Below, one piece after another: positions 1 through 64,000 of a stretch of 64,000 nucleotides of DNA. Positions within the stretch are counted from its first letter, which is position 1. Each line of letters starts with the position of its first letter. The stretch spans positions 304,611-368,610 of the forward strand of contig CAIJYD010000078.1 of assembly GCA_903824785.1 (NCBI GenBank), given 5' to 3'. The position numbers and the translations under genes are program-made. The notes beneath the pieces are model-generated. The model saw only the letters and a list, made by a program, of their open reading frames with translations. It searched no databases and was not told where the DNA came from. This DNA is from an uncultured Bacteroidota bacterium (GTDB lineage Bacteria > Bacteroidota > Bacteroidia > Bacteroidales > VadinHA17).

Positions 1-480
1 ATAATTATTGCAGGCTATTCCAATTCAGCTTCTGGATTTGTTGTTGCCTTCTCTGATATGTACGGATTCTGGTATAATCTGGTAACTGCAATTCTGATTG
101 TTGTATTTACCTATTTCTATACAGCAATTACTATCAATCCTGTACAGATGGCAGAGGATATGAAGAAAAACGGTGGCTTTATTCCGGGTATTAAACCTGG
201 AAGAAAAACAGTGGAATTCTTCGATACTATCATGTCGAGGATAACATTCCCGGGGTCAATTTTTCTTGCAATTGTTGCTATCCTTCCATCAGTGGCAGTG
301 AAAGCAGGTGTTACACAGCAATTTGCACAATTCTATGGAGGCACATCACTTCTCATTCTTGTAGGTGTTATTCTTGATACCCTTCAACAGATTGAAAGTC
401 ATTTGCTTATGCGTCATTACGATGGTCTTATGAAAACAGGCCGTGTTAAAGGCAGAACCGGAGCAGGTACTTCGGTATAA
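1..480 (+). CDS. secY: Protein translocase subunit SecY (3' part)
   Basis: SecY is the central channel of the Sec translocon in the inner membrane, where it exports unfolded proteins and inserts membrane proteins. Only the C-terminal 159 codons are present, because the reading frame is already open at base 1. The visible part carries the last transmembrane helices, the NPVQMAEDMKKNGGFIPG cytoplasmic loop and the QQIESHLLMRHYDGLMK tail, all characteristic of SecY. The ORF-track start at 58 is an internal methionine. It is followed 18 bases later by map, the usual order in Bacteroidota spc/alpha operons. Confidence 0.97.
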   Translation: MIIAGYSNSASGFVVAFSDMYGFWYNLVTAILIVVFTYFYTAITINPVQMAEDMKKNGGFIPGIKPGRKTVEFFDTIMSRITFPGSIFLAIVAILPSVAVKAGVTQQFAQFYGGTSLLILVGVILDTLQQIESHLLMRHYDGLMKTGRVKGRTGAGTSV

Positions 481-498
481 TTAGTTTAGCGTTCTTTG

Positions 499-1281
499 AT
501 GTTGTATTTAAAAACTGATGAAGAGGTCGGATTGTTAAGAGAAAGCAATATGCTGGTGTCAAGAGCACTCGCTGAAATTGCTTCAATTATCAAGCCCGGA
601 ATTACCACTCTTTATCTCGATCAGATTGCCGAGGAGTTTATTCGCGATAATGGCGCTACTCCGGCTTTCAAGGGATATGGTGGTTTTCCGAATACACTCT
701 GCACATCTGTTAACGACGAAGTGGTTCATGGTATCCCATCTGACTATATCCTTAAAGAAGGTGACATAATATCAGTTGATTGCGGAGTGATATTAAACGG
801 ATGGTACGGCGACAGTGCATATACCTTCCCTGTTGGCGAAATAAGCGATGAGGTTAGACGCCTGCTCGAATATACAAGAGCATCACTGGAGGATGGAGTG
901 AAAGAGGCTATTGCCGGAAACAGAGTCGGAGACATCTCTTTTGCAGTTCAGACCAAAGCAGAAAGCGGAGGATATACGGTGGTAAGAGAACTCGTAGGAC
1001 ATGGTCTGGGAAAAAAATTGCATGAACAACCTGAAGTTGCAAACTGGGGCAGGAAAGGAACAGGACCAAAAATGGAAAAAGGACTTGTTATCTGCATTGA
1101 ACCAATGATAAACGCAGGAAAAAAAGAGACAATGCAGATGAAAGACGGATGGACAGTCAAAACAACTGATGGAAAACCTTCTGCACATTTTGAATATGCC
1201 GTTGCAGTTAATAAAGGAAAAGCAGATATATTAACAACTTTTGAATTTATTGAAAAAGTTTTAGAAAAATTGAAATCGTAG
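499..1281 (+). CDS. map: Methionine aminopeptidase, type I
   Basis: This enzyme removes the N-terminal methionine from nascent proteins in the cytosol. The protein has 260 residues, normal for type I enzymes without an N-terminal extension. The five metal ligands can be placed: Asp in SVDCG, Asp in GDSAYT, His in [12 protein letters not shown], Glu in CIEPMI and Glu in HFEYAV. The ORF track begins at a TTG at 496, but the adjacent ATG at 499 is the better start. It lies between secY and infA in the ribosomal protein operon, separated from infA by a single base, so translation is probably coupled. Confidence 0.97.
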
Positions 1282-1282
1282 T

Positions 1283-1501
1283 ATGGCTAAACAATCATCA
1301 ATTGAGCAGGATGGCACTATCATCGAAGCCCTTTCAAACGCAATGTTCAGGGTGGAACTCGAAAACGGACATGTGATAACTGCACATATCTCGGGAAAGA
1401 TGAGAATGCACTATATAAAAATCCTGCCGGGTGATAGAGTAAAGGTGGAGATGTCCCCATATGATTTAACTAAAGGTAGAATAACATTCAGGTATAAATA
1501 A
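1283..1501 (+). CDS. infA: Translation initiation factor IF-1
   Basis: IF-1 binds the A site of the 30S subunit during initiation. The 72-residue product is full length for the family. It shows the OB-fold sequence pattern with [20 protein letters not shown] and ends in [11 protein letters not shown], the conserved IF-1 C-terminus. It starts one base after map ends and is followed by rpmJ, which is the conserved map-infA-rpmJ-rpsM order. Confidence 0.98.
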
Positions 1502-1515
1502 GAAATATTAAGGTA

Positions 1516-1632
1516 ATGAAAGTAAGAGCATCTGTAAAAAAGCGCAGTTCTGACTGTAAGATAGTCAAGAGAAAAGGTCGCATTTACGTTATTAATAAGA
1601 AAAATCCCAAGTTCAAACAGAGACAGGGATAA
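1516..1632 (+). CDS. rpmJ: 50S ribosomal protein L36
   Basis: This 38-codon gene is too short for the ORF track. It starts [15 protein letters not shown] and ends NPKFKQRQG, the standard L36 frame. L36 binds 23S rRNA late in assembly of the large subunit. Zinc-binding L36 proteins have a C-C-C-H set; here only one cysteine remains (residue 14) and the other positions are Ser, Asn and Phe, so this is a zinc-independent (C-) version. An AAGGTA sequence directly upstream of the ATG could serve as a weak ribosome binding site. It sits between infA and rpsM. Confidence 0.97.
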
Positions 1633-1639
1633 TTTTAAC

Positions 1640-1647
1640 TAATTTTG
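1640..1647 (+). promoter_or_regulatory. Possible internal promoter (-7 element) before rpsM
   Basis: TAATTTTG matches the TAnnTTTG -7 element of Bacteroidota housekeeping promoters and lies 24 bases before the rpsM start. No clear TTTG -33 element is seen at the expected distance, so this is only a half-supported internal promoter. Confidence 0.35.
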
Positions 1648-1671
1648 CACATCATTTAAGAAAAGTTTTAT

Positions 1672-2049
1672 ATGGCACGTATTGTTGGTGTAGATTTACC
1701 AAGAAATAAAAGAGGCGAGATTGGCCTGACTTACATCTACGGTGTAGGCAGAAGCATTGCTCAAAAAGTACTCGATGAGGCTGGTGTTGACAGGAATGCA
1801 AAGGTCCAGGAATGGACTGATGATCAGATCAATACTATCCGAAGAATTCTGAACGATAATTATAAGCTTGAAGGTGAACTCCGCTCAGAGACACAGATGA
1901 ACATCAAGAGGCTTATGGATATTGGCTGCTACCGCGGTGTGCGCCACAGAATCGGACTGCCTTTAAGAGGACAGAGCACAAAGAATAACGCCAGAACCCG
2001 AAAAGGGAGAAAGAAAACTGTTGCAAACAAGAAAAAAGCTACTAAATAA
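1672..2049 (+). CDS. rpsM: 30S ribosomal protein S13
   Basis: S13 sits in the head of the 30S subunit and contacts tRNA and the 50S bridge. The 125-residue product has the typical N-terminus [23 protein letters not shown], the helix-two-turn-helix region, and the [14 protein letters not shown] basic tail. It is followed by rpsK seven bases later. The ATG at 1672 gives the canonical N-terminus. Confidence 0.98.
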
Positions 2050-2056
2050 TTAGATT

Positions 2057-2446
2057 ATGGCAAAGAAGACTGGAGCATTAAAAAAGAGAGTAGTTAAAGT
2101 TGAACCGTTAGGCCACGCCCATGTTCATTCATCATTCAATAATATTATTATTACCCTGACAAATAATTCGGGTCAGGTAATTTCATGGGCATCTGCAGGC
2201 AAAATGGGATTTAAGGGTTCAAAGAAAAATACCCCTTATGCCGCACAGATGGCATCTGAAGAATGTGGAAAAGTAGCTTACGATCTGGGACTGAGAAAAG
2301 TAAAGGTGTTTGTTAAAGGACCGGGCTCAGGACGTGAATCAGCAATCAGGTCTATCAGCAATGTTGGCATAGAAGTTACAGAAATAGTCGACGTAACACC
2401 AATGCCTCATAATGGCTGCCGTGCTCCCGGAAGAAGAAGAGTATAA
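2057..2446 (+). CDS. rpsK: 30S ribosomal protein S11
   Basis: S11 lies on the platform of the small subunit near the Shine-Dalgarno interaction site. The 129-residue product contains the family signature [18 protein letters not shown] and ends [17 protein letters not shown], both nearly invariant in S11. It is in the alpha operon between rpsM and rpsD, with a 45-base gap before rpsD. Confidence 0.98.
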
Positions 2447-2491
2447 AAAATTATAAAATTGATTATTTGTAAGTTATAAATTTATAGCACG

Positions 2492-3100
2492 ATGGCAAGA
2501 TATACTGGCCCAAAAACAAGAATAGCAAGAAAATTCGGAGAACCTATCTTCGGCCCCGATAAGCACCTGGAAAGGAAAAATTTTCCACCCGGGCAGCACG
2601 GAATGAACAAGAAAAGGAAGAAAACTTCAGAATACGGTGTTCAGCTGAGAGAAAAGCAGAAAGCAAAGTATACTTATGGTATGCTTGAGCGTCAGTTCCG
2701 CAATACTTTTGAAAAAGCTTCAAGAAGTAAAGGCGTTACAGGTGAAGTACTTCTGCAGCTTCTCGAAGCACGTCTCGATAACGTAGTCTTCCGTCTGGGT
2801 GTTTCTCCAACAAGGGCAGGCGCACGTCAGCTCGTGTCACACAGGCACATAACCGTTAACGGAACTGTTGTAAATATTCCCTCATTTCAGTTGAAACCCG
2901 GTGATATTATCGGCGTTCGTGAGAAATCAAAATCCCTTGAAACGATAGTTGATTCGCTCACAACCAGAAAATACACCAAACTTTCATGGCTTGAATGGGA
3001 TGACACACAAATGGCAGGTAAATTTATGAACGTGCCTGAACGTACTGATATTCCTGAAAATATTAAGGAACAACTTATTGTTGAATTGTATTCTAAATAA
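2492..3100 (+). CDS. rpsD: 30S ribosomal protein S4
   Basis: S4 is a primary 16S rRNA binding protein that starts assembly of the 30S body. The 202-residue product begins [24 protein letters not shown], typical of Bacteroidota S4, and has the S4 RNA-binding domain around residues 92-155 ([32 protein letters not shown]). The N-terminal zinc cysteines of some S4 proteins are absent. It precedes rpoA, as in most bacterial alpha operons. Confidence 0.98.
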
Positions 3101-3119
3101 TAATATTAAGATAAATTCT

Positions 3120-4112
3120 ATGGCCATTTTATCATTCCAGAAGCCTGATAAAGTAATAATGCTGGAAGCGGACGACAAACACGGAAAATTCGAATTCCGT
3201 CCGCTTGAACCTGGCTATGGTATTACTGTAGGCAATGCACTGAGAAGAATCCTTCTCTCTTCACTTGAGGGTTTTGCAATAACAACTGTTAAGATCGAGG
3301 GCATAGATCACGAGTTCTCAACCATAACCGGTGTAATGGAAGACGTCACAGAGATTATCCTGAATATGAAACAGGTTCGTTTTAAAAGGATAATTGAAGA
3401 TGTCGATCATGAAACAATCACATTTAAAGTAAGCGGACAGGATGTTTTCAAAGCCGGAAACCTTAATAATTCATTAAGCAGCTTTGAGGTATTAAATCCT
3501 GAACTGGTTATCTTCAGAATGGAACCTGATGTTAAAATGCAGATAGAGATAACTGTAAATAAAGGCAGAGGTTATGTTCCGGCAGAAGAAAACGAACCTG
3601 CAGACAGTGAGTTTGGACTTATTGCCATTGATGCAATCTTTACTCCTATCAGGAATGTAAAATATACGGTTGAAAATTACCGCGTTGAGCAAAAAACTGA
3701 CTATGAGAAACTTCTTTTCGAGATCGAAACAGATGGATCTATTCATCCTAAAGATGCCCTGAAAGAAGCTGCTAAAATTCTTATTTATCACTTTATGCTC
3801 TTCTCCGATGAGAAAATCACTCTCGATTCGGACGATAAAATGGCAAACGAAGAATTTGATGAAGAAGTTCTGCATATGAGACAGCTGCTGAAAACAAAAC
3901 TGGTCGACCTCGACCTTTCTGTCAGAGCTCTTAACTGTCTTAAAGCTGCAGAAGTAGAAACACTTGGCGATCTTGTCAAGTTTAATAAAAATGATCTGCT
4001 TAAATTCAGAAATTTTGGCAAGAAATCACTCACTGAGCTCGATGAATTGCTGGAATCCATGAACCTTTCATTTGGAATGGATGTGAGCAAATATAAATTA
4101 GAAAAAGATTAA
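3120..4112 (+). CDS. rpoA: DNA-directed RNA polymerase subunit alpha
   Basis: The alpha subunit dimerises to nucleate RNA polymerase assembly, and its C-terminal domain contacts promoter DNA and activators. The ORF track opens at 3078 inside rpsD, but the conserved start is [19 protein letters not shown] at 3120, giving 330 residues. The N-terminal domain has the dimerisation motif [14 protein letters not shown]; the C-terminal domain (about residues 255-325) has the helix-hairpin-helix [20 protein letters not shown]. The gap after rpsD is 19 bases. Confidence 0.98.
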
Positions 4113-4140
4113 TTTGAAAACTGGTTAAGGAAATAGAGAA

Positions 4141-4674
4141 ATGCGACATTCAAAAGTTATTAACCATTTAGGAAGAACAAGTTCACACAGGAAGGCGATG
4201 CTTTCAAACATGGCTGCATCACTTATCCTTCATAAAAGGATAACTACAACCACAGCAAAAGCTAAAGCACTCCGTACCTTTGTTGAACCTATTATTACTA
4301 AATCGAAAGAAGATTCAACACACTCAAGAAGAGTGGTATTCAGTTACCTGAAAGATAAAATCGCAGTAGCTGAATTATTCAGAGATGTATCCCCGAAAAT
4401 CGGTGAGCGTCCGGGAGGTTATACACGTATATTAAAAATCGGTAACAGGATTGGCGATAATGCAGATATGTGTATTCTTGAACTTGTTGACTATAATGAA
4501 GCTATGCTCGGAGGAGAAGCTGCTAAAACAAAAACAACAAGAAGAAGAAGAACTACAAAGAAAAAAGAGGATGCTGTTGCTGAAACCAAAGCTCCTAAGG
4601 CGTCAAAAGAAAATGCTGAAAAACCTGTTGCAAAAGCTGAAGAAACCTCAGGAGATTCAGTTCCAGAAGAATAA
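4141..4674 (+). CDS. rplQ: 50S ribosomal protein L17 with long C-terminal tail
   Basis: The first 120 or so residues are standard L17 ([25 protein letters not shown]), a protein near the peptide exit tunnel. The remaining roughly 55 residues form a low-complexity Lys/Ala/Glu/Thr tail that is absent from short proteobacterial L17 but common in Bacteroidota. The gene is the last in the operon and is followed by a terminator. Confidence 0.96.
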
Positions 4675-4704
4675 AAAAATGCTTAAAGAAATATTTTAGA
4701 TTAA

Positions 4705-4741
4705 AGGGGATAAGTCGATAAAGACTTTATCCCTTTTTTTT
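4705..4741 (+). terminator. Rho-independent terminator of the ribosomal protein/rpoA operon
   Basis: A GGGATAA/TTATCCC stem, extended by GTC/GAC with one bulged T, is followed by eight T residues. It lies 30 bases after the rplQ stop and before enolase. Confidence 0.85.
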
Positions 4742-4772
4742 GTATATTGTTAAATTGTTTAATATTAAATAA

Positions 4773-6056
<1,284 letters not shown>

Positions 6057-6093
6057 AACCAATCAACCACTGATCGGTTTTAATTCTAAACAG

Positions 6094-6130
6094 AACCCCT
6101 CTCTTAATACTAAGGGAGGGGTTTCTATTT
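6094..6130 (+). terminator. Terminator between convergent eno and kup
   Basis: A 13-bp stem (AACCCCTCTCTTA pairing with TAAGGGAGGGGTT, one G-T pair) with an ATAC loop is followed by a T-rich tract. It lies 37 bases after enolase and just beyond the end of the oppositely oriented kup gene, so it may act in both directions. Confidence 0.85.
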
Positions 6131-6162
6131 TATTGTATATAAGGACATTAACGATCGTCGTG

Positions 6163-8127
6163 TTACTTATTATTTACAATGGGCCTGCGCATTATTCTTT
6201 TTTCAACCGGCTGATTAAAAACTATCGGCACCTGCTCCACAACTGAGTTACAGGAATCAAGCTGCAAAGCCCTCACATCGGTTATGCTCAATCTCCCAAC
6301 CAGAGTATGAAGCATCAGAATAAAATTCTGAATATTTGATAATTTAAAGTCACGGGACATTATCCGTTCAATAAGGACAAACTTAAAATCTCCAGGGAAA
6401 CCATTTTTCTTAAGAGAATCATATCCACTTTCAAGCTTTATCTCTCCCGACTTAACCATATCCTCTAGTATCTCCCGGAAATAGAGATTAATCTTCGGAT
6501 CAACCTTAAATCCAATATGAAAATCAATCCTGATAAGGACACCGGGGATAAGATGATTTACCTTGTACTCAAAACGATTGGGCTCATCTACCCTGTCAAT
6601 ATGAAGAAGCCAGTAAATATCGGCCCGCTTTGGCCGCTTATTGAATATTGAATAGATTACCTTCGATTCAACCTGCTCCGGCCTGTTGGCCCTGATAATG
6701 TAAACAAGATTGGTAGCTGTTTTGGGAACAGACTCATCATGTTTCAGATCTTTGAACAACTCATAATATTCACCAAGATTGGAGAATGAGATGTACTTGT
6801 TTTTTAATTTTCTGCCAAAATACCAGCCAAACATTATCAGAAAATAAAGAGAAGCCAGAAGAAGTGTAAACCACCCTCCATATTTGAATTTGTGTAGGTT
6901 GGCTACAAGAAAACTGGTTTCTATAGTAAGAAATACTACCAGAAGGAGTATTGCGAAACGATAGTCAACACCCTTCTGATAAAGATAATAAGTTAACAGC
7001 AGAGTGGTCATTATCATTGTGATAGTTATCGCAAGGCCATAAGCGGCCTCCATGCTCGAAGACTCCCTGAAAAATAATACAACAAGGCTGCACATTATCC
7101 ATAATGACCAGTTTACAAAAGGCAGGTATACCTGTCCCCTGATAAAAGTCGGATTGAGTATCTTTATTTTTGGCCAGAAATTCAGAGAAACTGCTTCGCT
7201 CAAAAGGGTGAATGATCCGCTGATAAGAGCCTGACTGGCAATTATCGAAGCACCTGTTGAGATTATTATTCCTGTAAGGAGAAACCATCTCGGCATTATC
7301 GCAAAGAAAGGATTCACATCTGTTCCGGGTACATAATGCATCATAAGCCATGCTCCCTGCCCGAAATAACTTAAGAGAAGTGTTGTTTTTACAAATATCC
7401 ACGATACGCGGATATTCGCACGTCCGCAGTGACCCAGATCGGAATAGAGAGCTTCAGCACCGGTAGTGCACAGAAAGACAGCTCCAAGAAGTATGAATCC
7501 TCCGGGATACTCAGTCAGGAAACGGATTGCAAAGAGTGGACTAAGTGCGCGGAGAACATCCGGATGGCTGATTAATTGTGTAAACCCCAGAATTCCAAGC
7601 ATCAGAAACCATGCTACCATCATAGGACCGAAAGCTACTCCCATAAAATTGGTCCCGAACTGCTGCATAAAAAAGATTAAACCAAATATAATAAGCACTA
7701 TCGGTATTACCGGAATATCAGGATTAAAGAGCTTTAACCCTTCTATTGAGGAGGTTACAGTAATGGCTGGCGTAATAACACCGTCAGCCAGTAATGCGGC
7801 TCCACCGATCATTGTTAATACTGCCGCCCAGACAGATTTTCTCCTTATCAGGGCAAAAAGGGCAAAAATGCCTCCCTCCCCTTTATTATCGGCCCTGAGG
7901 GTAATAAGGATATATTTAATTGTTGTCTGTAATGTCAGAGTCCAGAAAACGCAGGAGAGCGCTCCGTAAACAAGCAATTCATTAAAATTATCAGCACCTC
8001 CCTGAACAATAGCTTTTACAGTATATAAAGGGCTAGTCCCGATATCACCGTAAACAATTCCCATTGTAACCAGCAGACCTGCAAATGAGAGCTTTTTAAT
8101 ATCTATATGATGACCTTTTTCCTTCAT
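6163..8127 (-). CDS. kup: Kup-family potassium uptake protein (paralogue 1)
   Basis: Kup/HAK/KT proteins import potassium with protons across the inner membrane. The 654-residue protein has the N-terminal signature GIVYGDIGTSPLY, about 12 predicted membrane segments to near residue 430, and a soluble C-terminal domain. GALSCVFWTLTLQTTIKYI and LADGVITPAITVTSSIEG are typical Kup segments. It lies 77 bases downstream of a second, very similar kup gene in the same orientation, so the pair looks like a tandem duplication and is probably co-transcribed. The two copies differ most in the last 40 residues. Confidence 0.93.
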   Translation of the reverse strand: MKEKGHHIDIKKLSFAGLLVTMGIVYGDIGTSPLYTVKAIVQGGADNFNELLVYGALSCVFWTLTLQTTIKYILITLRADNKGEGGIFALFALIRRKSVWAAVLTMIGGAALLADGVITPAITVTSSIEGLKLFNPDIPVIPIVLIIFGLIFFMQQFGTNFMGVAFGPMMVAWFLMLGILGFTQLISHPDVLRALSPLFAIRFLTEYPGGFILLGAVFLCTTGAEALYSDLGHCGRANIRVSWIFVKTTLLLSYFGQGAWLMMHYVPGTDVNPFFAIMPRWFLLTGIIISTGASIIASQALISGSFTLLSEAVSLNFWPKIKILNPTFIRGQVYLPFVNWSLWIMCSLVVLFFRESSSMEAAYGLAITITMIMTTLLLTYYLYQKGVDYRFAILLLVVFLTIETSFLVANLHKFKYGGWFTLLLASLYFLIMFGWYFGRKLKNKYISFSNLGEYYELFKDLKHDESVPKTATNLVYIIRANRPEQVESKVIYSIFNKRPKRADIYWLLHIDRVDEPNRFEYKVNHLIPGVLIRIDFHIGFKVDPKINLYFREILEDMVKSGEIKLESGYDSLKKNGFPGDFKFVLIERIMSRDFKLSNIQNFILMLHTLVGRLSITDVRALQLDSCNSVVEQVPIVFNQPVEKRIMRRPIVNNK

Positions 8128-8204
8128 AAATAACCTGTATGATTCACTAAGGTTTATCTGAAGAAGCCACCAGATTTATGGCCTATCCAGATCTGTCAAT
8201 ACTC

Positions 8205-10148
8205 TTAAATTCTACTGATCCTCAAACCAACAGATTGATCTATTGAAATAGGTACCTGCTCTTCAATGGTATTGCAGGAATCAAGTTGAAGAGCTTTTAC
8301 ATCGGAAATACATAATAATCTCGACAGCCCGTGAAGTGACAATGTAAAATTCTCAAGGCTTGAAAGTTTAAAATCGCGTGGCATAATCCTGTCAATCAGT
8401 ACATAAATAAAATCTGCAGGAAGCGAATGTTTTCTGAGCGAATCAAAACTGCTTTCAAGCTTTATCTCTCCTGATTCGATAAGGTCTTCCAGCACCTCCT
8501 TGAAGTAAAGGTTAATTTTGGGCTCTACCTTAAAACCAATATGGAAATCGACCCTTATCAAGACACCCGGGATGATCTGTGTAACCTGATAATCAAACCT
8601 GTCGGGCTCGTCTATATTGTCAATATGGAGTAACCAGTAGGTATCTGCCCTTTTCGGCTGTTTATGAAATATTGAAAAAATAACCTTCGATTCAACCTGA
8701 TCAGGCCTGTTGGCTTTGATGACATAAACAAGATTGGTTGCGGTTTTAGGAACAGAATTATCCTTCGACAACTCCTTAAACAGCTCAATGTATCTGTCGA
8801 GGTTTGTAAATGTTACATACCTGTTTTTCAGTTTTCTTCCAAAATACCAGCCGTACATGATAATAAAAAAGATCGAGGCAAAAAGAATCGTTGCCCATCC
8901 GCCGTCGTTGAATTTATATAGGTTGGCAACAAGAAAACTACCTTCAATTGTGAGAAAACCAAAAAATATCAGCAGCACTAACCTGTGATTCAACCCTTTT
9001 TGAAATAAATAGTAGGTTAACAGAAATGTGGTCATCATCTCTGTTATGGTAATAGCAAGTCCGTAAGCTGCCTCCATGTTCGCCGATCCTTTGAAGAGTA
9101 GAACCACCAGGCTGCAGGAGATCCAGAGGTACCAGTTAACGAACGGAAGATAAACCTGACCCCTGATAAAAGTCGGATTCAAAACCCTGACTTTGGGCCA
9201 GAAATTCAGTGACACAGCCTCTTTGACAATAGTAAAAGATCCGCTGATTATTGCCTGACTTGCTATGATTGAAGCGGCAGTTGCAATAAGTACACCGGGT
9301 AAGATGAACCATTTTGGCATAATTGCATAAAATGGATTCACTCCTTCTCCCGGAACCCCATTTACCATAAGCCACGCCCCCTGCCCAAAATAATTTATCA
9401 ATAAAGTTATCTTTACAAACAACCACGAAACGCGGATGTTATCTCTTCCGCAATGACCCAGATCGGCATATAGTGCGTCAGCTCCTGTTGTACAAAGAAA
9501 TACAGCTCCAAGCAGAATAAAGCCACCGGGATATTTATCAAGGAACTGAAATGCATATACGGGGTTTAAAGCTTTTAGTATTTCCGGATGCAGTACCAAC
9601 TGTGAGAAACCAAGGATCCCCAGCATTAAAAACCAGATAACCATTATCGGTCCAAATGAGCTTCCTACCAGATTGGTTCCAAATTGCTGGATAAAAAAGA
9701 GTACGGCAAAAATAAAAAGCACAATAACTACAACCGGAATTTCAGCATTAAGAAGTCTCAATCCTTCAATAGAGGAGGTAACTGTAATAGCAGGAGTAAT
9801 TACTCCGTCTGCAAGCAAAGCCGCTGCTCCGATCATTGTCAGAAGGGCTGCCCACGAAGACTTTCTTTTTATAAGTGCAAAGAGAGCCAGAATACCACCC
9901 TCACCATTATTATCGGCCCTTAATGCAATTATTATATATTTGGTTGTGGTCTGTAATGTGAGGGTCCAGAAGATGCACGATAACGAGCCATAGATAAGAA
10001 GCTCATTGAATTCAACTCCTCCTCTTACAATTGCTTTCATTACATATAGAGGGCTGGTTCCAAGGTCGCCAAATACAATTCCAAGAGTTACAAGCACCCC
10101 CGCAAATGAGAGTTTCTTTATATCCAGATACTTACCGGGTCCGTTCAT
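8205..10148 (-). CDS. kup: Kup-family potassium uptake protein (paralogue 2)
   Basis: This 647-residue protein aligns along its full length with the downstream kup product: IDIKKLSFAG versus LDIKKLSFAG at the N-terminus, GIVFGDLGTSPLY, LADGVITPAITVTSSIEG and ATNLVYVIKANRPDQVESKVIFSIF in the cytosolic domain. It has the same arrangement of about 12 membrane helices and a soluble C-terminal domain. As the promoter-proximal copy it is probably transcribed from the shared region with the divergent capA-like gene, where a perfect -7 element lies about 47 bases before the start. Confidence 0.93.
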   Translation of the reverse strand: MNGPGKYLDIKKLSFAGVLVTLGIVFGDLGTSPLYVMKAIVRGGVEFNELLIYGSLSCIFWTLTLQTTTKYIIIALRADNNGEGGILALFALIKRKSSWAALLTMIGAAALLADGVITPAITVTSSIEGLRLLNAEIPVVVIVLFIFAVLFFIQQFGTNLVGSSFGPIMVIWFLMLGILGFSQLVLHPEILKALNPVYAFQFLDKYPGGFILLGAVFLCTTGADALYADLGHCGRDNIRVSWLFVKITLLINYFGQGAWLMVNGVPGEGVNPFYAIMPKWFILPGVLIATAASIIASQAIISGSFTIVKEAVSLNFWPKVRVLNPTFIRGQVYLPFVNWYLWISCSLVVLLFKGSANMEAAYGLAITITEMMTTFLLTYYLFQKGLNHRLVLLIFFGFLTIEGSFLVANLYKFNDGGWATILFASIFFIIMYGWYFGRKLKNRYVTFTNLDRYIELFKELSKDNSVPKTATNLVYVIKANRPDQVESKVIFSIFHKQPKRADTYWLLHIDNIDEPDRFDYQVTQIIPGVLIRVDFHIGFKVEPKINLYFKEVLEDLIESGEIKLESSFDSLRKHSLPADFIYVLIDRIMPRDFKLSSLENFTLSLHGLSRLLCISDVKALQLDSCNTIEEQVPISIDQSVGLRISRI

Positions 10149-10310
10149 AATTCCCTATAGATATTTTTGCCGAAAAAATTGAAACAAAAACGGCCAAAGT
10201 TACTAATTATAACTATTTTAAAGATCAGCTTTTCAGGAATAAATTTTTTAATATCAGTATCTTTGAAACCTTTAGAGAAAAAACTGACCCTTTAATATAC
10301 AAAAACTGTA
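10149..10310. promoter_or_regulatory. Divergent promoter region between kup and the CapA-like gene
   Basis: Two perfect TAnnTTTG elements are present: TAACTTTG on the minus strand (10195-10202) serving kup, and TATCTTTG on the plus strand (10258-10265) serving the CapA-like gene. Neither has a perfect TTTG at the -33 position. The remainder is AT-rich and holds no gene. Confidence 0.45.
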
Positions 10311-11468
10311 ATGAAACATCCTTCTTTTTATCCAGCGCCTCTCCTTCCTGTCATCCTTCTTTTCTCTCTGTTCTTACAGGCTAATAGCCAGAGCCTCACT
10401 GCACCCGGAGACAAAATTTCTCTCCTTTTTATTGGCGATGTTATGGGTCATGATGAACAGATCTGGTCGGCAGAGAACAGAGAGTCTCACACATATAACT
10501 ACGATGATGTTTTCCAATTCATCAAACCTGTAATATCAGAAGCCGATATTGCAATTGCTAACTTTGAGGTGACTCTTGGCGGTCAGCCTTTTATGGGATA
10601 TCCACAGTTCAGCTCACCGGCTGAGCTTGCCGTTGCATGCGCCAATGCAGGCATTGACTACCTGGTAACTGCAAACAACCACTCTGCTGACAGAGGCAAA
10701 AACGGAATCATAAATACTGTAAACAGACTCGACAGTATCGGAATTCCGCATACAGGAACTTTTCTTAATAAAGCCACCAAAGACAGCCTCTCCCCTCTTA
10801 TGATTAAAAGAAATGGCATATCAATCGCACTGCTGAACTATACTTACGGTACAAACGGCATAAATGTGCCGGTACCTGTCATCGTTAATATGCTTGATAA
10901 AGATGTGATAACCGGCGATATTCAGAAAGCTAAAAAAAATAAGCCAGATATAATTATCCTTTTCCTCCACTGGGGTACTGAATACGATACTGTCCCGGCA
11001 AAAGTACAAACCGACCTTGCTGAATATTTCTTATCTTCCGGTGTTGACCTGGTTATCGGTTCTCACCCGCATGTCATTCAAAAAATGGTCTGGTATAATA
11101 ACATTCCAGGTAAGAAAGATGGAATAGTGGTCTATTCTCTTGGCAATTTTGTTTCAAACCAGAGAAAACCTAAAACTGATGGAGGGTCAATTGTAAGAAT
11201 AGAACTCACCAGAAAAAACGACTCGTTTATCATATCAGATGCAGGTTACTACCTTACCTGGGTATATGCTCCGATTGAAAAATACAGGAAGAAATTTTTT
11301 ATTCTGCCATGCTCGGAATATGAAAACAGACGGGAGTTTTTTACAAATCCTGCCGATTACCTGCAGATGGGGAGATTTATTACCGCCTCCCGCGCACTTC
11401 TGAATAAACAGAATCTCAACATTCCTGAATATGTTTTCAATGGCAGCTCATGGCTGTTAAGAAAATAA
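10311..11468 (+). CDS. CapA-family (PGA_cap) metallophosphatase-like protein
   Basis: The 385-residue protein has an N-terminal signal peptide (hydrophobic stretch ending near Ala-Asn-Ser at residue 26), so it acts outside the cytoplasm. The body is the CapA/poly-gamma-glutamate synthesis fold related to calcineurin-like phosphatases: LLFIGDVMGHD, IANFEVTLGG, VTANNHSADRG, FLHWGTEYD and VIGSHPHVIQ supply the expected metal-binding Asp, Asn and His residues. Members are linked to capsule or polyglutamate export, but no capB, capC or capE gene is nearby, so the substrate is unknown. It is monocistronic and divergent from kup. Confidence 0.88.
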   Translation: MKHPSFYPAPLLPVILLFSLFLQANSQSLTAPGDKISLLFIGDVMGHDEQIWSAENRESHTYNYDDVFQFIKPVISEADIAIANFEVTLGGQPFMGYPQFSSPAELAVACANAGIDYLVTANNHSADRGKNGIINTVNRLDSIGIPHTGTFLNKATKDSLSPLMIKRNGISIALLNYTYGTNGINVPVPVIVNMLDKDVITGDIQKAKKNKPDIIILFLHWGTEYDTVPAKVQTDLAEYFLSSGVDLVIGSHPHVIQKMVWYNNIPGKKDGIVVYSLGNFVSNQRKPKTDGGSIVRIELTRKNDSFIISDAGYYLTWVYAPIEKYRKKFFILPCSEYENRREFFTNPADYLQMGRFITASRALLNKQNLNIPEYVFNGSSWLLRK

Positions 11469-11611
11469 CAGACTACTTCGCTGATCTGACAGCTGATATT
11501 TTAAAATTATAATCACAACAGACAGATTATCTCAATTATTATAAATATTATTGTATCGGAATTGAATGTGCTTAAAGATTCAACTGAAAATTTGAATCAT
11601 ATTACTGATAA

Positions 11612-11782
11612 AAAGCACCAGAAGTCTTATTAAAAAACAGTCCCCTGATTGCCGGAGCAATGCTTACCATGATAGCTGAAACAATGCTCCCCAAAGCCTT
11701 TATTACCGGCGGTTCAGTTACAGGCTTATCAACACTTGCAGGCTTTCTGGCAACAATTCTGTTTAAAGTAACTGGAGGATAA
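11612..11782 (+). pseudogene. Remnant: C-terminal end of a ZIP-type metal transporter
   Basis: An open frame of 56 codons follows a TAA at 11609 and lacks a suitable start until Met17. Its translation, with AGAMLTMIAETMLPKAF then a GG-containing turn and GLSTLAGFLATILFKV, looks like the last two membrane helices of a ZIP-family zinc/iron permease. Full ZIP proteins have about 250 residues or more and no upstream part is seen in any frame, so this is a decayed fragment in the 401-base gap between the CapA-like gene and DUF4290. The minus-strand ORF of the track is its antisense shadow. The family assignment is from pattern memory. Confidence 0.5.
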
Positions 11783-11869
11783 CCATTTAGTAACCATACT
11801 ATTTTATCCGTTTTTGAACTTTTCTTAAATTTGCATTTAATTATTAGCTTTGCATAAAATAAATAGCCC

Positions 11870-12517
11870 ATGATGAATTACGATTATAATACACAAAGAA
11901 AAAGGATGGCTTTGCCTGAATACGGAAGAAATGTTCAGAAGATGGTCGATCATATTAAAACCATCGAGGACAGGGATGAAAGAAACCGGGCTGCAAAGAC
12001 AATTATTTCAATAATGGGTAACCTTAATCCTCATCTTCGTGATATCGTCGATTTCAAACATAAATTATGGGATCATCTTTCTCTCATTGCCAGCTTTGAA
12101 CTGGATATTGACTCTCCTTATCCCGTTCCTGAACCTTCCAAGTTTGTCGAGAAGCCAAAACAGGTTCCCTACAGACAGGGTGAGATCAGATATCTCCATT
12201 ATGGCCGTATTATTGAACTTATGATAAATGCCGCCGCTGAAATGGCAGATGGGGATGAAAAAGAGTACCTCACTACCCTGATCGTAAACCAGATGAAAAA
12301 ATCGTACATCACCTGGAACAGAGCCCAGGTTGCAGATGAGGTGATCATCGAGAATATGAGATTATTGTCACGGGGAAAACTGAAGATGACAGAGGGGGTG
12401 AAGATCCTTGAAGTAAGAGAGCTACTTCCTCCTGTTAAAAGAAAACCAATGGGAAAACCTCATGGTAAACAGCAAAATAAACAATATGTAAAGAAAAAAG
12501 GCTACAGCCGTCATTAA
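11870..12517 (+). CDS. DUF4290 family protein
   Basis: The 215-residue cytosolic protein opens MMNYDYNTQRKRMALPEYGRNVQKMV and contains MGNLNPHLRDIVDFKHKLWDHL, the recognisable core of DUF4290, a family confined largely to Bacteroidota and of unknown function. The C-terminus (from about residue 185) is a basic, Gln/Lys-rich tail that could bind nucleic acid. In many relatives it is next to murA; here it precedes grpE. TAAATTTG and TAGCTTTG, both matching the -7 consensus, lie within 55 bases upstream. An eight-pair hairpin at 12592-12611 may end its transcript. Confidence 0.85.
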   Translation: MMNYDYNTQRKRMALPEYGRNVQKMVDHIKTIEDRDERNRAAKTIISIMGNLNPHLRDIVDFKHKLWDHLSLIASFELDIDSPYPVPEPSKFVEKPKQVPYRQGEIRYLHYGRIIELMINAAAEMADGDEKEYLTTLIVNQMKKSYITWNRAQVADEVIIENMRLLSRGKLKMTEGVKILEVRELLPPVKRKPMGKPHGKQQNKQYVKKKGYSRH

Positions 12518-12770
12518 GCGGAATCGCCATCATCGCTGTTATCTTTTCAAAAACAAACCAATCGAACTGATTGTATATTTGTGTTCTGAATAAACCTGGC
12601 AACCGGGTTTTGAAAATGAATTAAAGTCAATTGAAGTTTTCCCGCAAAAGCTTTTCCTCTGCCCTTCAAACCTGAGATTTTTTCTCCGGCCGAACTCTGC
12701 CAAATTGTCAAAATCCGGTTATTGGCAGGCAATTTGATAACTAAAGAATTAAACTGAAATACAGGGAGTG

Positions 12771-13412
12771 ATGATGAAGAAAAAAAGAAATGAACAGGAA
12801 AAAACAAGTCATAATTACTTTAAGAAATCAACTGATAATAAAGAAAGTACTTCAACAACCGAGGAAAATAACAATAATAAATCAGATAATCCCCCTTCCG
12901 GAAACGAAAATGTTTTTGTGGCAGATAATATAACCCGTGAAGAGACTTCTGACAAAGCAAGCCCTGAAGTGAAGGCTATTACAGAAAAACTGGCAGATAT
13001 GCAGGATAAGTACATCAGGCTTTCTGCTGAGTTTGACAACTACAGAAAAAGAACGCTTCGCGAAAAAATGGATATGTCAAAATATGCCGGAGAAAATCTT
13101 TTTCAGAAGATCATCCCGCTTATGGATGACTTTGAAAGAGCCCTTAAGCATATGGAAACAGCAACAGATTGTATTGCTATGAAAAACGGTATCGATCTCA
13201 TTTACATCAAGTTCAGTGATTTTCTTAAACAAAATGGCATCAAGGAAATAGAATCACTTAATATTAATTTTAATGTTGATCTTCATGAAGCTGTTGCAAA
13301 AGTTCCGGTAGAGGAAACCGATAAAAAAGGAAAAGTTGTAGATGTGGTGGAAAAAGGGTATTACCTCCAGGATAAAGTGTTAAGGTTCTCTAAAGTAGTT
13401 GTCGGAGAATAA
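12771..13412 (+). CDS. grpE: Nucleotide exchange factor GrpE
   Basis: GrpE releases ADP from DnaK. The product has about 213 residues: a disordered, charged N-terminus (to about residue 65), the long coiled-coil helix DMQDKYIRLSAEFDNYRKRT, and a C-terminal beta domain ending in GYYLQDKVLRFSKVVVGE. The ORF track starts at a GTG at 12768; an AGGGAG ribosome binding site at 12763-12768 favours the ATG at 12771 or 12774. The 250 bases before it hold no gene; a TATATTTG -7-like element occurs at 12574-12581. No CIRCE element is visible. dnaJ follows, and dnaK is not in the window. Confidence 0.95.
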   Translation: MMKKKRNEQEKTSHNYFKKSTDNKESTSTTEENNNNKSDNPPSGNENVFVADNITREETSDKASPEVKAITEKLADMQDKYIRLSAEFDNYRKRTLREKMDMSKYAGENLFQKIIPLMDDFERALKHMETATDCIAMKNGIDLIYIKFSDFLKQNGIKEIESLNINFNVDLHEAVAKVPVEETDKKGKVVDVVEKGYYLQDKVLRFSKVVVGE

Positions 13413-13469
13413 ATTAACCTCATTGAAAAGGAAACTGAACTGTGGCGAAAGTAAATAAAAATTAAAAGG

Positions 13470-14615
13470 ATGGGAAAAAGAGATTATTATGAAGTGCTGG
13501 GAGTACCTAAAGAGGCCACAAAAGAACAGATAAAAAAGGCTTACAGGCAACAGGCATTGAAGTTTCATCCCGACAAAAATCCGGGCGATAAGAAATCAGA
13601 AGAAAATTTCAAAGAGGCAGCTGAAGCTTATGAAGTGTTAAGCAACGCTGAGAAGAAAGCCCGTTACGACCGGTACGGCCATGCCGGAATGGGTAATTCA
13701 GGTAACGGATTCAGTGGTCAGGGAATGTCGATGGATGACATCTTCTCTTCATTCGGTGATATCTTTGGTGATGCTTTTGGTGGATTTGGTTCATTCGGAG
13801 GAGGGAGACGCGGACGAAGAGTTAACAAGGGAAGCAACCTGAGGGTAAAAGTAAAACTCAACCTTCAGGAAATTGCTGCCGGTACAGAGAAAAAAATAAA
13901 GGTAAATAAATATGATACCTGTTCAGCTTGTGACGGAACCGGTGCAGCCGACCCATCATCATTATCCAGCTGTCCTACCTGCCACGGCTCAGGACAGGTT
14001 ACCCGGCTTACTAACACAATGCTCGGGCAGATGCAAACAACATCTGCATGCCCGTCATGCGGAGGAGAAGGAAAAACCATCACAAAAAAATGTACAGCCT
14101 GTTATGGAGAAGGTATCGTACAGAAAGAAGAGGTAATTAAAATAAACATCCCTGCAGGCGTTGGCAAAGGGATGCAGATGACCGTCGGTGGCAAAGGAAA
14201 TTCCCCGCGGAGAGGTGGCGTTAACGGCGACCTGCTTGTTGTAATTGATGAAGAAGAACACCCGGAACTGATAAGAGAAGGAAATGACCTTATTTATAAT
14301 CTTTTTATTAGTATCCCCGATGCAATACTTGGAACACATGTCGAGGTTCCCACTGTAGATAATAATGTGAAAATAAAAATTGAACCTGCCACACAACCGG
14401 GTAAAATACTGCGGCTCAGAGGTAAAGGACTGCCGGAAGTAAATGGTTATGGGAGAGGCGATCTTCTGGTTAATGTCAATGTCTGGATACCAAGAAGTAT
14501 CAACAAGGATGAGCTTAAGATCTTCGAAAAATTAAAAGAATCAGACTCTTTTATACCCGACCCTGATAAAAACGATAAAGGCTTTTTCGACAGGATGAGA
14601 GGGTATTTTGAGTAG
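13470..14615 (+). CDS. dnaJ: Chaperone protein DnaJ (Hsp40, type I)
   Basis: DnaJ delivers unfolded proteins to DnaK and stimulates its ATPase. The 381-residue protein has the J domain (residues 1-70, with [10 protein letters not shown]), a Gly/Phe-rich linker, four zinc motifs ([32 protein letters not shown]; about residues 148-222) and the C-terminal substrate-binding domain. All eight zinc cysteines are intact. It begins 57 bases after grpE, and the pair is likely an operon. Confidence 0.97.
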
Positions 14616-14779
14616 AAAATACCGCAATTAAGATTCCCTGAAGGAGAGGGAAGTCTGGAAATGTTGATCACACTCAACAAATTATTCCCGGGAAAAACAA
14701 CCCGTTAATGTTTACTGCTATGTTCAGCGGATTTTTTTATATTTACACATAATATTCAATATTATTAAAATATCATCTT

Positions 14780-15688
14780 ATGGCACTTTTTGAAGCAAAG
14801 AATGTCACAAAACAATACGGTAGCAAGTTAGCGCTCGATAATGTCAGCATCTCTGTACCGGAACAATGCATCTACGGACTGCTCGGTCCTAATGGTGCAG
14901 GCAAAACCACTCTCATCAGGATCATCAACCAGATAACAGGGCCCGATTCCGGTGAGTTATTACTTAATGGAAATAAGCTGATGCCTGATGATGTTCAGTA
15001 TATCGGCTACCTTCCTGAAGAAAGAGGATTATATAAAAAAATGAAAGTCGGCGAACAAGCATTGTATTTTGCCCAACTGAAAGGCCTTTCCAAAGCGGAA
15101 GCAATGAAAAGATTGAAATACTGGTTTAAGAAGCTTGACATACTCGACTGGTGGGGAAAAAAGGTTGAAGAATTATCCAAGGGGATGCAGCAGAAAGTTC
15201 AGTTTATTATTACTGTGCTTCACGAGCCAAAACTTATTATTTTCGATGAGCCTTTCACCGGATTTGATCCTCTGAATACCAACATTATCAAAAAAGAGAT
15301 ACTTTTCCTCAGGGAACGTGGTGCAACAATTATTTTTTCGACACATAACATGGAATCCGTTGAGGAACTTTGCGATAATATCACTCTGATTGATAACGCA
15401 AAAACCCTGCTTGAAGGAAGTGTCCATGAGATAAGAAGTAAATGGGCTGCCAATGAATATGATCTTGTTTTTGATGGTGATGTAAATATTGAGGGAAACG
15501 GTCACTACAATATTCTTAAGCAGCATGTTGAAAATAATAAAAGTATTATCCGTCTGAAAACCACCAGCGATATCAATACCAATGATATCCTTCAGACAGT
15601 AATGCGTTCTGGTAGCATAACCTCATTTAACCCTGCTCTTCCTTCAATGAATGAGATCTTTATAAGGGTAGTTGAAAATCGTAATTAA
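14780..15688 (+). CDS. ABC-2 type transporter ATP-binding protein (NatA-like)
   Basis: The 302-residue ATPase has a Walker A (GPNGAGKTT), a Q-loop, the signature LSKGMQQKVQ and a Walker B followed by DEPFTGFDP, then a C-terminal extension of about 80 residues typical of the NatA/DrrA group. It energises export or efflux by the membrane partner encoded 31 bases downstream. The substrate cannot be read from sequence; relatives include sodium and drug exporters. A TATATTTA element about 30 bases upstream may be its -7 box. Confidence 0.92.
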   Translation: MALFEAKNVTKQYGSKLALDNVSISVPEQCIYGLLGPNGAGKTTLIRIINQITGPDSGELLLNGNKLMPDDVQYIGYLPEERGLYKKMKVGEQALYFAQLKGLSKAEAMKRLKYWFKKLDILDWWGKKVEELSKGMQQKVQFIITVLHEPKLIIFDEPFTGFDPLNTNIIKKEILFLRERGATIIFSTHNMESVEELCDNITLIDNAKTLLEGSVHEIRSKWAANEYDLVFDGDVNIEGNGHYNILKQHVENNKSIIRLKTTSDINTNDILQTVMRSGSITSFNPALPSMNEIFIRVVENRN

Positions 15689-15719
15689 AACCAGACATTA
15701 ACATCGAAAAAATCATATT

Positions 15720-17081
15720 ATGAACAAGATATCCGTTATTATTAAAAGAGAATATATCACCAGAGTAAGGAAAAAATCATTCATTATTATGACAATCCTT
15801 GCTCCTATTCTCATGGCAGCAATTGTAATTCTGCCTACTGTTATTATGATGAATGAGGATGGCGGTGACTTAAAAAAAATTGCAGTTATTGAAGATAACT
15901 CCGATCTCTTTAAAGGAACTATCAAAAACACGAAAGAGGCGGAATTCATTTACCTCGAAAACGTAAAAGTAGAAGAGCTGAAAAAATCATTTGCAACGGC
16001 AGGATATTATGGAATTCTCTATATTTCTCCTGAAATTGTCAACACTCCGAATGCAATACAACTCATTTCAAAGCAGCAACCTCCGATTGGTCTGCTCCAG
16101 CATATTGAAAATTCACTCAAAAAGGAGATTGAGAAACAAAAGTTGCTGACTTTCAAGATTAGCAATCTTGATGAAATAATGAAAACCATTGAGACCAACG
16201 TATCGGTTCAGACAATTAAAATTGATGATTCGGGTGAAGTGAAAGAGACAAGCACCGGAATAGCTATGGCTCTGGCATATATACTTGGCTTCCTGATGTA
16301 TATGCTGGTCTTCATTTTCGGTTCGCAGGTTATGAGAGGGGTTATTGAAGAAAAAACCAGCAGGGTTGTTGAGGTTATAATCTCTTCCGTAAAACCCGTG
16401 CAGCTGATGATGGGGAAAATTGTCGGAATAGCTCTTGTCGGCCTCACCCAGTTCCTCATCTGGATATTCCTTACTATGTCAATTGTAACTGTATTAAAGA
16501 CCACAATACTCCAGAAAACTGGCATTACTGAAATCTCACAATCCATTCCTCAGAATGTTATGGGAGCTGATCAGAAAACAGATGCAGCCGTTCAGACTGC
16601 AACAGTATCGCCTGAACTTGCAGAATTCTCCAAATTATTCGACAGCGCAATGAATCAACCCTGGGGGTTAATCATATTATCATTCATATTCTATTTCATT
16701 ACCGGATATCTTCTTTATGCCTCAGTGTTCGCAGCCATCGGATCGGCTGTTGATAATGAAACTGAAACACAGCAATTTATGCTGCCTGTAACAATTCCAA
16801 TCATAGTGGGGCTCATGGTGGCTATGGGAACTATGCAAAACCCTGAGAGCTCACTCTCATTCTGGTGCTCACTCATCCCGCTTACATCGCCGATCGTTAT
16901 GATGGCACGTATTCCATTTGGAGTTCCATACTGGGAGATTGCCGTTTCAATGGCTCTGATGCTGGTTACATTTATTGGATTTGTATGGATGGCTGCAAAA
17001 ATATACCGTACTGGTATCCTTATGTATGGAAAGAAAACATCATGGAAGGAGATGTGGAAGTGGCTGAGATATAGTGGATAA
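15720..17081 (+). CDS. ABC-2 type transporter permease (NatB-like)
   Basis: The 453-residue membrane protein has one N-terminal helix (residues 20-45), a periplasmic domain of about 130 residues, then five or six helices from about residue 180. The conserved MRGVIEEKTSRVVEVIISSVKPVQLMMGKIVG segment is the typical ABC-2/NatB cytoplasmic motif. It pairs with the preceding ATPase. The response regulator gene starts 18 bases after its stop, so the three genes may be one transcript, which hints that the regulator and exporter are linked. Confidence 0.9.
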   Translation: MNKISVIIKREYITRVRKKSFIIMTILAPILMAAIVILPTVIMMNEDGGDLKKIAVIEDNSDLFKGTIKNTKEAEFIYLENVKVEELKKSFATAGYYGILYISPEIVNTPNAIQLISKQQPPIGLLQHIENSLKKEIEKQKLLTFKISNLDEIMKTIETNVSVQTIKIDDSGEVKETSTGIAMALAYILGFLMYMLVFIFGSQVMRGVIEEKTSRVVEVIISSVKPVQLMMGKIVGIALVGLTQFLIWIFLTMSIVTVLKTTILQKTGITEISQSIPQNVMGADQKTDAAVQTATVSPELAEFSKLFDSAMNQPWGLIILSFIFYFITGYLLYASVFAAIGSAVDNETETQQFMLPVTIPIIVGLMVAMGTMQNPESSLSFWCSLIPLTSPIVMMARIPFGVPYWEIAVSMALMLVTFIGFVWMAAKIYRTGILMYGKKTSWKEMWKWLRYSG

Positions 17082-17099
17082 GTCCCGAATTAAAAGAAA

Positions 17100-18275
17100 A
17101 TGTCGAAAATACTGGTAATTGACGATGAAAGAGCCATCCGGAACACGTTGAAGGAGGTTCTGGAATATGAGAAACATGAGGTTGATCTGGCTGAAGACGG
17201 GCCGACAGGTATTGAAATGTTTTCAGCAAATTCATACGATATTGTGCTTTGCGATATCAAAATGGCCAAGATGGATGGCATTGAGGTACTTGGAAAAATA
17301 ACTGAATTATCCTCCGAAATTCCTGTCGTAATGATTTCCGGTCATGGAAATATCGACACCGCCGTGGAAGCTATTAAAAAAGGAGCATACGATTTTCTCG
17401 AAAAACCACTTGACCTTAACCGGCTTCTTATTACCATCCGCAATGCAATGGATAAGTCGACGCTTATCACGCAGACCCAGGTTCTGAAAAGCAAAGTCAG
17501 CAAGATGTACGAGATTGTCGGTACGTCGGAACCTATTGAGCAGGTTAAAAGTATGATAGAAAGGGTTGCTCCCACCGAGGCACGGGTTCTCATTACCGGA
17601 TCAAACGGAACAGGCAAGGAGCTCGTTGCTCACCAGATACATGAAAAAAGCAACAGGTCGAAGGGCCCGTTTGTGGAAGTAAATTGTGCAGCTATTCCAT
17701 CTGAATTAATTGAAAGTGAACTATTCGGACATGAAAAAGGCTCCTTTACATCAGCTATTAAACAGCGGATTGGCAAATTTGAACAGGCCAGCGGGGGAAC
17801 TCTTTTTCTGGATGAGATAGGTGATATGAGCCTTTCCGCCCAGGCAAAGGTATTAAGAGCCCTTCAGGAGAATAAGATAACCAGAGTTGGCTCTGACAAG
17901 GATATTCATGTTAATGTAAGGGTAATCACAGCAACCAATAAAAATATCCGAAAGGAGATAGAAAGTAATGGCTTCCGTGAGGATCTTTATCACAGGCTAA
18001 GTGTTATTCTCATTCACGTTCCTTCTCTCAATGAAAGGGAAGAGGATATCCCGCTTCTTGCCGAACATTTTAACACCCTGATCTGCAATGAATACGGAAT
18101 GAGCAAGAAGATAATTAATGAGGATGCAATAACAGAACTCAGGAAAATACAATGGACAGGGAATATCAGAGAGTTCAGAAATGTTCTTGAAAGACTAATA
18201 ATACTTTGTCCGAATGAAATAACCGGAAATGATGTCCTTGCTTATGCCTTGCCGGTTTCCGGAACTAATGTTTAA
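17100..18275 (+). CDS. Sigma54-type response regulator lacking a DNA-binding domain
   Basis: The 391-residue protein has a receiver domain (residues 1-120; phospho-acceptor Asp in VLCDIKMAKMDG, Lys in EKPLD) and an AAA+ domain (about 140-380; Walker A-like GSNGTGKE, Walker B LFLDEIGDMS, and the arginine finger region). The sigma54-contact loop is GSFTSA rather than GAFTGA. The protein ends at LAYALPVSGTNV, right after the AAA+ lid, so the usual C-terminal Fis-type helix-turn-helix is missing. It would have to act without direct DNA tethering or through another protein. No histidine kinase gene is adjacent. Confidence 0.9.
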   Translation: MSKILVIDDERAIRNTLKEVLEYEKHEVDLAEDGPTGIEMFSANSYDIVLCDIKMAKMDGIEVLGKITELSSEIPVVMISGHGNIDTAVEAIKKGAYDFLEKPLDLNRLLITIRNAMDKSTLITQTQVLKSKVSKMYEIVGTSEPIEQVKSMIERVAPTEARVLITGSNGTGKELVAHQIHEKSNRSKGPFVEVNCAAIPSELIESELFGHEKGSFTSAIKQRIGKFEQASGGTLFLDEIGDMSLSAQAKVLRALQENKITRVGSDKDIHVNVRVITATNKNIRKEIESNGFREDLYHRLSVILIHVPSLNEREEDIPLLAEHFNTLICNEYGMSKKIINEDAITELRKIQWTGNIREFRNVLERLIILCPNEITGNDVLAYALPVSGTNV

Positions 18276-18367
18276 CCTCCGTGAACACAATGCAGCTCCA
18301 AATTTGAATTATTTCTCAGCATTCTTTGTGCAAACCTTTTGCCCCATCACGGTTAAAAAAATTGATT

Positions 18368-19813
18368 ATGCATCGGATAGAAAAAGATAGCCTTGGGCAG
18401 AAACAGATTCCTGCCGGTTCATTATATGGAATTCATTCTGTCAGGGCAAAAGAAAATTTCCCAGGGAACACTCAGTTTCCTGTTGAATGGTATAAAGCTG
18501 TCGGTTTAACAAAACTTGCCTGCTACAATACTTACCGGAAATTCCGTGACGCAGCCACAACAAAATTCGGAAAGAACCTTCCGGTAAAAGTTATCAGCGA
18601 TGAAATACTGAACCAACTCGCTGCGTCGGCAGCAGAAGTTGCAGAAGGCACCCATTTTGATCAGTTTATAATTCCGGCTGTACAAGGTGGTGCAGGTACC
18701 AGTATTAATATGAATATCAATGAGATCATTACTAATTCTGCCCTTCTGAAAACCGGACATGAGTGCGGGGAATACAGTTCTATTGACCCTCTGGAAGATG
18801 CAAATATTTATCAGTCAACAAACGATGTGATACCTACAGCTCTCACCGTTGCTGTTATGAAGCTTCTTAATTCTCTGGAAGAAAAGATTAACCTTGTACG
18901 CCATAAAGTTGAAGAACTGGAACGAAACAGCAGAGAGAAGCTCCGGCCGGGATACACTCAGATGCAGGAGGCTGTGCCATCTTCATTCGGCATCCTCTTC
19001 AGTACGTATAATGAAGCTCTTTCGCGCGACTGGTGGCGCGTATCAAAATGCTCTGAAAGAATCAAGCAGGTGAATCTTGGCGGGGGTGCCATCGGAACCG
19101 GTTTATCATTGCCCCGCTTTTTCATAATGGAAGTAGTTCCTGAACTAAGGAATATTACAGGTATGCCGCTGGCACACAGTGAAAATCTTTCAGATGCAAC
19201 TTCCAACTGCGATAAATGGGTTGAGATCCATGCAACACTAAAGGCTCATGCCGTTAATCTTGAAAAGATGTCCGGGGATTTACGGCTTCTTTCTTCAGAT
19301 ATCACAGGTGAAAAAACAATTTCAATACCCGAACGTCAGATTGGAAGTTCAATAATGCCGGGTAAGATTAACCCGGTAATTCCTGAATTTGTTATATCAT
19401 CAGCCCATAAAATATATTCCAATGATGTCCTCATCAGCTCGCTCAGCGGACAGGGCACTCTTGAACTGAACCCTTATCTTCCGGTTATTGGTTGTGCAGT
19501 TATTGAGAGCATAAACATTCTGATTTCCTGCAATGAAACCTTGCTTGATAATCTTTTCTCAGGCCTTGTGATCAATGAAGATCACGGGTATAAAGCGCTT
19601 ATTTACAGCCCATCGGTAGCGACATCCCTGTCCCCGTACATCGGTTATCATAAAGCAGCTGAAATTGCTAAGCTTATGAAAGAAAAGAAGATCGATATCT
19701 TCGGTGCCAATAGCTTATTGAAAGTCATTGCTGACACAAAACTCATAACCATTCTTCAACCGGGCAATCTGCTTAAACTTGGGTTTTCCCTGGATGATCT
19801 TATTGATTTTTGA
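18368..19813 (+). CDS. aspA: Aspartate ammonia-lyase
   Basis: The enzyme deaminates aspartate to fumarate and ammonia. The start at 18368 (MHRIEKDSLGQKQIPAGSLYGIHSVRA) gives 481 residues; the track start at 18326 adds an unlikely N-terminus. The superfamily signature GSSIMPGKINPV is present (about residues 320-331), as is the TSTDVNE-like QSTNDVIPTAL segment. In Bacteroidota aspA is often found with hydrogenase maturation genes, and hydF lies about 700 bases downstream here, so it may supply ammonia or fumarate in anaerobic metabolism. The last codons contain the -33 element of the following toxin-antitoxin promoter. Confidence 0.94.
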   Translation: MHRIEKDSLGQKQIPAGSLYGIHSVRAKENFPGNTQFPVEWYKAVGLTKLACYNTYRKFRDAATTKFGKNLPVKVISDEILNQLAASAAEVAEGTHFDQFIIPAVQGGAGTSINMNINEIITNSALLKTGHECGEYSSIDPLEDANIYQSTNDVIPTALTVAVMKLLNSLEEKINLVRHKVEELERNSREKLRPGYTQMQEAVPSSFGILFSTYNEALSRDWWRVSKCSERIKQVNLGGGAIGTGLSLPRFFIMEVVPELRNITGMPLAHSENLSDATSNCDKWVEIHATLKAHAVNLEKMSGDLRLLSSDITGEKTISIPERQIGSSIMPGKINPVIPEFVISSAHKIYSNDVLISSLSGQGTLELNPYLPVIGCAVIESINILISCNETLLDNLFSGLVINEDHGYKALIYSPSVATSLSPYIGYHKAAEIAKLMKEKKIDIFGANSLLKVIADTKLITILQPGNLLKLGFSLDDLIDF

Positions 19814-19839
19814 TAATAGGCTTGAGAAGCTTATCTTTG
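19809..19839 (+). promoter_or_regulatory. Promoter of the toxin-antitoxin pair
   Basis: TTTG (19809-19812), a 19-base spacer and TATCTTTG (19832-19839) give a full match to the Bacteroidota consensus promoter. It overlaps the aspA stop codon and lies 43 bases upstream of the antitoxin start, so the pair is expressed independently of aspA. Confidence 0.7.
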
Positions 19840-19882
19840 CAACAAAAGGTAAGTTTGTGTAATACAACAAATAAATCTGGGT

Positions 19883-20053
19883 ATGAAAACAAAAGCATCA
19901 AAAATTAAAGAAAAGAGCTGGACGCTGCCTGGCGAACCTATAACCATTAATAAATTTAAAGAAGGTATTAAAGAAGCTGAAAAAGGTCCATTTATATCAC
20001 TTAATGAATTGAAAAAAAGTGTTGAGGAATGGAAACAGAGCCAAAACCTGTAA
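19883..20053 (+). CDS. Antitoxin of a ParDE/RelBE-type system
   Basis: This 56-residue protein is too short for the ORF track. It starts MKTKASKIKEKSWTLPGEPIT and contains FKEGIKEAEKGPFISLNELKKSVEEWKQ. The length, charge pattern and helical C-terminus fit the small antitoxins that pair with ParE/RelE toxins. It overlaps the toxin gene by 25 bases, which is typical of translationally coupled pairs. It presumably neutralises the toxin and represses the promoter just upstream; no DNA-binding fold is clearly visible, so that part is inference. Confidence 0.72.
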   Translation: MKTKASKIKEKSWTLPGEPITINKFKEGIKEAEKGPFISLNELKKSVEEWKQSQNL

Positions 20054-20313
20054 TATATTCAACCCAGTTTAAAGAGGATATTATTGATGTTTACAGGTAT
20101 AGCATAGAAACATTTGGTAAAATACATGCTGAAAGTTATCTGGAAAATATCTACAAGTTGGTTGAAAGCCTGAATGCTATTTACAACATCTATCCGGAAT
20201 GTCACCATTTACCTACAAAATCAAGAATGTATCGTTGGATTATTTTAGATTCGCATCTTATCATATACCGCATAACAGCTACACAAATTCAGGTTTTACG
20301 TATTGTACATTAA
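20029..20313 (+). CDS. ParE/RelE-superfamily toxin
   Basis: The 94-residue protein has the compact alpha-beta pattern of the RelE/ParE superfamily: YSTQFKEDIIDVYRYSIETFG, a long helix, then the basic MYRWIILDSHLIIYRI and the C-terminal strand QIQVLRIVH. ParE toxins poison gyrase and RelE toxins cut mRNA; the sequence alone does not decide between them. It starts inside the antitoxin gene. The 200 bases after it hold no gene with good support. Confidence 0.78.
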   Translation: METEPKPVIYSTQFKEDIIDVYRYSIETFGKIHAESYLENIYKLVESLNAIYNIYPECHHLPTKSRMYRWIILDSHLIIYRITATQIQVLRIVH

Positions 20314-20513
20314 CACAGGAGTATTTCTATGATTAAAGCTTCAAGGGGGGTTAATCTTTAATTAATAATACCTGTTTTACAGCATAAAAGGCTGCCTTCA
20401 TCAGATCAATCTGTCTAACGGGATTATTCTGCGGCCTTCTTGGTGAAAAGGAGTTAAAATGAATATCATATATTGAAGAAAAAAACTTATTCTGAACAAA
20501 ATTTCTCCACATA

Positions 20514-21743
20514 ATGTCAAAAGGAAGAGAGTCGAAACCACATATCGGGATTTACGGACGGCGTAATAATGGCAAAAGCAGCCTCATCAACTGTCTTGCC
20601 GGACAGGATGTTGCAATAGTATCAGACCATGCCGGCACCACTACCGACCCGGTAAAAAAATCATTCGAGATAACAGGCTTCGGCCCGGTTATACTTGTCG
20701 ATACTGCAGGTATTGACGACTCAGGAGAACTTGGACAGAAAAGAGTTGACCGGACTTTACGAACACTTGAAATTATCGACCTTGCCCTTCTTATCGTTAC
20801 TAATAATTCATGGGGTGAATATGAAAATGATCTTTATGCAAAGTTCATAACCAATGACCTGCCGTTTATTATAATACACAATAAATCAGACCTTGAAGAG
20901 CCAACTGCAGATTTCAGCAATCAGATATCTTCAGTTACCGGATCTTCACTGCTGGAGTTCTCCTCTTTAGATAAACGCAATTATGAGCAACTTATAACTC
21001 TTATCAGGAATACCATTCCCGAACATTCATATAAAACACCTGCTCTCCTTGGTGATCTTATCAGTTATGGAGATATCGTTCTTCTAATTACTCCCATCGA
21101 CGTTGAAGCTCCTGCCGGTCGGCTCATTCTTCCACAGGTGCAGGCTATAAGGGATATTCTTGACAATGAAGCAGTTGCAATTGTTCTGAAAGAAAGGGAA
21201 GTTGACTCATTTCTGAAAAAGACTAAAATAAAACCGGCACTTGCCATTACCGATTCTCAGGTTTTTGTAAAAGCCGACGCTTCGATTCCACATGATATCC
21301 CGCTTACAAGTTTCAGTATAATGCTTGCCCGTTTCAAAGGTGATTTTGAGAATTATCTAAAGGGGACGCCAACGATATCTGAATTAAAAGATGGAGACAG
21401 GGTACTTCTTCTTGAATCGTGCACTCATCATGTATCGTGCGACGACATAGGCAGAACAAAGATACCACGGTGGATAAACAATTTTACCGGGAAAAAAATT
21501 GATTATGAAGTAGTTGCCGGCCATGATCCTCTGCCAAGGCCTATAGAGGATTATTCGCTTGTGATTCAATGCGGAGGATGTATGATTACAAGAAAACAGA
21601 TCCACAACAGGTTACGGATCGCTGTAAACGCAGGAGTGCCAGTTACCAACTATGGAATGGCTATTTCCTATGTCATGGGTATTTACAACCGGGCAATAGC
21701 CCCCTTTGTCAAAGGAAAAAGCAGCACGAATACTTACTTGTGA
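20514..21743 (+). CDS. hydF: [FeFe]-hydrogenase H-cluster maturation GTPase HydF
   Basis: HydF is the scaffold on which the diiron subcluster of [FeFe]-hydrogenase is assembled before transfer to HydA. The 409-residue protein has an Era/TrmE-like GTPase domain (residues 8-175; GRRNNGKSS, GTTTDP, VDTAGIDD, HNKSD), a dimerisation domain, and a C-terminal iron-sulfur domain with cysteines in ESCTHHVSC and CGGCM. All expected cluster ligands appear present. hydE, hydG and hydA are not in the window, so they must be elsewhere if the pathway works. Linkage to aspA fits known hyd gene clusters. Confidence 0.94.
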   Translation: MSKGRESKPHIGIYGRRNNGKSSLINCLAGQDVAIVSDHAGTTTDPVKKSFEITGFGPVILVDTAGIDDSGELGQKRVDRTLRTLEIIDLALLIVTNNSWGEYENDLYAKFITNDLPFIIIHNKSDLEEPTADFSNQISSVTGSSLLEFSSLDKRNYEQLITLIRNTIPEHSYKTPALLGDLISYGDIVLLITPIDVEAPAGRLILPQVQAIRDILDNEAVAIVLKEREVDSFLKKTKIKPALAITDSQVFVKADASIPHDIPLTSFSIMLARFKGDFENYLKGTPTISELKDGDRVLLLESCTHHVSCDDIGRTKIPRWINNFTGKKIDYEVVAGHDPLPRPIEDYSLVIQCGGCMITRKQIHNRLRIAVNAGVPVTNYGMAISYVMGIYNRAIAPFVKGKSSTNTYL

Positions 21744-21763
21744 TACCTGCTTAATCTGACAAG

Positions 21764-22297
21764 TTACTTATCTCTTTCAACTATTACAGGATCGAGAAGA
21801 AGGCCGAACGGGATCATGCAATAATCATCACGCCAGATATTAGTCCTATCAGCCCCTTTTAACCTGCGGTCATACCAGGTCATAATCACGCTGGTTTTCC
21901 TGAAGTGTCTGAAGAACCTTCATGTATTTTGACTGCCTACGGGATGAAGTCTTCATATTAATTCCTCCTTCAATATACTCACTTTCAAGGGGATGAACAA
22001 CCAGGAACTCTGAAGCGTATTTACCTATAGTACTCAGATAACAAAGACGGGCAACATAATCTTCAAGCAGCTTATTATATGACCAGTAAGGCTGCTGCGA
22101 GCTCATAGTCGGAGGAAATTCTCTTTTCCTGGTGCCCTTCATACTGTAAAGTTCCAGGTGAGGACAAAGATGGTGAACATCATATTATTGGCTGTACAAT
22201 AATCGCCAATCTGTTTGCTGAAGCTCACCTCCATCTGCCTCGATATAGTCCGGAAATAATCCAGTCTGATTTTTTCGGATTGCAGTAAATTTTGATG
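21764..22297 (-). pseudogene. Decayed glycoside hydrolase fragment (GH106-like)
   Basis: Three pieces in different frames can be joined on the minus strand. The first, from 22297, reads LLQSEKIRLDYFRTISRQM then FSKQIGDYCTANNMMFT. After a frameshift near 22172 it continues HLCPHLELYSMKGTRKREF and QPYWSYNKLLEDYVARLCYL then EFLVVHPLESEY, ending at a stop at 21870. This resembles the central region of large alpha-L-rhamnosidase-like (GH106) enzymes of over 800 residues. A third piece in another frame, ending YCMIPFGLLLDPVIVERDK at 21764, may belong to a different former gene. The region fills the 593-base gap between hydF and the MBOAT gene. Confidence 0.5.
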
Positions 22298-22336
22298 TCA
22301 GTAATAATCCTCAACCCTGCTTACTGTCTCAATAGA

Positions 22337-25324
22337 TCAAAACCTGAAATAGATAAACGGCATAACTTCATTTGTCCTCATATGAAACAGGAGCATTGCT
22401 ATCACCATTATTATCGCAAGCTGAGCAATAAGATGGCTCCTTAGAAACAGCCCCCTGTATGCCTCTTTAATCTTTTCAGGAAGAAAATGGAAAATATATC
22501 CGACCGCAATCAAAAGGAAGGCACTGTTGTATGCGGGTAAGACGGTCATAAATGACCCGGGTGAAAAATTCTCAGCAATCTGATTAATCATTATTCCGAC
22601 GCTGTTAGTGTCAGGCGCCCTGAAAAAGATCCAGCAGAAGCTCACAAACTGAAAAGTTATGAAAACAGCTATTGCCCTGCCTATACGCCCATTCATGACC
22701 CTGGCACCAAAAAAAGAGTTCCAGGCTCTGCTTATCACCAGTCCCGCTCCATGCAAAAATCCCCAGATAACAAATCCGGGAGCAGCCCCGTGCCACAATC
22801 CACCAAGTAACATCGTTATCATAAGGTTTAGGCCTGTCCGGAATTTTCCTTTCCTGTTTCCCCCTAATGGGATATACAGATAGTCTTTTAACCACCGCGA
22901 TAATGAGATATGCCAACGCTTCCAGAAGTCTCCGATGCTTTCCGCCTTGTAGGGTGAATTAAAATTGACCGGTAACCGGAATCCAAGTATAAGTGCTAAT
23001 CCTATCGCTATATCAGTATAACCCGAGAAATCGCAATAGATCTGCAAGCCATATCCATAAACGGCCATCAGGTTCTCGAACCCCGAATAGAGCGAAGGCG
23101 AATCAAATACCCTGTCGATAAAGTTTGTGGCAATAAAATCTGAAATTATCACCTTCTTTATCAGTCCTTTTGATATCAGGAACAACGCCTGACTAAACTC
23201 AGGCCGAGCGAGCCGGAACTCAGTATACAGTTGTGGAATAAATTCCGAGGCGCGGACAATAGGGCCTGCTACAAGCTGAGGAAAGAAGGAGACATAGAAT
23301 CCAAAATCAATAATATTCCTGACCGGATCCATTCTTTTGCGGTATATGTCAAAAGTATAGCTGAGCGATTGAAAAGTAAAGAATGAGATTCCCACCGGAA
23401 GTACTATACTGCTTATATTAAATGAGGTGCCGAGATGTGAATTTGAGAATGCTGCAAGAAAATCATTAACCCGGTAATCAGTTCCAAAAAGTTCATTTAT
23501 TGTTTCCGTAAAAAATCCGGTATATTTAAAATAGGCCAGAATGCCAAGGTTAGAGACAATGCTTAGAATGATAAAAAACCTTCGCATGAACCTCGACTTT
23601 GAATTATGGATCAGAAGCCCGGCAGTAAAATCAATACAGGTGACAAATATCAGAAGGAGAAGGAAGAGTCCTCCCGATTTATAATAGAAAAACAGACTCA
23701 CAAGAAAAAGATAGAAGTTTCTTAGAACTAACTTCTTATATATCAGACTATACCCAGCCAGTACAATAAGAAAAAAGAACCAGAAAGCAGGTGTGGAAAA
23801 AATCAAAGGTTCATCCGGATTATATCTGAATAATAATGATAAAAGGGTCTCCTCAAAATTTTTCTCCTCTCCAGCCGGCTCTTTTTCAGGAATAATTAAA
23901 GACTGAGCCTGAAAAACAGCATCTGGTTTAAACAGGGCAGACTGCATTATGTCTGAATCCCGGACTTTGCAGGAAAATATTGCATCAGCAAGCTTTGAAG
24001 CGAGAGTATCTGCTCCGCGAAAAGTAAAATGAACAAAGTCTTTCTGTGCAAGAGGAGGCGTCATCTCAGCCCATTTAATAATTGACGATTTCCCTCCCAT
24101 CGCACTGTACGAATCCCAGAAAGCCACACCGGCAATCCTGGCAGCTTGTTTCTGAGAATTTAATATTATTGGAATGTTCGGATAAGATCTTATGCTGTCG
24201 CCCTCATTTAATGCCATATCTGTTAAGCTGACCACCAGTATCGGGGTTGCGGGTGCAATTTCTTTAAGCAGTGAAAGCTGCCGTTCCAGCCCTTTTTGAA
24301 AATATGAATAATCGCCTCTTACGTTCAGAACAATGTTGAGACCGTAATGCAAAATAATGAGGCCCGGAGATAACTTTTCGTACGACTCTTTCAGGTTTTC
24401 CCTGTTTACCATGGTAAATTCAAGACCTGCACTGCCACGCTGAGGAATGTTGTCGAGTATTATACCCTTTTCACTTTCAATGCTGATACCGTATATATCA
24501 GGGCTCACGTTTCCTGAGAATTCAATCAGTACTTCATCTGTGCCATTTAACGGGCATTTGAATTCATTGAAGCCACCACCTCTTTTCAGCGTTTCAGAAA
24601 TAATTTCATCCTTACCTGTCGTTACAGTTATATTTACTTCACCTTCAGTATTTCCGTAAAACACTCTTAAGAAATCATAAACTGAAGAGGCACTGTCTGC
24701 TGTATATGGTGGTTTGATTTTTACGAATGCCCTTTCCGGAACCAATGTTTTTTTTCCTTCAGGTAAATACCGGCAGAGAGCCATAAGCGGACCCATATTC
24801 AGATGCGATAACTCACCCGATTTATAAGAGAGAAAATTATACCTCTCCCAGTTTGAAGATGACCTTACCGATAAAGATTTTGTCGACATCACCGGCATAA
24901 GAGGCAAAAACAGACCCGGCCCGGTACCTCCGAAGGAATTTCTTAACCTCTTTCTTAAATATGATGTTATCCTGTCTCCTTCAATCTGGGAATCACCATA
25001 ATACATAATCCTCAGCAAACCGTTAGGCTGACGGAGAGAATCAAGAACAAGAGTTAATTGATCATTGAACTTATCTTCAGAAATAGAAGGAATAGTATCT
25101 GCAAGTGTATTTGTATCAGCTGAAACTGATAAAACTGAATTGTCAGGGGGGGCATAAGGAACTACACTTGCATCCTTGTTTTCTGATATTAAATAGCTTA
25201 ATAGCTTTTCCGGAATAAATTCACTGATTTCCGGAAACAGATGGCTGGCTGGAAAAATATAGAAGAGACCGGAAAAACAGGCCAGAAAGATCAGCAATAA
25301 TAAGAATGACCTTAAGGGACGCAT
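22337..25324 (-). CDS. SGNH hydrolase-MBOAT O-acyltransferase fusion
   Basis: The 995-residue protein joins two activities usually encoded separately. After an N-terminal membrane anchor (residues 5-25), an SGNH/GDSL-like domain (about 85-450) has block I YYGDSQIEGD with candidate Ser112, block III HYGLN and block V DFVHFTFRGAD. From about residue 510 an MBOAT domain with roughly 11 helices follows, with FDIYRKR, QLVAGPIVRASEF, DFWKRWHISLSRWLKDYLYI and the catalytic His in GGLWHGAAPGFVIWG. AlgI-type MBOAT proteins move acetyl groups across the membrane and SGNH partners place them on glycans. An O-acetyltransferase for a surface polysaccharide or cell wall is the likely role; the target is unknown. 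Confidence 0.9.
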   Translation of the reverse strand: MRPLRSFLLLLIFLACFSGLFYIFPASHLFPEISEFIPEKLLSYLISENKDASVVPYAPPDNSVLSVSADTNTLADTIPSISEDKFNDQLTLVLDSLRQPNGLLRIMYYGDSQIEGDRITSYLRKRLRNSFGGTGPGLFLPLMPVMSTKSLSVRSSSNWERYNFLSYKSGELSHLNMGPLMALCRYLPEGKKTLVPERAFVKIKPPYTADSASSVYDFLRVFYGNTEGEVNITVTTGKDEIISETLKRGGGFNEFKCPLNGTDEVLIEFSGNVSPDIYGISIESEKGIILDNIPQRGSAGLEFTMVNRENLKESYEKLSPGLIILHYGLNIVLNVRGDYSYFQKGLERQLSLLKEIAPATPILVVSLTDMALNEGDSIRSYPNIPIILNSQKQAARIAGVAFWDSYSAMGGKSSIIKWAEMTPPLAQKDFVHFTFRGADTLASKLADAIFSCKVRDSDIMQSALFKPDAVFQAQSLIIPEKEPAGEEKNFEETLLSLLFRYNPDEPLIFSTPAFWFFFLIVLAGYSLIYKKLVLRNFYLFLVSLFFYYKSGGLFLLLLIFVTCIDFTAGLLIHNSKSRFMRRFFIILSIVSNLGILAYFKYTGFFTETINELFGTDYRVNDFLAAFSNSHLGTSFNISSIVLPVGISFFTFQSLSYTFDIYRKRMDPVRNIIDFGFYVSFFPQLVAGPIVRASEFIPQLYTEFRLARPEFSQALFLISKGLIKKVIISDFIATNFIDRVFDSPSLYSGFENLMAVYGYGLQIYCDFSGYTDIAIGLALILGFRLPVNFNSPYKAESIGDFWKRWHISLSRWLKDYLYIPLGGNRKGKFRTGLNLMITMLLGGLWHGAAPGFVIWGFLHGAGLVISRAWNSFFGARVMNGRIGRAIAVFITFQFVSFCWIFFRAPDTNSVGIMINQIAENFSPGSFMTVLPAYNSAFLLIAVGYIFHFLPEKIKEAYRGLFLRSHLIAQLAIIMVIAMLLFHMRTNEVMPFIYFRF

Positions 25325-25338
25325 ATATCAGAAAAGAA

Positions 25339-26886
25339 TCAGCTTTTCTTTTTTATCTTCAGTTTTTGCCCGATCTTTATTTTAGCCGCATCAGAAATAT
25401 TATTCAGGGCAAGCACCTGACTTGTAGTTACGTTATCAAACAATTTCACAATATCCCAGATTGTATCCCCGTTACGAACAGTATAGGTAACAAAATCTCC
25501 CTCCGTTTCAGCTGTTAATCCGGCTGTTACAGGTTGCGCGTTGGCAGGGACAGTTTTTCCTGACATCTTTTGTTTATCTTCAAATGACAAAGAGTTGATC
25601 TTTGAATAATACTCCGACTTCGACGGGTCGACATAAATAACAAGTTTCTGACCTACCCTGATAGTGTTACGGTTAATGTTATTCCAATATCTGAGATCCT
25701 CCAGTCCAACCCTGTACCAGTCTGAGATAAAACCAAGATTGTCGCCATCCTGAACGGTATAGATAATTTTTGTTTTTCCCTTAATGTTTCCCGGCAGGGA
25801 GGAAAAATGCGTAGGATCGGCAATCTGTGTTGCCTTATTCAGGTATATGTCTGATTTATACTGTCTTATTGTGTCATTTAAATCAATAAAATCGCCAAGA
25901 TGATTCATTGGAAGCATGAGAGCCATTGGTTTTGATGAACCAGGAACCAGGCCGGTCTTGTATTGTGGATTTAGTGCACGAAGTTCCCCAAGTGGAATAC
26001 CCATGACCTCAGAAATCTGTGTAAGATGAATATCTTTATTAACCATAATAGTGTCGGTTGCTACAGGAATATTTAGTGGCAATGGTTGCAGGTTATGCTC
26101 AGCATAGTAATTAACTGCGTATGCTGCTGCAATATACATAGGTATATATCCTCTTGTTTCTCTTGGAAGCCTGTAGAAAATATCCCAATAATCTTTCTTG
26201 TTACCCGATCTTTTTATTGCCTTATTAACATTTCCGGGACCGCAGTTGAATGCTGCAATAACAAGTACCCAGTCGTTGTAAATCCCGTAGAGATCCCTCA
26301 TATATTTTGCTGCCGCATGAGTTGATTTTACAGGGTCCCTGCGTTCATCAACAACAGAATTGATTGTGAGACCGTAAAAGCGGCCTGTACTGGACATGAA
26401 TTGCCATAAGCCGGTAGCTCCGGAATGTACGTTATAAGCATTTGGGTTGAGTGCCGATTCAATCACCGACATATATTTCAGTTCTGCCGGAATCCCATAG
26501 GAATCAAAAACATCCTCAAACATTGGGAAGTAGTAATCTTTCAGTCCGAGTACTGCACTGAATTTTCCCCTCTGCCTTATTGTATAGACATGAATATGGT
26601 TTCTTATGATATTGTTAAATGGTAAACTGATTATTGAATTTATTTTACTTAGTCTTGAAATATAGACCGAATCGGGATACTCTATTCCGATTGAGTCACC
26701 ACGCAGTTCACCCTGATTCTCATTTTGGGCTATTTTTACATACCAAGTATTTACCAGACTGTCGAGATTTCTGGAAATTCTTTCTGCACTACCATCCGAC
26801 TTAATAATAATTGTATCGGAAACAGAAGAACCATTTGCATTCAGGACGGTGAAAAAAATTGTTATCAGTAATGCTGTAAATCTCAT
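25339..26886 (-). CDS. Membrane-bound lytic murein transglycosylase with two LysM repeats (MltD-like)
   Basis: The 515-residue exported protein (signal peptide to about residue 20) has an SLT domain at about 120-260, with the catalytic Glu in VIESALNPNAYN, GATGLWQFMSSTGR, AAFNCGPGNVNKAI and the LPRETRGYIPMYIAAAY segment. Two LysM peptidoglycan-binding repeats follow near 375-420 and 465-512 (YTVQDGDNLGFISDWY, YTVRNGDTIWDIVKLF). It cleaves peptidoglycan glycan strands in the periplasm. It lies in the conserved parA-parB-DUF5683-mltD order of this phylum, with 14 bases to the MBOAT gene. Confidence 0.92.
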   Translation of the reverse strand: MRFTALLITIFFTVLNANGSSVSDTIIIKSDGSAERISRNLDSLVNTWYVKIAQNENQGELRGDSIGIEYPDSVYISRLSKINSIISLPFNNIIRNHIHVYTIRQRGKFSAVLGLKDYYFPMFEDVFDSYGIPAELKYMSVIESALNPNAYNVHSGATGLWQFMSSTGRFYGLTINSVVDERRDPVKSTHAAAKYMRDLYGIYNDWVLVIAAFNCGPGNVNKAIKRSGNKKDYWDIFYRLPRETRGYIPMYIAAAYAVNYYAEHNLQPLPLNIPVATDTIMVNKDIHLTQISEVMGIPLGELRALNPQYKTGLVPGSSKPMALMLPMNHLGDFIDLNDTIRQYKSDIYLNKATQIADPTHFSSLPGNIKGKTKIIYTVQDGDNLGFISDWYRVGLEDLRYWNNINRNTIRVGQKLVIYVDPSKSEYYSKINSLSFEDKQKMSGKTVPANAQPVTAGLTAETEGDFVTYTVRNGDTIWDIVKLFDNVTTSQVLALNNISDAAKIKIGQKLKIKKKS

Positions 26887-26901
26887 AATCAGGTATATAT
26901 A

Positions 26902-27549
26902 TTAAAATGTTATTTTCATACTCACATTTAATCCTGCTCCTGTAAAACCTCCTGGGAGAGGCATAGGTACCGGAACAATTGCAACATCAAGGTTTTTACC
27001 GATATCATAGTTAAACAGACTCGCGTCAACATTGGCATCAAGTACCGTTATAAGATACCAAACTCCGAGGCCAATATACGAAAGATCGCGATATTTTCTG
27101 TGATAATCGATAAATCGGAGCATTCTGTCCTTATAAGTTGAAGCAACGGATGCGCTATAAGTACCCGGATGGAGCACAGGGTCATAAGTTGTTGGGTCGG
27201 CCGAAATAAGGGAAACATAGCTGTTTGTCTCAGGAAGTACATCTGTAAAATCCCTGTAGGCTTTCATGAACATATTATAATTTTTGGAATTCTGCCCTGC
27301 ACTGTAGATAAGTCCTCCAAAACCGGCATAAACCAAAGGAACCTTCCAGTATTTTTTGTTGTATATCTGTCCGAAACCGGGAAATGCAACAGATAACATT
27401 GCTGCCCGGATTGGTTCTGCAACGAATTTATGCTTAACAGGTTTAATTACAAGTAATGTATCCTGTGCAAAACTGTTCTGCTGTATGCAGAAAAGTTGCA
27501 GTATAAGTAATATCAGTATTTTTTGAAATATCTTCAAAATAAAAAACAA
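26902..27549 (-). CDS. DUF5683 family exported protein
   Basis: The 215-residue protein has a signal peptide (LLILQLFCIQQNSFAQ) followed by AAMLSVAFPGFGQIYNKKYWKVPLVYAGFGGLIY, the hallmark of DUF5683, a Bacteroidota family of unknown function. There are two or three further hydrophobic segments, and the protein ends in a phenylalanine-terminated strand (NVSMKITF), which suggests an envelope location. The family is regularly found between parB and the LysM transglycosylase, as here, suggesting a role in envelope growth. The gap to parB is 47 bases. Confidence 0.85.
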   Translation of the reverse strand: MFFILKIFQKILILLILQLFCIQQNSFAQDTLLVIKPVKHKFVAEPIRAAMLSVAFPGFGQIYNKKYWKVPLVYAGFGGLIYSAGQNSKNYNMFMKAYRDFTDVLPETNSYVSLISADPTTYDPVLHPGTYSASVASTYKDRMLRFIDYHRKYRDLSYIGLGVWYLITVLDANVDASLFNYDIGKNLDVAIVPVPMPLPGGFTGAGLNVSMKITF

Positions 27550-27596
27550 AACGGCATTTATCTTATTGCCCTGTTATAACGGCGCGACAAAGATAA

Positions 27597-28490
27597 TTAT
27601 TTTAAGGAGTTCAAACGGTCAAATACTCCTAAAATGCGCTCCATTTCTTCTGTGTTCTCAAATGGGATAACTATTTTTCCCTTTCCTGTTTCGTTTATTC
27701 TGAAGTTTACTCTGGCTGAAAATATTTTATTCAGATGGTCTGATAGCTCCGTAAAATCATTATTCAGTTTTTTCTTCTTTTCAATCTTTCCCGGGTCCTT
27801 GATTTTTTCAGACTGCAGTTGCCTGACAAGCTCTTCTGCCTGTCTTACAGATAGTTCACCATCAATTATCTTATAATAAATGCTGATCTGTTTTTTTGGA
27901 TCCTCAATATTTACGAGAGTACGGGCATGGCCCATCATAAGATTTTTGTTTTTTATGCCGAGCTGAATTTCTGCCGGAAGTTTCAGAAGTCGCAGATAGT
28001 TTGCCACTGTTGAACGTTGCTTTCCAACCCTTTCACTTAACTGTTCCTGAGTAAGGTTACACTCCTCAATAAGCCGTTGAAAGCTTATCGCAACTTCCAC
28101 TGAGTCAAGGTTTTCACGCTGAATATTTTCCACCAGAGCCAACTCCAGCATTGCCTGGTCATCGGCTGTTCTGACATAAGCAGGTACATGAGACAGCCCT
28201 GCAAGGCGTGCAGCCCTGAGCCTTCTCTCACCGGCAATAAGCTGATATCTTCCACCACCTGTTTCACGAACTGTAAGTGGCTGTACGATACCAAGCTTCT
28301 TTATTGAAGTTGCAAGTTCCTCAAGGGATTGTTCATCAAAAGTTGTCCTTGGCTGAAAAGGATTGGCTTCAATGGAATCGACTGAGATATCGAGGTTTGC
28401 TTCAACTTTCTTCTCAAGAACTTCTTTCTCGACACCATCTATCAAGGCACCCAATCCACGACCCAAAGCATTTTTCTTTATCATATTCAT
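27597..28490 (-). CDS. parB: Chromosome partitioning protein ParB
   Basis: ParB binds parS sites and spreads on DNA as a CTP-dependent clamp to segregate the chromosome. The 297-residue protein starts MNMIKKNALGRGLGALIDG, and contains the CTP-binding boxes (NPFQPRTTFDEQSLEELATSI, GERRLRAARLAG, ENIQRENLDSVE), a helix-turn-helix (TQEQLSERVGKQRSTVANYLRLLKLP) and a C-terminal dimerisation domain. A half parS-like TGTTTCACG occurs inside the gene, but no complete parS palindrome was found. It is 32 bases downstream of parA in one operon. Confidence 0.96.
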   Translation of the reverse strand: MNMIKKNALGRGLGALIDGVEKEVLEKKVEANLDISVDSIEANPFQPRTTFDEQSLEELATSIKKLGIVQPLTVRETGGGRYQLIAGERRLRAARLAGLSHVPAYVRTADDQAMLELALVENIQRENLDSVEVAISFQRLIEECNLTQEQLSERVGKQRSTVANYLRLLKLPAEIQLGIKNKNLMMGHARTLVNIEDPKKQISIYYKIIDGELSVRQAEELVRQLQSEKIKDPGKIEKKKKLNNDFTELSDHLNKIFSARVNFRINETGKGKIVIPFENTEEMERILGVFDRLNSLK

Positions 28491-28522
28491 TCCTGTTTCC
28501 GCTAAATGAAAAACTGTGTCAA

Positions 28523-29302
28523 CTATTGTTTTGTCCTTGCTTCCTGTTTCTCAATCAGCTCTTTGGCCAGATTAAGATAATTAATGGTTCCCCTTGAATC
28601 GGCATCATAAAGAATTGCAGGCTGTCCAAAGCTAGGGGCTTCAGATAATTTTACATTCCTCTGAATTATTGTTTTGAAAACCATCTGCTGAAAATGTTTG
28701 TTTACCTCATCAGCAACCTGATTCGATAACCTAAGCCTTGAGTCATACATAGTTAAAAGGAAACCTTCAATCTCAAGTTCAGGATTAAGATTATTCTGAA
28801 TTATTTTTATTGTATTCAGCAGTTTACCAAGCCCTTCCAGAGCAAAATACTCGCATTGCACCGGGATTATCACAGAATCTGAAGCTGTGAGGGCATTCAC
28901 AGTAAGTAAACCAAGAGAGGGGGAACAATCGATAAGAATATAATCGAACTCATCTTTTATCTTTTTCAATACCTCTTTAAGGATTTTTTCTCTTTCAGAC
29001 CTGTCCAGCATTTCAATCTCGGCACCAACAAGGTCAATATTTGATGGTATTATTGAAAGGTTTTCAACTTCACAACTCATCAAAGCTTCTTTGGGCTCTT
29101 TCCCGTCAATAAGACAATCATATATTGTACTTCTTATCTGCCGTGTGTCGATGCCTATACCTGATGTTGCATTTGCCTGAGGGTCCCCATCCACAATCAG
29201 CACTTTCTTTTCAAGAGCAGCCAGACTAGCCGCAAGATTTATTGCTGTTGTTGTTTTCCCAACACCACCCTTCTGATTCGCTATCGCTATAATCCTTCCC
29301 AT
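28523..29302 (-). CDS. parA: Chromosome partitioning ATPase ParA (Soj)
   Basis: ParA is a Walker-type ATPase that forms a gradient on the nucleoid for ParB-guided segregation. The 259-residue protein has the deviant Walker [15 protein letters not shown] (residues 11-24), the A' motif DGDPQANAT and Walker [18 protein letters not shown]. The short N-terminus (no extra DNA-binding domain) is typical of chromosomal Soj-type ParA. Upstream lies a candidate promoter with an overlapping palindrome. Confidence 0.97.
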
Positions 29303-29342
29303 CTACATTTATTTTTAAATTATCTGACAATATTTTGAGTTC

Positions 29343-29376
29343 CAAATTTACTATTAATGATCTACTGCTGCAGTAG
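29343..29376 (-). promoter_or_regulatory. parAB promoter with overlapping palindromic operator candidate
   Basis: On the minus strand TAAATTTG (29343-29350) matches the -7 consensus, 40 bases before parA. The 15-bp palindrome CTACTGC-T-GCAGTAG (29362-29376) covers the place where the -33 element should be, with no TTTG there. That layout suits a repressor or activator site, possibly for autoregulation. The rest of the 329-base intergenic region (29303-29631) is AT-rich and holds no gene. Confidence 0.45.
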
Positions 29377-29631
29377 GTGAAAGATGTAATTGTAAACATT
29401 TATTCCGGGGTTTTCAACATCTTATTAACATTGATTTCCTGGTTAGAAAGTAATATCTATTTGATTTTGTGTGAAATAGCATTGTTATCTCTTCCCCTGT
29501 AAACTTTCGGGAAATTCAGTCTAATTTGAGTGTCAATTTCACAAATAGATCATTAGTATGATATTAAACTGATTTATAAAATTTTAATTTATTTATTTCC
29601 ATCTTTGCTCTTCAAAGAACAAAACCACCTG

Positions 29632-30585
29632 ATGAATAATAATTCCAACTTAAACGAATGGCTTGTTATAGTTAATCCGAATGCCGGTAACGGAAAAGGG
29701 AAAAAAGACTGGGACAAGATAGCCTCACTCCTTAAAAGAGAAAACTTACCATTTACAGTTAAATTTACTGAGAAAAAAGGCCACGCCATTAAGCTAACAT
29801 TAGACGGAATTGGTTCAGGTTTCAGAAGAATAATGACAGTTGGCGGAGACGGGACACTGAATGAAGTTGTTAACGGTGTCTTCTCCAGCGATGCTTGTCC
29901 GACAACAGACATCTCTCTCTCTCTTATACCGGTCGGAACCGGGAACGACTGGGGAAGGATGTTTGGAATACCTCTTGATTATGAAAAAGCAATTAAGATA
30001 ATCGGAGAAAATAAACAGATGTTACACGATATAGGTCAGGTAAGTTTTTTCAATGGCCCTGAGAAAAGCAGCAGATATTTCATAAATATTGCCGGTCTGG
30101 GTTTCGAGTCTGTGGTGGTCAGGAGAACCAATATCCAGAAAGACAATGGACGGAGCGGCAAACTGATCTATCTCTACAATCTTCTTATCAGCCTTATGTC
30201 GTACAGAAACACTAAAGCGCAGATTATTATTGATGGAAAAGAGTCAGGTGCAGATATCTTTTCGCTGAATGTAGGCAATGGAAAATATTGCGGTGGCGGA
30301 ATGCGGCAGACTCCTGAAGCGTTACCTGATGACGGTCTCCTTGATGTAACAATAATAAACGGGATAGGAAAGTTTGAGATAATAAGAAATCTGAACATCC
30401 TGTATAACGGCAAAATTCTCAAACATCCTAAAATTGACGGATATAAATGCAAGAATATAAAAGTGACATCCGATTCGATTATTTATACAGAAGCTGACGG
30501 AGAATCTCTGGGGCATACTCCTTCTGAATTCAACATAATTCCATCAGCCATTAATATTGTTTACGGAACCAGAATCATTCAGTAA
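29632..30585 (+). CDS. Diacylglycerol kinase-family lipid kinase (YegS/DgkB type)
   Basis: The 317-residue protein carries the DAGK catalytic motifs: LVIVNPNAGNGKGKKDW at the N-terminus, the nucleotide-binding GGDGTLNEVVNG and PVGTGNDWGR. Such enzymes phosphorylate diacylglycerol or related lipids at the membrane and return them to phospholipid synthesis. The ATG at 29632 places the first strand at residue 9; the track start at 29605 adds nine unlikely residues. Its 3' end overlaps the convergent cyclotransferase gene by 11 bases. The exact lipid substrate is not readable from sequence. Confidence 0.88.
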   Translation: MNNNSNLNEWLVIVNPNAGNGKGKKDWDKIASLLKRENLPFTVKFTEKKGHAIKLTLDGIGSGFRRIMTVGGDGTLNEVVNGVFSSDACPTTDISLSLIPVGTGNDWGRMFGIPLDYEKAIKIIGENKQMLHDIGQVSFFNGPEKSSRYFINIAGLGFESVVVRRTNIQKDNGRSGKLIYLYNLLISLMSYRNTKAQIIIDGKESGADIFSLNVGNGKYCGGGMRQTPEALPDDGLLDVTIINGIGKFEIIRNLNILYNGKILKHPKIDGYKCKNIKVTSDSIIYTEADGESLGHTPSEFNIIPSAINIVYGTRIIQ

Positions 30586-31696
30586 TCCGTATCTCATAGA
30601 GGCGGGGCCATTTTTTCCCTGTTACGAAAATTCTTTTCCCCGACTGGTCGTAAGCGATTCCATTCAGCACGTCTGTATCTATGGTCCGCTCCGATTCCGG
30701 CAGTATTCCTTTCAGGTCAATATAGGCAAGGACTTTACCACTCAAAGGATCAATCCGTGCAATAAGGTCGGTCATCCATATATTGGCCCATATTTCACCA
30801 TTAATATATTCCAGTTCATTGAGCGAATCAACCTTCTTCTCATTATCATAAACTTCAATTTCAGAAAGAGCAGTAAACATCTCAGGTTCGTAAAAATAGA
30901 GAACATTTGTTCCATCGCTCATCACAATTTTATCATTGAGAGTAGTCAGTCCCCAGCCTTGTGTAGGGTAGTAAACCTTATTAATTGTATTAAAAGTAGC
31001 TTTATCGTATACAAATCCGACTTTATTCTCCCATGTTACCTGGTATATCCTGTCCCCGTACAACGCAATACCCTCCCCAAACAACGTCGCATCAAGGTTA
31101 TGCTGTCTTATAACTTTACCCGTTGTCAGCTCTGCTTCCCTCAGGCTCGAACCGCTTTTCTGTCCTGTCCCTTCATATAATACCCCTTTATCATAAACAA
31201 GTCCCTGCGTAAATGCCTCCCTGTCATGAGGATATGTATTTATCACTTTGTAACCGTTCCGTTTGGGAACTATATCGGAATAGATAACCATAAAACGGGT
31301 TATCGGATTCTGTGATTTACCCTCCCTGTACGCGACAACTTTTAATGATTTTCTTCCTGTGGTATTGGTATAAACAGGAGCTATGGAATACTCCCATGGC
31401 TCTGATCTTATTACCTTTACCGCTTTACTGTCAAAATAGATAAATACAGAATCGGGCTGTTTATCTTTATCGGTAAGCGCCAGAACCACCTTAACCGGCT
31501 CTTTAAGTTTAAATCCGGTATTCTCGTCAGGGGAGATGATTTTAATAAGCTTAACAGAGGCCTCTGCAACTACAGCCGGGGTATGGTTTACTATGGGATC
31601 CGTCTTTTTCCCAGTCCGTCCTGAACATGAAATGGTCCAGGTTATAAGTAGTGCTGTAAAAAGAAAAATGAAGAACTTAGGATATTCTGCTTTCAT
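30575..31696 (-). CDS. Glutaminyl-peptide cyclotransferase (plant-type), lipoprotein
   Basis: The enzyme converts N-terminal glutamine of peptides to pyroglutamate; this five-bladed propeller type is PF05096. The preferred start at 31696 (MKAEYPKFFIFLFTALLITWTISC) gives a lipoprotein signal with lipobox Cys at about residue 24 and a 373-residue product; the track start at 31864 lies inside the next gene. An immunoglobulin-like segment (residues about 50-130) precedes the propeller, which has FTQGLVYDKGVLYEGTGQ, SLREAELTTGKV, GEGIALYGDRIYQVTW and NELEYINGEIWANIW. It overlaps the HAD gene by 20 bases, so the two are probably coupled. Confidence 0.88.
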   Translation of the reverse strand: MKAEYPKFFIFLFTALLITWTISCSGRTGKKTDPIVNHTPAVVAEASVKLIKIISPDENTGFKLKEPVKVVLALTDKDKQPDSVFIYFDSKAVKVIRSEPWEYSIAPVYTNTTGRKSLKVVAYREGKSQNPITRFMVIYSDIVPKRNGYKVINTYPHDREAFTQGLVYDKGVLYEGTGQKSGSSLREAELTTGKVIRQHNLDATLFGEGIALYGDRIYQVTWENKVGFVYDKATFNTINKVYYPTQGWGLTTLNDKIVMSDGTNVLYFYEPEMFTALSEIEVYDNEKKVDSLNELEYINGEIWANIWMTDLIARIDPLSGKVLAYIDLKGILPESERTIDTDVLNGIAYDQSGKRIFVTGKKWPRLYEIRITE

Positions 31697-32138
31697 TTGG
31701 TCTGTTTTTCCTTTTGAATAACTTCCTGATAATATTTCTTCCAGTTGATGCGATCCGTTTTTCAGCTTCCTGTTCCTGAATTTCAAATGGGAAAAGCATC
31801 TGCCAGACTCCGCTCCACCCTGGAAAACCGCCGATATTTTTATCATCAATAAATATATCTGCATCTACCTTCCTGCTGACTGTTTCATCAAACACCTCTT
31901 CCGGATAGCTTTTATTTACTGCATAAAATTCAATGCCATTGCGCCTGCAATACTCCACTGCCTCCTCAAGCTCTATGCCTGTTCTGAATGTCCATAAAAT
32001 GAGTCTCGCACCCATTTTATCGAGTTCCTTCAGAGTATAAAAGGCAAAAAGCATCTCTTTGCCTATTTTAGGATAGGCGTGTTCAACTATTGTTCCGTCA
32101 AAATCGACAGCGATCTTTACATTTCTTAAATCTATCAT
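31677..32138 (-). CDS. Small HAD-superfamily hydrolase (BT0820-like)
   Basis: The 153-residue protein has the HAD motif I DFDGTIVEH, motif II LWTFRTG and a final DIFIDDKNIGG, which together form the phosphatase active site. The lack of a large cap domain fits the small family typified by a Bacteroides protein of known fold but uncertain substrate. About 35 residues of basic tail follow the catalytic core. It lies upstream of and overlaps the cyclotransferase gene. Confidence 0.8.
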   Translation of the reverse strand: MIDLRNVKIAVDFDGTIVEHAYPKIGKEMLFAFYTLKELDKMGARLILWTFRTGIELEEAVEYCRRNGIEFYAVNKSYPEEVFDETVSRKVDADIFIDDKNIGGFPGWSGVWQMLFPFEIQEQEAEKRIASTGRNIIRKLFKRKNRPNESRIS

Positions 32139-32266
32139 CTGATCCGATATTATTGGGCAAATCTACAAAAAAAGAGCAAATGAGTATCAAAACTGTTTCT
32201 TCTTAAGCGGATCTGCAGAATAAACCTCATTATCTTGTAAAAGGATTTAAAATCCGCCCCTCATCT

Positions 32267-32299
32267 TCTGCGGTAATTATGAAATTTATCTTAAATTTG
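32267..32299 (+). promoter_or_regulatory. Probable promoter of pssA
   Basis: TAAATTTG (32292-32299) is a perfect -7 element and TCTG (32267-32270) sits at a slightly long spacing as a weak -33. Transcription would start near 32306, which rules out the ORF-track start at 32279 and supports the ATG at 32333. Confidence 0.5.
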
Positions 32300-32332
32300 C
32301 TTCCCTTCAGAATTAAGTTATCTCATTTCATA

Positions 32333-33052
32333 ATGAAATATATTCCAAACTTTATTACCTCCCTGAATCTTGCATCAGGCTTTTTTGCAATTATTTTTGC
32401 TGCTAACGGTGATCTGTTAAATGCCTCCTGGCTTATTCTTGCGGCAATGATCTTCGATTTTCTCGATGGTTTCTCGGCCCGGTTGCTGAAAGCTTATTCA
32501 GCAGTTGGAAAAGAACTTGACAGCCTTGCAGATGTAGTAAGCTTCGGTGTTGCACCTGGAATAATTATCTTCCAGCTTCTTAAGAATTCTCTCTCATTAT
32601 CTGAACCAGTCAGCTTATTCTCAGGTGGTATCCCAACTATGCTAATTCTTTTGATTCCTGCTGTAATGCCTGTTTGTGCAGCTCTCCGACTTGCAATTTT
32701 CAATTTAGACACAAGTCAGGCAACTATTTTTAAAGGTCTTCCTACTCCTGCCAATGCACTTGCAGTAATCTCTGTGGTTATTGCCGGAAATTATTCGCAG
32801 TCTCCGGTTTTCAGCTCATTTATTGCTTCACCTCTGTTACTGATAATCCTTACTGTTTCCCTATCATTATTGATGGTCAGCAGAATACCTTTGCTTTCTC
32901 TTAAGTTTTCAAATCTGAAAATTAAAGGAAATGAAGGAAGGTATATTCTTGTCGGAATGGTTTTGGTATCGTTACCCATTGCAGGCATCGCAGCTGCCAC
33001 TCTGATAATTCCCATTTATATTATTGCGTCCTTTCTGTCAATGCTCTTCTGA
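32333..33052 (+). CDS. pssA: CDP-diacylglycerol-serine O-phosphatidyltransferase
   Basis: PssA makes phosphatidylserine from CDP-diacylglycerol and serine in the inner membrane, feeding phosphatidylserine decarboxylase (psd, at 39.5 kb). The 239-residue protein starts MKYIPNFITSLNLASGFFA and has the CDP-alcohol transferase motif, split over DFLDGFSARLLKAYSAVGKELDSLADVVSFG (D-G-x2-A-R-x8-G-x3-D-x3-D), then about six more helices. The longer track start at 32279 is upstream of the probable transcription start. Confidence 0.93.
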   Translation: MKYIPNFITSLNLASGFFAIIFAANGDLLNASWLILAAMIFDFLDGFSARLLKAYSAVGKELDSLADVVSFGVAPGIIIFQLLKNSLSLSEPVSLFSGGIPTMLILLIPAVMPVCAALRLAIFNLDTSQATIFKGLPTPANALAVISVVIAGNYSQSPVFSSFIASPLLLIILTVSLSLLMVSRIPLLSLKFSNLKIKGNEGRYILVGMVLVSLPIAGIAAATLIIPIYIIASFLSMLF

Positions 33053-33057
33053 AAAAG

Positions 33058-33174
33058 TTATTCCTTTTCAGGGAATTTCTTTTCATAAGCAGATAACGCA
33101 AACTTAATTACAAACCAGCTTAATATTATAAAGCCTGGCCAGATAAGGTATTCAAGGATTTCACTTATATACAT
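33058..33174 (-). CDS. Small single-span membrane protein downstream of cydB
   Basis: A 38-codon frame absent from the ORF track reads MYISEILEYLIWPGFIILSW then FVIKFALSAYEKKFPEKE. It has a single hydrophobic helix (residues 8-28) and a positively charged C-terminal tail, the layout expected of a real small inner-membrane protein. It lies 131 bases after cydB on the same strand and ends six bases from the convergent pssA stop. Small helical subunits such as CydX accompany bd oxidases in other phyla, but sequence similarity to CydX is not evident. No strong ribosome binding site is seen. Confidence 0.5.
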   Translation of the reverse strand: MYISEILEYLIWPGFIILSWFVIKFALSAYEKKFPEKE

Positions 33175-33305
33175 TTTCTTTTGTCTTAATATCTGATTGT
33201 ATTATTATCGCTAAACTGTTTTCCGTAATCGTTCATCCGTTCTCATAATGCCACCTGCTGAAAACAAACCAGATGGCTATTCATTTATAGTTGTCCGAAT
33301 ATTAA

Positions 33306-34436
33306 TTAATAGACATGTTCATCTGAACTCATCTCCTCTTCCGTAATTTTATTGCTGTTAATTATTTTCCATGAATACCAGATATATGCCAGCACAAAAG
33401 GAATAAGGAATGAGACATACATCATAGTCTTCAGAGTAAACAGGCTCGATGATGCATTTATTATCGTAAGTGAACTCTGCAGATCGTACGAAGAGGGATA
33501 AAAAGAGGTTCCGTTAAAACCGGCCACCAGAAACAGGGAGAATACTGCAAGTACTGTTCCCGATCCGGAAAACCAGATCCCGTTAATATTTTTTCTGAAT
33601 AATGAGACGCCAATACCATATAATACCCCCACTACTCCGACCAGAAATATTATCAGAACTATTGGCATACCAATAAAATTCTGAAGATATTTATACTTCT
33701 CAGGTGAAACGATTCCAGTTACCTTATCGGCAGCAAAGCCGGTTGAGAAGAGAAGAGATATAACAAATGAAAGGAAAAAGATCAGAAACAGAATAGAATT
33801 TAATAATAATCTCTTTTTAGCTCTTTTAATAAGCTCTTCATTATCAATAGTATTCATAATGTATAACAATCCATTGACTCTTGCAAGAAACAGTACTGCA
33901 AAACCGAGTGCAAGGTTCCGCAGGTTCAGGAGGGCTTCAAGGCCGTACCACGGTGTTTCCCACTTCACCTGATTCATATCGTTGAGACTGAACTGAGAAC
34001 CGGTAAAAAAGGTGGCAACTGCTGCTCCGATAAGAAAAGGGCCGAGCGAACCATTCAGAAACAAAAATATATCAAAGGTCTTTTGTCCGAAAACATTGCC
34101 CTGTTTAGATCTGAATTCATAAGCCACTGCCTGAATGGAAAAGCTGAATAGTATTGCAATCCAAACCCAGTAGGCACCGCCGAAGCTTGTTGCATAAAAG
34201 AGAGGAAATGAAGCAAAGAAGGCTCCTCCGAAAGTGACCAGTGTGGTAAAGGTGAATTCCCATTTCCGGCCAAGAGTATTAACTATCATCGTCTTCTGAG
34301 AATCGTTCCCGGGAAGGGAAAAGATCAGCGACTGACCTCCCTGTACAAACATCAGAAATACAAGCAGGCTCGCCAGAAGTGAGACTATTATCCACCAGTA
34401 GTGCTGCAGGAACAGATGTGAAATCATTGTTGTCAT
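33306..34436 (-). CDS. cydB: Cytochrome bd ubiquinol/menaquinol oxidase subunit II
   Basis: CydB is the second subunit of the bd-type terminal oxidase that reduces oxygen at high affinity. The 376-residue protein has about eight or nine membrane helices, with the early LVFLMFVQGGQSLIF and WEFTFTTLVTFGGAFFASFPLFYATSFGGAYWVW segments typical of the family. It is 12 bases downstream of cydA and co-transcribed with it. In this phylum the oxidase is used for nanomolar oxygen respiration or oxygen scavenging in anaerobes. Confidence 0.95.
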   Translation of the reverse strand: MTTMISHLFLQHYWWIIVSLLASLLVFLMFVQGGQSLIFSLPGNDSQKTMIVNTLGRKWEFTFTTLVTFGGAFFASFPLFYATSFGGAYWVWIAILFSFSIQAVAYEFRSKQGNVFGQKTFDIFLFLNGSLGPFLIGAAVATFFTGSQFSLNDMNQVKWETPWYGLEALLNLRNLALGFAVLFLARVNGLLYIMNTIDNEELIKRAKKRLLLNSILFLIFFLSFVISLLFSTGFAADKVTGIVSPEKYKYLQNFIGMPIVLIIFLVGVVGVLYGIGVSLFRKNINGIWFSGSGTVLAVFSLFLVAGFNGTSFYPSSYDLQSSLTIINASSSLFTLKTMMYVSFLIPFVLAYIWYSWKIINSNKITEEEMSSDEHVY

Positions 34437-34448
34437 ATTTTTGTCCTC

Positions 34449-36005
34449 CTAATGTTTTGGTCCTGTTTTAATTTGTTTTACCATGATGGATATTTCTGAA
34501 ATAAGCAATACCGTGAAAAGAACTGCAAATAGAACAAAGGTGATAATCACCGATCCGGAACTGATTTTTGAAACAGCGCCGGATACCGGCATCAGATCCT
34601 GAATTATCCAGGGCTGGCGTCCCATCTCAGTAAGTATCCAGCCAAGTTCTCCTGCAATATATGGCAGAGGTATTGAAAGAAGCGCTATCCATAAAAACCA
34701 TCTTGTTTCTGTAATTGTCCCTTTGAACAGGAAGTACAGAGCCATTGAGAAGATCAGGATGAATAAAAATCCAAGTATCACCATAAGATGAAATGAATAG
34801 AATGTCGACGGCACATCAGGGACAACATCTTCAGGTCTGGCAAGTGAGGCATATCCGAAATATCTGAAGTAATCTGACTGAAACTCTTTGTCTTTAAACA
34901 AATTGCTTATCGTTCCAAGCTGTGCAGTGTCATTCGCCGACCGTGCAATTTTATAATCTTTCAGAACATTCCTGGCATACTGACCTCTCCTGATTTTTTC
35001 AGCTGAAGACATTATTCCCCTTTCCCCGTTCCCTGCAACATGATCGGTTATTCCGGCAACATAACCATCTTTATCCCCGCTTGTAAGAACTGAAAGCAGT
35101 CCCGGTATTTCAATCTTGAAAGCCAGTTCCTTATTTATTTTTTCTCCTGTTTTCGTATCAGCATCCTTAAGGAACCCTATTGCAATTAATCCGGCATTGC
35201 TTTTCCCCTGGTACAAGGCTTCCATAGCTGCAAATTTCACCGGCTGAACTTTTGATAATGTCCTTGCTGAAGAATCTCCTGTATAAGCAACCATAAGTGA
35301 AGATAGTAGTCCGAATATTCCGGCTATCAGAATGCTTCTGCGGGCAAACAGTTCTTCTCTTTTTCTTATAAGGAACCAGGAGCTTATACCCAGTACAAAC
35401 ATTGAGGCCAGTAGGAATCCCGAGGAAATTGTATGAAGAAACTTCTCAACTGCCACCTGATTAAACAGAACTGCCCAGAAGCTGACCATCTCATTTCTGG
35501 CTGTTTCGGGATTAAAAGCCATCCCAACAGGATTTTGCATCCAGGCATTGGCAACCAGGATCCAGAGTGCTGAAAGATTTGCTCCGATGGCCACCAGCCA
35601 TGTTGATGTCAGGTGAAACTTCCTGCTCACTTTATTCCATCCGAAAAACATAACAGCAACAAAAGTCGACTCCAGGAAGAAAGCAAGAATACCTTCAACA
35701 GCAAGAGGAGCCCCGAAAATATCCCCGACAAACCAGGAATAATTTGACCAGTTGGTGCCAAACTCAAATTCAAGAATTATCCCGGTTGCTACTCCAATGG
35801 CAAAGTTAATCCCGAATAGAGTCATCCAGAACCGGGTAAGGCGTTTCCATTCTTCACTGCCTGTCCTGACATAAATTGTCTCCATTATGGCAATGATGAA
35901 TGATAATCCAAGGGTTAACGGTACAAAAAGCCAATGGTAAATGGCTGTCAGGGCAAATTGAGCCCTCGACCAGTCAACAAGCGTAAAATCGATATTTTCA
36001 ATCAT
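34449..36005 (-). CDS. cydA: Cytochrome bd oxidase subunit I
   Basis: CydA holds haems b558, b595 and d and the quinol site. The 518-residue protein has the N-terminal SRAQFALTAIYHWLFVPLTLGL (haem His), VEKFLHTISSGF (second haem His), the FYSFHLMVILG segment for b558, and the GRQPW motif (ELGWILTEMGRQPWIIQDLM). The periplasmic Q loop (about residues 250-390) is of the short class. It begins within the end of the DUF4492 gene (overlap eight bases) and is followed by cydB. Confidence 0.96.
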   Translation of the reverse strand: MIENIDFTLVDWSRAQFALTAIYHWLFVPLTLGLSFIIAIMETIYVRTGSEEWKRLTRFWMTLFGINFAIGVATGIILEFEFGTNWSNYSWFVGDIFGAPLAVEGILAFFLESTFVAVMFFGWNKVSRKFHLTSTWLVAIGANLSALWILVANAWMQNPVGMAFNPETARNEMVSFWAVLFNQVAVEKFLHTISSGFLLASMFVLGISSWFLIRKREELFARRSILIAGIFGLLSSLMVAYTGDSSARTLSKVQPVKFAAMEALYQGKSNAGLIAIGFLKDADTKTGEKINKELAFKIEIPGLLSVLTSGDKDGYVAGITDHVAGNGERGIMSSAEKIRRGQYARNVLKDYKIARSANDTAQLGTISNLFKDKEFQSDYFRYFGYASLARPEDVVPDVPSTFYSFHLMVILGFLFILIFSMALYFLFKGTITETRWFLWIALLSIPLPYIAGELGWILTEMGRQPWIIQDLMPVSGAVSKISSGSVIITFVLFAVLFTVLLISEISIMVKQIKTGPKH

Positions 36006-36237
36006 GATTATCTGGTGAATTTATTAATTGATCCCGTACATACTCACTTCTCTGTTTTTCATTATCATATTTTTTCTGAAGAAAATCGGGGAAAAAGAAG
36101 AGCTTCAGAACCGCAAACATAATAAAAAGCTTTATTATGATTATTATCCAAACCTTTTTTCCCCATCCCGACATATTTCTGAAACCCTCATAATAAAAGC
36201 TGAGGAGCGCAGATATCAATGGAATATTATTCTTCAT
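35998..36237 (-). CDS. DUF4492 family small membrane protein
   Basis: The 79-residue protein has one clear transmembrane helix (WIIIIIKLFIMFAVLKLFFF, residues 30-49) preceded by FYYEGFRNMSGWGKKVW and followed by a charged tail, the pattern of DUF4492. The family is found immediately upstream of cydAB in Bacteroidota and Campylobacterota, and this copy overlaps the cydA start by eight bases. A role in assembly or stability of the bd oxidase is plausible but is inferred only from linkage. Confidence 0.82.
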   Translation of the reverse strand: MKNNIPLISALLSFYYEGFRNMSGWGKKVWIIIIIKLFIMFAVLKLFFFPDFLQKKYDNEKQRSEYVRDQLINSPDNHD

Positions 36238-36299
36238 CTGTTTTATTATATAATCTGAATGGTGTGATTTTCAGGTGTTTTTTTTGCCCACTGTAGTAT

Positions 36300-37478
36300 T
36301 CAGGTTTTAGTTATTTTAACTCCGGTGTCATTCCCTTTGGAAGCAGATTGTGATTTCCTGCTGATATTATCAGGTGAAAGGCTTGAGGTTATCTTCTGAA
36401 CCGCCTTGAAATTATAAAAGAACTCCCTTGCAAATACTCTTAAAACTGTATAAGCCGGTATACCGAGTATCATACCGGGAATCCCTGCAGCGAAGCCTGC
36501 TGCCAGAACAACCACGAATATTTCGAGAGGGTGGGCTTTAACACTGCTGGAAAAGATAACCGGCTGAAAGATCACATTATCAATTAAATGTGTAATCGCC
36601 TCAACCAGTATCATATATGTAACCAAAGGTATAACGACTGTGGTAAAGTCCTGATTCATATGTGAGGCAACGCCCATTATGATTGCAATAAATAGGCCGA
36701 TCCATGGGCCAACGTACGGGATTACATTCAAAATGCCGAGTATAAGTCCCATTACAAGAGCCTGTTGAAAATCTATACCTGCAATTGTCATTCCAATGGT
36801 AATAAGAATCATTATGCAGGTGCTCTGAATAACGATTCCAATGAAATATCTTGTAAGAAGTTTTTTAATTGAATTCAAAGCTCTGGTAACATTATCCGTA
36901 TATTTCTCAGGGACCCACATCAAAATAGATTCAAAAAAGAGTTGCTGGTCTTTTAAAAAGAAAAAAGTAATAAATGTAATTGAGAAGACAGCGATTATAA
37001 TGTTCCCCAGAATATCGATTATGGAACCTATAAAATTCTGTATCATATTAATATTGAGAACACCTGAAACTTTTCCGGCAATATATTCCTGAAGAGTGAG
37101 CTCAGAAGTAATTTCCTTGTTGAAAGCCCTGAAAAGATACTCTATACGGGTTATAGGATCCTGAATAAGCTGAACAATTTTTTCGCTGTCTATTGTAGAG
37201 AAATAGTTTATCTGAGTTGTTACGAGCGGGACGAAAATAACAAAGATAAGGACGAAAGCTCCCCATATTATACCCAGGGTGAGAAGGGCGCTGAGTGCAC
37301 GCGGAAAAGACCATCTCTTAAACCTGATCCTGCAAAACAGATCAACAAGGGGCCGCCCCATAATCGACAAAACACCTGATACAAGTATATAGACAACAAT
37401 GCTCCGGAAATACCATGCACAAGCCAGAAGCAGCACAAATCCAAAAAAGATAAGAATGTTTCTTAAAGTGTCTTTCAT
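36300..37478 (-). CDS. AI-2E family transporter (UPF0118)
   Basis: The 392-residue membrane protein has about eight helices, with two near the N-terminus, a soluble stretch at about 70-150, then ITFFFLKDQQ, GIDFQQALVMGLILGILNVIPYVGPWIG and DNVIFQPVIFSSSVKAHPLEIFVVVLAAGFAAGIPGMILGIP, typical of this family. Relatives have been linked to AI-2 export, sodium-proton exchange and others, so the substrate is open. A TAGGTTTG -7-like element (37499-37506, minus) lies just upstream of the start. It is monocistronic. Confidence 0.85.
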   Translation of the reverse strand: MKDTLRNILIFFGFVLLLACAWYFRSIVVYILVSGVLSIMGRPLVDLFCRIRFKRWSFPRALSALLTLGIIWGAFVLIFVIFVPLVTTQINYFSTIDSEKIVQLIQDPITRIEYLFRAFNKEITSELTLQEYIAGKVSGVLNINMIQNFIGSIIDILGNIIIAVFSITFITFFFLKDQQLFFESILMWVPEKYTDNVTRALNSIKKLLTRYFIGIVIQSTCIMILITIGMTIAGIDFQQALVMGLILGILNVIPYVGPWIGLFIAIIMGVASHMNQDFTTVVIPLVTYMILVEAITHLIDNVIFQPVIFSSSVKAHPLEIFVVVLAAGFAAGIPGMILGIPAYTVLRVFAREFFYNFKAVQKITSSLSPDNISRKSQSASKGNDTGVKITKT

Positions 37479-37797
37479 CCAGAAATAATAACTTTATGCA
37501 AACCTAATCCAAATTTTTTAAATTCACTAAAATATGTTTTCCACATGTTGAAGAGATTATACAGCATCTTATTCAAATAACTCCTTTCTTTTATCTGACG
37601 ATCATAATCATAATTCCCCATTTGAAGGGCTCAAAGTGATCATTTTTTGCATGAATTTATCTTAAAACTGCCATGTTGTCTGCATAAACAATAAACTTTA
37701 TGCCATTATGTCGCTTTTAATGATTTGGAACAGAGTTTGAAAATAGTGAATTGTAATTAAAATATATGTTTAACTAAAATAACAGGAGGACAAAATC
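37479..37797. other. Intergenic region between AI-2E transporter and hsp20
   Basis: This 319-base AT-rich gap holds the divergent control regions. The minus strand has TAGGTTTG (37499-37506) for the transporter. For hsp20 a strong AGGAGG ribosome binding site (37785-37790) is visible, but no consensus promoter, CIRCE element or large inverted repeat was found. I see no gene. Confidence 0.5.
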
Positions 37798-38223
37798 ATG
37801 TTACCAACAATCACTAAAAGGACGTTCAGGCCATTTTACATGCCAATTTTTTTTGATGATGACTTTTTCACAGGATTAACTGCAAAAACGACTTCAATGC
37901 CGGCAGTAAACATCAGGGAAGATGAAAAGAACTATTTTCTTGAACTTGCTGTCCCGGGAATTGACAGGAATAATCTGAAAATTGACATCAATGAGGATGT
38001 GCTGACAATCTCTTCTGAGACAAAAAATGAATCGGATGAGACCAAAGAGGGCTACAAGAGGAAAGAGTTCAGCTATTCATCTTTCTGCAGGAGCTTCTAT
38101 ATTCCTGAAAATGTAACCAGAGAAAAGATAGAGGCTAATTATAAAGAGGGAATCCTTTCTGTAGTACTTCCGAAACAGGAAGAGGAGAAGAACAAGATCT
38201 CCAGACAGATAAAGATCTCGTAA
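37798..38223 (+). CDS. Small heat-shock protein (Hsp20/alpha-crystallin family)
   Basis: The 141-residue protein is a holdase that keeps denatured proteins soluble. The alpha-crystallin domain covers about residues 32-135, with MPAVNIREDEKNYFLELAVPGIDRNNLKIDI, the dimer-loop strand LTISSETKNE and the conserved ANYKEGILSVVLPK (the A-x-x-x-G-x-L motif). The short C-terminal tail lacks an obvious I-x-I motif beyond RQIKIS. A strong AGGAGG site is six bases upstream of the ATG. A terminator follows eight bases after the stop. Confidence 0.93.
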   Translation: MLPTITKRTFRPFYMPIFFDDDFFTGLTAKTTSMPAVNIREDEKNYFLELAVPGIDRNNLKIDINEDVLTISSETKNESDETKEGYKRKEFSYSSFCRSFYIPENVTREKIEANYKEGILSVVLPKQEEEKNKISRQIKIS

Positions 38224-38230
38224 GGAGATC

Positions 38231-38263
38231 AAAAAAAATCCCGGCTAATTACCGGGATTTTTT
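38231..38263. terminator. Bidirectional terminator between hsp20 and the flavodiiron gene
   Basis: AAATCCCGG and CCGGGATTT form a perfect nine-pair stem with a seven-base loop, flanked by A and T runs, so it can act on both strands. The stop codon of the minus-strand flavodiiron gene (38245-38247) lies in the loop. Confidence 0.88.
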
Positions 38264-39489
38264 ATCTGCTCACAACCTTCAAGAAATGTTTCGGCAAACT
38301 TTCTGCCGAACTCTTTAAGGAATTTATCTTTATAGCCTTCGGGAGAAAATTTAAATGCTGCAGTTTCTTCAAATACCTTGAATTTAAGCACCCGCAGGTT
38401 TTCAATTATTATTTTTGGCGATTCTCCGCTCCATCCGTACGAACCGAAAGCACCGCCCAGCTTACCCCTGTCTCTCAGTGGGTTAATCAGTGCAAATAAT
38501 TTATAAACAGGGAGAAAAGTATTCTGGTTGATGGTAGGTGATCCAATCAGAATGCCATCGGCCCAGACAATTTTAGTTTCAAGCAATTCCGGATCAATAT
38601 TCTCAATATCGACGATATCAACATTTATATGCTGATCATCTGGAAATCCTTCTGCAATAAGATACGCTGCATCTTTTGTATAACCATAAGCCGAGACATA
38701 GGCTATAAGAATATTTCTATGATCCCTGTCAATAGAAATCTGCATATACTGTTTTGCATATTTTTCTGACAATTCAATTGCCTTTCTGCTGTTACTACTG
38801 TGCATCGGGCCGTGTCCGGTGCAGATAAAATCAAAATCAAGCGGTTTTATCTTTTCAATTGCTCTCAGCACAAACCTGCTGAATGGCTTCATTATAACGT
38901 CGAAGTAATACTTAAATGAGCTTGTAAATACCTCATCAAATTCACTATACATTCCGCCGGCACAGTAGTGTGCTCCGAAAGAATCGCAAGTAAACAACAC
39001 TTTGTCCTCTACAAGAAAGGTATAAATTGTATCGGGCCAATGAAGGTTTGGAGCTGAAATAAATTTTAAAGTCTTATTCCCGAGGTCCAGGGTATCTCCA
39101 TCCTTTACCACCAAAGACTTAAAAGGCTCATTAACAATATCTTCAAGATATCTGATGGCACTTCCGCTTCCGACTACCGTAGCAGAAGGTGCCAGACTGA
39201 GAAGCATTCGCAGACTTCCTGAATGGTCGGGCTCAGTATGGTCAATAATAATATACTGAATTTCCGCGGGATCTGTAACAGCCCTTAATTTAGCAAGATA
39301 AATATCACTGAACTTCTCTTTGGCAACCTCTATAATAGCTTTCTTTTCTGCATTTATAAAATATGAGTTATAGGTTGTTCCGAATTCAGTATGCATAACA
39401 ATGTCAAAAGTCCTGATGTCATAATCAAGAACTCCTATCCATTTTACATCTTTTGTTACGTCAATTATTTTGTCATCGGTCCGGCTCAT
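38245..39489 (-). CDS. Flavodiiron protein (A-type flavoprotein)
   Basis: Flavodiiron proteins reduce oxygen or nitric oxide to protect anaerobes. The 414-residue protein has an N-terminal metallo-beta-lactamase-like domain with the diiron ligands in HTEPDHSG (H-x-E-x-D-H), NLHWPDT, CDSFGAHYC and TGHGPMH, and a C-terminal flavodoxin-like domain from about residue 260 (ILIAYVSAYGYTKDAAYLIAEGF). No rubredoxin or other extra domain is fused, so electrons must come from separate partners. It is followed by the shared terminator and preceded by psd. Confidence 0.94.
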   Translation of the reverse strand: MSRTDDKIIDVTKDVKWIGVLDYDIRTFDIVMHTEFGTTYNSYFINAEKKAIIEVAKEKFSDIYLAKLRAVTDPAEIQYIIIDHTEPDHSGSLRMLLSLAPSATVVGSGSAIRYLEDIVNEPFKSLVVKDGDTLDLGNKTLKFISAPNLHWPDTIYTFLVEDKVLFTCDSFGAHYCAGGMYSEFDEVFTSSFKYYFDVIMKPFSRFVLRAIEKIKPLDFDFICTGHGPMHSSNSRKAIELSEKYAKQYMQISIDRDHRNILIAYVSAYGYTKDAAYLIAEGFPDDQHINVDIVDIENIDPELLETKIVWADGILIGSPTINQNTFLPVYKLFALINPLRDRGKLGGAFGSYGWSGESPKIIIENLRVLKFKVFEETAAFKFSPEGYKDKFLKEFGRKFAETFLEGCEQIKNPGN

Positions 39490-39504
39490 AAGAAGATCCT
39501 ATTT

Positions 39505-40161
39505 TCAGATTTTGGCAATAATGCTTTTATTTGCTTTCACCTGTTGCAGGATAGGTACTTCAATTTCTGTTCCAACCGGTAAAAAAACGTCAACCCGTGA
39601 CCCGAATTTAATAAACCCAAGCTCGTCGCCCTGTAAAACCTCCTGATTTTCTTTGGAATAGGTAACAATCCTGCGAGCAACAGCACCGGCTATCTGTCTT
39701 ATCAGAATCTCAGTTCCCTCTTTTGTTTCAATTACGATACTGCTCCTTTCATTCAATTCTGAGGATTTCGGATGCCAGGCTACCATGTTGTGACCCGGAT
39801 GGTACCTGACATATTTTATACGCCCTGACACAGGATACCTGTTACTGTGAACATTAAAAGGAGACATGAATATTGAAACCTGCAGGCGGGTATCGTTAAA
39901 ATACTCTTTCTCTTCTGTCTCTTCAATAACAACCACCTTACCATCTGCCGGAGCATATACTAATCCATGATCAGGCTCGAGAATCCGCTCAGGCCATCTG
40001 AAGAAGAAAAGCAGGAATACATAAAGCATTAAAGAGCAGATGATAAATGCCCATCGTAAAAGTTCAATATCTGCCCAGATGATATTTACTATTATGTTTA
40101 ATATCACCAATGCTATAAGAGCAAAAGCCAGAATTTTATATCCTTCTTTGTGAATACTCAT
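39505..40161 (-). CDS. psd: Phosphatidylserine decarboxylase (short type)
   Basis: Psd makes phosphatidylethanolamine from phosphatidylserine. The 218-residue protein has one N-terminal membrane region with two helices (residues 8-55) and the short-type core DGKVVVIEETEE, SIFMSPFNVHSNRYPVSGRI and the autocatalytic cleavage region ELGFIKFGSRVDVFLP, where cleavage before the Ser of FGSR would create the pyruvoyl group. It is in the psd-cdsA-ftsH-rsfS cluster and works with PssA (32.3 kb). Confidence 0.93.
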   Translation of the reverse strand: MSIHKEGYKILAFALIALVILNIIVNIIWADIELLRWAFIICSLMLYVFLLFFFRWPERILEPDHGLVYAPADGKVVVIEETEEKEYFNDTRLQVSIFMSPFNVHSNRYPVSGRIKYVRYHPGHNMVAWHPKSSELNERSSIVIETKEGTEILIRQIAGAVARRIVTYSKENQEVLQGDELGFIKFGSRVDVFLPVGTEIEVPILQQVKANKSIIAKI

Positions 40162-40200
40162 TATTATAAAATTTGCACAAAACTAATCAAGTCCGGCCAA

Positions 40201-41043
40201 TCATCCAAAAACTGTAATAAAAAGATATACAAGTGGGAAAGATATTATTGCACTATCGAAGCGGTCGAGAAATCCGCCATGACCCGGCATAATTGTTCCT
40301 GAATCTTTTACCCCGATGCTTCTTTTCAGCATTGATTCAACTAGATCTCCATATGTACCTGCTATAGAAATAATTACAGAAATAATTACCCAATGGGTTT
40401 TATCAACAACACCCAGCCAGCCTGAAAGAAGCCAGGCCACAACGACAGCCAGAACAACACCTCCGAAAAACCCTTCCCATGTTTTTTTTGGTGAGATCCG
40501 CTGAAACAATTTATGACGTCCGAATGATATACCTGAAAGATATGCCCCTGTATCATTTGCCCAGATAAGAAGAAAGAACCCGATAATTATCCCCGGTGAA
40601 AAAGTGATGTTCCCATGAGAGATCAATGATTCAAGCCCTGTGCGTGAAAATGCAGAGAACGGGAACATTGAGAAAGGTATTGCTGTATAAAGCACTGAAA
40701 AAAAAGTGTGTGCCAGTGAGTCAAAAGGTTTTTCCTGTTTCCTGTAGAGCTCCACAACCATTATTATCAGCATCATTGGGATGAGCAGAAGGAAAAATTT
40801 CCCGGGAATTGTTCCTGAAGCAATCAATGTGGAGATCACATAGGCTGTAATACCAGTAGTTATCCCTGATACCATCTGAGGTTTCACTCCTGTATTCCTG
40901 ATCATAAGATAATACTCATACTGTGTTCCGACAAGCATTACAAGGCCTGTAAGAAAAAAGGATACCGGGTGAAGCCAGAATCCTCCCATTACAAATATTA
41001 CTATCCATCCCCCTGTTAATGTACGTCTGAAAAAATTATTCAA
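40201..41043 (-). CDS. cdsA: Phosphatidate cytidylyltransferase (CDP-diglyceride synthase)
   Basis: CdsA activates phosphatidic acid to CDP-diacylglycerol, the substrate of PssA. The 280-residue protein has about eight helices and the signature KTWEGFFGG plus GDLVESMLKRSIGVKDSG and IMPGHGGFLDRFDS near the C-terminus. The start codon is a TTG at 41043 (NNFFRRTLTGGW...): no in-frame ATG lies near it, the next methionine being residue 19. It is 12 bases downstream of ftsH. Confidence 0.92.
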   Translation of the reverse strand: MNNFFRRTLTGGWIVIFVMGGFWLHPVSFFLTGLVMLVGTQYEYYLMIRNTGVKPQMVSGITTGITAYVISTLIASGTIPGKFFLLLIPMMLIIMVVELYRKQEKPFDSLAHTFFSVLYTAIPFSMFPFSAFSRTGLESLISHGNITFSPGIIIGFFLLIWANDTGAYLSGISFGRHKLFQRISPKKTWEGFFGGVVLAVVVAWLLSGWLGVVDKTHWVIISVIISIAGTYGDLVESMLKRSIGVKDSGTIMPGHGGFLDRFDSAIISFPLVYLFITVFG

Positions 41044-41055
41044 AACTTCAGTATA

Positions 41056-43212
41056 TTATGCTTTATCTTTTGATTTTGCTTTTGTTTTTTTAACAATTTT
41101 CCCGGGCGAGAGTTTTTCTGTTACTGAATCATTTCCCTTTAACCCCTCTTTTGTTTTTGAAGAAGAGGCCTTTTCAGATTTTTTCCCTTTTTTATCCTCT
41201 TTTATTTTTTCCCCTTTTACGCCAATAGCTTTTGGTTTGGCTTCCGCTTCGCGCTCTTCCTTCAGAACATCAGCTTTTCTTTTCCCGAAGATCCGCTCCA
41301 GGTCTTCACTGAATATTACCTCTTTCTCCAAAAGAAGCTCAGCAAGCAATGTAAGTCCCTTCATATTGTTTTTCAGTACTTCCTTTGCCCTCACATACGA
41401 TTCGGCAATTATCAGGTTCACCTCCTCGTCAATAAGTTCTGCTGTTTTTTCGCTGTATGGTTTTGTAAAACCGAAATCGGATTGACCCGAAGAATCATAG
41501 AAACTGATATTTCCCACCTTCTCGCTCATTCCAAAGAACGAAACCATTGCATAAGCCTGTTTTGTAATTTTCTCAAGGTCGCTCAGTGCTCCTGTAGATA
41601 TCTTACCAAAGATAATTTCTTCAGCAGCTCTTCCGCCGAGGGCATATGCCATTTCGTCAAGAATCTGTTCACGTGTTGTAAGCTGACGCTCTTCAGGCAG
41701 ATACCAGGCAGCGCCAAGGGCTCTTCCACGGGGAATTATTGTTACTTTAAGAAGAGGGCTGGCATGTTCAAGGAGCCAGCTAACCGTTGCGTGTCCTGCT
41801 TCATGATATGCAATCGTTTTCTTCTCGACAGCTGAAATAATTTTCGTTTTTCTTTCCAGTCCTCCAACAATACGGTCAACTGCATCAAGAAAATCCTGCT
41901 TTTCAACAACTGTCTTGTTTTTCCTTGCAGCAATAAGGGCCGCTTCGTTACAAACATTGGCAATATCAGCACCTGAAAAGCCCGGAGTCTGTTTGGCCAT
42001 AAAGGCTATATCAAAATCTTTTTCAAGTTTAATTGGACGAAGATGAACTTTAAAAATAGCTTCACGCTCCACAATGTCAGGAAGTTCAACATGAATCTGC
42101 CTGTCAAAACGACCTGCGCGCATCAGCGCCCTGTCGAGAATATCAGCCCTGTTTGTTGCAGCAAGAATTATCACACCCATATTTGTTCCGAAACCGTCCA
42201 TCTCGGTAAGCAGCTGGTTGAGGGTATTCTCCCTTTCATCGTTTGATCCGTAATTTGCATTGCGTCCTCTTGCCCGTCCTACTGCATCTATCTCATCAAT
42301 AAATACGATACATGGGGCTTTTTCCTTGGCCTGTTTGAAAAGGTCTCTTACTCTTGATGCACCTACACCTACAAACATTTCAACAAAGTCCGATCCGGAT
42401 ATTGAAAAGAAAGGTACGTTTGCTTCTCCTGCCACAGCTTTTGCAAGCATAGTCTTTCCGGTTCCCGGAGGGCCAATCAGCAATGCACCTTTTGGTATTT
42501 TACCTCCAAGATTTGTATATTTTTTTGGATTCTTAAGAAAATCAACTATTTCCATCACCTCTGTTTTAGCCTCTTCCAGTCCGGCCACATCAGTGAAATT
42601 CAACTTAACATTATTATCCTTATCAAATATCTGAGCACGCGATTTCCCAACGCTGAAAATTCCTCCTGCACCGCCTGCACCACCGCCTGACATCCGTTTC
42701 ATCATAAACAGCCACAGACCAATTAGAAGTGCCGGAAATAGAAGCCACGAGAGGGCATCAAGCAGATAGTTTTTACGGGTAATATAATCCGGATAGATAT
42801 ATTCCTTCTCGGCGTAACCGGCGTTTTTCTGAGCCTCCAGTATGAAAGGTTCAAAATTGCTTATATCACCTATGTTATAGGTATAATTTGGTTTTTCTGC
42901 CGTGGCAAAGAAACCGGTGGTTGGTTTTGGCAGTTTCGGATATCTTCCCGATTCAATCGCCTCTTTTTTAAGATAGATCTCAGCCTGATCTTTATTAACT
43001 ACAACCAGCTTATCAATATCGCGGCTGGCAATCATACTCTTTATCTCGCTGGTAGTTGTATTCTGTACAGATTTCCCTGCATAGAATACCTGAAAAAGAA
43101 TAATTGATCCAAAAAGCACTAAAAAAAGCCAGTTTGTATTGAACTTTGGTTTATTATTCTTATCGGGCTTTTTATCCGGTCCCTGATTATTACTGTCTGA
43201 ATTTTCTGTCAT
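41056..43212 (-). CDS. ftsH: ATP-dependent zinc metalloprotease FtsH
   Basis: FtsH is a membrane-anchored AAA+ protease that degrades membrane and short-lived cytosolic proteins. The 718-residue protein has two N-terminal helices (about 28-45 and 150-170) around a periplasmic domain, a glycine-rich segment ([11 protein letters not shown]), Walker A GPPGTGKT, Walker [13 protein letters not shown], the second region of homology [20 protein letters not shown], and zinc motif HEAGH with a further Glu/Asp ligand in LSDLEKIT. The C-terminal 70 residues are a Lys/Glu-rich tail longer than in many homologues. Confidence 0.96.
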
Positions 43213-43223
43213 AAATATTTAAC

Positions 43224-43598
43224 TTATTGTAATTTATCTTCCATTGCTTCTATTCTGGCATCTGCCCACAATGATTCCAGGCTATAAAAGCTCCTGTATT
43301 CTTCAAGAAAGACATGAACTATAACGTTGCCATAATCAAGAAGTACCCAAAAGCAATTATCGAGACCTTCAATATGCAATGGCTTTTCCTCTGCTTCCTT
43401 ACGCACTATATCGTCAATTGAATCGCAAATAGCACTTACCTGAGTACCTGATGCAGCATGACAAATAACAAAATAATCTGTAATTCTGTTTTCAAGTTTT
43501 CTTAAATCAATTTTCAGAACATTTTGTCCTTTTTTTTCAAAAATTCCCTTTATTACGCTTTGCAAAAGGAGATCAGCTTCGTCAGATCTTTTCTTCAT
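43224..43598 (-). CDS. rsfS: Ribosome silencing factor RsfS
   Basis: RsfS binds ribosomal protein L14 and blocks subunit joining when nutrients are short. The 124-residue protein has the family core DLRKLENRITDYFVICHAASGTQVSAICDSI and GLDNCFWVLLDYGNVIVHVFLEEYRSFYSLESLW. It is the first gene of the rsfS-ftsH-cdsA-psd run and diverges from birA. A TACTTTTG -7-like element lies upstream on the minus strand. Confidence 0.94.
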   Translation of the reverse strand: MKKRSDEADLLLQSVIKGIFEKKGQNVLKIDLRKLENRITDYFVICHAASGTQVSAICDSIDDIVRKEAEEKPLHIEGLDNCFWVLLDYGNVIVHVFLEEYRSFYSLESLWADARIEAMEDKLQ

Positions 43599-43753
43599 TA
43601 ATGTTTATCAGTTTGATATTAAGTCGCAAAAGTACCACTTTTTATCTATTTTTGTATATAGTAAACCTCTTTTGCAATTACAGTGCCAATCTTTCCTGCA
43701 AATCGGATCCGGAGAAAGAAAAAGAGTTTCAATTATTTAACTATATACTAATC

Positions 43754-44494
43754 ATGATAATAGGTTCAAAAATTCTTTTTTTTAAAAATCTGCCATCGAC
43801 AAATACTTATGCGGCTAACTTTCTTAAAAAAAATAACCTGCGGGAAGGTACAGTTATCCATACAAATTATCAGTCTGCAGGTAAAGGACAGATGGGTAAT
43901 AAGTGGGAAAGCGAAGATGGTAAAAATCTGTTAATGAGCATAGTAGTTTTCCCTTTCATGATTGATCCGACCGATCAGTTCCAAATCTCTATGACAATTT
44001 CTCTGGGGATTTGCGATTTTCTGCAACGACATATTCCTGTTTGTTCAATAAAATGGCCAAATGACATTTATGTAAACAATGACAAAATAGCAGGAATTTT
44101 AATTGAGAACTCCATAATGGACAATCGTATTGAAAATACTATTGCAGGAATTGGGCTTAACATAAATCAGGAGAAATTTATTGAGGGAGCTCCGAATCCG
44201 GTTTCTCTGAAGATGATAACAGGAAAGGACTTTGATCTTGAAATGTCCATCAATGATCTCTCCATTGATATCGATAAAAGGTACCAACAGCTTATTACCG
44301 GGTCGCACCATAAAATAAAGGAAGAGTATATTAACAAACTTTATCGTTTTAACGAATGGTCACAATACAGAGATCAGAATGGACTTTTCTCCGGTCGCAT
44401 TATAGCTGTAGCCGATTCCGGCAGGCTCAGTATTGAAAGTGATTCCGGCCGATTTTGTGAATATGGGTTTAAAGAGGTTGATTTTATTCTTTAA
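43754..44494 (+). CDS. birA: Biotin-[acetyl-CoA-carboxylase] ligase
   Basis: BirA attaches biotin to carboxylase carrier proteins. The ATG at 43754 (MIIGSKILFFKNLPSTNTYA) gives 246 residues; the track start at 43601 includes the promoter region. The catalytic domain has STNTYAANFL, the biotin loop region QSAGKGQMGNKWESEDGKNLLMS, and SIKWPNDIYVNNDKIAGILIE. There is no N-terminal helix-turn-helix, so unlike E. coli BirA it is not a repressor. Its end overlaps the convergent SRPBCC gene by 11 bases. Confidence 0.93.
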   Translation: MIIGSKILFFKNLPSTNTYAANFLKKNNLREGTVIHTNYQSAGKGQMGNKWESEDGKNLLMSIVVFPFMIDPTDQFQISMTISLGICDFLQRHIPVCSIKWPNDIYVNNDKIAGILIENSIMDNRIENTIAGIGLNINQEKFIEGAPNPVSLKMITGKDFDLEMSINDLSIDIDKRYQQLITGSHHKIKEEYINKLYRFNEWSQYRDQNGLFSGRIIAVADSGRLSIESDSGRFCEYGFKEVDFIL

Positions 44495-44915
44495 GATCTT
44501 TCCACTCTTCGAATTTTTCCATCTCACTTATAAGAATTTCAAGGAATTGGCCAAGAGGCTTAGCTGCCATCATCTTAAGCATAGGATTAAGATCTGCACT
44601 AAGAGAAACCTTCACTTCTGTCAGCGAATTTCCTTTACCTGTTATATTCAGAACAAGAGTAAAATCATTTTTTTTCAGAGCATCGCCTGTATATACCACT
44701 CTTACATAATTCTCTTTTTCAACAAGGCGGATACTCACCTTCCCGGGTACCGGCACACTGAAGCTACACGATTCACGGTCGGCCTGCCAGTTCCCGAAGG
44801 TTCCCTGCAGGATAAACCTTTCAAAATTCCTGAGATCAGTCACAAAATGAAAAAGCTCCTGGTCACTGCAGTTCAGTTTGCCTGTCCTGCTTTCAAAATT
44901 TGATAAATCAGACAT
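44484..44915 (-). CDS. SRPBCC (START-like) family protein
   Basis: The 143-residue soluble protein starts MSDLSNFESRTGKLNCSDQELFHFVTDLRNFERF and has the alternating strand pattern of the polyketide cyclase/START-like fold, which binds hydrophobic ligands. No ligand or catalytic residue can be assigned. It lies between birA and pyrE in a gene order that is conserved among Bacteroidota, with 42 bases to pyrE on the same strand. Function is unknown. Confidence 0.78.
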   Translation of the reverse strand: MSDLSNFESRTGKLNCSDQELFHFVTDLRNFERFILQGTFGNWQADRESCSFSVPVPGKVSIRLVEKENYVRVVYTGDALKKNDFTLVLNITGKGNSLTEVKVSLSADLNPMLKMMAAKPLGQFLEILISEMEKFEEWKDLKE

Positions 44916-44957
44916 AATGAATTACTGCTTAACAGCCTCTTTATGAGAGACATTACA

Positions 44958-45593
44958 CTATTTTGTACCCCAAACTGAAGGGTCAGACTTCCATTTTTTA
45001 AGTGTTTCCACTTCAGACTGACTAATGTAACCTGTTTTTACAGCTTCATCAACAAGAACCGAATAGTTACTTAAAGTATGGAGAGTGCAATTTTCCGCTT
45101 CAAACCCGTCAGATGCTTTCTTAAATCCGTAAGTAAAAATTGCTGTCATTCCCAGGACCTCGCATCCTGCTTCCCTGAGGGCTCTGACTGCACTTAAGCT
45201 GCTGCCTCCCGTTGATATCAGATCCTCAATAACCACCACTTTCTGACCGGGTAAGAAATAGCCTTCAATCTGATTACCAAGACCATGCTCCTTTGCTCCT
45301 GACCTGACATAAATAAATGGCAGTCCAAGCTTATCTGCAACGAGGACCCCATGCGCAATTGCACCTGTGGCAACACCTGCAATCAGTTCTGCCTGCGGAT
45401 AGAGTCTGGTAATAAGTGCTGCAAAAGAATCGCAGATGTAACTTCTCACTTCAGGAAATGAGAGAGTCTTACGATTATCACAATAAATGGGGGACTTCCA
45501 TCCCGAAGCCCAGGTAAATGGATTTGACGGTTGCAATTTTATTGCTTTAATTTGTAAAAGATATTCAGCTGTTTTTTTTTCACTATTCTCCAT
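44958..45593 (-). CDS. pyrE: Orotate phosphoribosyltransferase
   Basis: PyrE makes orotidine monophosphate from orotate and PRPP in pyrimidine synthesis. The start at 45593 (MENSEKKTAEYLLQIKAIKLQP) gives 211 residues. Orotate-side motifs FTWASGWKSPIYCDNR, the GVATGAIAHG loop, the flexible loop YVRSGAKEHGLGNQIEG and the PRPP motif VVVIEDLISTGGSS are all present. Its start codon is six bases from the divergent NUDIX gene, so its promoter must lie inside that gene or be shared. Confidence 0.95.
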   Translation of the reverse strand: MENSEKKTAEYLLQIKAIKLQPSNPFTWASGWKSPIYCDNRKTLSFPEVRSYICDSFAALITRLYPQAELIAGVATGAIAHGVLVADKLGLPFIYVRSGAKEHGLGNQIEGYFLPGQKVVVIEDLISTGGSSLSAVRALREAGCEVLGMTAIFTYGFKKASDGFEAENCTLHTLSNYSVLVDEAVKTGYISQSEVETLKKWKSDPSVWGTK

Positions 45594-45599
45594 AAGAAT

Positions 45600-46214
45600 A
45601 TGTATAAAGTTCATTTTGAAAACAGATTCATTTTAATAAGCTCTGAACCTGACCGGATACAAAAATACGGCTTATTCCATAAATTCAATGACACCAGTGA
45701 ACTTTATAAATTAATTTCTGATTTCCAGTCAGATAAAAGTTTGACTGCAATTAATATTTATGGATCTGACATAAAGCATATATGGAAAATCTTCCGGATT
45801 TATTTCACCGAAGTTGGTGCTGCAGGCGGCCTTGTGAAGCACACTTCAGGCAGGTATCTCTTTATTGAGAAGAAAGGAAAACTTGATCTTCCAAAGGGCC
45901 ATATTGAGCCGGGAGAAGATCCGGATGCGTGTGCATTAAGAGAAGTGAGTGAGGAGTGTGGAATTTTTGGCCACACTATCGTAAAAGAGATTAATCCGAG
46001 TTATCATACTTATACCTGGGAAGGCATTTCTTACCTGAAGAAAACCCACTGGTATCTGATGCAATATGATGGGGATACTGTAAATGAACCTCAGACCGAA
46101 GAGGGTATTACAAAGGTTGAATGGCTTTTACCTGATGAATTAAATAGGATTAAGGATAGTGCCTGGTTGTCGCTGATGGAGGTCATAAACAGTTCTGTAC
46201 TCAGGAACTTATAA
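45600..46214 (+). CDS. NUDIX hydrolase
   Basis: The 204-residue protein has an N-terminal region of about 70 residues not typical of the core, then a NUDIX domain with the box GHIEPGEDPDACALREVSEECGI (G-x5-E-x7-R-E-x2-E-E-x-G-I), about residues 100-122. NUDIX enzymes hydrolyse nucleoside diphosphates linked to another group; the substrate cannot be predicted. It diverges from pyrE with a six-base gap and ends one base from the convergent coaD. Confidence 0.88.
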   Translation: MYKVHFENRFILISSEPDRIQKYGLFHKFNDTSELYKLISDFQSDKSLTAINIYGSDIKHIWKIFRIYFTEVGAAGGLVKHTSGRYLFIEKKGKLDLPKGHIEPGEDPDACALREVSEECGIFGHTIVKEINPSYHTYTWEGISYLKKTHWYLMQYDGDTVNEPQTEEGITKVEWLLPDELNRIKDSAWLSLMEVINSSVLRNL

Positions 46215-46215
46215 C

Positions 46216-46698
46216 TTAATCTTCTTCCCCCTTATATTCGTTAAGATCAATTGATGTGGGAACAAACAAGGAAGCATCTCCTCCACTTCTGATTATATCG
46301 CGTACAATAGTAGAATTTATAGGTGAATGCTCAGGGCTTGTAAGCAGAAAAACTGTTTCTATTTCGCTGGCCATTGCCTTGTTTACCTGAGCTATAGCCC
46401 TTTCAAACTCAAAGTCGGCAGCTGTTCTGAGTCCCCTCAGAAGGTAGCTGGCACTACTTTTTTTACAATAGTCAACTGTCAGTCCTTCATAGTGGTCTAC
46501 TCTGACTCTGGGTTCATTCTGAAAGACTTTTTTTATCATCTCTTTTCTTACAGCAAGAGGATAGAAACTTTTTTTCAGCGCGTTGGCACCCACGGCAACG
46601 ATTATCTCATCAAAGAGGCTAAGTGCTCTTCTGACAATAGCTTCATGTCCGATAGTAATCGGATCGAAAGATCCTGGGAAAACAGCTATTTTCTTCAT
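46216..46698 (-). CDS. coaD: Pantetheine-phosphate adenylyltransferase
   Basis: CoaD makes dephospho-CoA from phosphopantetheine and ATP. The 160-residue protein has the nucleotidyltransferase motif GSFDPITIGHE (T/HxGH), LLRGLRTAADFEFE and the ISSTxxR-like INSTIVRD. Its ATG overlaps the lon stop codon (ATGA), so it is translationally coupled to lon. Confidence 0.96.
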   Translation of the reverse strand: MKKIAVFPGSFDPITIGHEAIVRRALSLFDEIIVAVGANALKKSFYPLAVRKEMIKKVFQNEPRVRVDHYEGLTVDYCKKSSASYLLRGLRTAADFEFERAIAQVNKAMASEIETVFLLTSPEHSPINSTIVRDIIRSGGDASLFVPTSIDLNEYKGEED

Positions 46699-49157
46699 TC
46701 AAATGACAGTATTTTCGGATTCTCCACTTTTTCCTTAAGCAATGCCAGTTTAAGTACACCCATTATTGTATCTATATAATGGAATTTCAACCCCTTAATA
46801 TAGATTCCCTTGATATTCTCAACGTCTTTCCTGTTCTCCTCCGAAATTATGATCTCCCTGATCTTTGCCCGTTTTGCTGCGAGGATCTTTTCTTTTATTC
46901 CACCCACAGGCAATACTTTCCCTCTCAGTGTTATTTCGCCGGTCATAGCGAGGTATTTCTTTACTTTTCTCTGGGTGAAGGCCGAGGCGATTGAAGTTGC
47001 CATAGTAACACCGGCTGATGGCCCGTCTTTTGGAATTGCACCTTCGGGAACATGGATGTGAATGTTCCATTTTTCAGCAAAATTATCAGGCAGGTCGAGC
47101 ACACCGGCATTTGATTTCAGGTATTCAAGGGCAATAACTGCCGACTCCTTCATCACCTCTCCCAGATTACCTGTAAGAGTTAGTTTGCCTGTACCTTTGC
47201 TGAGACTTGTTTCCACGAAAAGTATCTCCCCTCCTGCTGCGGTCCAGGCAAGGCCTGTTACAACACCAGCCTGGTCATTTCCCGAATAAAGGTCGCGGCT
47301 GTATTTCGGAGGACCCAGCATTTCAAAAAGAACTTCCTGCGACAAGGCTTTTTCATATGCTATTTCAGAAGCAATGTTTTTAGCTGTTACCCTCACTACT
47401 TTTGCAAGCCGTTTATCGAGTTCCCTTACACCCGATTCCCTGGTATATTTTTCAATAAGCGTCTCCATCACCTTTTTGTCAACAGTGATCTGGCTTTTTT
47501 TAACACCATGGTTTTCAAGCTGTTTTGGGAAGAGATGATGCTTTGCTATCTCAAGCTTCTCTTCAACGAGGTAGCCGGTTATTTCAATCAGTTCCATACG
47601 GTCTCTTAGGGCAGGGCTGATAGTTGCAAGGTTGTTGGCGGTTGCAATAAACAACACTTTCGACAGATCATATTCCATCTCAAGGAAATTATCAAAAAAT
47701 GTCATATTCTGTTCCGGATCAAGAACTTCCAGCAGGGCTGAAGAGGGATCTCCACGGTAATCCTGTCCAACCTTGTCTATCTCATCGAGAATAAACACTG
47801 GGTTAGAAGAATCGGCTCGTCTGATATTCTGAATAATCCGACCGGGCATTGCTCCGATATATGTTTTTCTGTGACCCCGTATTTCCGCCTCATCGTGCAA
47901 TCCGCCAAGTGACATCCTGACATACTTTCTGCCAAGAGCTTTGGCCACGGACCTGCCAAGAGAGGTTTTTCCTACTCCGGGAGGGCCATAAAGGCAGAGA
48001 ATAGGAGATTTCAGATCCCCTTTAAGTTTAAGCACAGCAAGATGTTCAAGAATCCTCTCCTTAACCTCGTCGAGTCCGAAGTGATCCTGGTCGAGAACCC
48101 GTCGTGCATTATTAAGATCGAGGTTATCCTGTGTAAATGAGTTCCATGGGAGATCGAGCAACGTCTGAATATAATTTATCTGGACAGAATACTCAGCAGC
48201 AGCAGGGTTAAGACGATGCAGCTTATCGAGCTCCTTATTGAACACTTTTTGTACATCTTCACTCCATTTCTTTGTTTTCCCTTTTTTTCTATACTCCTCA
48301 ATCTCTTTATCAACCGGATTGCCACCAAGCTCATTCTGAATGGTTTTCATCTGCTGATGAAGCAGGAATTCGCGCTGTTGCTGGTCAAGGTCGCTTTTTA
48401 CCTTCGACTGCAATTCATTTTTCAGTTCCAGGATCTGAATCTCCTGAACAAGAAACTCGAGCAGAAGAAAACCCCTGTCGCGCAGACTGGTAATCTCCAG
48501 AAGTTTTTGCTTATCCTGAACTTTAATATCGGTATTGGAACAGATGAAATTTATGAGGTATGTATTATTCTCAATGTTCTTTATTGCAAAAGAGGCTTCA
48601 GGGCTTATGTTGGGATTAATCTTGATAATCTTAAGCGACAGATCTTTAAGAGATCCGACAATAGCATCAAAATCCTTGCTTAAAATATCGGGTTTTATTT
48701 CAGGTATCGATTTAACTTTGGCAATAAAATAGGGATCATCAGAGACAAGCTCCTCAAGTACCATCCTTTTACGCCCCTGAATAATCGCTGTTGTTGAGCC
48801 GTCGGGCATCTCCAGCAGCTTGACAATCTGACCGATGGTGCCAATAGAATGCAGCTCCTGAAAACCCGGATTCTCAACATCAGGATCTCTCTGAGCCACT
48901 GTTCCAACTATTCTGTCGTTGCGGTATGCGTCTTTAATAAGCTGAATTGATTTGGGTCTGCCAATTGAAATAGGAAGAACCACACCCGGGAAAAGCACTG
49001 TATTCCTGAGAGATAGTATTGGGATTGTCTCAGGAACCTCAACATCCTCAAGTTCTCCATCATCGCCATCTGCAATAATAGGAATTATATCTCCCTCTCC
49101 ATCAAGGATATCGGGGAGAAATATTTCACCGGCAGGTTTCCTGAATTTTCTTTCCAT
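46695..49157 (-). CDS. lon: ATP-dependent protease Lon
   Basis: Lon degrades damaged and regulatory proteins in the cytosol. The 820-residue protein has the N-terminal LonN domain (about 45-240, [20 protein letters not shown]), coiled coil, AAA+ domain with Walker [11 protein letters not shown] and Walker [14 protein letters not shown], and the protease domain with catalytic Ser in [11 protein letters not shown] and Lys in [22 protein letters not shown] -7-like element occurs about 65 bases upstream on the minus strand (49222-49229). Confidence 0.97.
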
Positions 49158-49292
49158 CTGGTATCTTACTCTTTTTAAGGCGTGAAGCGTGAGGCATTCT
49201 GCGGCCTTTAACAGGTTTTGTCAAAATTACATATTTTTTTCTGTATCTGACCTTCATACCGTGTTAGCAATGATTGTGCCGAAGTTAATAAA

Positions 49293-49323
49293 AAAACAAA
49301 AAGCCCCCGGATTGAGGGCTTTA
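49293..49323 (-). terminator. Terminator of rpmE2
   Basis: On the minus strand AAAGCCCTC, a short loop and GGGGGCTTTTTG form a hairpin followed by TTTTTTTATT. It begins about 20 bases after the L31 stop codon. Confidence 0.8.
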
Positions 49324-49343
49324 ATATAAATTCATTCCTGATG

Positions 49344-49607
49344 TTATTTCTTTTTACCTACATGATCTTTATAGCGATTCATAAACTTATCAACCCTTCC
49401 TGCGGTATCAACAAGTTTCATTTTACCTGTATAAAATGGATGAGACGTGTTGGAAATCTCAAGCTTGATAAGCGGATAATCTTTCCCGTCCTCCCATTTA
49501 ATGCTATCTTTAGAGGGTGCAGTTGATTTACTCATGAAAGATTGTCCGTTTGACATATCCTGAAATACTACAAACCTGTAATTGACCGGATGAATTCCAT
49601 TTTTCAT
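49344..49607 (-). CDS. rpmE2: 50S ribosomal protein L31, type B
   Basis: The ATG at 49607 ([21 protein letters not shown]) gives 87 residues; the track start at 49667 lies upstream of it in the leader. The [25 protein letters not shown] segment is the standard L31 core. No CxxC zinc motif is present, so this is the zinc-independent type B form, often induced when zinc is scarce, although in Bacteroidota it is commonly the sole copy. It has its own perfect promoter and terminator. Confidence 0.95.
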
Positions 49608-49664
49608 TGCTCGATATTTTATTTTCCTTAATAATTCAAATAAATTGCCCCCGTTTAGGGTTTG

Positions 49665-49695
49665 CAAAATTAATTAACATTTATTAAAATACAAA
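49665..49695 (-). promoter_or_regulatory. Promoter of rpmE2
   Basis: On the minus strand TTTG (49692-49695), a 19-base spacer and TAATTTTG (49665-49672) give a full match to the Bacteroidota promoter consensus. The predicted start of transcription is about 50 bases before the ATG at 49607. No Zur-like palindrome is obvious around it. Confidence 0.72.
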
Positions 49696-49711
49696 AGGAA
49701 TTGTGAAATTA

Positions 49712-50935
49712 TTAATCAGGGATAACATTATCCTGCTTAACCTCTTGTTTTTCAGTCATTTCGTCCTTATATCTTTTGAAAGGAAGCTTTTTATTGATTA
49801 AATACCTGTAAGTAACATGTGTTTTTGCCTTTTCAGCACCCAGCGCTTCGTAAATTGCAATCATTTTGGGATTATAATCTCCCACCCATGACAGTTCCAG
49901 TTCTTTAAACCATGGTTTCTTTTTAAAAACGCTGTAAAGCTGATAAAAGATTGCCGATTCGACTCCGCTGTTTTGAAAATTTGGATGTACACCTCCCACA
50001 ACAGCTCTCATTCTGGTCATTTTATGAGTAACAAGAAAATACATCAACCTTAAAATATTCAGAAGATGTAGTTTCCCATTAAAATGTTTAAGAATCTGGT
50101 TCAGATCGGGAAACAGTATAAAAAAGCCAATTGGTTTATCATTGAAATAGGCAAACCAGATAAGATCTTCATCAACAACCAGCTTTGCCTTTGAAAGTGA
50201 TTCTTCAAGAAATGCAGGCTCCAGCGGGGTAAAATCTTCTTTAAATAGAGACCAGGTGGAGTTGTATATTTCAATAATATCTTTTATGAATTTATCTTTC
50301 TTTCTGAACTCAAAATGGCGGAAGGAATAACCAGGTCTTTTTGAGAGCCAGGCAGAGATCTTCATTATCCTCTCCGGAAATTCCTCAATTTCGTTATTAG
50401 CATCACGGAGAGTCCTGTGATAAGAATACTGCTCGAAGAAGTTTTTAAACCCATATTCTTCAAAATAAGCCCTGTAATACTTTTTATTATATGGCATTCC
50501 ATATCCCTGCCGGACGAATCCGTCTACCAGCAATCCCCAGTTATTATCGTTCTCGCCAAAATTAACCGGTCCGTCAAAAGCTTCCATTCCCTTTGAAGAG
50601 AGCCACTCTGCGGCAGTATCAAAAAGGAGAAAGGCCGCGTCTCTGTTCTCCGAGACCTCAAAGAACCCGATACCTCCGGTTGGCTGGCTGCTGGCTGCTG
50701 ATCGTACATTGTCGATAAAAGCGGCAATCCTTCCGATTATTTTTCCGTTATCATCTTTCAGAATCCACCTGACTGCTTCCCCGTGAAGAAATGTATGGTT
50801 TTTAGTTGAATCAAAAACCGATTCCACTCCTGAATCAAGTGGACATACCCAGAAACTGTCGTTTTTGTATAACCTCTTTGGAAAATTAACAAACTCCCTT
50901 TTCTCTTGTTTTGTTATAACCTCAATTATCTGCAT
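49712..50935 (-). CDS. GNAT-like acyltransferase-related protein
   Basis: The 407-residue cytosolic protein starts MQIIEVITKQEKREFVNFPKRLYKNDSFWVCPL and contains segments expected of a double GNAT fold: KIIGRIAAFIDN in the N-terminal half, and FILFPDLN plus VHPNFQNSGVESAIFYQLY in the C-terminal half, the latter resembling the acetyl-CoA binding motif A. The family is frequent in Bacteroidota genomes and generally annotated as hypothetical or N-acetyltransferase. The substrate is unknown. It is separated from the flippase gene by 122 bases. Confidence 0.65.
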   Translation of the reverse strand: MQIIEVITKQEKREFVNFPKRLYKNDSFWVCPLDSGVESVFDSTKNHTFLHGEAVRWILKDDNGKIIGRIAAFIDNVRSAASSQPTGGIGFFEVSENRDAAFLLFDTAAEWLSSKGMEAFDGPVNFGENDNNWGLLVDGFVRQGYGMPYNKKYYRAYFEEYGFKNFFEQYSYHRTLRDANNEIEEFPERIMKISAWLSKRPGYSFRHFEFRKKDKFIKDIIEIYNSTWSLFKEDFTPLEPAFLEESLSKAKLVVDEDLIWFAYFNDKPIGFFILFPDLNQILKHFNGKLHLLNILRLMYFLVTHKMTRMRAVVGGVHPNFQNSGVESAIFYQLYSVFKKKPWFKELELSWVGDYNPKMIAIYEALGAEKAKTHVTYRYLINKKLPFKRYKDEMTEKQEVKQDNVIPD

Positions 50936-51057
50936 CTTTATATTTATCTGATAAACAGAAATTTAATGTTGTATCTAACCAGTTTATTGAAAATCAGATG
51001 CAAATATATACAGATTTTTATAACTGCAATCCAACATCCTGATGCCGGTCGCAAGTA

Positions 51058-52407
51058 TTAATGTATATCGATTATCCTGTGGTCGATCAGAATAAAGATG
51101 AGAGCAAGAGCCAGACAGTAAAGAGCATAAAGTCTGACAGGAATATATTCCGACGGTTTGATCTTCATTTTAATCCACAGATATCCTGTCAGGAACATTT
51201 TGCCAATAACATAAGCCAGGAATGTTGACAGGGCGACTCCTACAAGCCCATAATTCCATTTTATCATAAAAAGGCTTAAAGGGATGTTTATAGCCAGTTC
51301 CAGAATTGCTGCAATCAGAGTAATGTGCGTTTTTTTTCTGCCGACAATTACTGTCTGAGGAAAAACAAGCCTGGGAATGATCAATAAAGAGTAAATAAGA
51401 AATATGTCGGCACTTTTCTGAAACTCGGGATTAAACATTCTGGGATAGATCCATCTGGTAAATAGCATCATTACCATAGCACTTGGGAAGAGGATATGCA
51501 TAAGTCTTTTTGATTTGACCCTTATTTTTGCCAGCGACTCTTTCATTCTCTCTCTTGTGGAGAATTCAGGAAGCATGGCATTACTCAGTCCATTTGCAAG
51601 CATGAGTACAAGAGGAAATTCCTTTGCCCCGTAACGGAACCATGCAAACATTGCAGGATCGCGGTAAACTGCTGAAATGATAACACCATCTGTATATTGT
51701 GCCGAGCCACTGATAAGAGAGGTCAGGATCAGCGGAGTACCCAGATAGAGATGTTCCTTCATGAACTCAACCGAGATCCGCATCTCTGTATAACGCCTTA
51801 ACAGGATTATCAGCCATACCCATCTGAAAAGAGTTATTGAAAGCAATCCGTAAATTGACCATATTATATCTTTGCCTAAGATAATTGGAACAATAATCAG
51901 GATCAGCTGGGCTGTAAAAGTATAAAGTCCATACTGAAAGATCCGATATGACCTGTTATTAAGAAGATAGATATATTCAATGAGGCACACAGGACTACTG
52001 AGCAGGATATAAAGCAAAAGCAGGTTTATGTATGGAACGTTCCCTGAGAAATGAAAAACCGAAAAATTATTTTTTAATGAATGGCCAAGAATAAAAAAGA
52101 GCAGGCTGAAAAAGCACAACAGGAGAAAGGCGTTAAAGATCTCAGGAGACTTAGTTGTCCCGTTATCACCTATTTTCCTGTAGGTTTTATTCCTGTGGTA
52201 AAGAGGCAGCAGTGACTGAATGATTCCTGTTACCCAGAAGAAGGTCATTAACCCTGCAATGAACATGAACATTTCCCATTGTCCGATCTCTGAACGCGTC
52301 AGGTGGCTCTTTGTAAAAACGATACTGATAATAAGAAATATAACCGGCTTCATAAGCTGGAAGAGCTGAAGTCCCGAGATATTATCTATAAATTTAAGTC
52401 TTTTCAA
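51058..52407 (-). CDS. Polysaccharide flippase-like membrane protein (MVF/MATE type)
   Basis: The 449-residue protein has about 12 to 14 predicted membrane helices. The pattern KRLKFIDNISGLQLFQLMKPVIFLIISIVFTK at the N-terminus and GLSNAMLPEFSTRERMK in the middle fits Wzx-like oligosaccharide flippases, which move lipid-linked sugars across the inner membrane. No glycosyltransferase or other polysaccharide gene lies next to it, so the substrate is unknown. It is the last conserved chromosomal gene before the tRNA-His integration site. Confidence 0.78.
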   Translation of the reverse strand: MKRLKFIDNISGLQLFQLMKPVIFLIISIVFTKSHLTRSEIGQWEMFMFIAGLMTFFWVTGIIQSLLPLYHRNKTYRKIGDNGTTKSPEIFNAFLLLCFFSLLFFILGHSLKNNFSVFHFSGNVPYINLLLLYILLSSPVCLIEYIYLLNNRSYRIFQYGLYTFTAQLILIIVPIILGKDIIWSIYGLLSITLFRWVWLIILLRRYTEMRISVEFMKEHLYLGTPLILTSLISGSAQYTDGVIISAVYRDPAMFAWFRYGAKEFPLVLMLANGLSNAMLPEFSTRERMKESLAKIRVKSKRLMHILFPSAMVMMLFTRWIYPRMFNPEFQKSADIFLIYSLLIIPRLVFPQTVIVGRKKTHITLIAAILELAINIPLSLFMIKWNYGLVGVALSTFLAYVIGKMFLTGYLWIKMKIKPSEYIPVRLYALYCLALALIFILIDHRIIDIH

Positions 52408-52535
52408 AACCGGAGTAGCACGTTATTAATTCATCCTTATAACAACCTTTGAAATAAAAAATTGTGCAGGAAGGTTATTTTTTAACCGCCCAAAGATAGT
52501 AATTGAGCCCTTTATAAGAAAATTAAAATTAAAAT

Positions 52536-52566
52536 TTTGTGAAATAGAAATTTTGACCTTATTTTG
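52536..52566 (+). promoter_or_regulatory. Promoter of tRNA-His
   Basis: TTTG (52536-52539), a 19-base spacer and TTATTTTG (52559-52566; one mismatch to TAnnTTTG) place the start of transcription about seven bases before the tRNA. Confidence 0.65.
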
Positions 52567-52578
52567 CAATCCTGAAAC

Positions 52579-52656
52579 GGTGGATGTAGTTCAGTTGGTT
52601 AGAACGTCGGATTGTGGTTCCGAAGGTCGCCGGTTCGAACCCGGTCTTCCACCCCA
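52579..52656 (+). tRNA. tRNA-His (anticodon GTG), CCA encoded
   Basis: The sequence folds into a complete cloverleaf: acceptor arms GTGGATG and CTTCCAC (one T-T mismatch), a D arm GTTC/GAAC, an anticodon stem TCGGA/TCCGA around the loop TTGTGGT with anticodon GTG, and a T arm GCCGG-TTCGAAC-CCGGT. The extra G at 52579 pairs with C73, the histidine-specific G-1 feature. CCA is encoded at 52654-52656, and its first C is also the last base of the 13-bp att repeat. The gene is the attachment site of the adjacent integrative element. Confidence 0.95.
52642..52654 (+). repeat. att direct repeat within the tRNA-His 3' end
   Basis: CGGTCTTCCACCC is identical to 56816-56828. It covers part of the T arm, the 3' acceptor strand, position 73 and the first C of CCA of the tRNA. 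Confidence 0.85.
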
Positions 52657-52671
52657 CTTACAAAAACAAGC

Positions 52672-52717
52672 GAAGGCAATTATCTGAATATATGATAGTT
52701 GCCTTCTGTGTTTTTCT
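52672..52717 (+). terminator. Element-borne terminator of tRNA-His
   Basis: GAAGGCAATTATC (52672-52684) pairs over 13 positions (one G-T) with GATAGTTGCCTTC (52694-52706) and is followed by TGTGTTTTTCT. It lies just inside the element, so the element supplies a new terminator to the tRNA it occupies. Confidence 0.8.
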
Positions 52718-52730
52718 AACCACAACTATT

Positions 52731-52746
52731 TTCTAACTATATTCTA
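52731..52746 (+). repeat. Left arm-type repeat of the integrative element
   Basis: TTCTAACTATATTCTA is repeated exactly at 56702-56717 near the other end; a further TTCTAAC occurs at 52714-52720. Such repeats inside both ends are the expected layout of integrase or excisionase arm-binding sites. Confidence 0.55.
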
Positions 52747-52819
52747 TCCCTACGTTGTAAAAATCAATGTTTTTAATTAAAAAGTTCATCAGTCAATTTA
52801 CACAATTTTCCTTTCACCA

Positions 52820-54076
52820 TTACTCTTTGAGAACCAGATTTTTAAGTGTCATATTGTATTGATTTTCAACGTTGCTACAAAACAAGTAATCTATCTTGCG
52901 TGTGACATACTCTTTAAGGTCGTAGTTATTCATATACATCTGAATTACTTCAACTTGCGCAGTCGTTGTACAAGTAGGATTCCTGTGTATATCTTTCAAC
53001 AAAAATGAAATTGTGTTGCGTGCATTGGTTCTATCTCTAACAGATATGAAATCTGAGAATTCGAGCAATTCTGTTTTTACTGGTAGCTCATCCCATTTTA
53101 TATACGATATTTCCTTACCCTTCTTTATCGCAACCTCTTTTTTATGGTTTAAATAATCTTTCTTTCGCACACGGTAGAACTTTAACCACGGCTTAACCTC
53201 ATTGGTAAATAGCGAAGCTAAAAAGACAGCATCTGGAAGTTTTTCCATACTTGCAAAGTCGAAGTTATATTTTTTTAATCTGGTAAAGGTTAGCTGAATC
53301 TCAAAACGTCCAATATTTTCAGTAGTTATGCCATTGTTACTCCAATAATCAGTTATATAAGTCTTTTTTGTTTTTTCAATTTCTTCTGATTTGTTGTACA
53401 CCCGTGCTGAAATACCAGACTTCCCCTTTCCTATTGACCAACCCAAAAAACTAAGGTCTTTCTTTCTAAATGCTATTGGCAGTATTTGAATAGCATCATT
53501 ACTGGTCTGAATCGTGTAGCTTTTAACATACTTGGTAAGCAATGCTAACATTTTCAATACATCATTCCCATCCAAAGCTATATCTATTCTTGCCATCCTA
53601 TGAAACGTTAAATCAAATTTTGCTAACAAATCCCTTATTATAGTGTGATAGCTGTCTGTATATAAGAGAGCATTAGCAACTTTTACCGATACTTCATTAA
53701 AAGCATGAGTGCCGTTATTTGTAGCTGAATAAATCTCACAAACCTCAACCCCGTTAAAATAAACTCTGTGCAGGTTTCTAAAATTCGGATTTCTGTGTAC
53801 GCTAATCTTCTCGACTATAATATCAGGATTGTTATTATTAATAAATGCTAATTCAATAGGTTCATCCCATTGGCAAATAAATTCCAACCAGTCAAGACAA
53901 ATGCAGTAATAATTATTTTTTACATCAACCTGATATTGGTTTAAGGTATCGGTATTGATTGTGGAAGTAGAATGAAAATCGAAACTGGTTGAACCCGAAA
54001 ACACAGGAAATGAACGTCCATTGTTATAGGTTATCTCGTTTTCATATATTGAAGTATTTATGTTCAGATGCTTCAT
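52820..54076 (-). CDS. Rep_trans-type replication initiator or MobT-like relaxase
   Basis: The protein has about 418 residues from the ATG at 54076 (MKHLNINTSIYENEITYNNG); the track start is a GTG at 54115 inside a hairpin. Segments fit the Rep_trans family of rolling-circle initiators and ICEBs1/Tn916-type relaxases: MARIDIALDGND (R-x-D), the SIGKGKSGISARVYNKSEEI stretch resembling G-x-R-x-S...R-x-Y-x-K-x2-E, and GRFEIQLTF. The catalytic tyrosine cannot be placed with certainty. It probably nicks the element's circular form at an origin upstream. Its codon use is AT-rich compared with flanking core genes. Confidence 0.68.
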   Translation of the reverse strand: MKHLNINTSIYENEITYNNGRSFPVFSGSTSFDFHSTSTINTDTLNQYQVDVKNNYYCICLDWLEFICQWDEPIELAFINNNNPDIIVEKISVHRNPNFRNLHRVYFNGVEVCEIYSATNNGTHAFNEVSVKVANALLYTDSYHTIIRDLLAKFDLTFHRMARIDIALDGNDVLKMLALLTKYVKSYTIQTSNDAIQILPIAFRKKDLSFLGWSIGKGKSGISARVYNKSEEIEKTKKTYITDYWSNNGITTENIGRFEIQLTFTRLKKYNFDFASMEKLPDAVFLASLFTNEVKPWLKFYRVRKKDYLNHKKEVAIKKGKEISYIKWDELPVKTELLEFSDFISVRDRTNARNTISFLLKDIHRNPTCTTTAQVEVIQMYMNNYDLKEYVTRKIDYLFCSNVENQYNMTLKNLVLKE

Positions 54077-54107
54077 AAAAAAAGTGTTTAAATAAAGTAA
54101 TTTTTTG

Positions 54108-54131
54108 CCCCTCACTCAAAAAAGTGGGGGG
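54108..54131. promoter_or_regulatory. Hairpin upstream of the rep gene
   Basis: CCCCTCACT and AGTGGGGGG form a nine-pair stem (one G-T) with a six-base loop, 32 bases before the rep ATG. It is not followed by a T run on either strand, so a control or origin role is more likely than termination. Confidence 0.45.
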
Positions 54132-54302
54132 TTCGCATTTCATAAATACGTCACAAGCAGGATTTTTTTTATAATTTTTTATGAAATCAGTTTTCCACAA
54201 ATTCTTACTGATTACGAGAAAATATCGATGTTGCACCCACATTGATAGGTGTACCCTCTTATTGTAAACAAAAGAAAGTCAGGATACGAACAGGAAATAA
54301 GT

Positions 54303-54366
54303 CAGTGACGGGGTCGCTGGCAGGGGGTGCTTATGGGGAATGGGGGTGGGGTTATAGTACCTATAA
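54303..54366. other. Candidate origin region: hairpin, G-quadruplex motif and palindrome
   Basis: Within 64 bases of the 468-base gap between rep and the lipoprotein gene lie a stem-loop CAGTGAC-GGG-GTCGCTG (54303-54319), four G-runs with loops of 7, 3 and 1 bases (54323-54351), and the perfect palindrome TTATAG-TAC-CTATAA (54352-54366). The cluster of secondary structure upstream of a Rep_trans gene suggests a double-strand origin or oriT. The nick site cannot be identified by eye. The remainder of the gap holds no gene. Confidence 0.5.
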
Positions 54367-54544
54367 AAGCCAGTTTCAGTACAAATAAATAGACTGTTAT
54401 TTTTTTGGATAGTTATTCAGGTTTACCGAAATTAGAGGAAAATTAAAAACTGTATATGATTTTGCAATTTCTGAAATCTTTGAAAATGACCAGCATTTGG
54501 CTTAATTTTTGATGTAATAAGGATAGAACCCTAAAAATAATATC

Positions 54545-54901
54545 ATGAAGAAACTTATTTGGTTTTCGCTCATTTCACTCTTTTTCATTTCATGCGAGAA
54601 AGAAGATTATCTGATTCCAGCAAAAGAAATTCCTAATTGGTTGAAAGCTGATATTCAAAAACAGGAACAAACAATCAAAGATTCACCACAACTGATGAAT
54701 TCTTATGGTGCTTGGCTACGTTATAAATGGCAAAATGATTATTATTTCGAATACCATAATGATTTAAGTTCTAATTCTCCCAAAGCAACTTCATCTGATG
54801 GTGTTACACATATTGAGGTTTGGGATGCAAACACTGATTACTATAAGGAGAAATGTTGCAAGGTTTACGTTTGGAAAGCACCTGAAGCCAGAGATTATTA
54901 A
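54545..54901 (+). CDS. Lipoprotein cargo of the integrative element
   Basis: The 118-residue protein has a type II signal (MKKLIWFSLISLFFISC) with lipobox Cys at residue 17 followed by Glu-Lys-Glu-Asp, so it should be an outer- or inner-membrane lipoprotein. The mature part has a short helical region (PNWLKADIQKQEQTI) and a strand-rich part ending CCKVYVWKAPEARDY with a conserved-looking double cysteine, which loosely resembles DUF6970-type proteins. It is the only plus-strand gene in the element. Cargo functions such as surface exclusion are possible but there is no direct evidence. Confidence 0.6.
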   Translation: MKKLIWFSLISLFFISCEKEDYLIPAKEIPNWLKADIQKQEQTIKDSPQLMNSYGAWLRYKWQNDYYFEYHNDLSSNSPKATSSDGVTHIEVWDANTDYYKEKCCKVYVWKAPEARDY

Positions 54902-54928
54902 ATTATACAGAATTAGGATTAAGACACG

Positions 54929-55402
54929 TCATTTCTCTGATTTGATATATGCCATTAAATCTAAATGGTTAATGCGAATCTGACCATGTATGCGAATTGC
55001 TTTTAGAGTATGGTCATGCACCATTTTATATACAGTTGGTCTACTGCATGAAAGCATTTCACCAACCTCATTAATGGAGTAGAACTTGTAATTAAGCAAG
55101 TACTTCGAAACACTTTCCTCAACATCGTAAATCTTACGTGCATCAACAATGGTAAATTCTTTCTTTATATATGGATAAGTGTCTGATACATCAAATTCAT
55201 GATAGACTATGCCCCGATTAAGAAGAAATTGGTTCAAGTCATCAATACTATTGAATTTTAAATCTAATGGAATAAATTCATACGATGGATACAACGCAAC
55301 AATTTTAAAATGGGAAAGATATTGGTTCGCTCTCGCAAAGTGTTCGAACCGCATTCTTAATCGGTACTTAGGATGAATTTCATCAGGGAATACTACTGCC
55401 AT
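54929..55402 (-). CDS. HTH_17 (excisionase-like) DNA-binding protein
   Basis: The last 60 of 157 residues form an HTH_17/MerR-like winged helix: FYSINEVGEMLSCSRPTVYKM followed by IRIHGQIRINHLDLMAYI. This domain is typical of Xis proteins that steer tyrosine integrases toward excision. The N-terminal 95 residues are unfamiliar and make it longer than usual Xis proteins. It lies 12 bases downstream of the integrase gene on the same strand, so the two are probably co-transcribed. Confidence 0.72.
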   Translation of the reverse strand: MAVVFPDEIHPKYRLRMRFEHFARANQYLSHFKIVALYPSYEFIPLDLKFNSIDDLNQFLLNRGIVYHEFDVSDTYPYIKKEFTIVDARKIYDVEESVSKYLLNYKFYSINEVGEMLSCSRPTVYKMVHDHTLKAIRIHGQIRINHLDLMAYIKSEK

Positions 55403-55414
55403 ATAATTTAGGTT

Positions 55415-56692
55415 TTACTTTTCAGTCTTACCAAAGGTCTTTGACCATAAATCCATTGCATTAACACGGGTCTGCTCTGTAATTGCAATATACTTCTTAA
55501 ATGAACGGAAATCAACATGACCAGTCATTGACATGATAACTTCGGGTCTTACTCCATTGATGAGGTTCTGTGTAATGAAAAATCTTCTGCCATGATGGCT
55601 TGACATGATTTCATGTTTTTTTAGCGGGTCTTGAATTTCTTTGTTCCCACGATAAGTTATTCTCATTATTGGTTGAGCTATTCCAACATGCTCACATAGT
55701 TCTTTGATATAATCATTATACTTTTGATTGCTGATGCTTATTGTTGAGGCATCGTAATTACACTCAGAAAGAATTTCCTGTGAGTTTTCATTCAATGGAA
55801 TTTGTAGCTTCTGTCTTGTTTTGGTGCTGTTCAAATAGATAGACTTGTTTCGAACATGGTTTTTTCTGATTTTTATAACATCGCTATATCTTAGTCCAGT
55901 AGAGCATTGCAATACGAACAACTTTCTTACACTTTCAAGCCTGTCATTTTCCACCTTTTTTAAGAGTAACCGAAATTCTTCTGGTTCAAGAGTTATCAGA
56001 GCAGGTGCAGGCTTACTTCTAATCTTATACTTTTTATAAGTCATATTAATCGGCAAACCTCTGTCTTGCTGGCTGTTTAAAAAGACTCTTAAGGTCTGAA
56101 GATTTTTTAAAATAGTGCTGTCTGCAAACAGTTTTGTTATCGCCTCATCAGAGTCTTTAGACTTTTCAACTATTTTAAGATGTGACAGGTATATTTCAAA
56201 TTTCTCAAAAAAGGTGTTGTCGATTTCGCTTAGCACAATCTTATCCTTTCTGTTTTTCTCAAACCCTGTCAGATGTGTTTTAAGGGTCTTAAAATCTTTA
56301 ATACCGTTGCGGGACATGGACTGGTCTTTTAACGTTACAAACGCATCGTAAATCTCAAAAAAATCAAGTGTAACGGGAGCGGTCTTTTCGATATAACGCT
56401 GTTTTATTGCAGATAACTGGAATCGACCCTTTTGTGATAGCTCGGCAATTATATCTGTTACTAATTCTTTTTGCGAAATCAACATTTGGTTGATTTTGTA
56501 GTAATCTTTAGACTTGCCACGAATAATCGACTGACTTTTTGCACTCCAACTGTCGGCATTGACTTTGATATTAGTTGGTATCCGAACCGTTTTTTTCTTT
56601 TCTGTTTGGTTTGACACACTTACTTCAACATAGACGGTGCAATCATTTGCTTTATTTGCCTTCGTGGCTTCAATCATTAATCTCGTATTCAT
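55415..56692 (-). CDS. int: Tyrosine recombinase (integrase) of the element
   Basis: The 425-residue protein has the Bacteroidota-type integrase layout: an N-terminal arm-binding domain (to about 100), a SAM-like core-binding domain (about 110-215), and a catalytic domain with Arg in STGLRYSDVIKI, Lys in the beta hairpin (STKTRQKLQIPL), HHGRR (H-x-x-R region), a second His in MTGHVDFRSF and the nucleophile Tyr in KKYIAI. It should recombine the 13-bp tRNA-His sites. Its start is 123 bases from the far att repeat. Confidence 0.93.
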   Translation of the reverse strand: MNTRLMIEATKANKANDCTVYVEVSVSNQTEKKKTVRIPTNIKVNADSWSAKSQSIIRGKSKDYYKINQMLISQKELVTDIIAELSQKGRFQLSAIKQRYIEKTAPVTLDFFEIYDAFVTLKDQSMSRNGIKDFKTLKTHLTGFEKNRKDKIVLSEIDNTFFEKFEIYLSHLKIVEKSKDSDEAITKLFADSTILKNLQTLRVFLNSQQDRGLPINMTYKKYKIRSKPAPALITLEPEEFRLLLKKVENDRLESVRKLFVLQCSTGLRYSDVIKIRKNHVRNKSIYLNSTKTRQKLQIPLNENSQEILSECNYDASTISISNQKYNDYIKELCEHVGIAQPIMRITYRGNKEIQDPLKKHEIMSSHHGRRFFITQNLINGVRPEVIMSMTGHVDFRSFKKYIAITEQTRVNAMDLWSKTFGKTEK

Positions 56693-56701
56693 TTCCGTAT
56701 A

Positions 56702-56717
56702 TTCTAACTATATTCTA
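56702..56717 (+). repeat. Right arm-type repeat of the integrative element
   Basis: TTCTAACTATATTCTA is identical to 52731-52746; an additional TTCTAAC-like copy follows. Inverted partial copies ATAGTTAG (56781-56788) and GGTTAGAATA (56806-56815) lie closer to the att repeat. The region may also hold the integrase promoter. Confidence 0.55.
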
Positions 56718-56815
56718 ACTTAATACATGTAAATATACGTAAAAGAATTGAAACAGTTCTTATTTAAAATTAGTATTCTGATAGTTAGCCATGTTCAAAT
56801 AGGTAGGTTAGAATA

Positions 56816-56828
56816 CGGTCTTCCACCC
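56816..56828 (+). repeat. att direct repeat at the far end of the element
   Basis: CGGTCTTCCACCC duplicates the 3' end of tRNA-His exactly; identity stops at the base before it and the base after it. It marks the right junction of the element. Confidence 0.85.
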
Positions 56829-56835
56829 TAAAAAG

Positions 56836-56870
56836 AAAAGGCTGTCACTTAGTGGCGGCCTTTTCCTTTT
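56836..56870 (+). terminator. Original tRNA-His terminator, displaced by the element
   Basis: AAAAGGCTGTCAC pairs with GTGGCGGCCTTTT (13 pairs, two G-T) around a TTA loop and is followed by CCTTTT. It starts eight bases after the far att repeat, the distance expected for the terminator of the uninterrupted tRNA gene. Confidence 0.78.
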
Positions 56871-56975
56871 AAATTTGTTTATCATGAATGCGACTCTTTT
56901 AATTGAACCCACTATCTTACATATTGCTTCACTATTACAAAATATTGTATCTTTATGGCTCTGGAATTTCAATAA

Positions 56976-57368
56976 ATGTCAACTGAGAATAATATTAAAG
57001 CTTACAAGGAATGGATTTTGCAGTCAGATTATGACTACGAAACTGCCGAAGCTATGTTTTCTGCCACAAGGTACGTATATGCGGTTTTCATGTGTCATTT
57101 GTGTATAGAAAAGATAGTTAAATCGCAATATGTAAAACGATACAATAAAGTAGCTCCCAGGAGTCATAATCTGCTTTGGCTTGCCGAAGAAATTAAACTC
57201 GAATTTCCTGAACATCTCTATCGGTTTGTATTCCAGCTTAACGATGCTTCCTTACCAACAAGATACCCACAAGAACTTATGTCTTCAATTAAATTTTACT
57301 CAAAGGCAATTACACTTGAGATTCTGAACAAAACAAAAGAACTGCAGGAATGGATAAAGAAACAGTAA
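56976..57368 (+). CDS. HEPN domain protein
   Basis: The 130-residue protein has the HEPN helical pattern: AYKEWILQSDYDYETAEAMFSATRYVYAVFMCHLCIEKIVKSQYV and PRSHNLLWLAEEI, then a final long helix. HEPN proteins paired with MNT nucleotidyltransferases form toxin-antitoxin systems in which HEPN is an RNase. The R-x4-6-H catalytic motif is not evident, as in many members of this subgroup. The next gene, an MNT protein, overlaps it by 19 bases but carries a stop codon. A TATCTTTA -7-like element is near 56950. Confidence 0.78.
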   Translation: MSTENNIKAYKEWILQSDYDYETAEAMFSATRYVYAVFMCHLCIEKIVKSQYVKRYNKVAPRSHNLLWLAEEIKLEFPEHLYRFVFQLNDASLPTRYPQELMSSIKFYSKAITLEILNKTKELQEWIKKQ

Positions 57369-57664
57369 CAACTATTATCACTTTTATTAAAGAAGAGCTT
57401 CATTTAAAGGGAATTAAATTGTTTGGTGTTGCTCTGTTTGGCTAACAGCTAAGTGGATCATCAAAGACTGATAGTGATATCGATTTAATTATTATTTCCG
57501 AGAATTTTAAAAATAAAAATATCTTTGAACGTTCCGATCTTACGATGGATACGGAGATAAAAGCATTAAAAAAATTCCAGGTACCAATGGATATTCTTAA
57601 AATGACTACAGAAGAATATAACAACAGTTTACTTAATAAAAGATTCTATGCTCAGTTGATATAA
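57350..57664 (+). pseudogene. MNT-type nucleotidyltransferase interrupted by a stop codon
   Basis: The frame starts MDKETVTTIITFIKEELHLKG IKLFGVALFG, meets a TAA at 57443-57445, and continues QLSGSSKTDSDIDLIIISEN to a normal end after 104 codons in total. Intact MNT proteins read LFGSxARG...SDIDL across this site; here the active-site Gly-Ser has become Gly-Val as well, so the protein would be inactive even if read through. It overlaps the HEPN gene by 19 bases as in functional HEPN/MNT pairs. Confidence 0.8.
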
Positions 57665-57736
57665 TTGAGATAAACCCTAACCCTGAAAACGGAGAGTCGT
57701 CTATTAAACGATGAAAATTCAGAGTAACAAAATCAA

Positions 57737-57964
57737 ATGGAACAACAACTTCACACAATGCTGCCCGGGTTAATCACCACAATAATTATCCTTGCAGCCT
57801 GGGAATATGTCTGGAAACTGATTGCTTTATGGAAAGCAGGGCGAAATAACCATCTGGCATGGTTTATTTGTATAGCGGTTATTAACACTATTGGAATTTT
57901 GCCAATCATTTATATTCTGTTGCAGAGGAAAAACAAAAACACCCCCTCAGAAAAACCGGTTTGA
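57737..57964 (+). CDS. DUF5652-like small membrane protein
   Basis: The 75-residue protein has two transmembrane helices (residues 8-30 and 40-60) around WEYVWKLIALWKAGRNNHLAWFI, with a charged C-terminus. The pattern WKxIALWKAxRNNxLxWF with INTIGILPIIYI matches what I know of DUF5652, a small family of unknown function in varied bacteria. It has no obvious operon partner; the next 198 bases have no gene. Confidence 0.65.
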   Translation: MEQQLHTMLPGLITTIIILAAWEYVWKLIALWKAGRNNHLAWFICIAVINTIGILPIIYILLQRKNKNTPSEKPV

Positions 57965-58162
57965 GCTACCAGGAGTTTTTACGACCGCACTCTTCTTCGC
58001 TAAAGCTGTATGAAAGCGCATAGGGGAGGCAAAAAACGAAGCCCGAAAAGCAATTTTTTATTCATGATTAGTGATAGTCATAAAATAAAAAATCATTTCA
58101 AAAAAGTTTAATTATACCTGAATATTCTGGTAATTGACTATTTTTGCATTTCAAACTTTCGT

Positions 58163-58450
58163 ATGAAACAGAAGAAACCAGACATAGAAATTACTGAGCT
58201 GTTCATGGCAAAAGCCGATTGGAACAGAACATTTATTGGTACAATCACACGTTTTACCAATGAAGATGGAAGTAAATTTGTAACAGGTGAGGTATTTGTG
58301 GAAGATGGCGACATCTGGTCAATGGCAGATAACAATATGGAGCTTGCCAGAAACCTTGACGGCATCTGTCAGCTCAAACTGGATTATGGTATTCATACCG
58401 ATACCGGCAGAACTGAAGATATATATGGTGATCTGTTTTTTCTCAATTAA
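58163..58450 (+). CDS. Hypothetical protein, 95 residues
   Basis: I do not recognise this protein. It is soluble, acidic, and seems strand-rich, starting MKQKKPDIEITELFMAKADW with no signal peptide. A TATTTTTG -7-like element lies at 58139-58146, 24 bases before the ATG, which supports real expression. It lies between the accessory HEPN/MNT region and the cytochrome c assembly gene; the 162 bases after it hold no gene. Confidence 0.6.
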   Translation: MKQKKPDIEITELFMAKADWNRTFIGTITRFTNEDGSKFVTGEVFVEDGDIWSMADNNMELARNLDGICQLKLDYGIHTDTGRTEDIYGDLFFLN

Positions 58451-58612
58451 AGATTCAAACACCAACAACCGGAAACCGAACCTCCAGAAAGGCTGAACGC
58501 GATTATTTCAATGCCTTCACAGTCATTATAACACCAACATAAAACTACTTTACTATCTGCGATTCTCCCGGATAGTACATTATCAAATATGTAATTTCAA
58601 GCCTGCAGAACT

Positions 58613-61396
58613 CTATCCTTGTTTCGTCATTTTGGTCCCATCACTCTTTTTAAAGCTGTAATATTTTGAATAAGCAAAATACGACAGTGCTGTAAGAACA
58701 ATAACAGCTATATAAACAAATGAAGGTACCGGAACCGGATCTCCTGATGCATATGAATGAAGTCCTGATAAATAATAGTTCACTCCGAAATAGGTCATCA
58801 GAACCGATGAAAAGGCAAAAAGCGAAATCAGATTAAAGGTGAAAATATCTTTCATCCCCGGAATATTACGGCTATGTATTACAATACTGTATAAGATAAC
58901 TGTAATAAGCGACCATGTCTCTTTTGGATCCCATCCCCAGTACCGGCCCCATGATTCATTTGCCCAGACTGCCCCAAGGAAGGTTCCTATTGTAAGGAAA
59001 TAGAGCCCTAACGTCAGCGTTTTATAATTAATCACAGTAAGCTCGTCAATGGTAACTGCTATCCTCTCCCGGTTTTTATCATTCGATAGTGCAAGCAGTA
59101 TCATTGTGATAAGTCCGAGTATGGCTCCAAGTCCGAGAAAACCATAACTGCCGGTAATAACAGATACATGGAGGGTAAGCCAGTATGATTTGAGAACGGG
59201 TACGAGATTGGTTATCTCCGGATCCATAAAGCTGAGATGGGCAACCATCAGTGTCATTGAGGCCAGTACGGCAGTTGCTGAAAGGGCAAAAGCCGATTTG
59301 CGGCTGAAAATAAATCCGGCCAGAATAGTTACCCATGAGATAAATATCATCGATTCGTATCCGTTACTCATTGGCGAACGACCGGCAATATACCATCTCA
59401 GACCCAGGCCGAAGGTATGGAAAAGGAACCCCGCAAAAAGCAGTATTCCAAGAATCCTTACAAAAAGAGTTGTCTCTTTTTTACCTCTGATAACCATGGT
59501 AATCAGCCCGATAAGCATTATCAGACCAATTGTTGCATAAAAAGGGAAGAGCCTTTCAAAAATGCTCATCTTATAATATAGTACTTCAGAATTAATTTTC
59601 GCCTTTGAAGGAAGAGCATATCCTGCAAACCTCGACTGATAATCACTTATCGATACCACAACCTGACGGGCTGTAGCAATGTTATTTGTCTGAAGAGCGT
59701 CAACAAAAACAGGAATTATATTTTTCAGATAGAGTGAATCATCTTTACTTCCAGCCTTTTCCAAAGCTGCCTGAGGAGATACCCAGTCGTGTGTTCCGTC
59801 TCTGAGAGGAAATAATTTCAGAAAATCACCTTTTGAGATCATATAGATGATATTCACCCTTTCATCGATTTTCATTACCTCTTTATCTAGTTTATTCCTT
59901 TCACCCGGGGCTTTTGAATAGGCCCGGTTAACCTCTTCAGATATTTTGTAAGTACCGCTGCCGTCGAGATTTACAAGGTCGGTAAATGAAGCATATTTCC
60001 CTCTTACACCAATCTTATCCTGAATATCCTTATTTGCAACTCTTATCATCGGAACATCCTTCCAGTTGTCAAAATCGAGATAGAGCCCGAGAAAAACCTG
60101 AATGGAACTCATCCCTTCAAACTCATTTTCCCTGGTAACCTTTCGAAGAATATCGTTACTAAGAGTGAAAAGAGGCTTTGTCCTTCCTTTCTGATCCTGA
60201 ACAAGGACTTTCCCAAACTCCTCAGATACACTCTTGTCAGGAATCAGTTTCTGACCATTTACAGCGGCAAGACCAGACAGAAAGAGGAAAAGAATAATTA
60301 TTGGAGCCGATTTTCTTATGTTCGACTGCCAGTAAGCCGGGGTGATATTCCGGAATACAGTGTTTTTGCTCAGAAGCGACAGAATAATAAATAGGAAGAG
60401 CAGACCATAACCGGTATAAGTAACAACCATTCCGGCCATATCGTGATTAACAGACAATACTGTACCTTGTTCATCCTGGTCGTATGAAGACTGGTAAAAA
60501 CGATACCCTTTATATTTTAAGATATTGTTCATGAAGATCATAAAAGGTTTCGTAACATTATCAGCTTTATCGATAAGAACAACATCACTTTTATACCCTG
60601 ACGGGCTAGTTGATCCCGGGTATCTTTCGAGAACAAAATCATTGAGTTTAATTATGAAAGGAAGTATTGTCCCCTCAGAACCATAAGTGATCTCCACTGT
60701 TTTACCATCCATTATACAGGAGCCGGAAGAGACTTTCTCATCCTGCTTATCCCACAGATAAATTGTTGCAGATTCAGTACCTCTGAAGAGATGAAATATA
60801 AATGCACTCAGACCGGTATTCTGTTCTGCAGGATCGACCGCTACTGCTTTAACTTCCCCGGTATTTGTTGATGACATTGCAGCATTCGGGATAATCTTTG
60901 CAAGAACCAGTTCATAATCCTTATTATTGATATTCAGGGTCTTCTTGTAATCGTCGGCCGAAACAGATGTCATTGAATATTTATCCAGATGGCTGTCAGT
61001 AACAGCTCCCTTGTCATCTTTAATGGCATATCCGATATACTTTTCATTCGAAAAACATCTATTCTGTTCTTCTCCTTCACGAATATGAATTGATCCTTCC
61101 CAGCCGAAATAACGTGTTATTCCTGCCCCTGCAATCATAAGAATAAATGAAATATGAAAAAGGAAGACAGGAAGTTTTTCTTTTCTGTAAAGTTTTAAAA
61201 CAATAAGTCTTCCAACGAGATTTACTGCAAGAAGAAGCAAGATCAACTCGAACCACTTTGTGCTATAAACCATACTATAAGCAGCCGGTGAACCAAAATC
61301 ATTCTCAATAAAGGTTGCTGCAGCCATTGCTCCGGCAAACAGAATAAATAAGATCCCCATTAAAACCGGAGAAAAAAGAAATTTCAGATGTTTCAT
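58613..61396 (-). CDS. ccsBA: Fused cytochrome c assembly protein CcsBA (ResB-CcsA)
   Basis: CcsBA exports haem and attaches it to apocytochrome c outside the membrane (system II). The 927-residue protein begins with ResB-like helices (residues 9-120) and a large periplasmic domain, has a further helix near 320 and 355, a second periplasmic stretch to about 610, then the CcsA part with six to eight helices and the haem-binding motif WGRYWGWDPKETW (WWD domain). Haem ligand histidines are likely in LLFAGFLFHTFGLGLRW, LTLHVSVITGSYG and IVIHSRN. It is a single-gene system II, suited to the multihaem cytochrome encoded nearby. Confidence 0.93.
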   Translation of the reverse strand: MKHLKFLFSPVLMGILFILFAGAMAAATFIENDFGSPAAYSMVYSTKWFELILLLLAVNLVGRLIVLKLYRKEKLPVFLFHISFILMIAGAGITRYFGWEGSIHIREGEEQNRCFSNEKYIGYAIKDDKGAVTDSHLDKYSMTSVSADDYKKTLNINNKDYELVLAKIIPNAAMSSTNTGEVKAVAVDPAEQNTGLSAFIFHLFRGTESATIYLWDKQDEKVSSGSCIMDGKTVEITYGSEGTILPFIIKLNDFVLERYPGSTSPSGYKSDVVLIDKADNVTKPFMIFMNNILKYKGYRFYQSSYDQDEQGTVLSVNHDMAGMVVTYTGYGLLFLFIILSLLSKNTVFRNITPAYWQSNIRKSAPIIILFLFLSGLAAVNGQKLIPDKSVSEEFGKVLVQDQKGRTKPLFTLSNDILRKVTRENEFEGMSSIQVFLGLYLDFDNWKDVPMIRVANKDIQDKIGVRGKYASFTDLVNLDGSGTYKISEEVNRAYSKAPGERNKLDKEVMKIDERVNIIYMISKGDFLKLFPLRDGTHDWVSPQAALEKAGSKDDSLYLKNIIPVFVDALQTNNIATARQVVVSISDYQSRFAGYALPSKAKINSEVLYYKMSIFERLFPFYATIGLIMLIGLITMVIRGKKETTLFVRILGILLFAGFLFHTFGLGLRWYIAGRSPMSNGYESMIFISWVTILAGFIFSRKSAFALSATAVLASMTLMVAHLSFMDPEITNLVPVLKSYWLTLHVSVITGSYGFLGLGAILGLITMILLALSNDKNRERIAVTIDELTVINYKTLTLGLYFLTIGTFLGAVWANESWGRYWGWDPKETWSLITVILYSIVIHSRNIPGMKDIFTFNLISLFAFSSVLMTYFGVNYYLSGLHSYASGDPVPVPSFVYIAVIVLTALSYFAYSKYYSFKKSDGTKMTKQG

Positions 61397-61453
61397 ATAA
61401 AAACTTATTTTTTAGATTTTAAACACAATCCGGAGTCCGGCTCCGGAACATTT

Positions 61454-62149
61454 TCAGCCCTTATCTGATATCAGATTCAGCTTTTGTCTGTCAAGTATCT
61501 TTATTTTTGAAGAGTCGGAATATATCACTCCTGAATCTTCAAGTTCTTTCAGAATACGTACAACGCATTCCTTGGCCATTGTTGTCATTTCTCCCAGTTC
61601 CTGGCGTGACAGGATCATATCATATTCGTCTTTATGAAAAACTTCATCGGCAAGATATAATAATACTTCAGCCAGACGCCCCGACATTCTCTTTTGTGCA
61701 AGATTTACCATGCGCAAATGTAATTTCAGCGATTTAGAACTGATATCTTCCAAAAGACTTTCAGCGAAATCTCCGTTTTCCTTAACAAGCTGCTTAAAAA
61801 TATCGAAGCTGATAAAACAGGCCTGAACAGCTGTAATTGCAGATACTGAATAGTTATGCCTTGAATTTACATAGGCTCCCGGGCCAAGGATTAATTGTCC
61901 GGGCATCGAAATACCCATAATGAAGTTTTTACCATTCAAACCTTCAATATATGACTTGGCGATACCGCTTGCCATAAACAAAGCATTAGAGGTCGGAGAT
62001 CCCTGTTTTAACATAATTTCTCCCGGCCTGAATGTAGCTTCGTACCTGTTGGCATTTATCAGTTGCAACTCACTTTCTGACAGAAGTTGAAAATTTTTCC
62101 ATCCGTGGGTGCAATTCTCACAATTGTTTATCAAATTGGTGACTGACAT
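61454..62149 (-). CDS. Crp/Fnr family transcriptional regulator
   Basis: The 231-residue regulator has a cyclic-nucleotide-type effector domain (about 20-130, FRPGEIMLKQGSPTSNALFMASGIAKSYIEG), a dimer helix, and a C-terminal winged helix (RLAEVLLYLAD, LSRQELGEMTTMAKECVVRILKELEDSGVI). Cys10 and Cys13 (NCENCTHGW) and Cys111 could hold an iron-sulfur cluster as in FNR, though a fourth ligand is unclear. It lies between ccsBA and the multihaem cytochrome and diverges from the latter, so control of this respiratory block by oxygen or nitrogen oxides is likely. Confidence 0.9.
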   Translation of the reverse strand: MSVTNLINNCENCTHGWKNFQLLSESELQLINANRYEATFRPGEIMLKQGSPTSNALFMASGIAKSYIEGLNGKNFIMGISMPGQLILGPGAYVNSRHNYSVSAITAVQACFISFDIFKQLVKENGDFAESLLEDISSKSLKLHLRMVNLAQKRMSGRLAEVLLYLADEVFHKDEYDMILSRQELGEMTTMAKECVVRILKELEDSGVIYSDSSKIKILDRQKLNLISDKG

Positions 62150-62210
62150 TTTTCCTCTTTTAAGGGGTTCAAAAATAGATTATTATAAACACTTTAATCT
62201 GCAAAACTAA

Positions 62211-62242
62211 TAAATATCACTATATTAATTGATATTTATCAC
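62211..62242. promoter_or_regulatory. Inverted repeat and FNR-like box between crp and the cytochrome gene
   Basis: TAAATATCA (62211-62219) and TGATATTTA (62230-62238) are a perfect nine-base inverted repeat with a 10-base spacer. Overlapping it, TTGATATTTATCAC (62229-62242) matches the FNR/CRP-type consensus TTGATnnnnATCAA at nine of ten positions. A TAGTTTTG -7-like element for the minus-strand regulator is next to it (about 62202-62209). Confidence 0.55.
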
Positions 62243-62289
62243 ACAAAAACCATACATCTATCAATAATAAATATCGCAAATAGCATAGG

Positions 62290-62311
62290 ATCTGTTAATA
62301 AGATAACAGAT
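62290..62311. promoter_or_regulatory. Second inverted repeat upstream of the multihaem cytochrome
   Basis: ATCTGTTA and TAACAGAT form a perfect eight-base inverted repeat with a six-base spacer, 45 bases before the cytochrome ATG. No T tract follows, so an operator is more likely than a terminator. Confidence 0.45.
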
Positions 62312-62356
62312 GGTTTGCCTAAATTGCAGTGCGAAATTTTTACCAAAAAACAGAAT

Positions 62357-63619
62357 ATGAAAAACCTTATTAAATTATTGCTACTGCTAACAGTCGTCAG
62401 TTTTATTCTCATTTCCTGTGAAGGGCCAATGGGACCTGCCGGAAATGACGGACTTAATGGTGCAGATGGAAAAGATGCAAATACTGCCTGCTTAAAATGC
62501 CACACCATGGCAAATTCAGAGACAAAATTGGCCGAATACCATTTGTCTAAACATTTTGTTGGTACAACCAGTGCGCGTAATACCAAGTATTGTGCAAGGT
62601 GCCACACCAACGAAGGATTTCTTGAGATTACCGGAGCAGGAAAATTTGTCGTATCAAACGACATTCCTAATGCAACAAGGATTACCTGTGTAACGTGCCA
62701 CAAGCATACCGGATTTGATTTTTCTGTTGACACCCTTTCACAGATCCTGCGCACAACAACACCTATTTATTTAAACTACAGAAAAAATCTTACAACAACT
62801 GATTTTGGTAAAACAAATAATTTATGTGTAACCTGTCATCAGATTCGCGGTATTACTTCAGATAAATATACCGATGCAACTGTAACCCCGAATGTTGTCC
62901 GGACTTATAATCAACTCCCTTACTTTCCTCTTGACAACACTTTAGAAGCTACTACAGTTAAATTTCAGGTCGGACGTAATTTTTCTGTTCATGATGGAAA
63001 CCAGTCAAATCTATTTTCAGGCATAAACGGTTATGAATATGCTGGAAAAACATATACCAGAACATGGAAACATTCAGCATTCAAATGTACCGATTGCCAC
63101 ATGAATCAGTATAATGCCACCACCAAAACCGGAGGCCACTCGCTGATTGTTAACAAAGACGCCTGTACTACCTGCCATAGTGGTTCTGATAAGCTTACTC
63201 CGATTCAGACTACCATTGAGGCTAAAAGAATTGAATTAGCTGAACTGCTTACCACCAGAAAAGTATTCAAGAAAACTACCAATAGTTCCGGTGTTGTATC
63301 TTATGCAGCATTGCCAAGCCACGATTTTCTTGGAACTCTTTTCCCAACAACAAATACTGCTCCAACAACTTATGCTACAGCTCTTGCCAGTGCAAACACT
63401 GTAGATCCAAAAACAGGTCTGGTTGTTTATGCCAATAATGTTACTATGGCCACCGATGCTGATTGGGCAAATAGAATCGGCCGTGAGTGGAGATACGGAG
63501 AACTGGGCGCAGCATATAATTACGCTTACATTAACAGTGAATTATCAAAAGGTGTACATAATCCTACTTATGCTTTACAGCTTTTACAGAATTCTATTGA
63601 CTGGTTAAAAGCAAATTAA
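62357..63619 (+). CDS. Multihaem (six CxxCH) cytochrome c lipoprotein
   Basis: The start at 62357 (MKNLIKLLLLLTVVSFILISC) gives 420 residues with lipobox Cys21. A short collagen-like run of six Gly-x-y triplets (GPMGPAGNDGLNGADGKD) links the lipid anchor to the haem domain. CxxCH sites occur near residues 45, 79, 111, 157, 244 and 270 (CLKCH, CARCH, CVTCH twice, CTDCH, CTTCH), so six haems are expected. The last 140 residues have no haem site. The role is electron transfer at the cell surface or periplasm; the partner is unknown. CcsBA next door would mature it. Confidence 0.92.
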   Translation: MKNLIKLLLLLTVVSFILISCEGPMGPAGNDGLNGADGKDANTACLKCHTMANSETKLAEYHLSKHFVGTTSARNTKYCARCHTNEGFLEITGAGKFVVSNDIPNATRITCVTCHKHTGFDFSVDTLSQILRTTTPIYLNYRKNLTTTDFGKTNNLCVTCHQIRGITSDKYTDATVTPNVVRTYNQLPYFPLDNTLEATTVKFQVGRNFSVHDGNQSNLFSGINGYEYAGKTYTRTWKHSAFKCTDCHMNQYNATTKTGGHSLIVNKDACTTCHSGSDKLTPIQTTIEAKRIELAELLTTRKVFKKTTNSSGVVSYAALPSHDFLGTLFPTTNTAPTTYATALASANTVDPKTGLVVYANNVTMATDADWANRIGREWRYGELGAAYNYAYINSELSKGVHNPTYALQLLQNSIDWLKAN

Positions 63620-63654
63620 CCATCAGAATATAAATAAAACTGATTTTTTCAGGG

Positions 63655-63686
63655 GAGGCTGTCGGAAATGACAGCCTCTTTTTTTT
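63655..63686 (+). terminator. Terminator of the multihaem cytochrome gene
   Basis: GAGGCTGTC and GACAGCCTC form a perfect nine-pair stem around GGAAAT, followed by a run of eight T residues. It lies 36 bases after the stop codon. Confidence 0.9.
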
Positions 63687-63937
63687 ACCCTCAGCTGAAG
63701 AAGCCCTTAGAAATAAATCATTACGAAATCTGCCGCCTGGCAACAGATAGCTCACTACTATACTTAACCGGAAATAAATCTCAGCCTATATAAAATAAAA
63801 TGAGTGTCGGGAATCAATAATAATCTCGAAACAAGTGATTATAAGACTCCTCGCTAACGCTGCTAATGACAACATTTTCTAACTTACACACTATGAGCTT
63901 TTAATCAATGTCGTCATGAGAGAGGGAGATCCCTCTT

Positions 63938-63996
63938 TCATTCGCCCATATTGGTATAGAGGTTGACTTAAAATGAGGACGGCGAATGAATTCGGG
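63938..63996. repeat. REP-like inverted repeat pair at the window edge
   Basis: TTCATTCGCC (63938-63947) and GGCGAATGAA (63982-63991) are a perfect 10-base inverted repeat; the second continues into the palindrome-like GAATGAATTCGGG. Such GCGAATGAATTCG motifs are typical of REP elements mobilised by RAYT transposases. The adjacent AGAGGGA-GA-TCCCTCT palindrome (about 63922-63937) adds structure. The rest of the gap from 63687 holds no gene. Confidence 0.5.
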
Positions 63997-64000
63997 ATGA

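Follow-up and report, generated by a model that had tools for sequence, protein, structure and literature searches.

The cyd operon of the window

The window, a stretch of 64,000 nucleotides, carries the genes of a cytochrome bd oxidase on its minus strand. The first gene of the operon encodes a DUF4492 protein of 79 aa (35998..36237; PF14899, E = 2e-29) and overlaps the start of cydA by 8 nt. It is followed by cydA (34449..36005), encoding subunit I (518 aa; PF01654, Cyt_bd_oxida_I, E = 3.5e-168), and cydB (33306..34436), encoding subunit II (376 aa; PF02322, Cyt_bd_oxida_II, E = 3.5e-67). CydA is of the long Q-loop (L) type: with E. coli CydA (6rko_A) it forms a single uninterrupted alignment that includes the Q-loop. 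No CydX was found above cut-off in the window genome. Downstream of cydB, on the same strand, lies an open reading frame (ORF) of 38 codons (33058..33174; ATG at 33174, TAA at 33060..33058). Its product, MYISEILEYLIWPGFIILSWFVIKFALSAYEKKFPEKE, is a putative single-helix membrane protein, proposed here as a CydX-like small subunit of the bd oxidase. The original prediction had placed a 38-residue frame at exactly this position and on the strand of cydAB, which it left unnamed, and both points are borne out. It also had the frame filling the gap before pssA. The distance to the pssA-like gene is 5 nt, but that gene (32279..33052; CDP-alcohol phosphatidyltransferase, PF01066, E = 5.6e-17) is on the plus strand and outside the operon, and thus converges on the ORF rather than following it within the same transcript.

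The cydB stop codon and the ORF are separated by 131 nt (33175..33305, minus strand). Scans of this gap returned no intrinsic terminator, no Rfam family and no unusual RNA structure, and its fold energy is ordinary (z -0.73). Since neither a terminator nor an Rfam family was found, read-through from cydB into the ORF is plausible. A scan for a dedicated ORF promoter gave no support, with models of the sigma-70 type only, which say little for Bacteroidota. The gap also contains a short hairpin without a T-run (33249-33276, minus strand; GCCATCTG ... CAGGTGGC).

A conserved small protein-coding gene

A search for homologues among 117 genomes of the family recovered strong matches in most members of the window's genus. 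In 30 loci extracted from this search, the frame is unbroken by frameshifts, opens with ATG and stops at residue 37-45. For these 30 sequences, which represent the window's genus, the median pairwise dN/dS is 0.16 and the pooled pN/pS 0.26. Column entropy is 0.61, 0.43 and 1.16 at codon positions 1, 2 and 3, respectively, a pattern that none of 20,000 permutations of the 30 sequences matched in extremity. Intact frames, low dN/dS and variation concentrated at the third position together argue for a translated protein under selection; judged by these sequence signatures, the ORF is a real small protein-coding gene. Nine close relatives that have lost the ORF and kept an intact cydB could be taken to point to a non-functional frame, arisen by chance or left as a decayed 3′ remnant, but conservation over many Bacteroidales families, the substitution ratio within the genus, an invariant proline and the unbroken frames leave this explanation with a negligible probability.

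The family shares the pattern M-Y-x3-I-L-x2-L-x-W-P-x2-I-x2-S-[YW], followed by a basic tail that includes a conserved acid. Across 117 operons, conservation reaches 100% for P13, 97% for I16, 96% for W12 and 94% for I6. Tyrosine or tryptophan occupies position 20 in 92% of them and glutamate or aspartate position 31 in 91%, whilst basic residues dominate positions 24, 28, 29 and 32. The distribution of charges suggests a topology with the N-terminus out and the C-terminus in. An AlphaFold2 single-chain model was obtained for one relative, in which cydA, cydB and the ORF stand in one frame (46 aligned rows, stop codons read as glycine). In this model the ORF part forms a confident helix behind a disordered linker (block pLDDT 78, 83, 90 and 69), and the helix breaks a few residues before the proline. 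The read-through model as a whole is mediocre (pTM 0.55) and its output does not include contacts, so that it supports a helix in the ORF product and nothing more.

Association with cydB in the Bacteroidales

Wherever the contig extends far enough, the family loci have the ORF just 3′ of cydB. A search of 393 genomes of the order, with a profile built from the window's genus only, matched 116 at E 0.05. For 57 of these matches cydB coordinates were listed, and in 52 cases the match follows cydB on the same strand at a distance of 63-484 nt, counted from where the profile match ends. The other five comprise one that follows a second cydB copy, one orphan (genome G450) and three weak matches (E > 0.005). 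At E up to 1e-3, the ORF occurs in at least 87 of 280 genomes with cydB vs at least 1 of 113 without it (Fisher p = 7.5e-14), both counts being lower bounds because the profile was built from a single genus. The lone match in the set without cydB (G246:C212:25974-26036, E 4e-5) may reflect an incomplete assembly or another orphan. In named Bacteroidales genomes, the ORF directly follows cydB in 48 of 50 loci, one of the two others being cut by the contig end and one an orphan (locus L114). Among cultured species, the ORF is carried by Labilibacter marinus, Prolixibacter bellariivorans and Prolixibacter denitrificans.

The ORF is present in 169 of 170 parsed operons, on the same strand and 3-229 nt (median 19) from cydB, with a length of 32-54 residues (median 38); most of these loci were picked for an ORF match, so the set is informative on how the genes are arranged but not on how often this arrangement occurs. 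DUF4492 was detected upstream of cydA in 156 of the 170, and the usual gene order is DUF4492(CydW)-cydA-cydB-ORF. A short one-helix ORF that adjoins cydAB, and is conserved there, is a mark of the small single-helix subunits of bd oxidases, and this is what these Bacteroidales operons contain. Two outcomes had been named in advance as speaking against such a subunit, lack of conservation in relatives and conservation apart from cydAB; the searches instead showed conservation of the frame in many Bacteroidales, with linkage to cydB in almost all relatives.

As far as the searches reach, the distribution is confined to the order. In a phylum-wide sample of Bacteroidota searched with a broad profile, there were no credible members outside Bacteroidales. 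Three weak out-of-order matches were rejected because they are chance frames antisense to an ATP-binding-protein-like gene and have no cydB in their vicinity, and four further weak ones are in genomes where tblastn found no cydB. No copies were found on plasmids. Within the order, the records of Bacteroides ovatus, B. finegoldii, Parabacteroides distasonis and Prevotella nigrescens have no ORF-like frame after cydB. A candidate for the expected counterpart in Bacteroidota is therefore present in many Bacteroidales, but was found in that order only, and not in Bacteroides, Parabacteroides or Prevotella. Closer to the window, the nine species of its own genus that have no ORF carry pssA closely behind cydB, and in a sister genus the place of the ORF is taken by a DAHP-synthase-like gene (identified by eye from the sequence). 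Several of the nine (loci L059-L067, e.g., L060 and L067) have G-rich short repeats between cydB and pssA, of the types AGGCGGCAGG and GCAGAGAGCGGAGAGC, which may mark the route by which the ORF was lost.

Retention of cydAB without the ORF, both in these nine relatives and in Bacteroides, Parabacteroides and Prevotella, means that the small protein is widespread in Bacteroidales yet dispensable. Two orphan copies (L085:6280-6381, in genome G450, and L114:5001-5105) are flanked by a meaB-type GTPase gene on one side and a sulfatase-type gene on the other. No copy of the ORF follows cydB in G450, where the gene thus seems to have been relocated and retained. A factor for assembly or heme insertion, acting transiently on CydA and absent from the mature enzyme, would account equally well for the small size, the operon position and the loss in some species bearing cydAB, and the two copies beside meaB, away from cydB, lend it some support. 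However, covariation with CydA at several helix positions (see below) better fits a stable interface, and a transient factor is considered very unlikely.

Relationship to known small bd oxidase proteins

None of 32 members of the ORF family gave an above-chance match in Pfam or NCBIfam, neither of which has a model for the family. Control CydX proteins match PF08173 and TIGR02106 at 3e-16 and 4e-19, whereas the ORF family members do not, and profile-profile comparison (hhalign) of the ORF family with CydX gives a probability of 5.6%. Nor does the family match PF14899 (DUF4492) or PF10617 (DUF2474). The family profile was also run against PDB sequences, which include the bd-I structures with their small subunits, and returned nothing up to E = 10, although very short chains are hard to detect in this way. 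A literature search, conducted mostly without subscription papers, found no report of this cydB-downstream protein in Bacteroidales.

Three of the known proteins, CydX, CydS and AppX, each sit on CydA as a subunit with one helix (PMC8951039). CydX/AppX (CbdX; PF08173, TIGR02106) resembles the ORF product in length, in its one helix, in the position of its gene directly after cydB, in the long Q-loop of its CydA and in an acid just past the helix. However, CydX begins MWYF.W.LG and the ORF family MY..IL..L.WP, and the W-P step of the latter is missing from the CydX proteins aligned. CydS of Geobacillus differs in that it belongs to a Bacillota enzyme of another subfamily, and the profile search of PDB chains gave no match to it. 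The Geobacillus enzyme has a short Q-loop. CydS does share the single helix and, broadly, the location on CydA predicted for the ORF product, and it is the functional equivalent of CydX (PMC8951039). CydZ (DUF2474, PF10617) also has a single helix with a tryptophan at its start, encoded downstream of cydB, but it accompanies a short-Q-loop CydA, whereas the Q-loop of the window CydA is long and PF10617 is unmatched by the ORF. Finally, CydW/DUF4492 (PF14899) is a small membrane protein of the same operon, but it is encoded by a separate, longer gene upstream of cydA, and no sequence relation to the ORF was found. The original prediction of a small-subunit candidate distinct from DUF4492 is supported in this respect. 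P. gingivalis has been reported to have no CydX, CydY or CydZ downstream of cydAB but to encode CydW, of 82 aa, ahead of cydA (PMC4668044); from position and size, we infer that the DUF4492 protein of the window corresponds to this CydW.

The closest parallel is CydY, encoded after cydB in Epsilon- and Deltaproteobacteria whose CydA has a long Q-loop and which have no CydX (Allen 2014, PMC4325964). It has a tryptophan at the helix start, and the same operons have a hydrophobic small protein upstream (PMC4325964). CydY of C. jejuni, renamed CioY, has 34 aa with conserved W, P and Y (Froschauer 2025, PMC11955535), and co-precipitates with CioA (PMC11955535). The Bacteroidales protein thus shares with CydY/CioY a length near 34 aa, one helix, a gene directly after cydB, a long-Q-loop CydA and the absence of CydX. 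It also shares the conserved W, P and Y (W12, P13 and Y/W20 in the ORF family), the tryptophan standing at the start of the helix, a correspondence drawn from the published description and not from superposed positions. The hydrophobic protein upstream of cydA has its parallel in the DUF4492 gene of the window operon, and the DUF4492 protein is perhaps the very one that Allen et al. noted. In Paraburkholderia, an NCBI model describes another small protein encoded upstream, CydP (locus L269). The differences are that the phylum is another one, and that CioY binding to CioA is known from co-immunoprecipitation whereas contact of the Bacteroidales protein with CydA is predicted. Given the similar position, motif and operon type, the ORF family is probably the Bacteroidales branch of CydY/CioY, an assignment of moderate confidence. 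The expectation that a Bacteroidota counterpart would be new therefore stands as far as Pfam and NCBIfam models go, but is weakened by these resemblances to CydY/CioY. A family unrelated to CydX, CydS, CydY and CydZ, which would have reached the CydX site on CydA independently, is conceivable but rather unlikely.

Predicted binding site on CydA and proposed role

Inter-protein covariation was computed from a small paired alignment of CydA, CydB and the ORF (152 operons, effective number 105) by low-rank ridge inverse-covariance with average-product correction. Among 26,820 pairs between the ORF and CydA or CydB, the top three are CydA V186-S9 (z 12.5), I227-S23 (z 8.8) and L234-S15 (z 8.6), where S denotes the ORF position. 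All three fall within CydA helices 5 and 6, the limits of which were set from the E. coli alignment and are approximate. When R223-S30 is added, the series of pairs is antiparallel to helix 6. The top pairs persist after removal of window-like sequences. When ORF sequences were reshuffled within clades, the maximum reached 10.8 and never equaled the top score, and all three top pairs fell in CydA 180-250 in 1 of 60 and 0 of 60 runs. A targeted test of the antiparallel helix-6 arrangement, a helix hypothesis borrowed from E. coli, gave p 0.03-0.08 on the full set. A scan for any diagonal was not significant in CydA or CydB (p 0.07 and 0.5), and neither were tests of a helix-5-parallel and a helix-1 geometry on the full set.

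The CydX of E. coli lies against helices 1, 5 and 6 of CydA and has a cytoplasmic C-terminus (PMC6853902), so that two of its contact helices, 5 and 6, coincide with the ORF covariation site. Some next-ranked covarying pairs, however, involve CydB (B51, B345 and B189). These pairs speak for a subunit located away from the CydX site, either on CydB or in the cleft of CydH (YnhF) between CydA helices 1 and 9, where it could gate oxygen access. CydH, a further small subunit that occupies a different cleft, is likewise a single short helix on long-Q-loop enzymes (PMC8951039). On the other hand, the three strongest pairs lie in helices 5-6, covarying pairs are not enriched in helices 1 and 9, and no PDB chain, including those of bd-I structures with small subunits, matched the ORF profile; a location elsewhere on the oxidase is accordingly improbable. 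The ORF product is very probably a CydX-like structural subunit of the bd oxidase and most likely sits at the CydX site, on CydA helices 5 and 6.

As a subunit at the CydX site, the protein would be translated from a cydW(DUF4492)-cydA-cydB-ORF transcript and inserted as a single-pass inner-membrane protein, with the N-terminus towards the periplasm and the positively charged C-terminal tail in the cytoplasm. Its helix would pack in the groove between CydA helices 5 and 6 beside heme b558, much like the CydX of E. coli. The kink of the helix and its contact surface are expected to come from the invariant W-P step and from the conserved Y/W. The Glu25 residue of E. coli CydX acts as a float at the surface (PMC6853902), and the conserved acid E31, just past the helix, could similarly hold the protein at the cytoplasmic face. 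In this position, the small protein would clamp the heme-bearing helix bundle and stabilize the assembled oxidase.

Cytochrome bd oxidase lets many anaerobic or microaerobic Bacteroidales use up traces of oxygen. Unlike P. gingivalis as reported, many other members of the order do have a small protein gene after cydAB, and the family gives a residue-level prediction of where its product binds CydA. Because the gene has been lost naturally, the purpose of the small subunit can be approached by comparing bacteria with and without it whose enzymes are otherwise alike. Should the origin of the family prove independent, small proteins that evolved separately in several phyla would have come to fill the same clamp position on bd oxidase.
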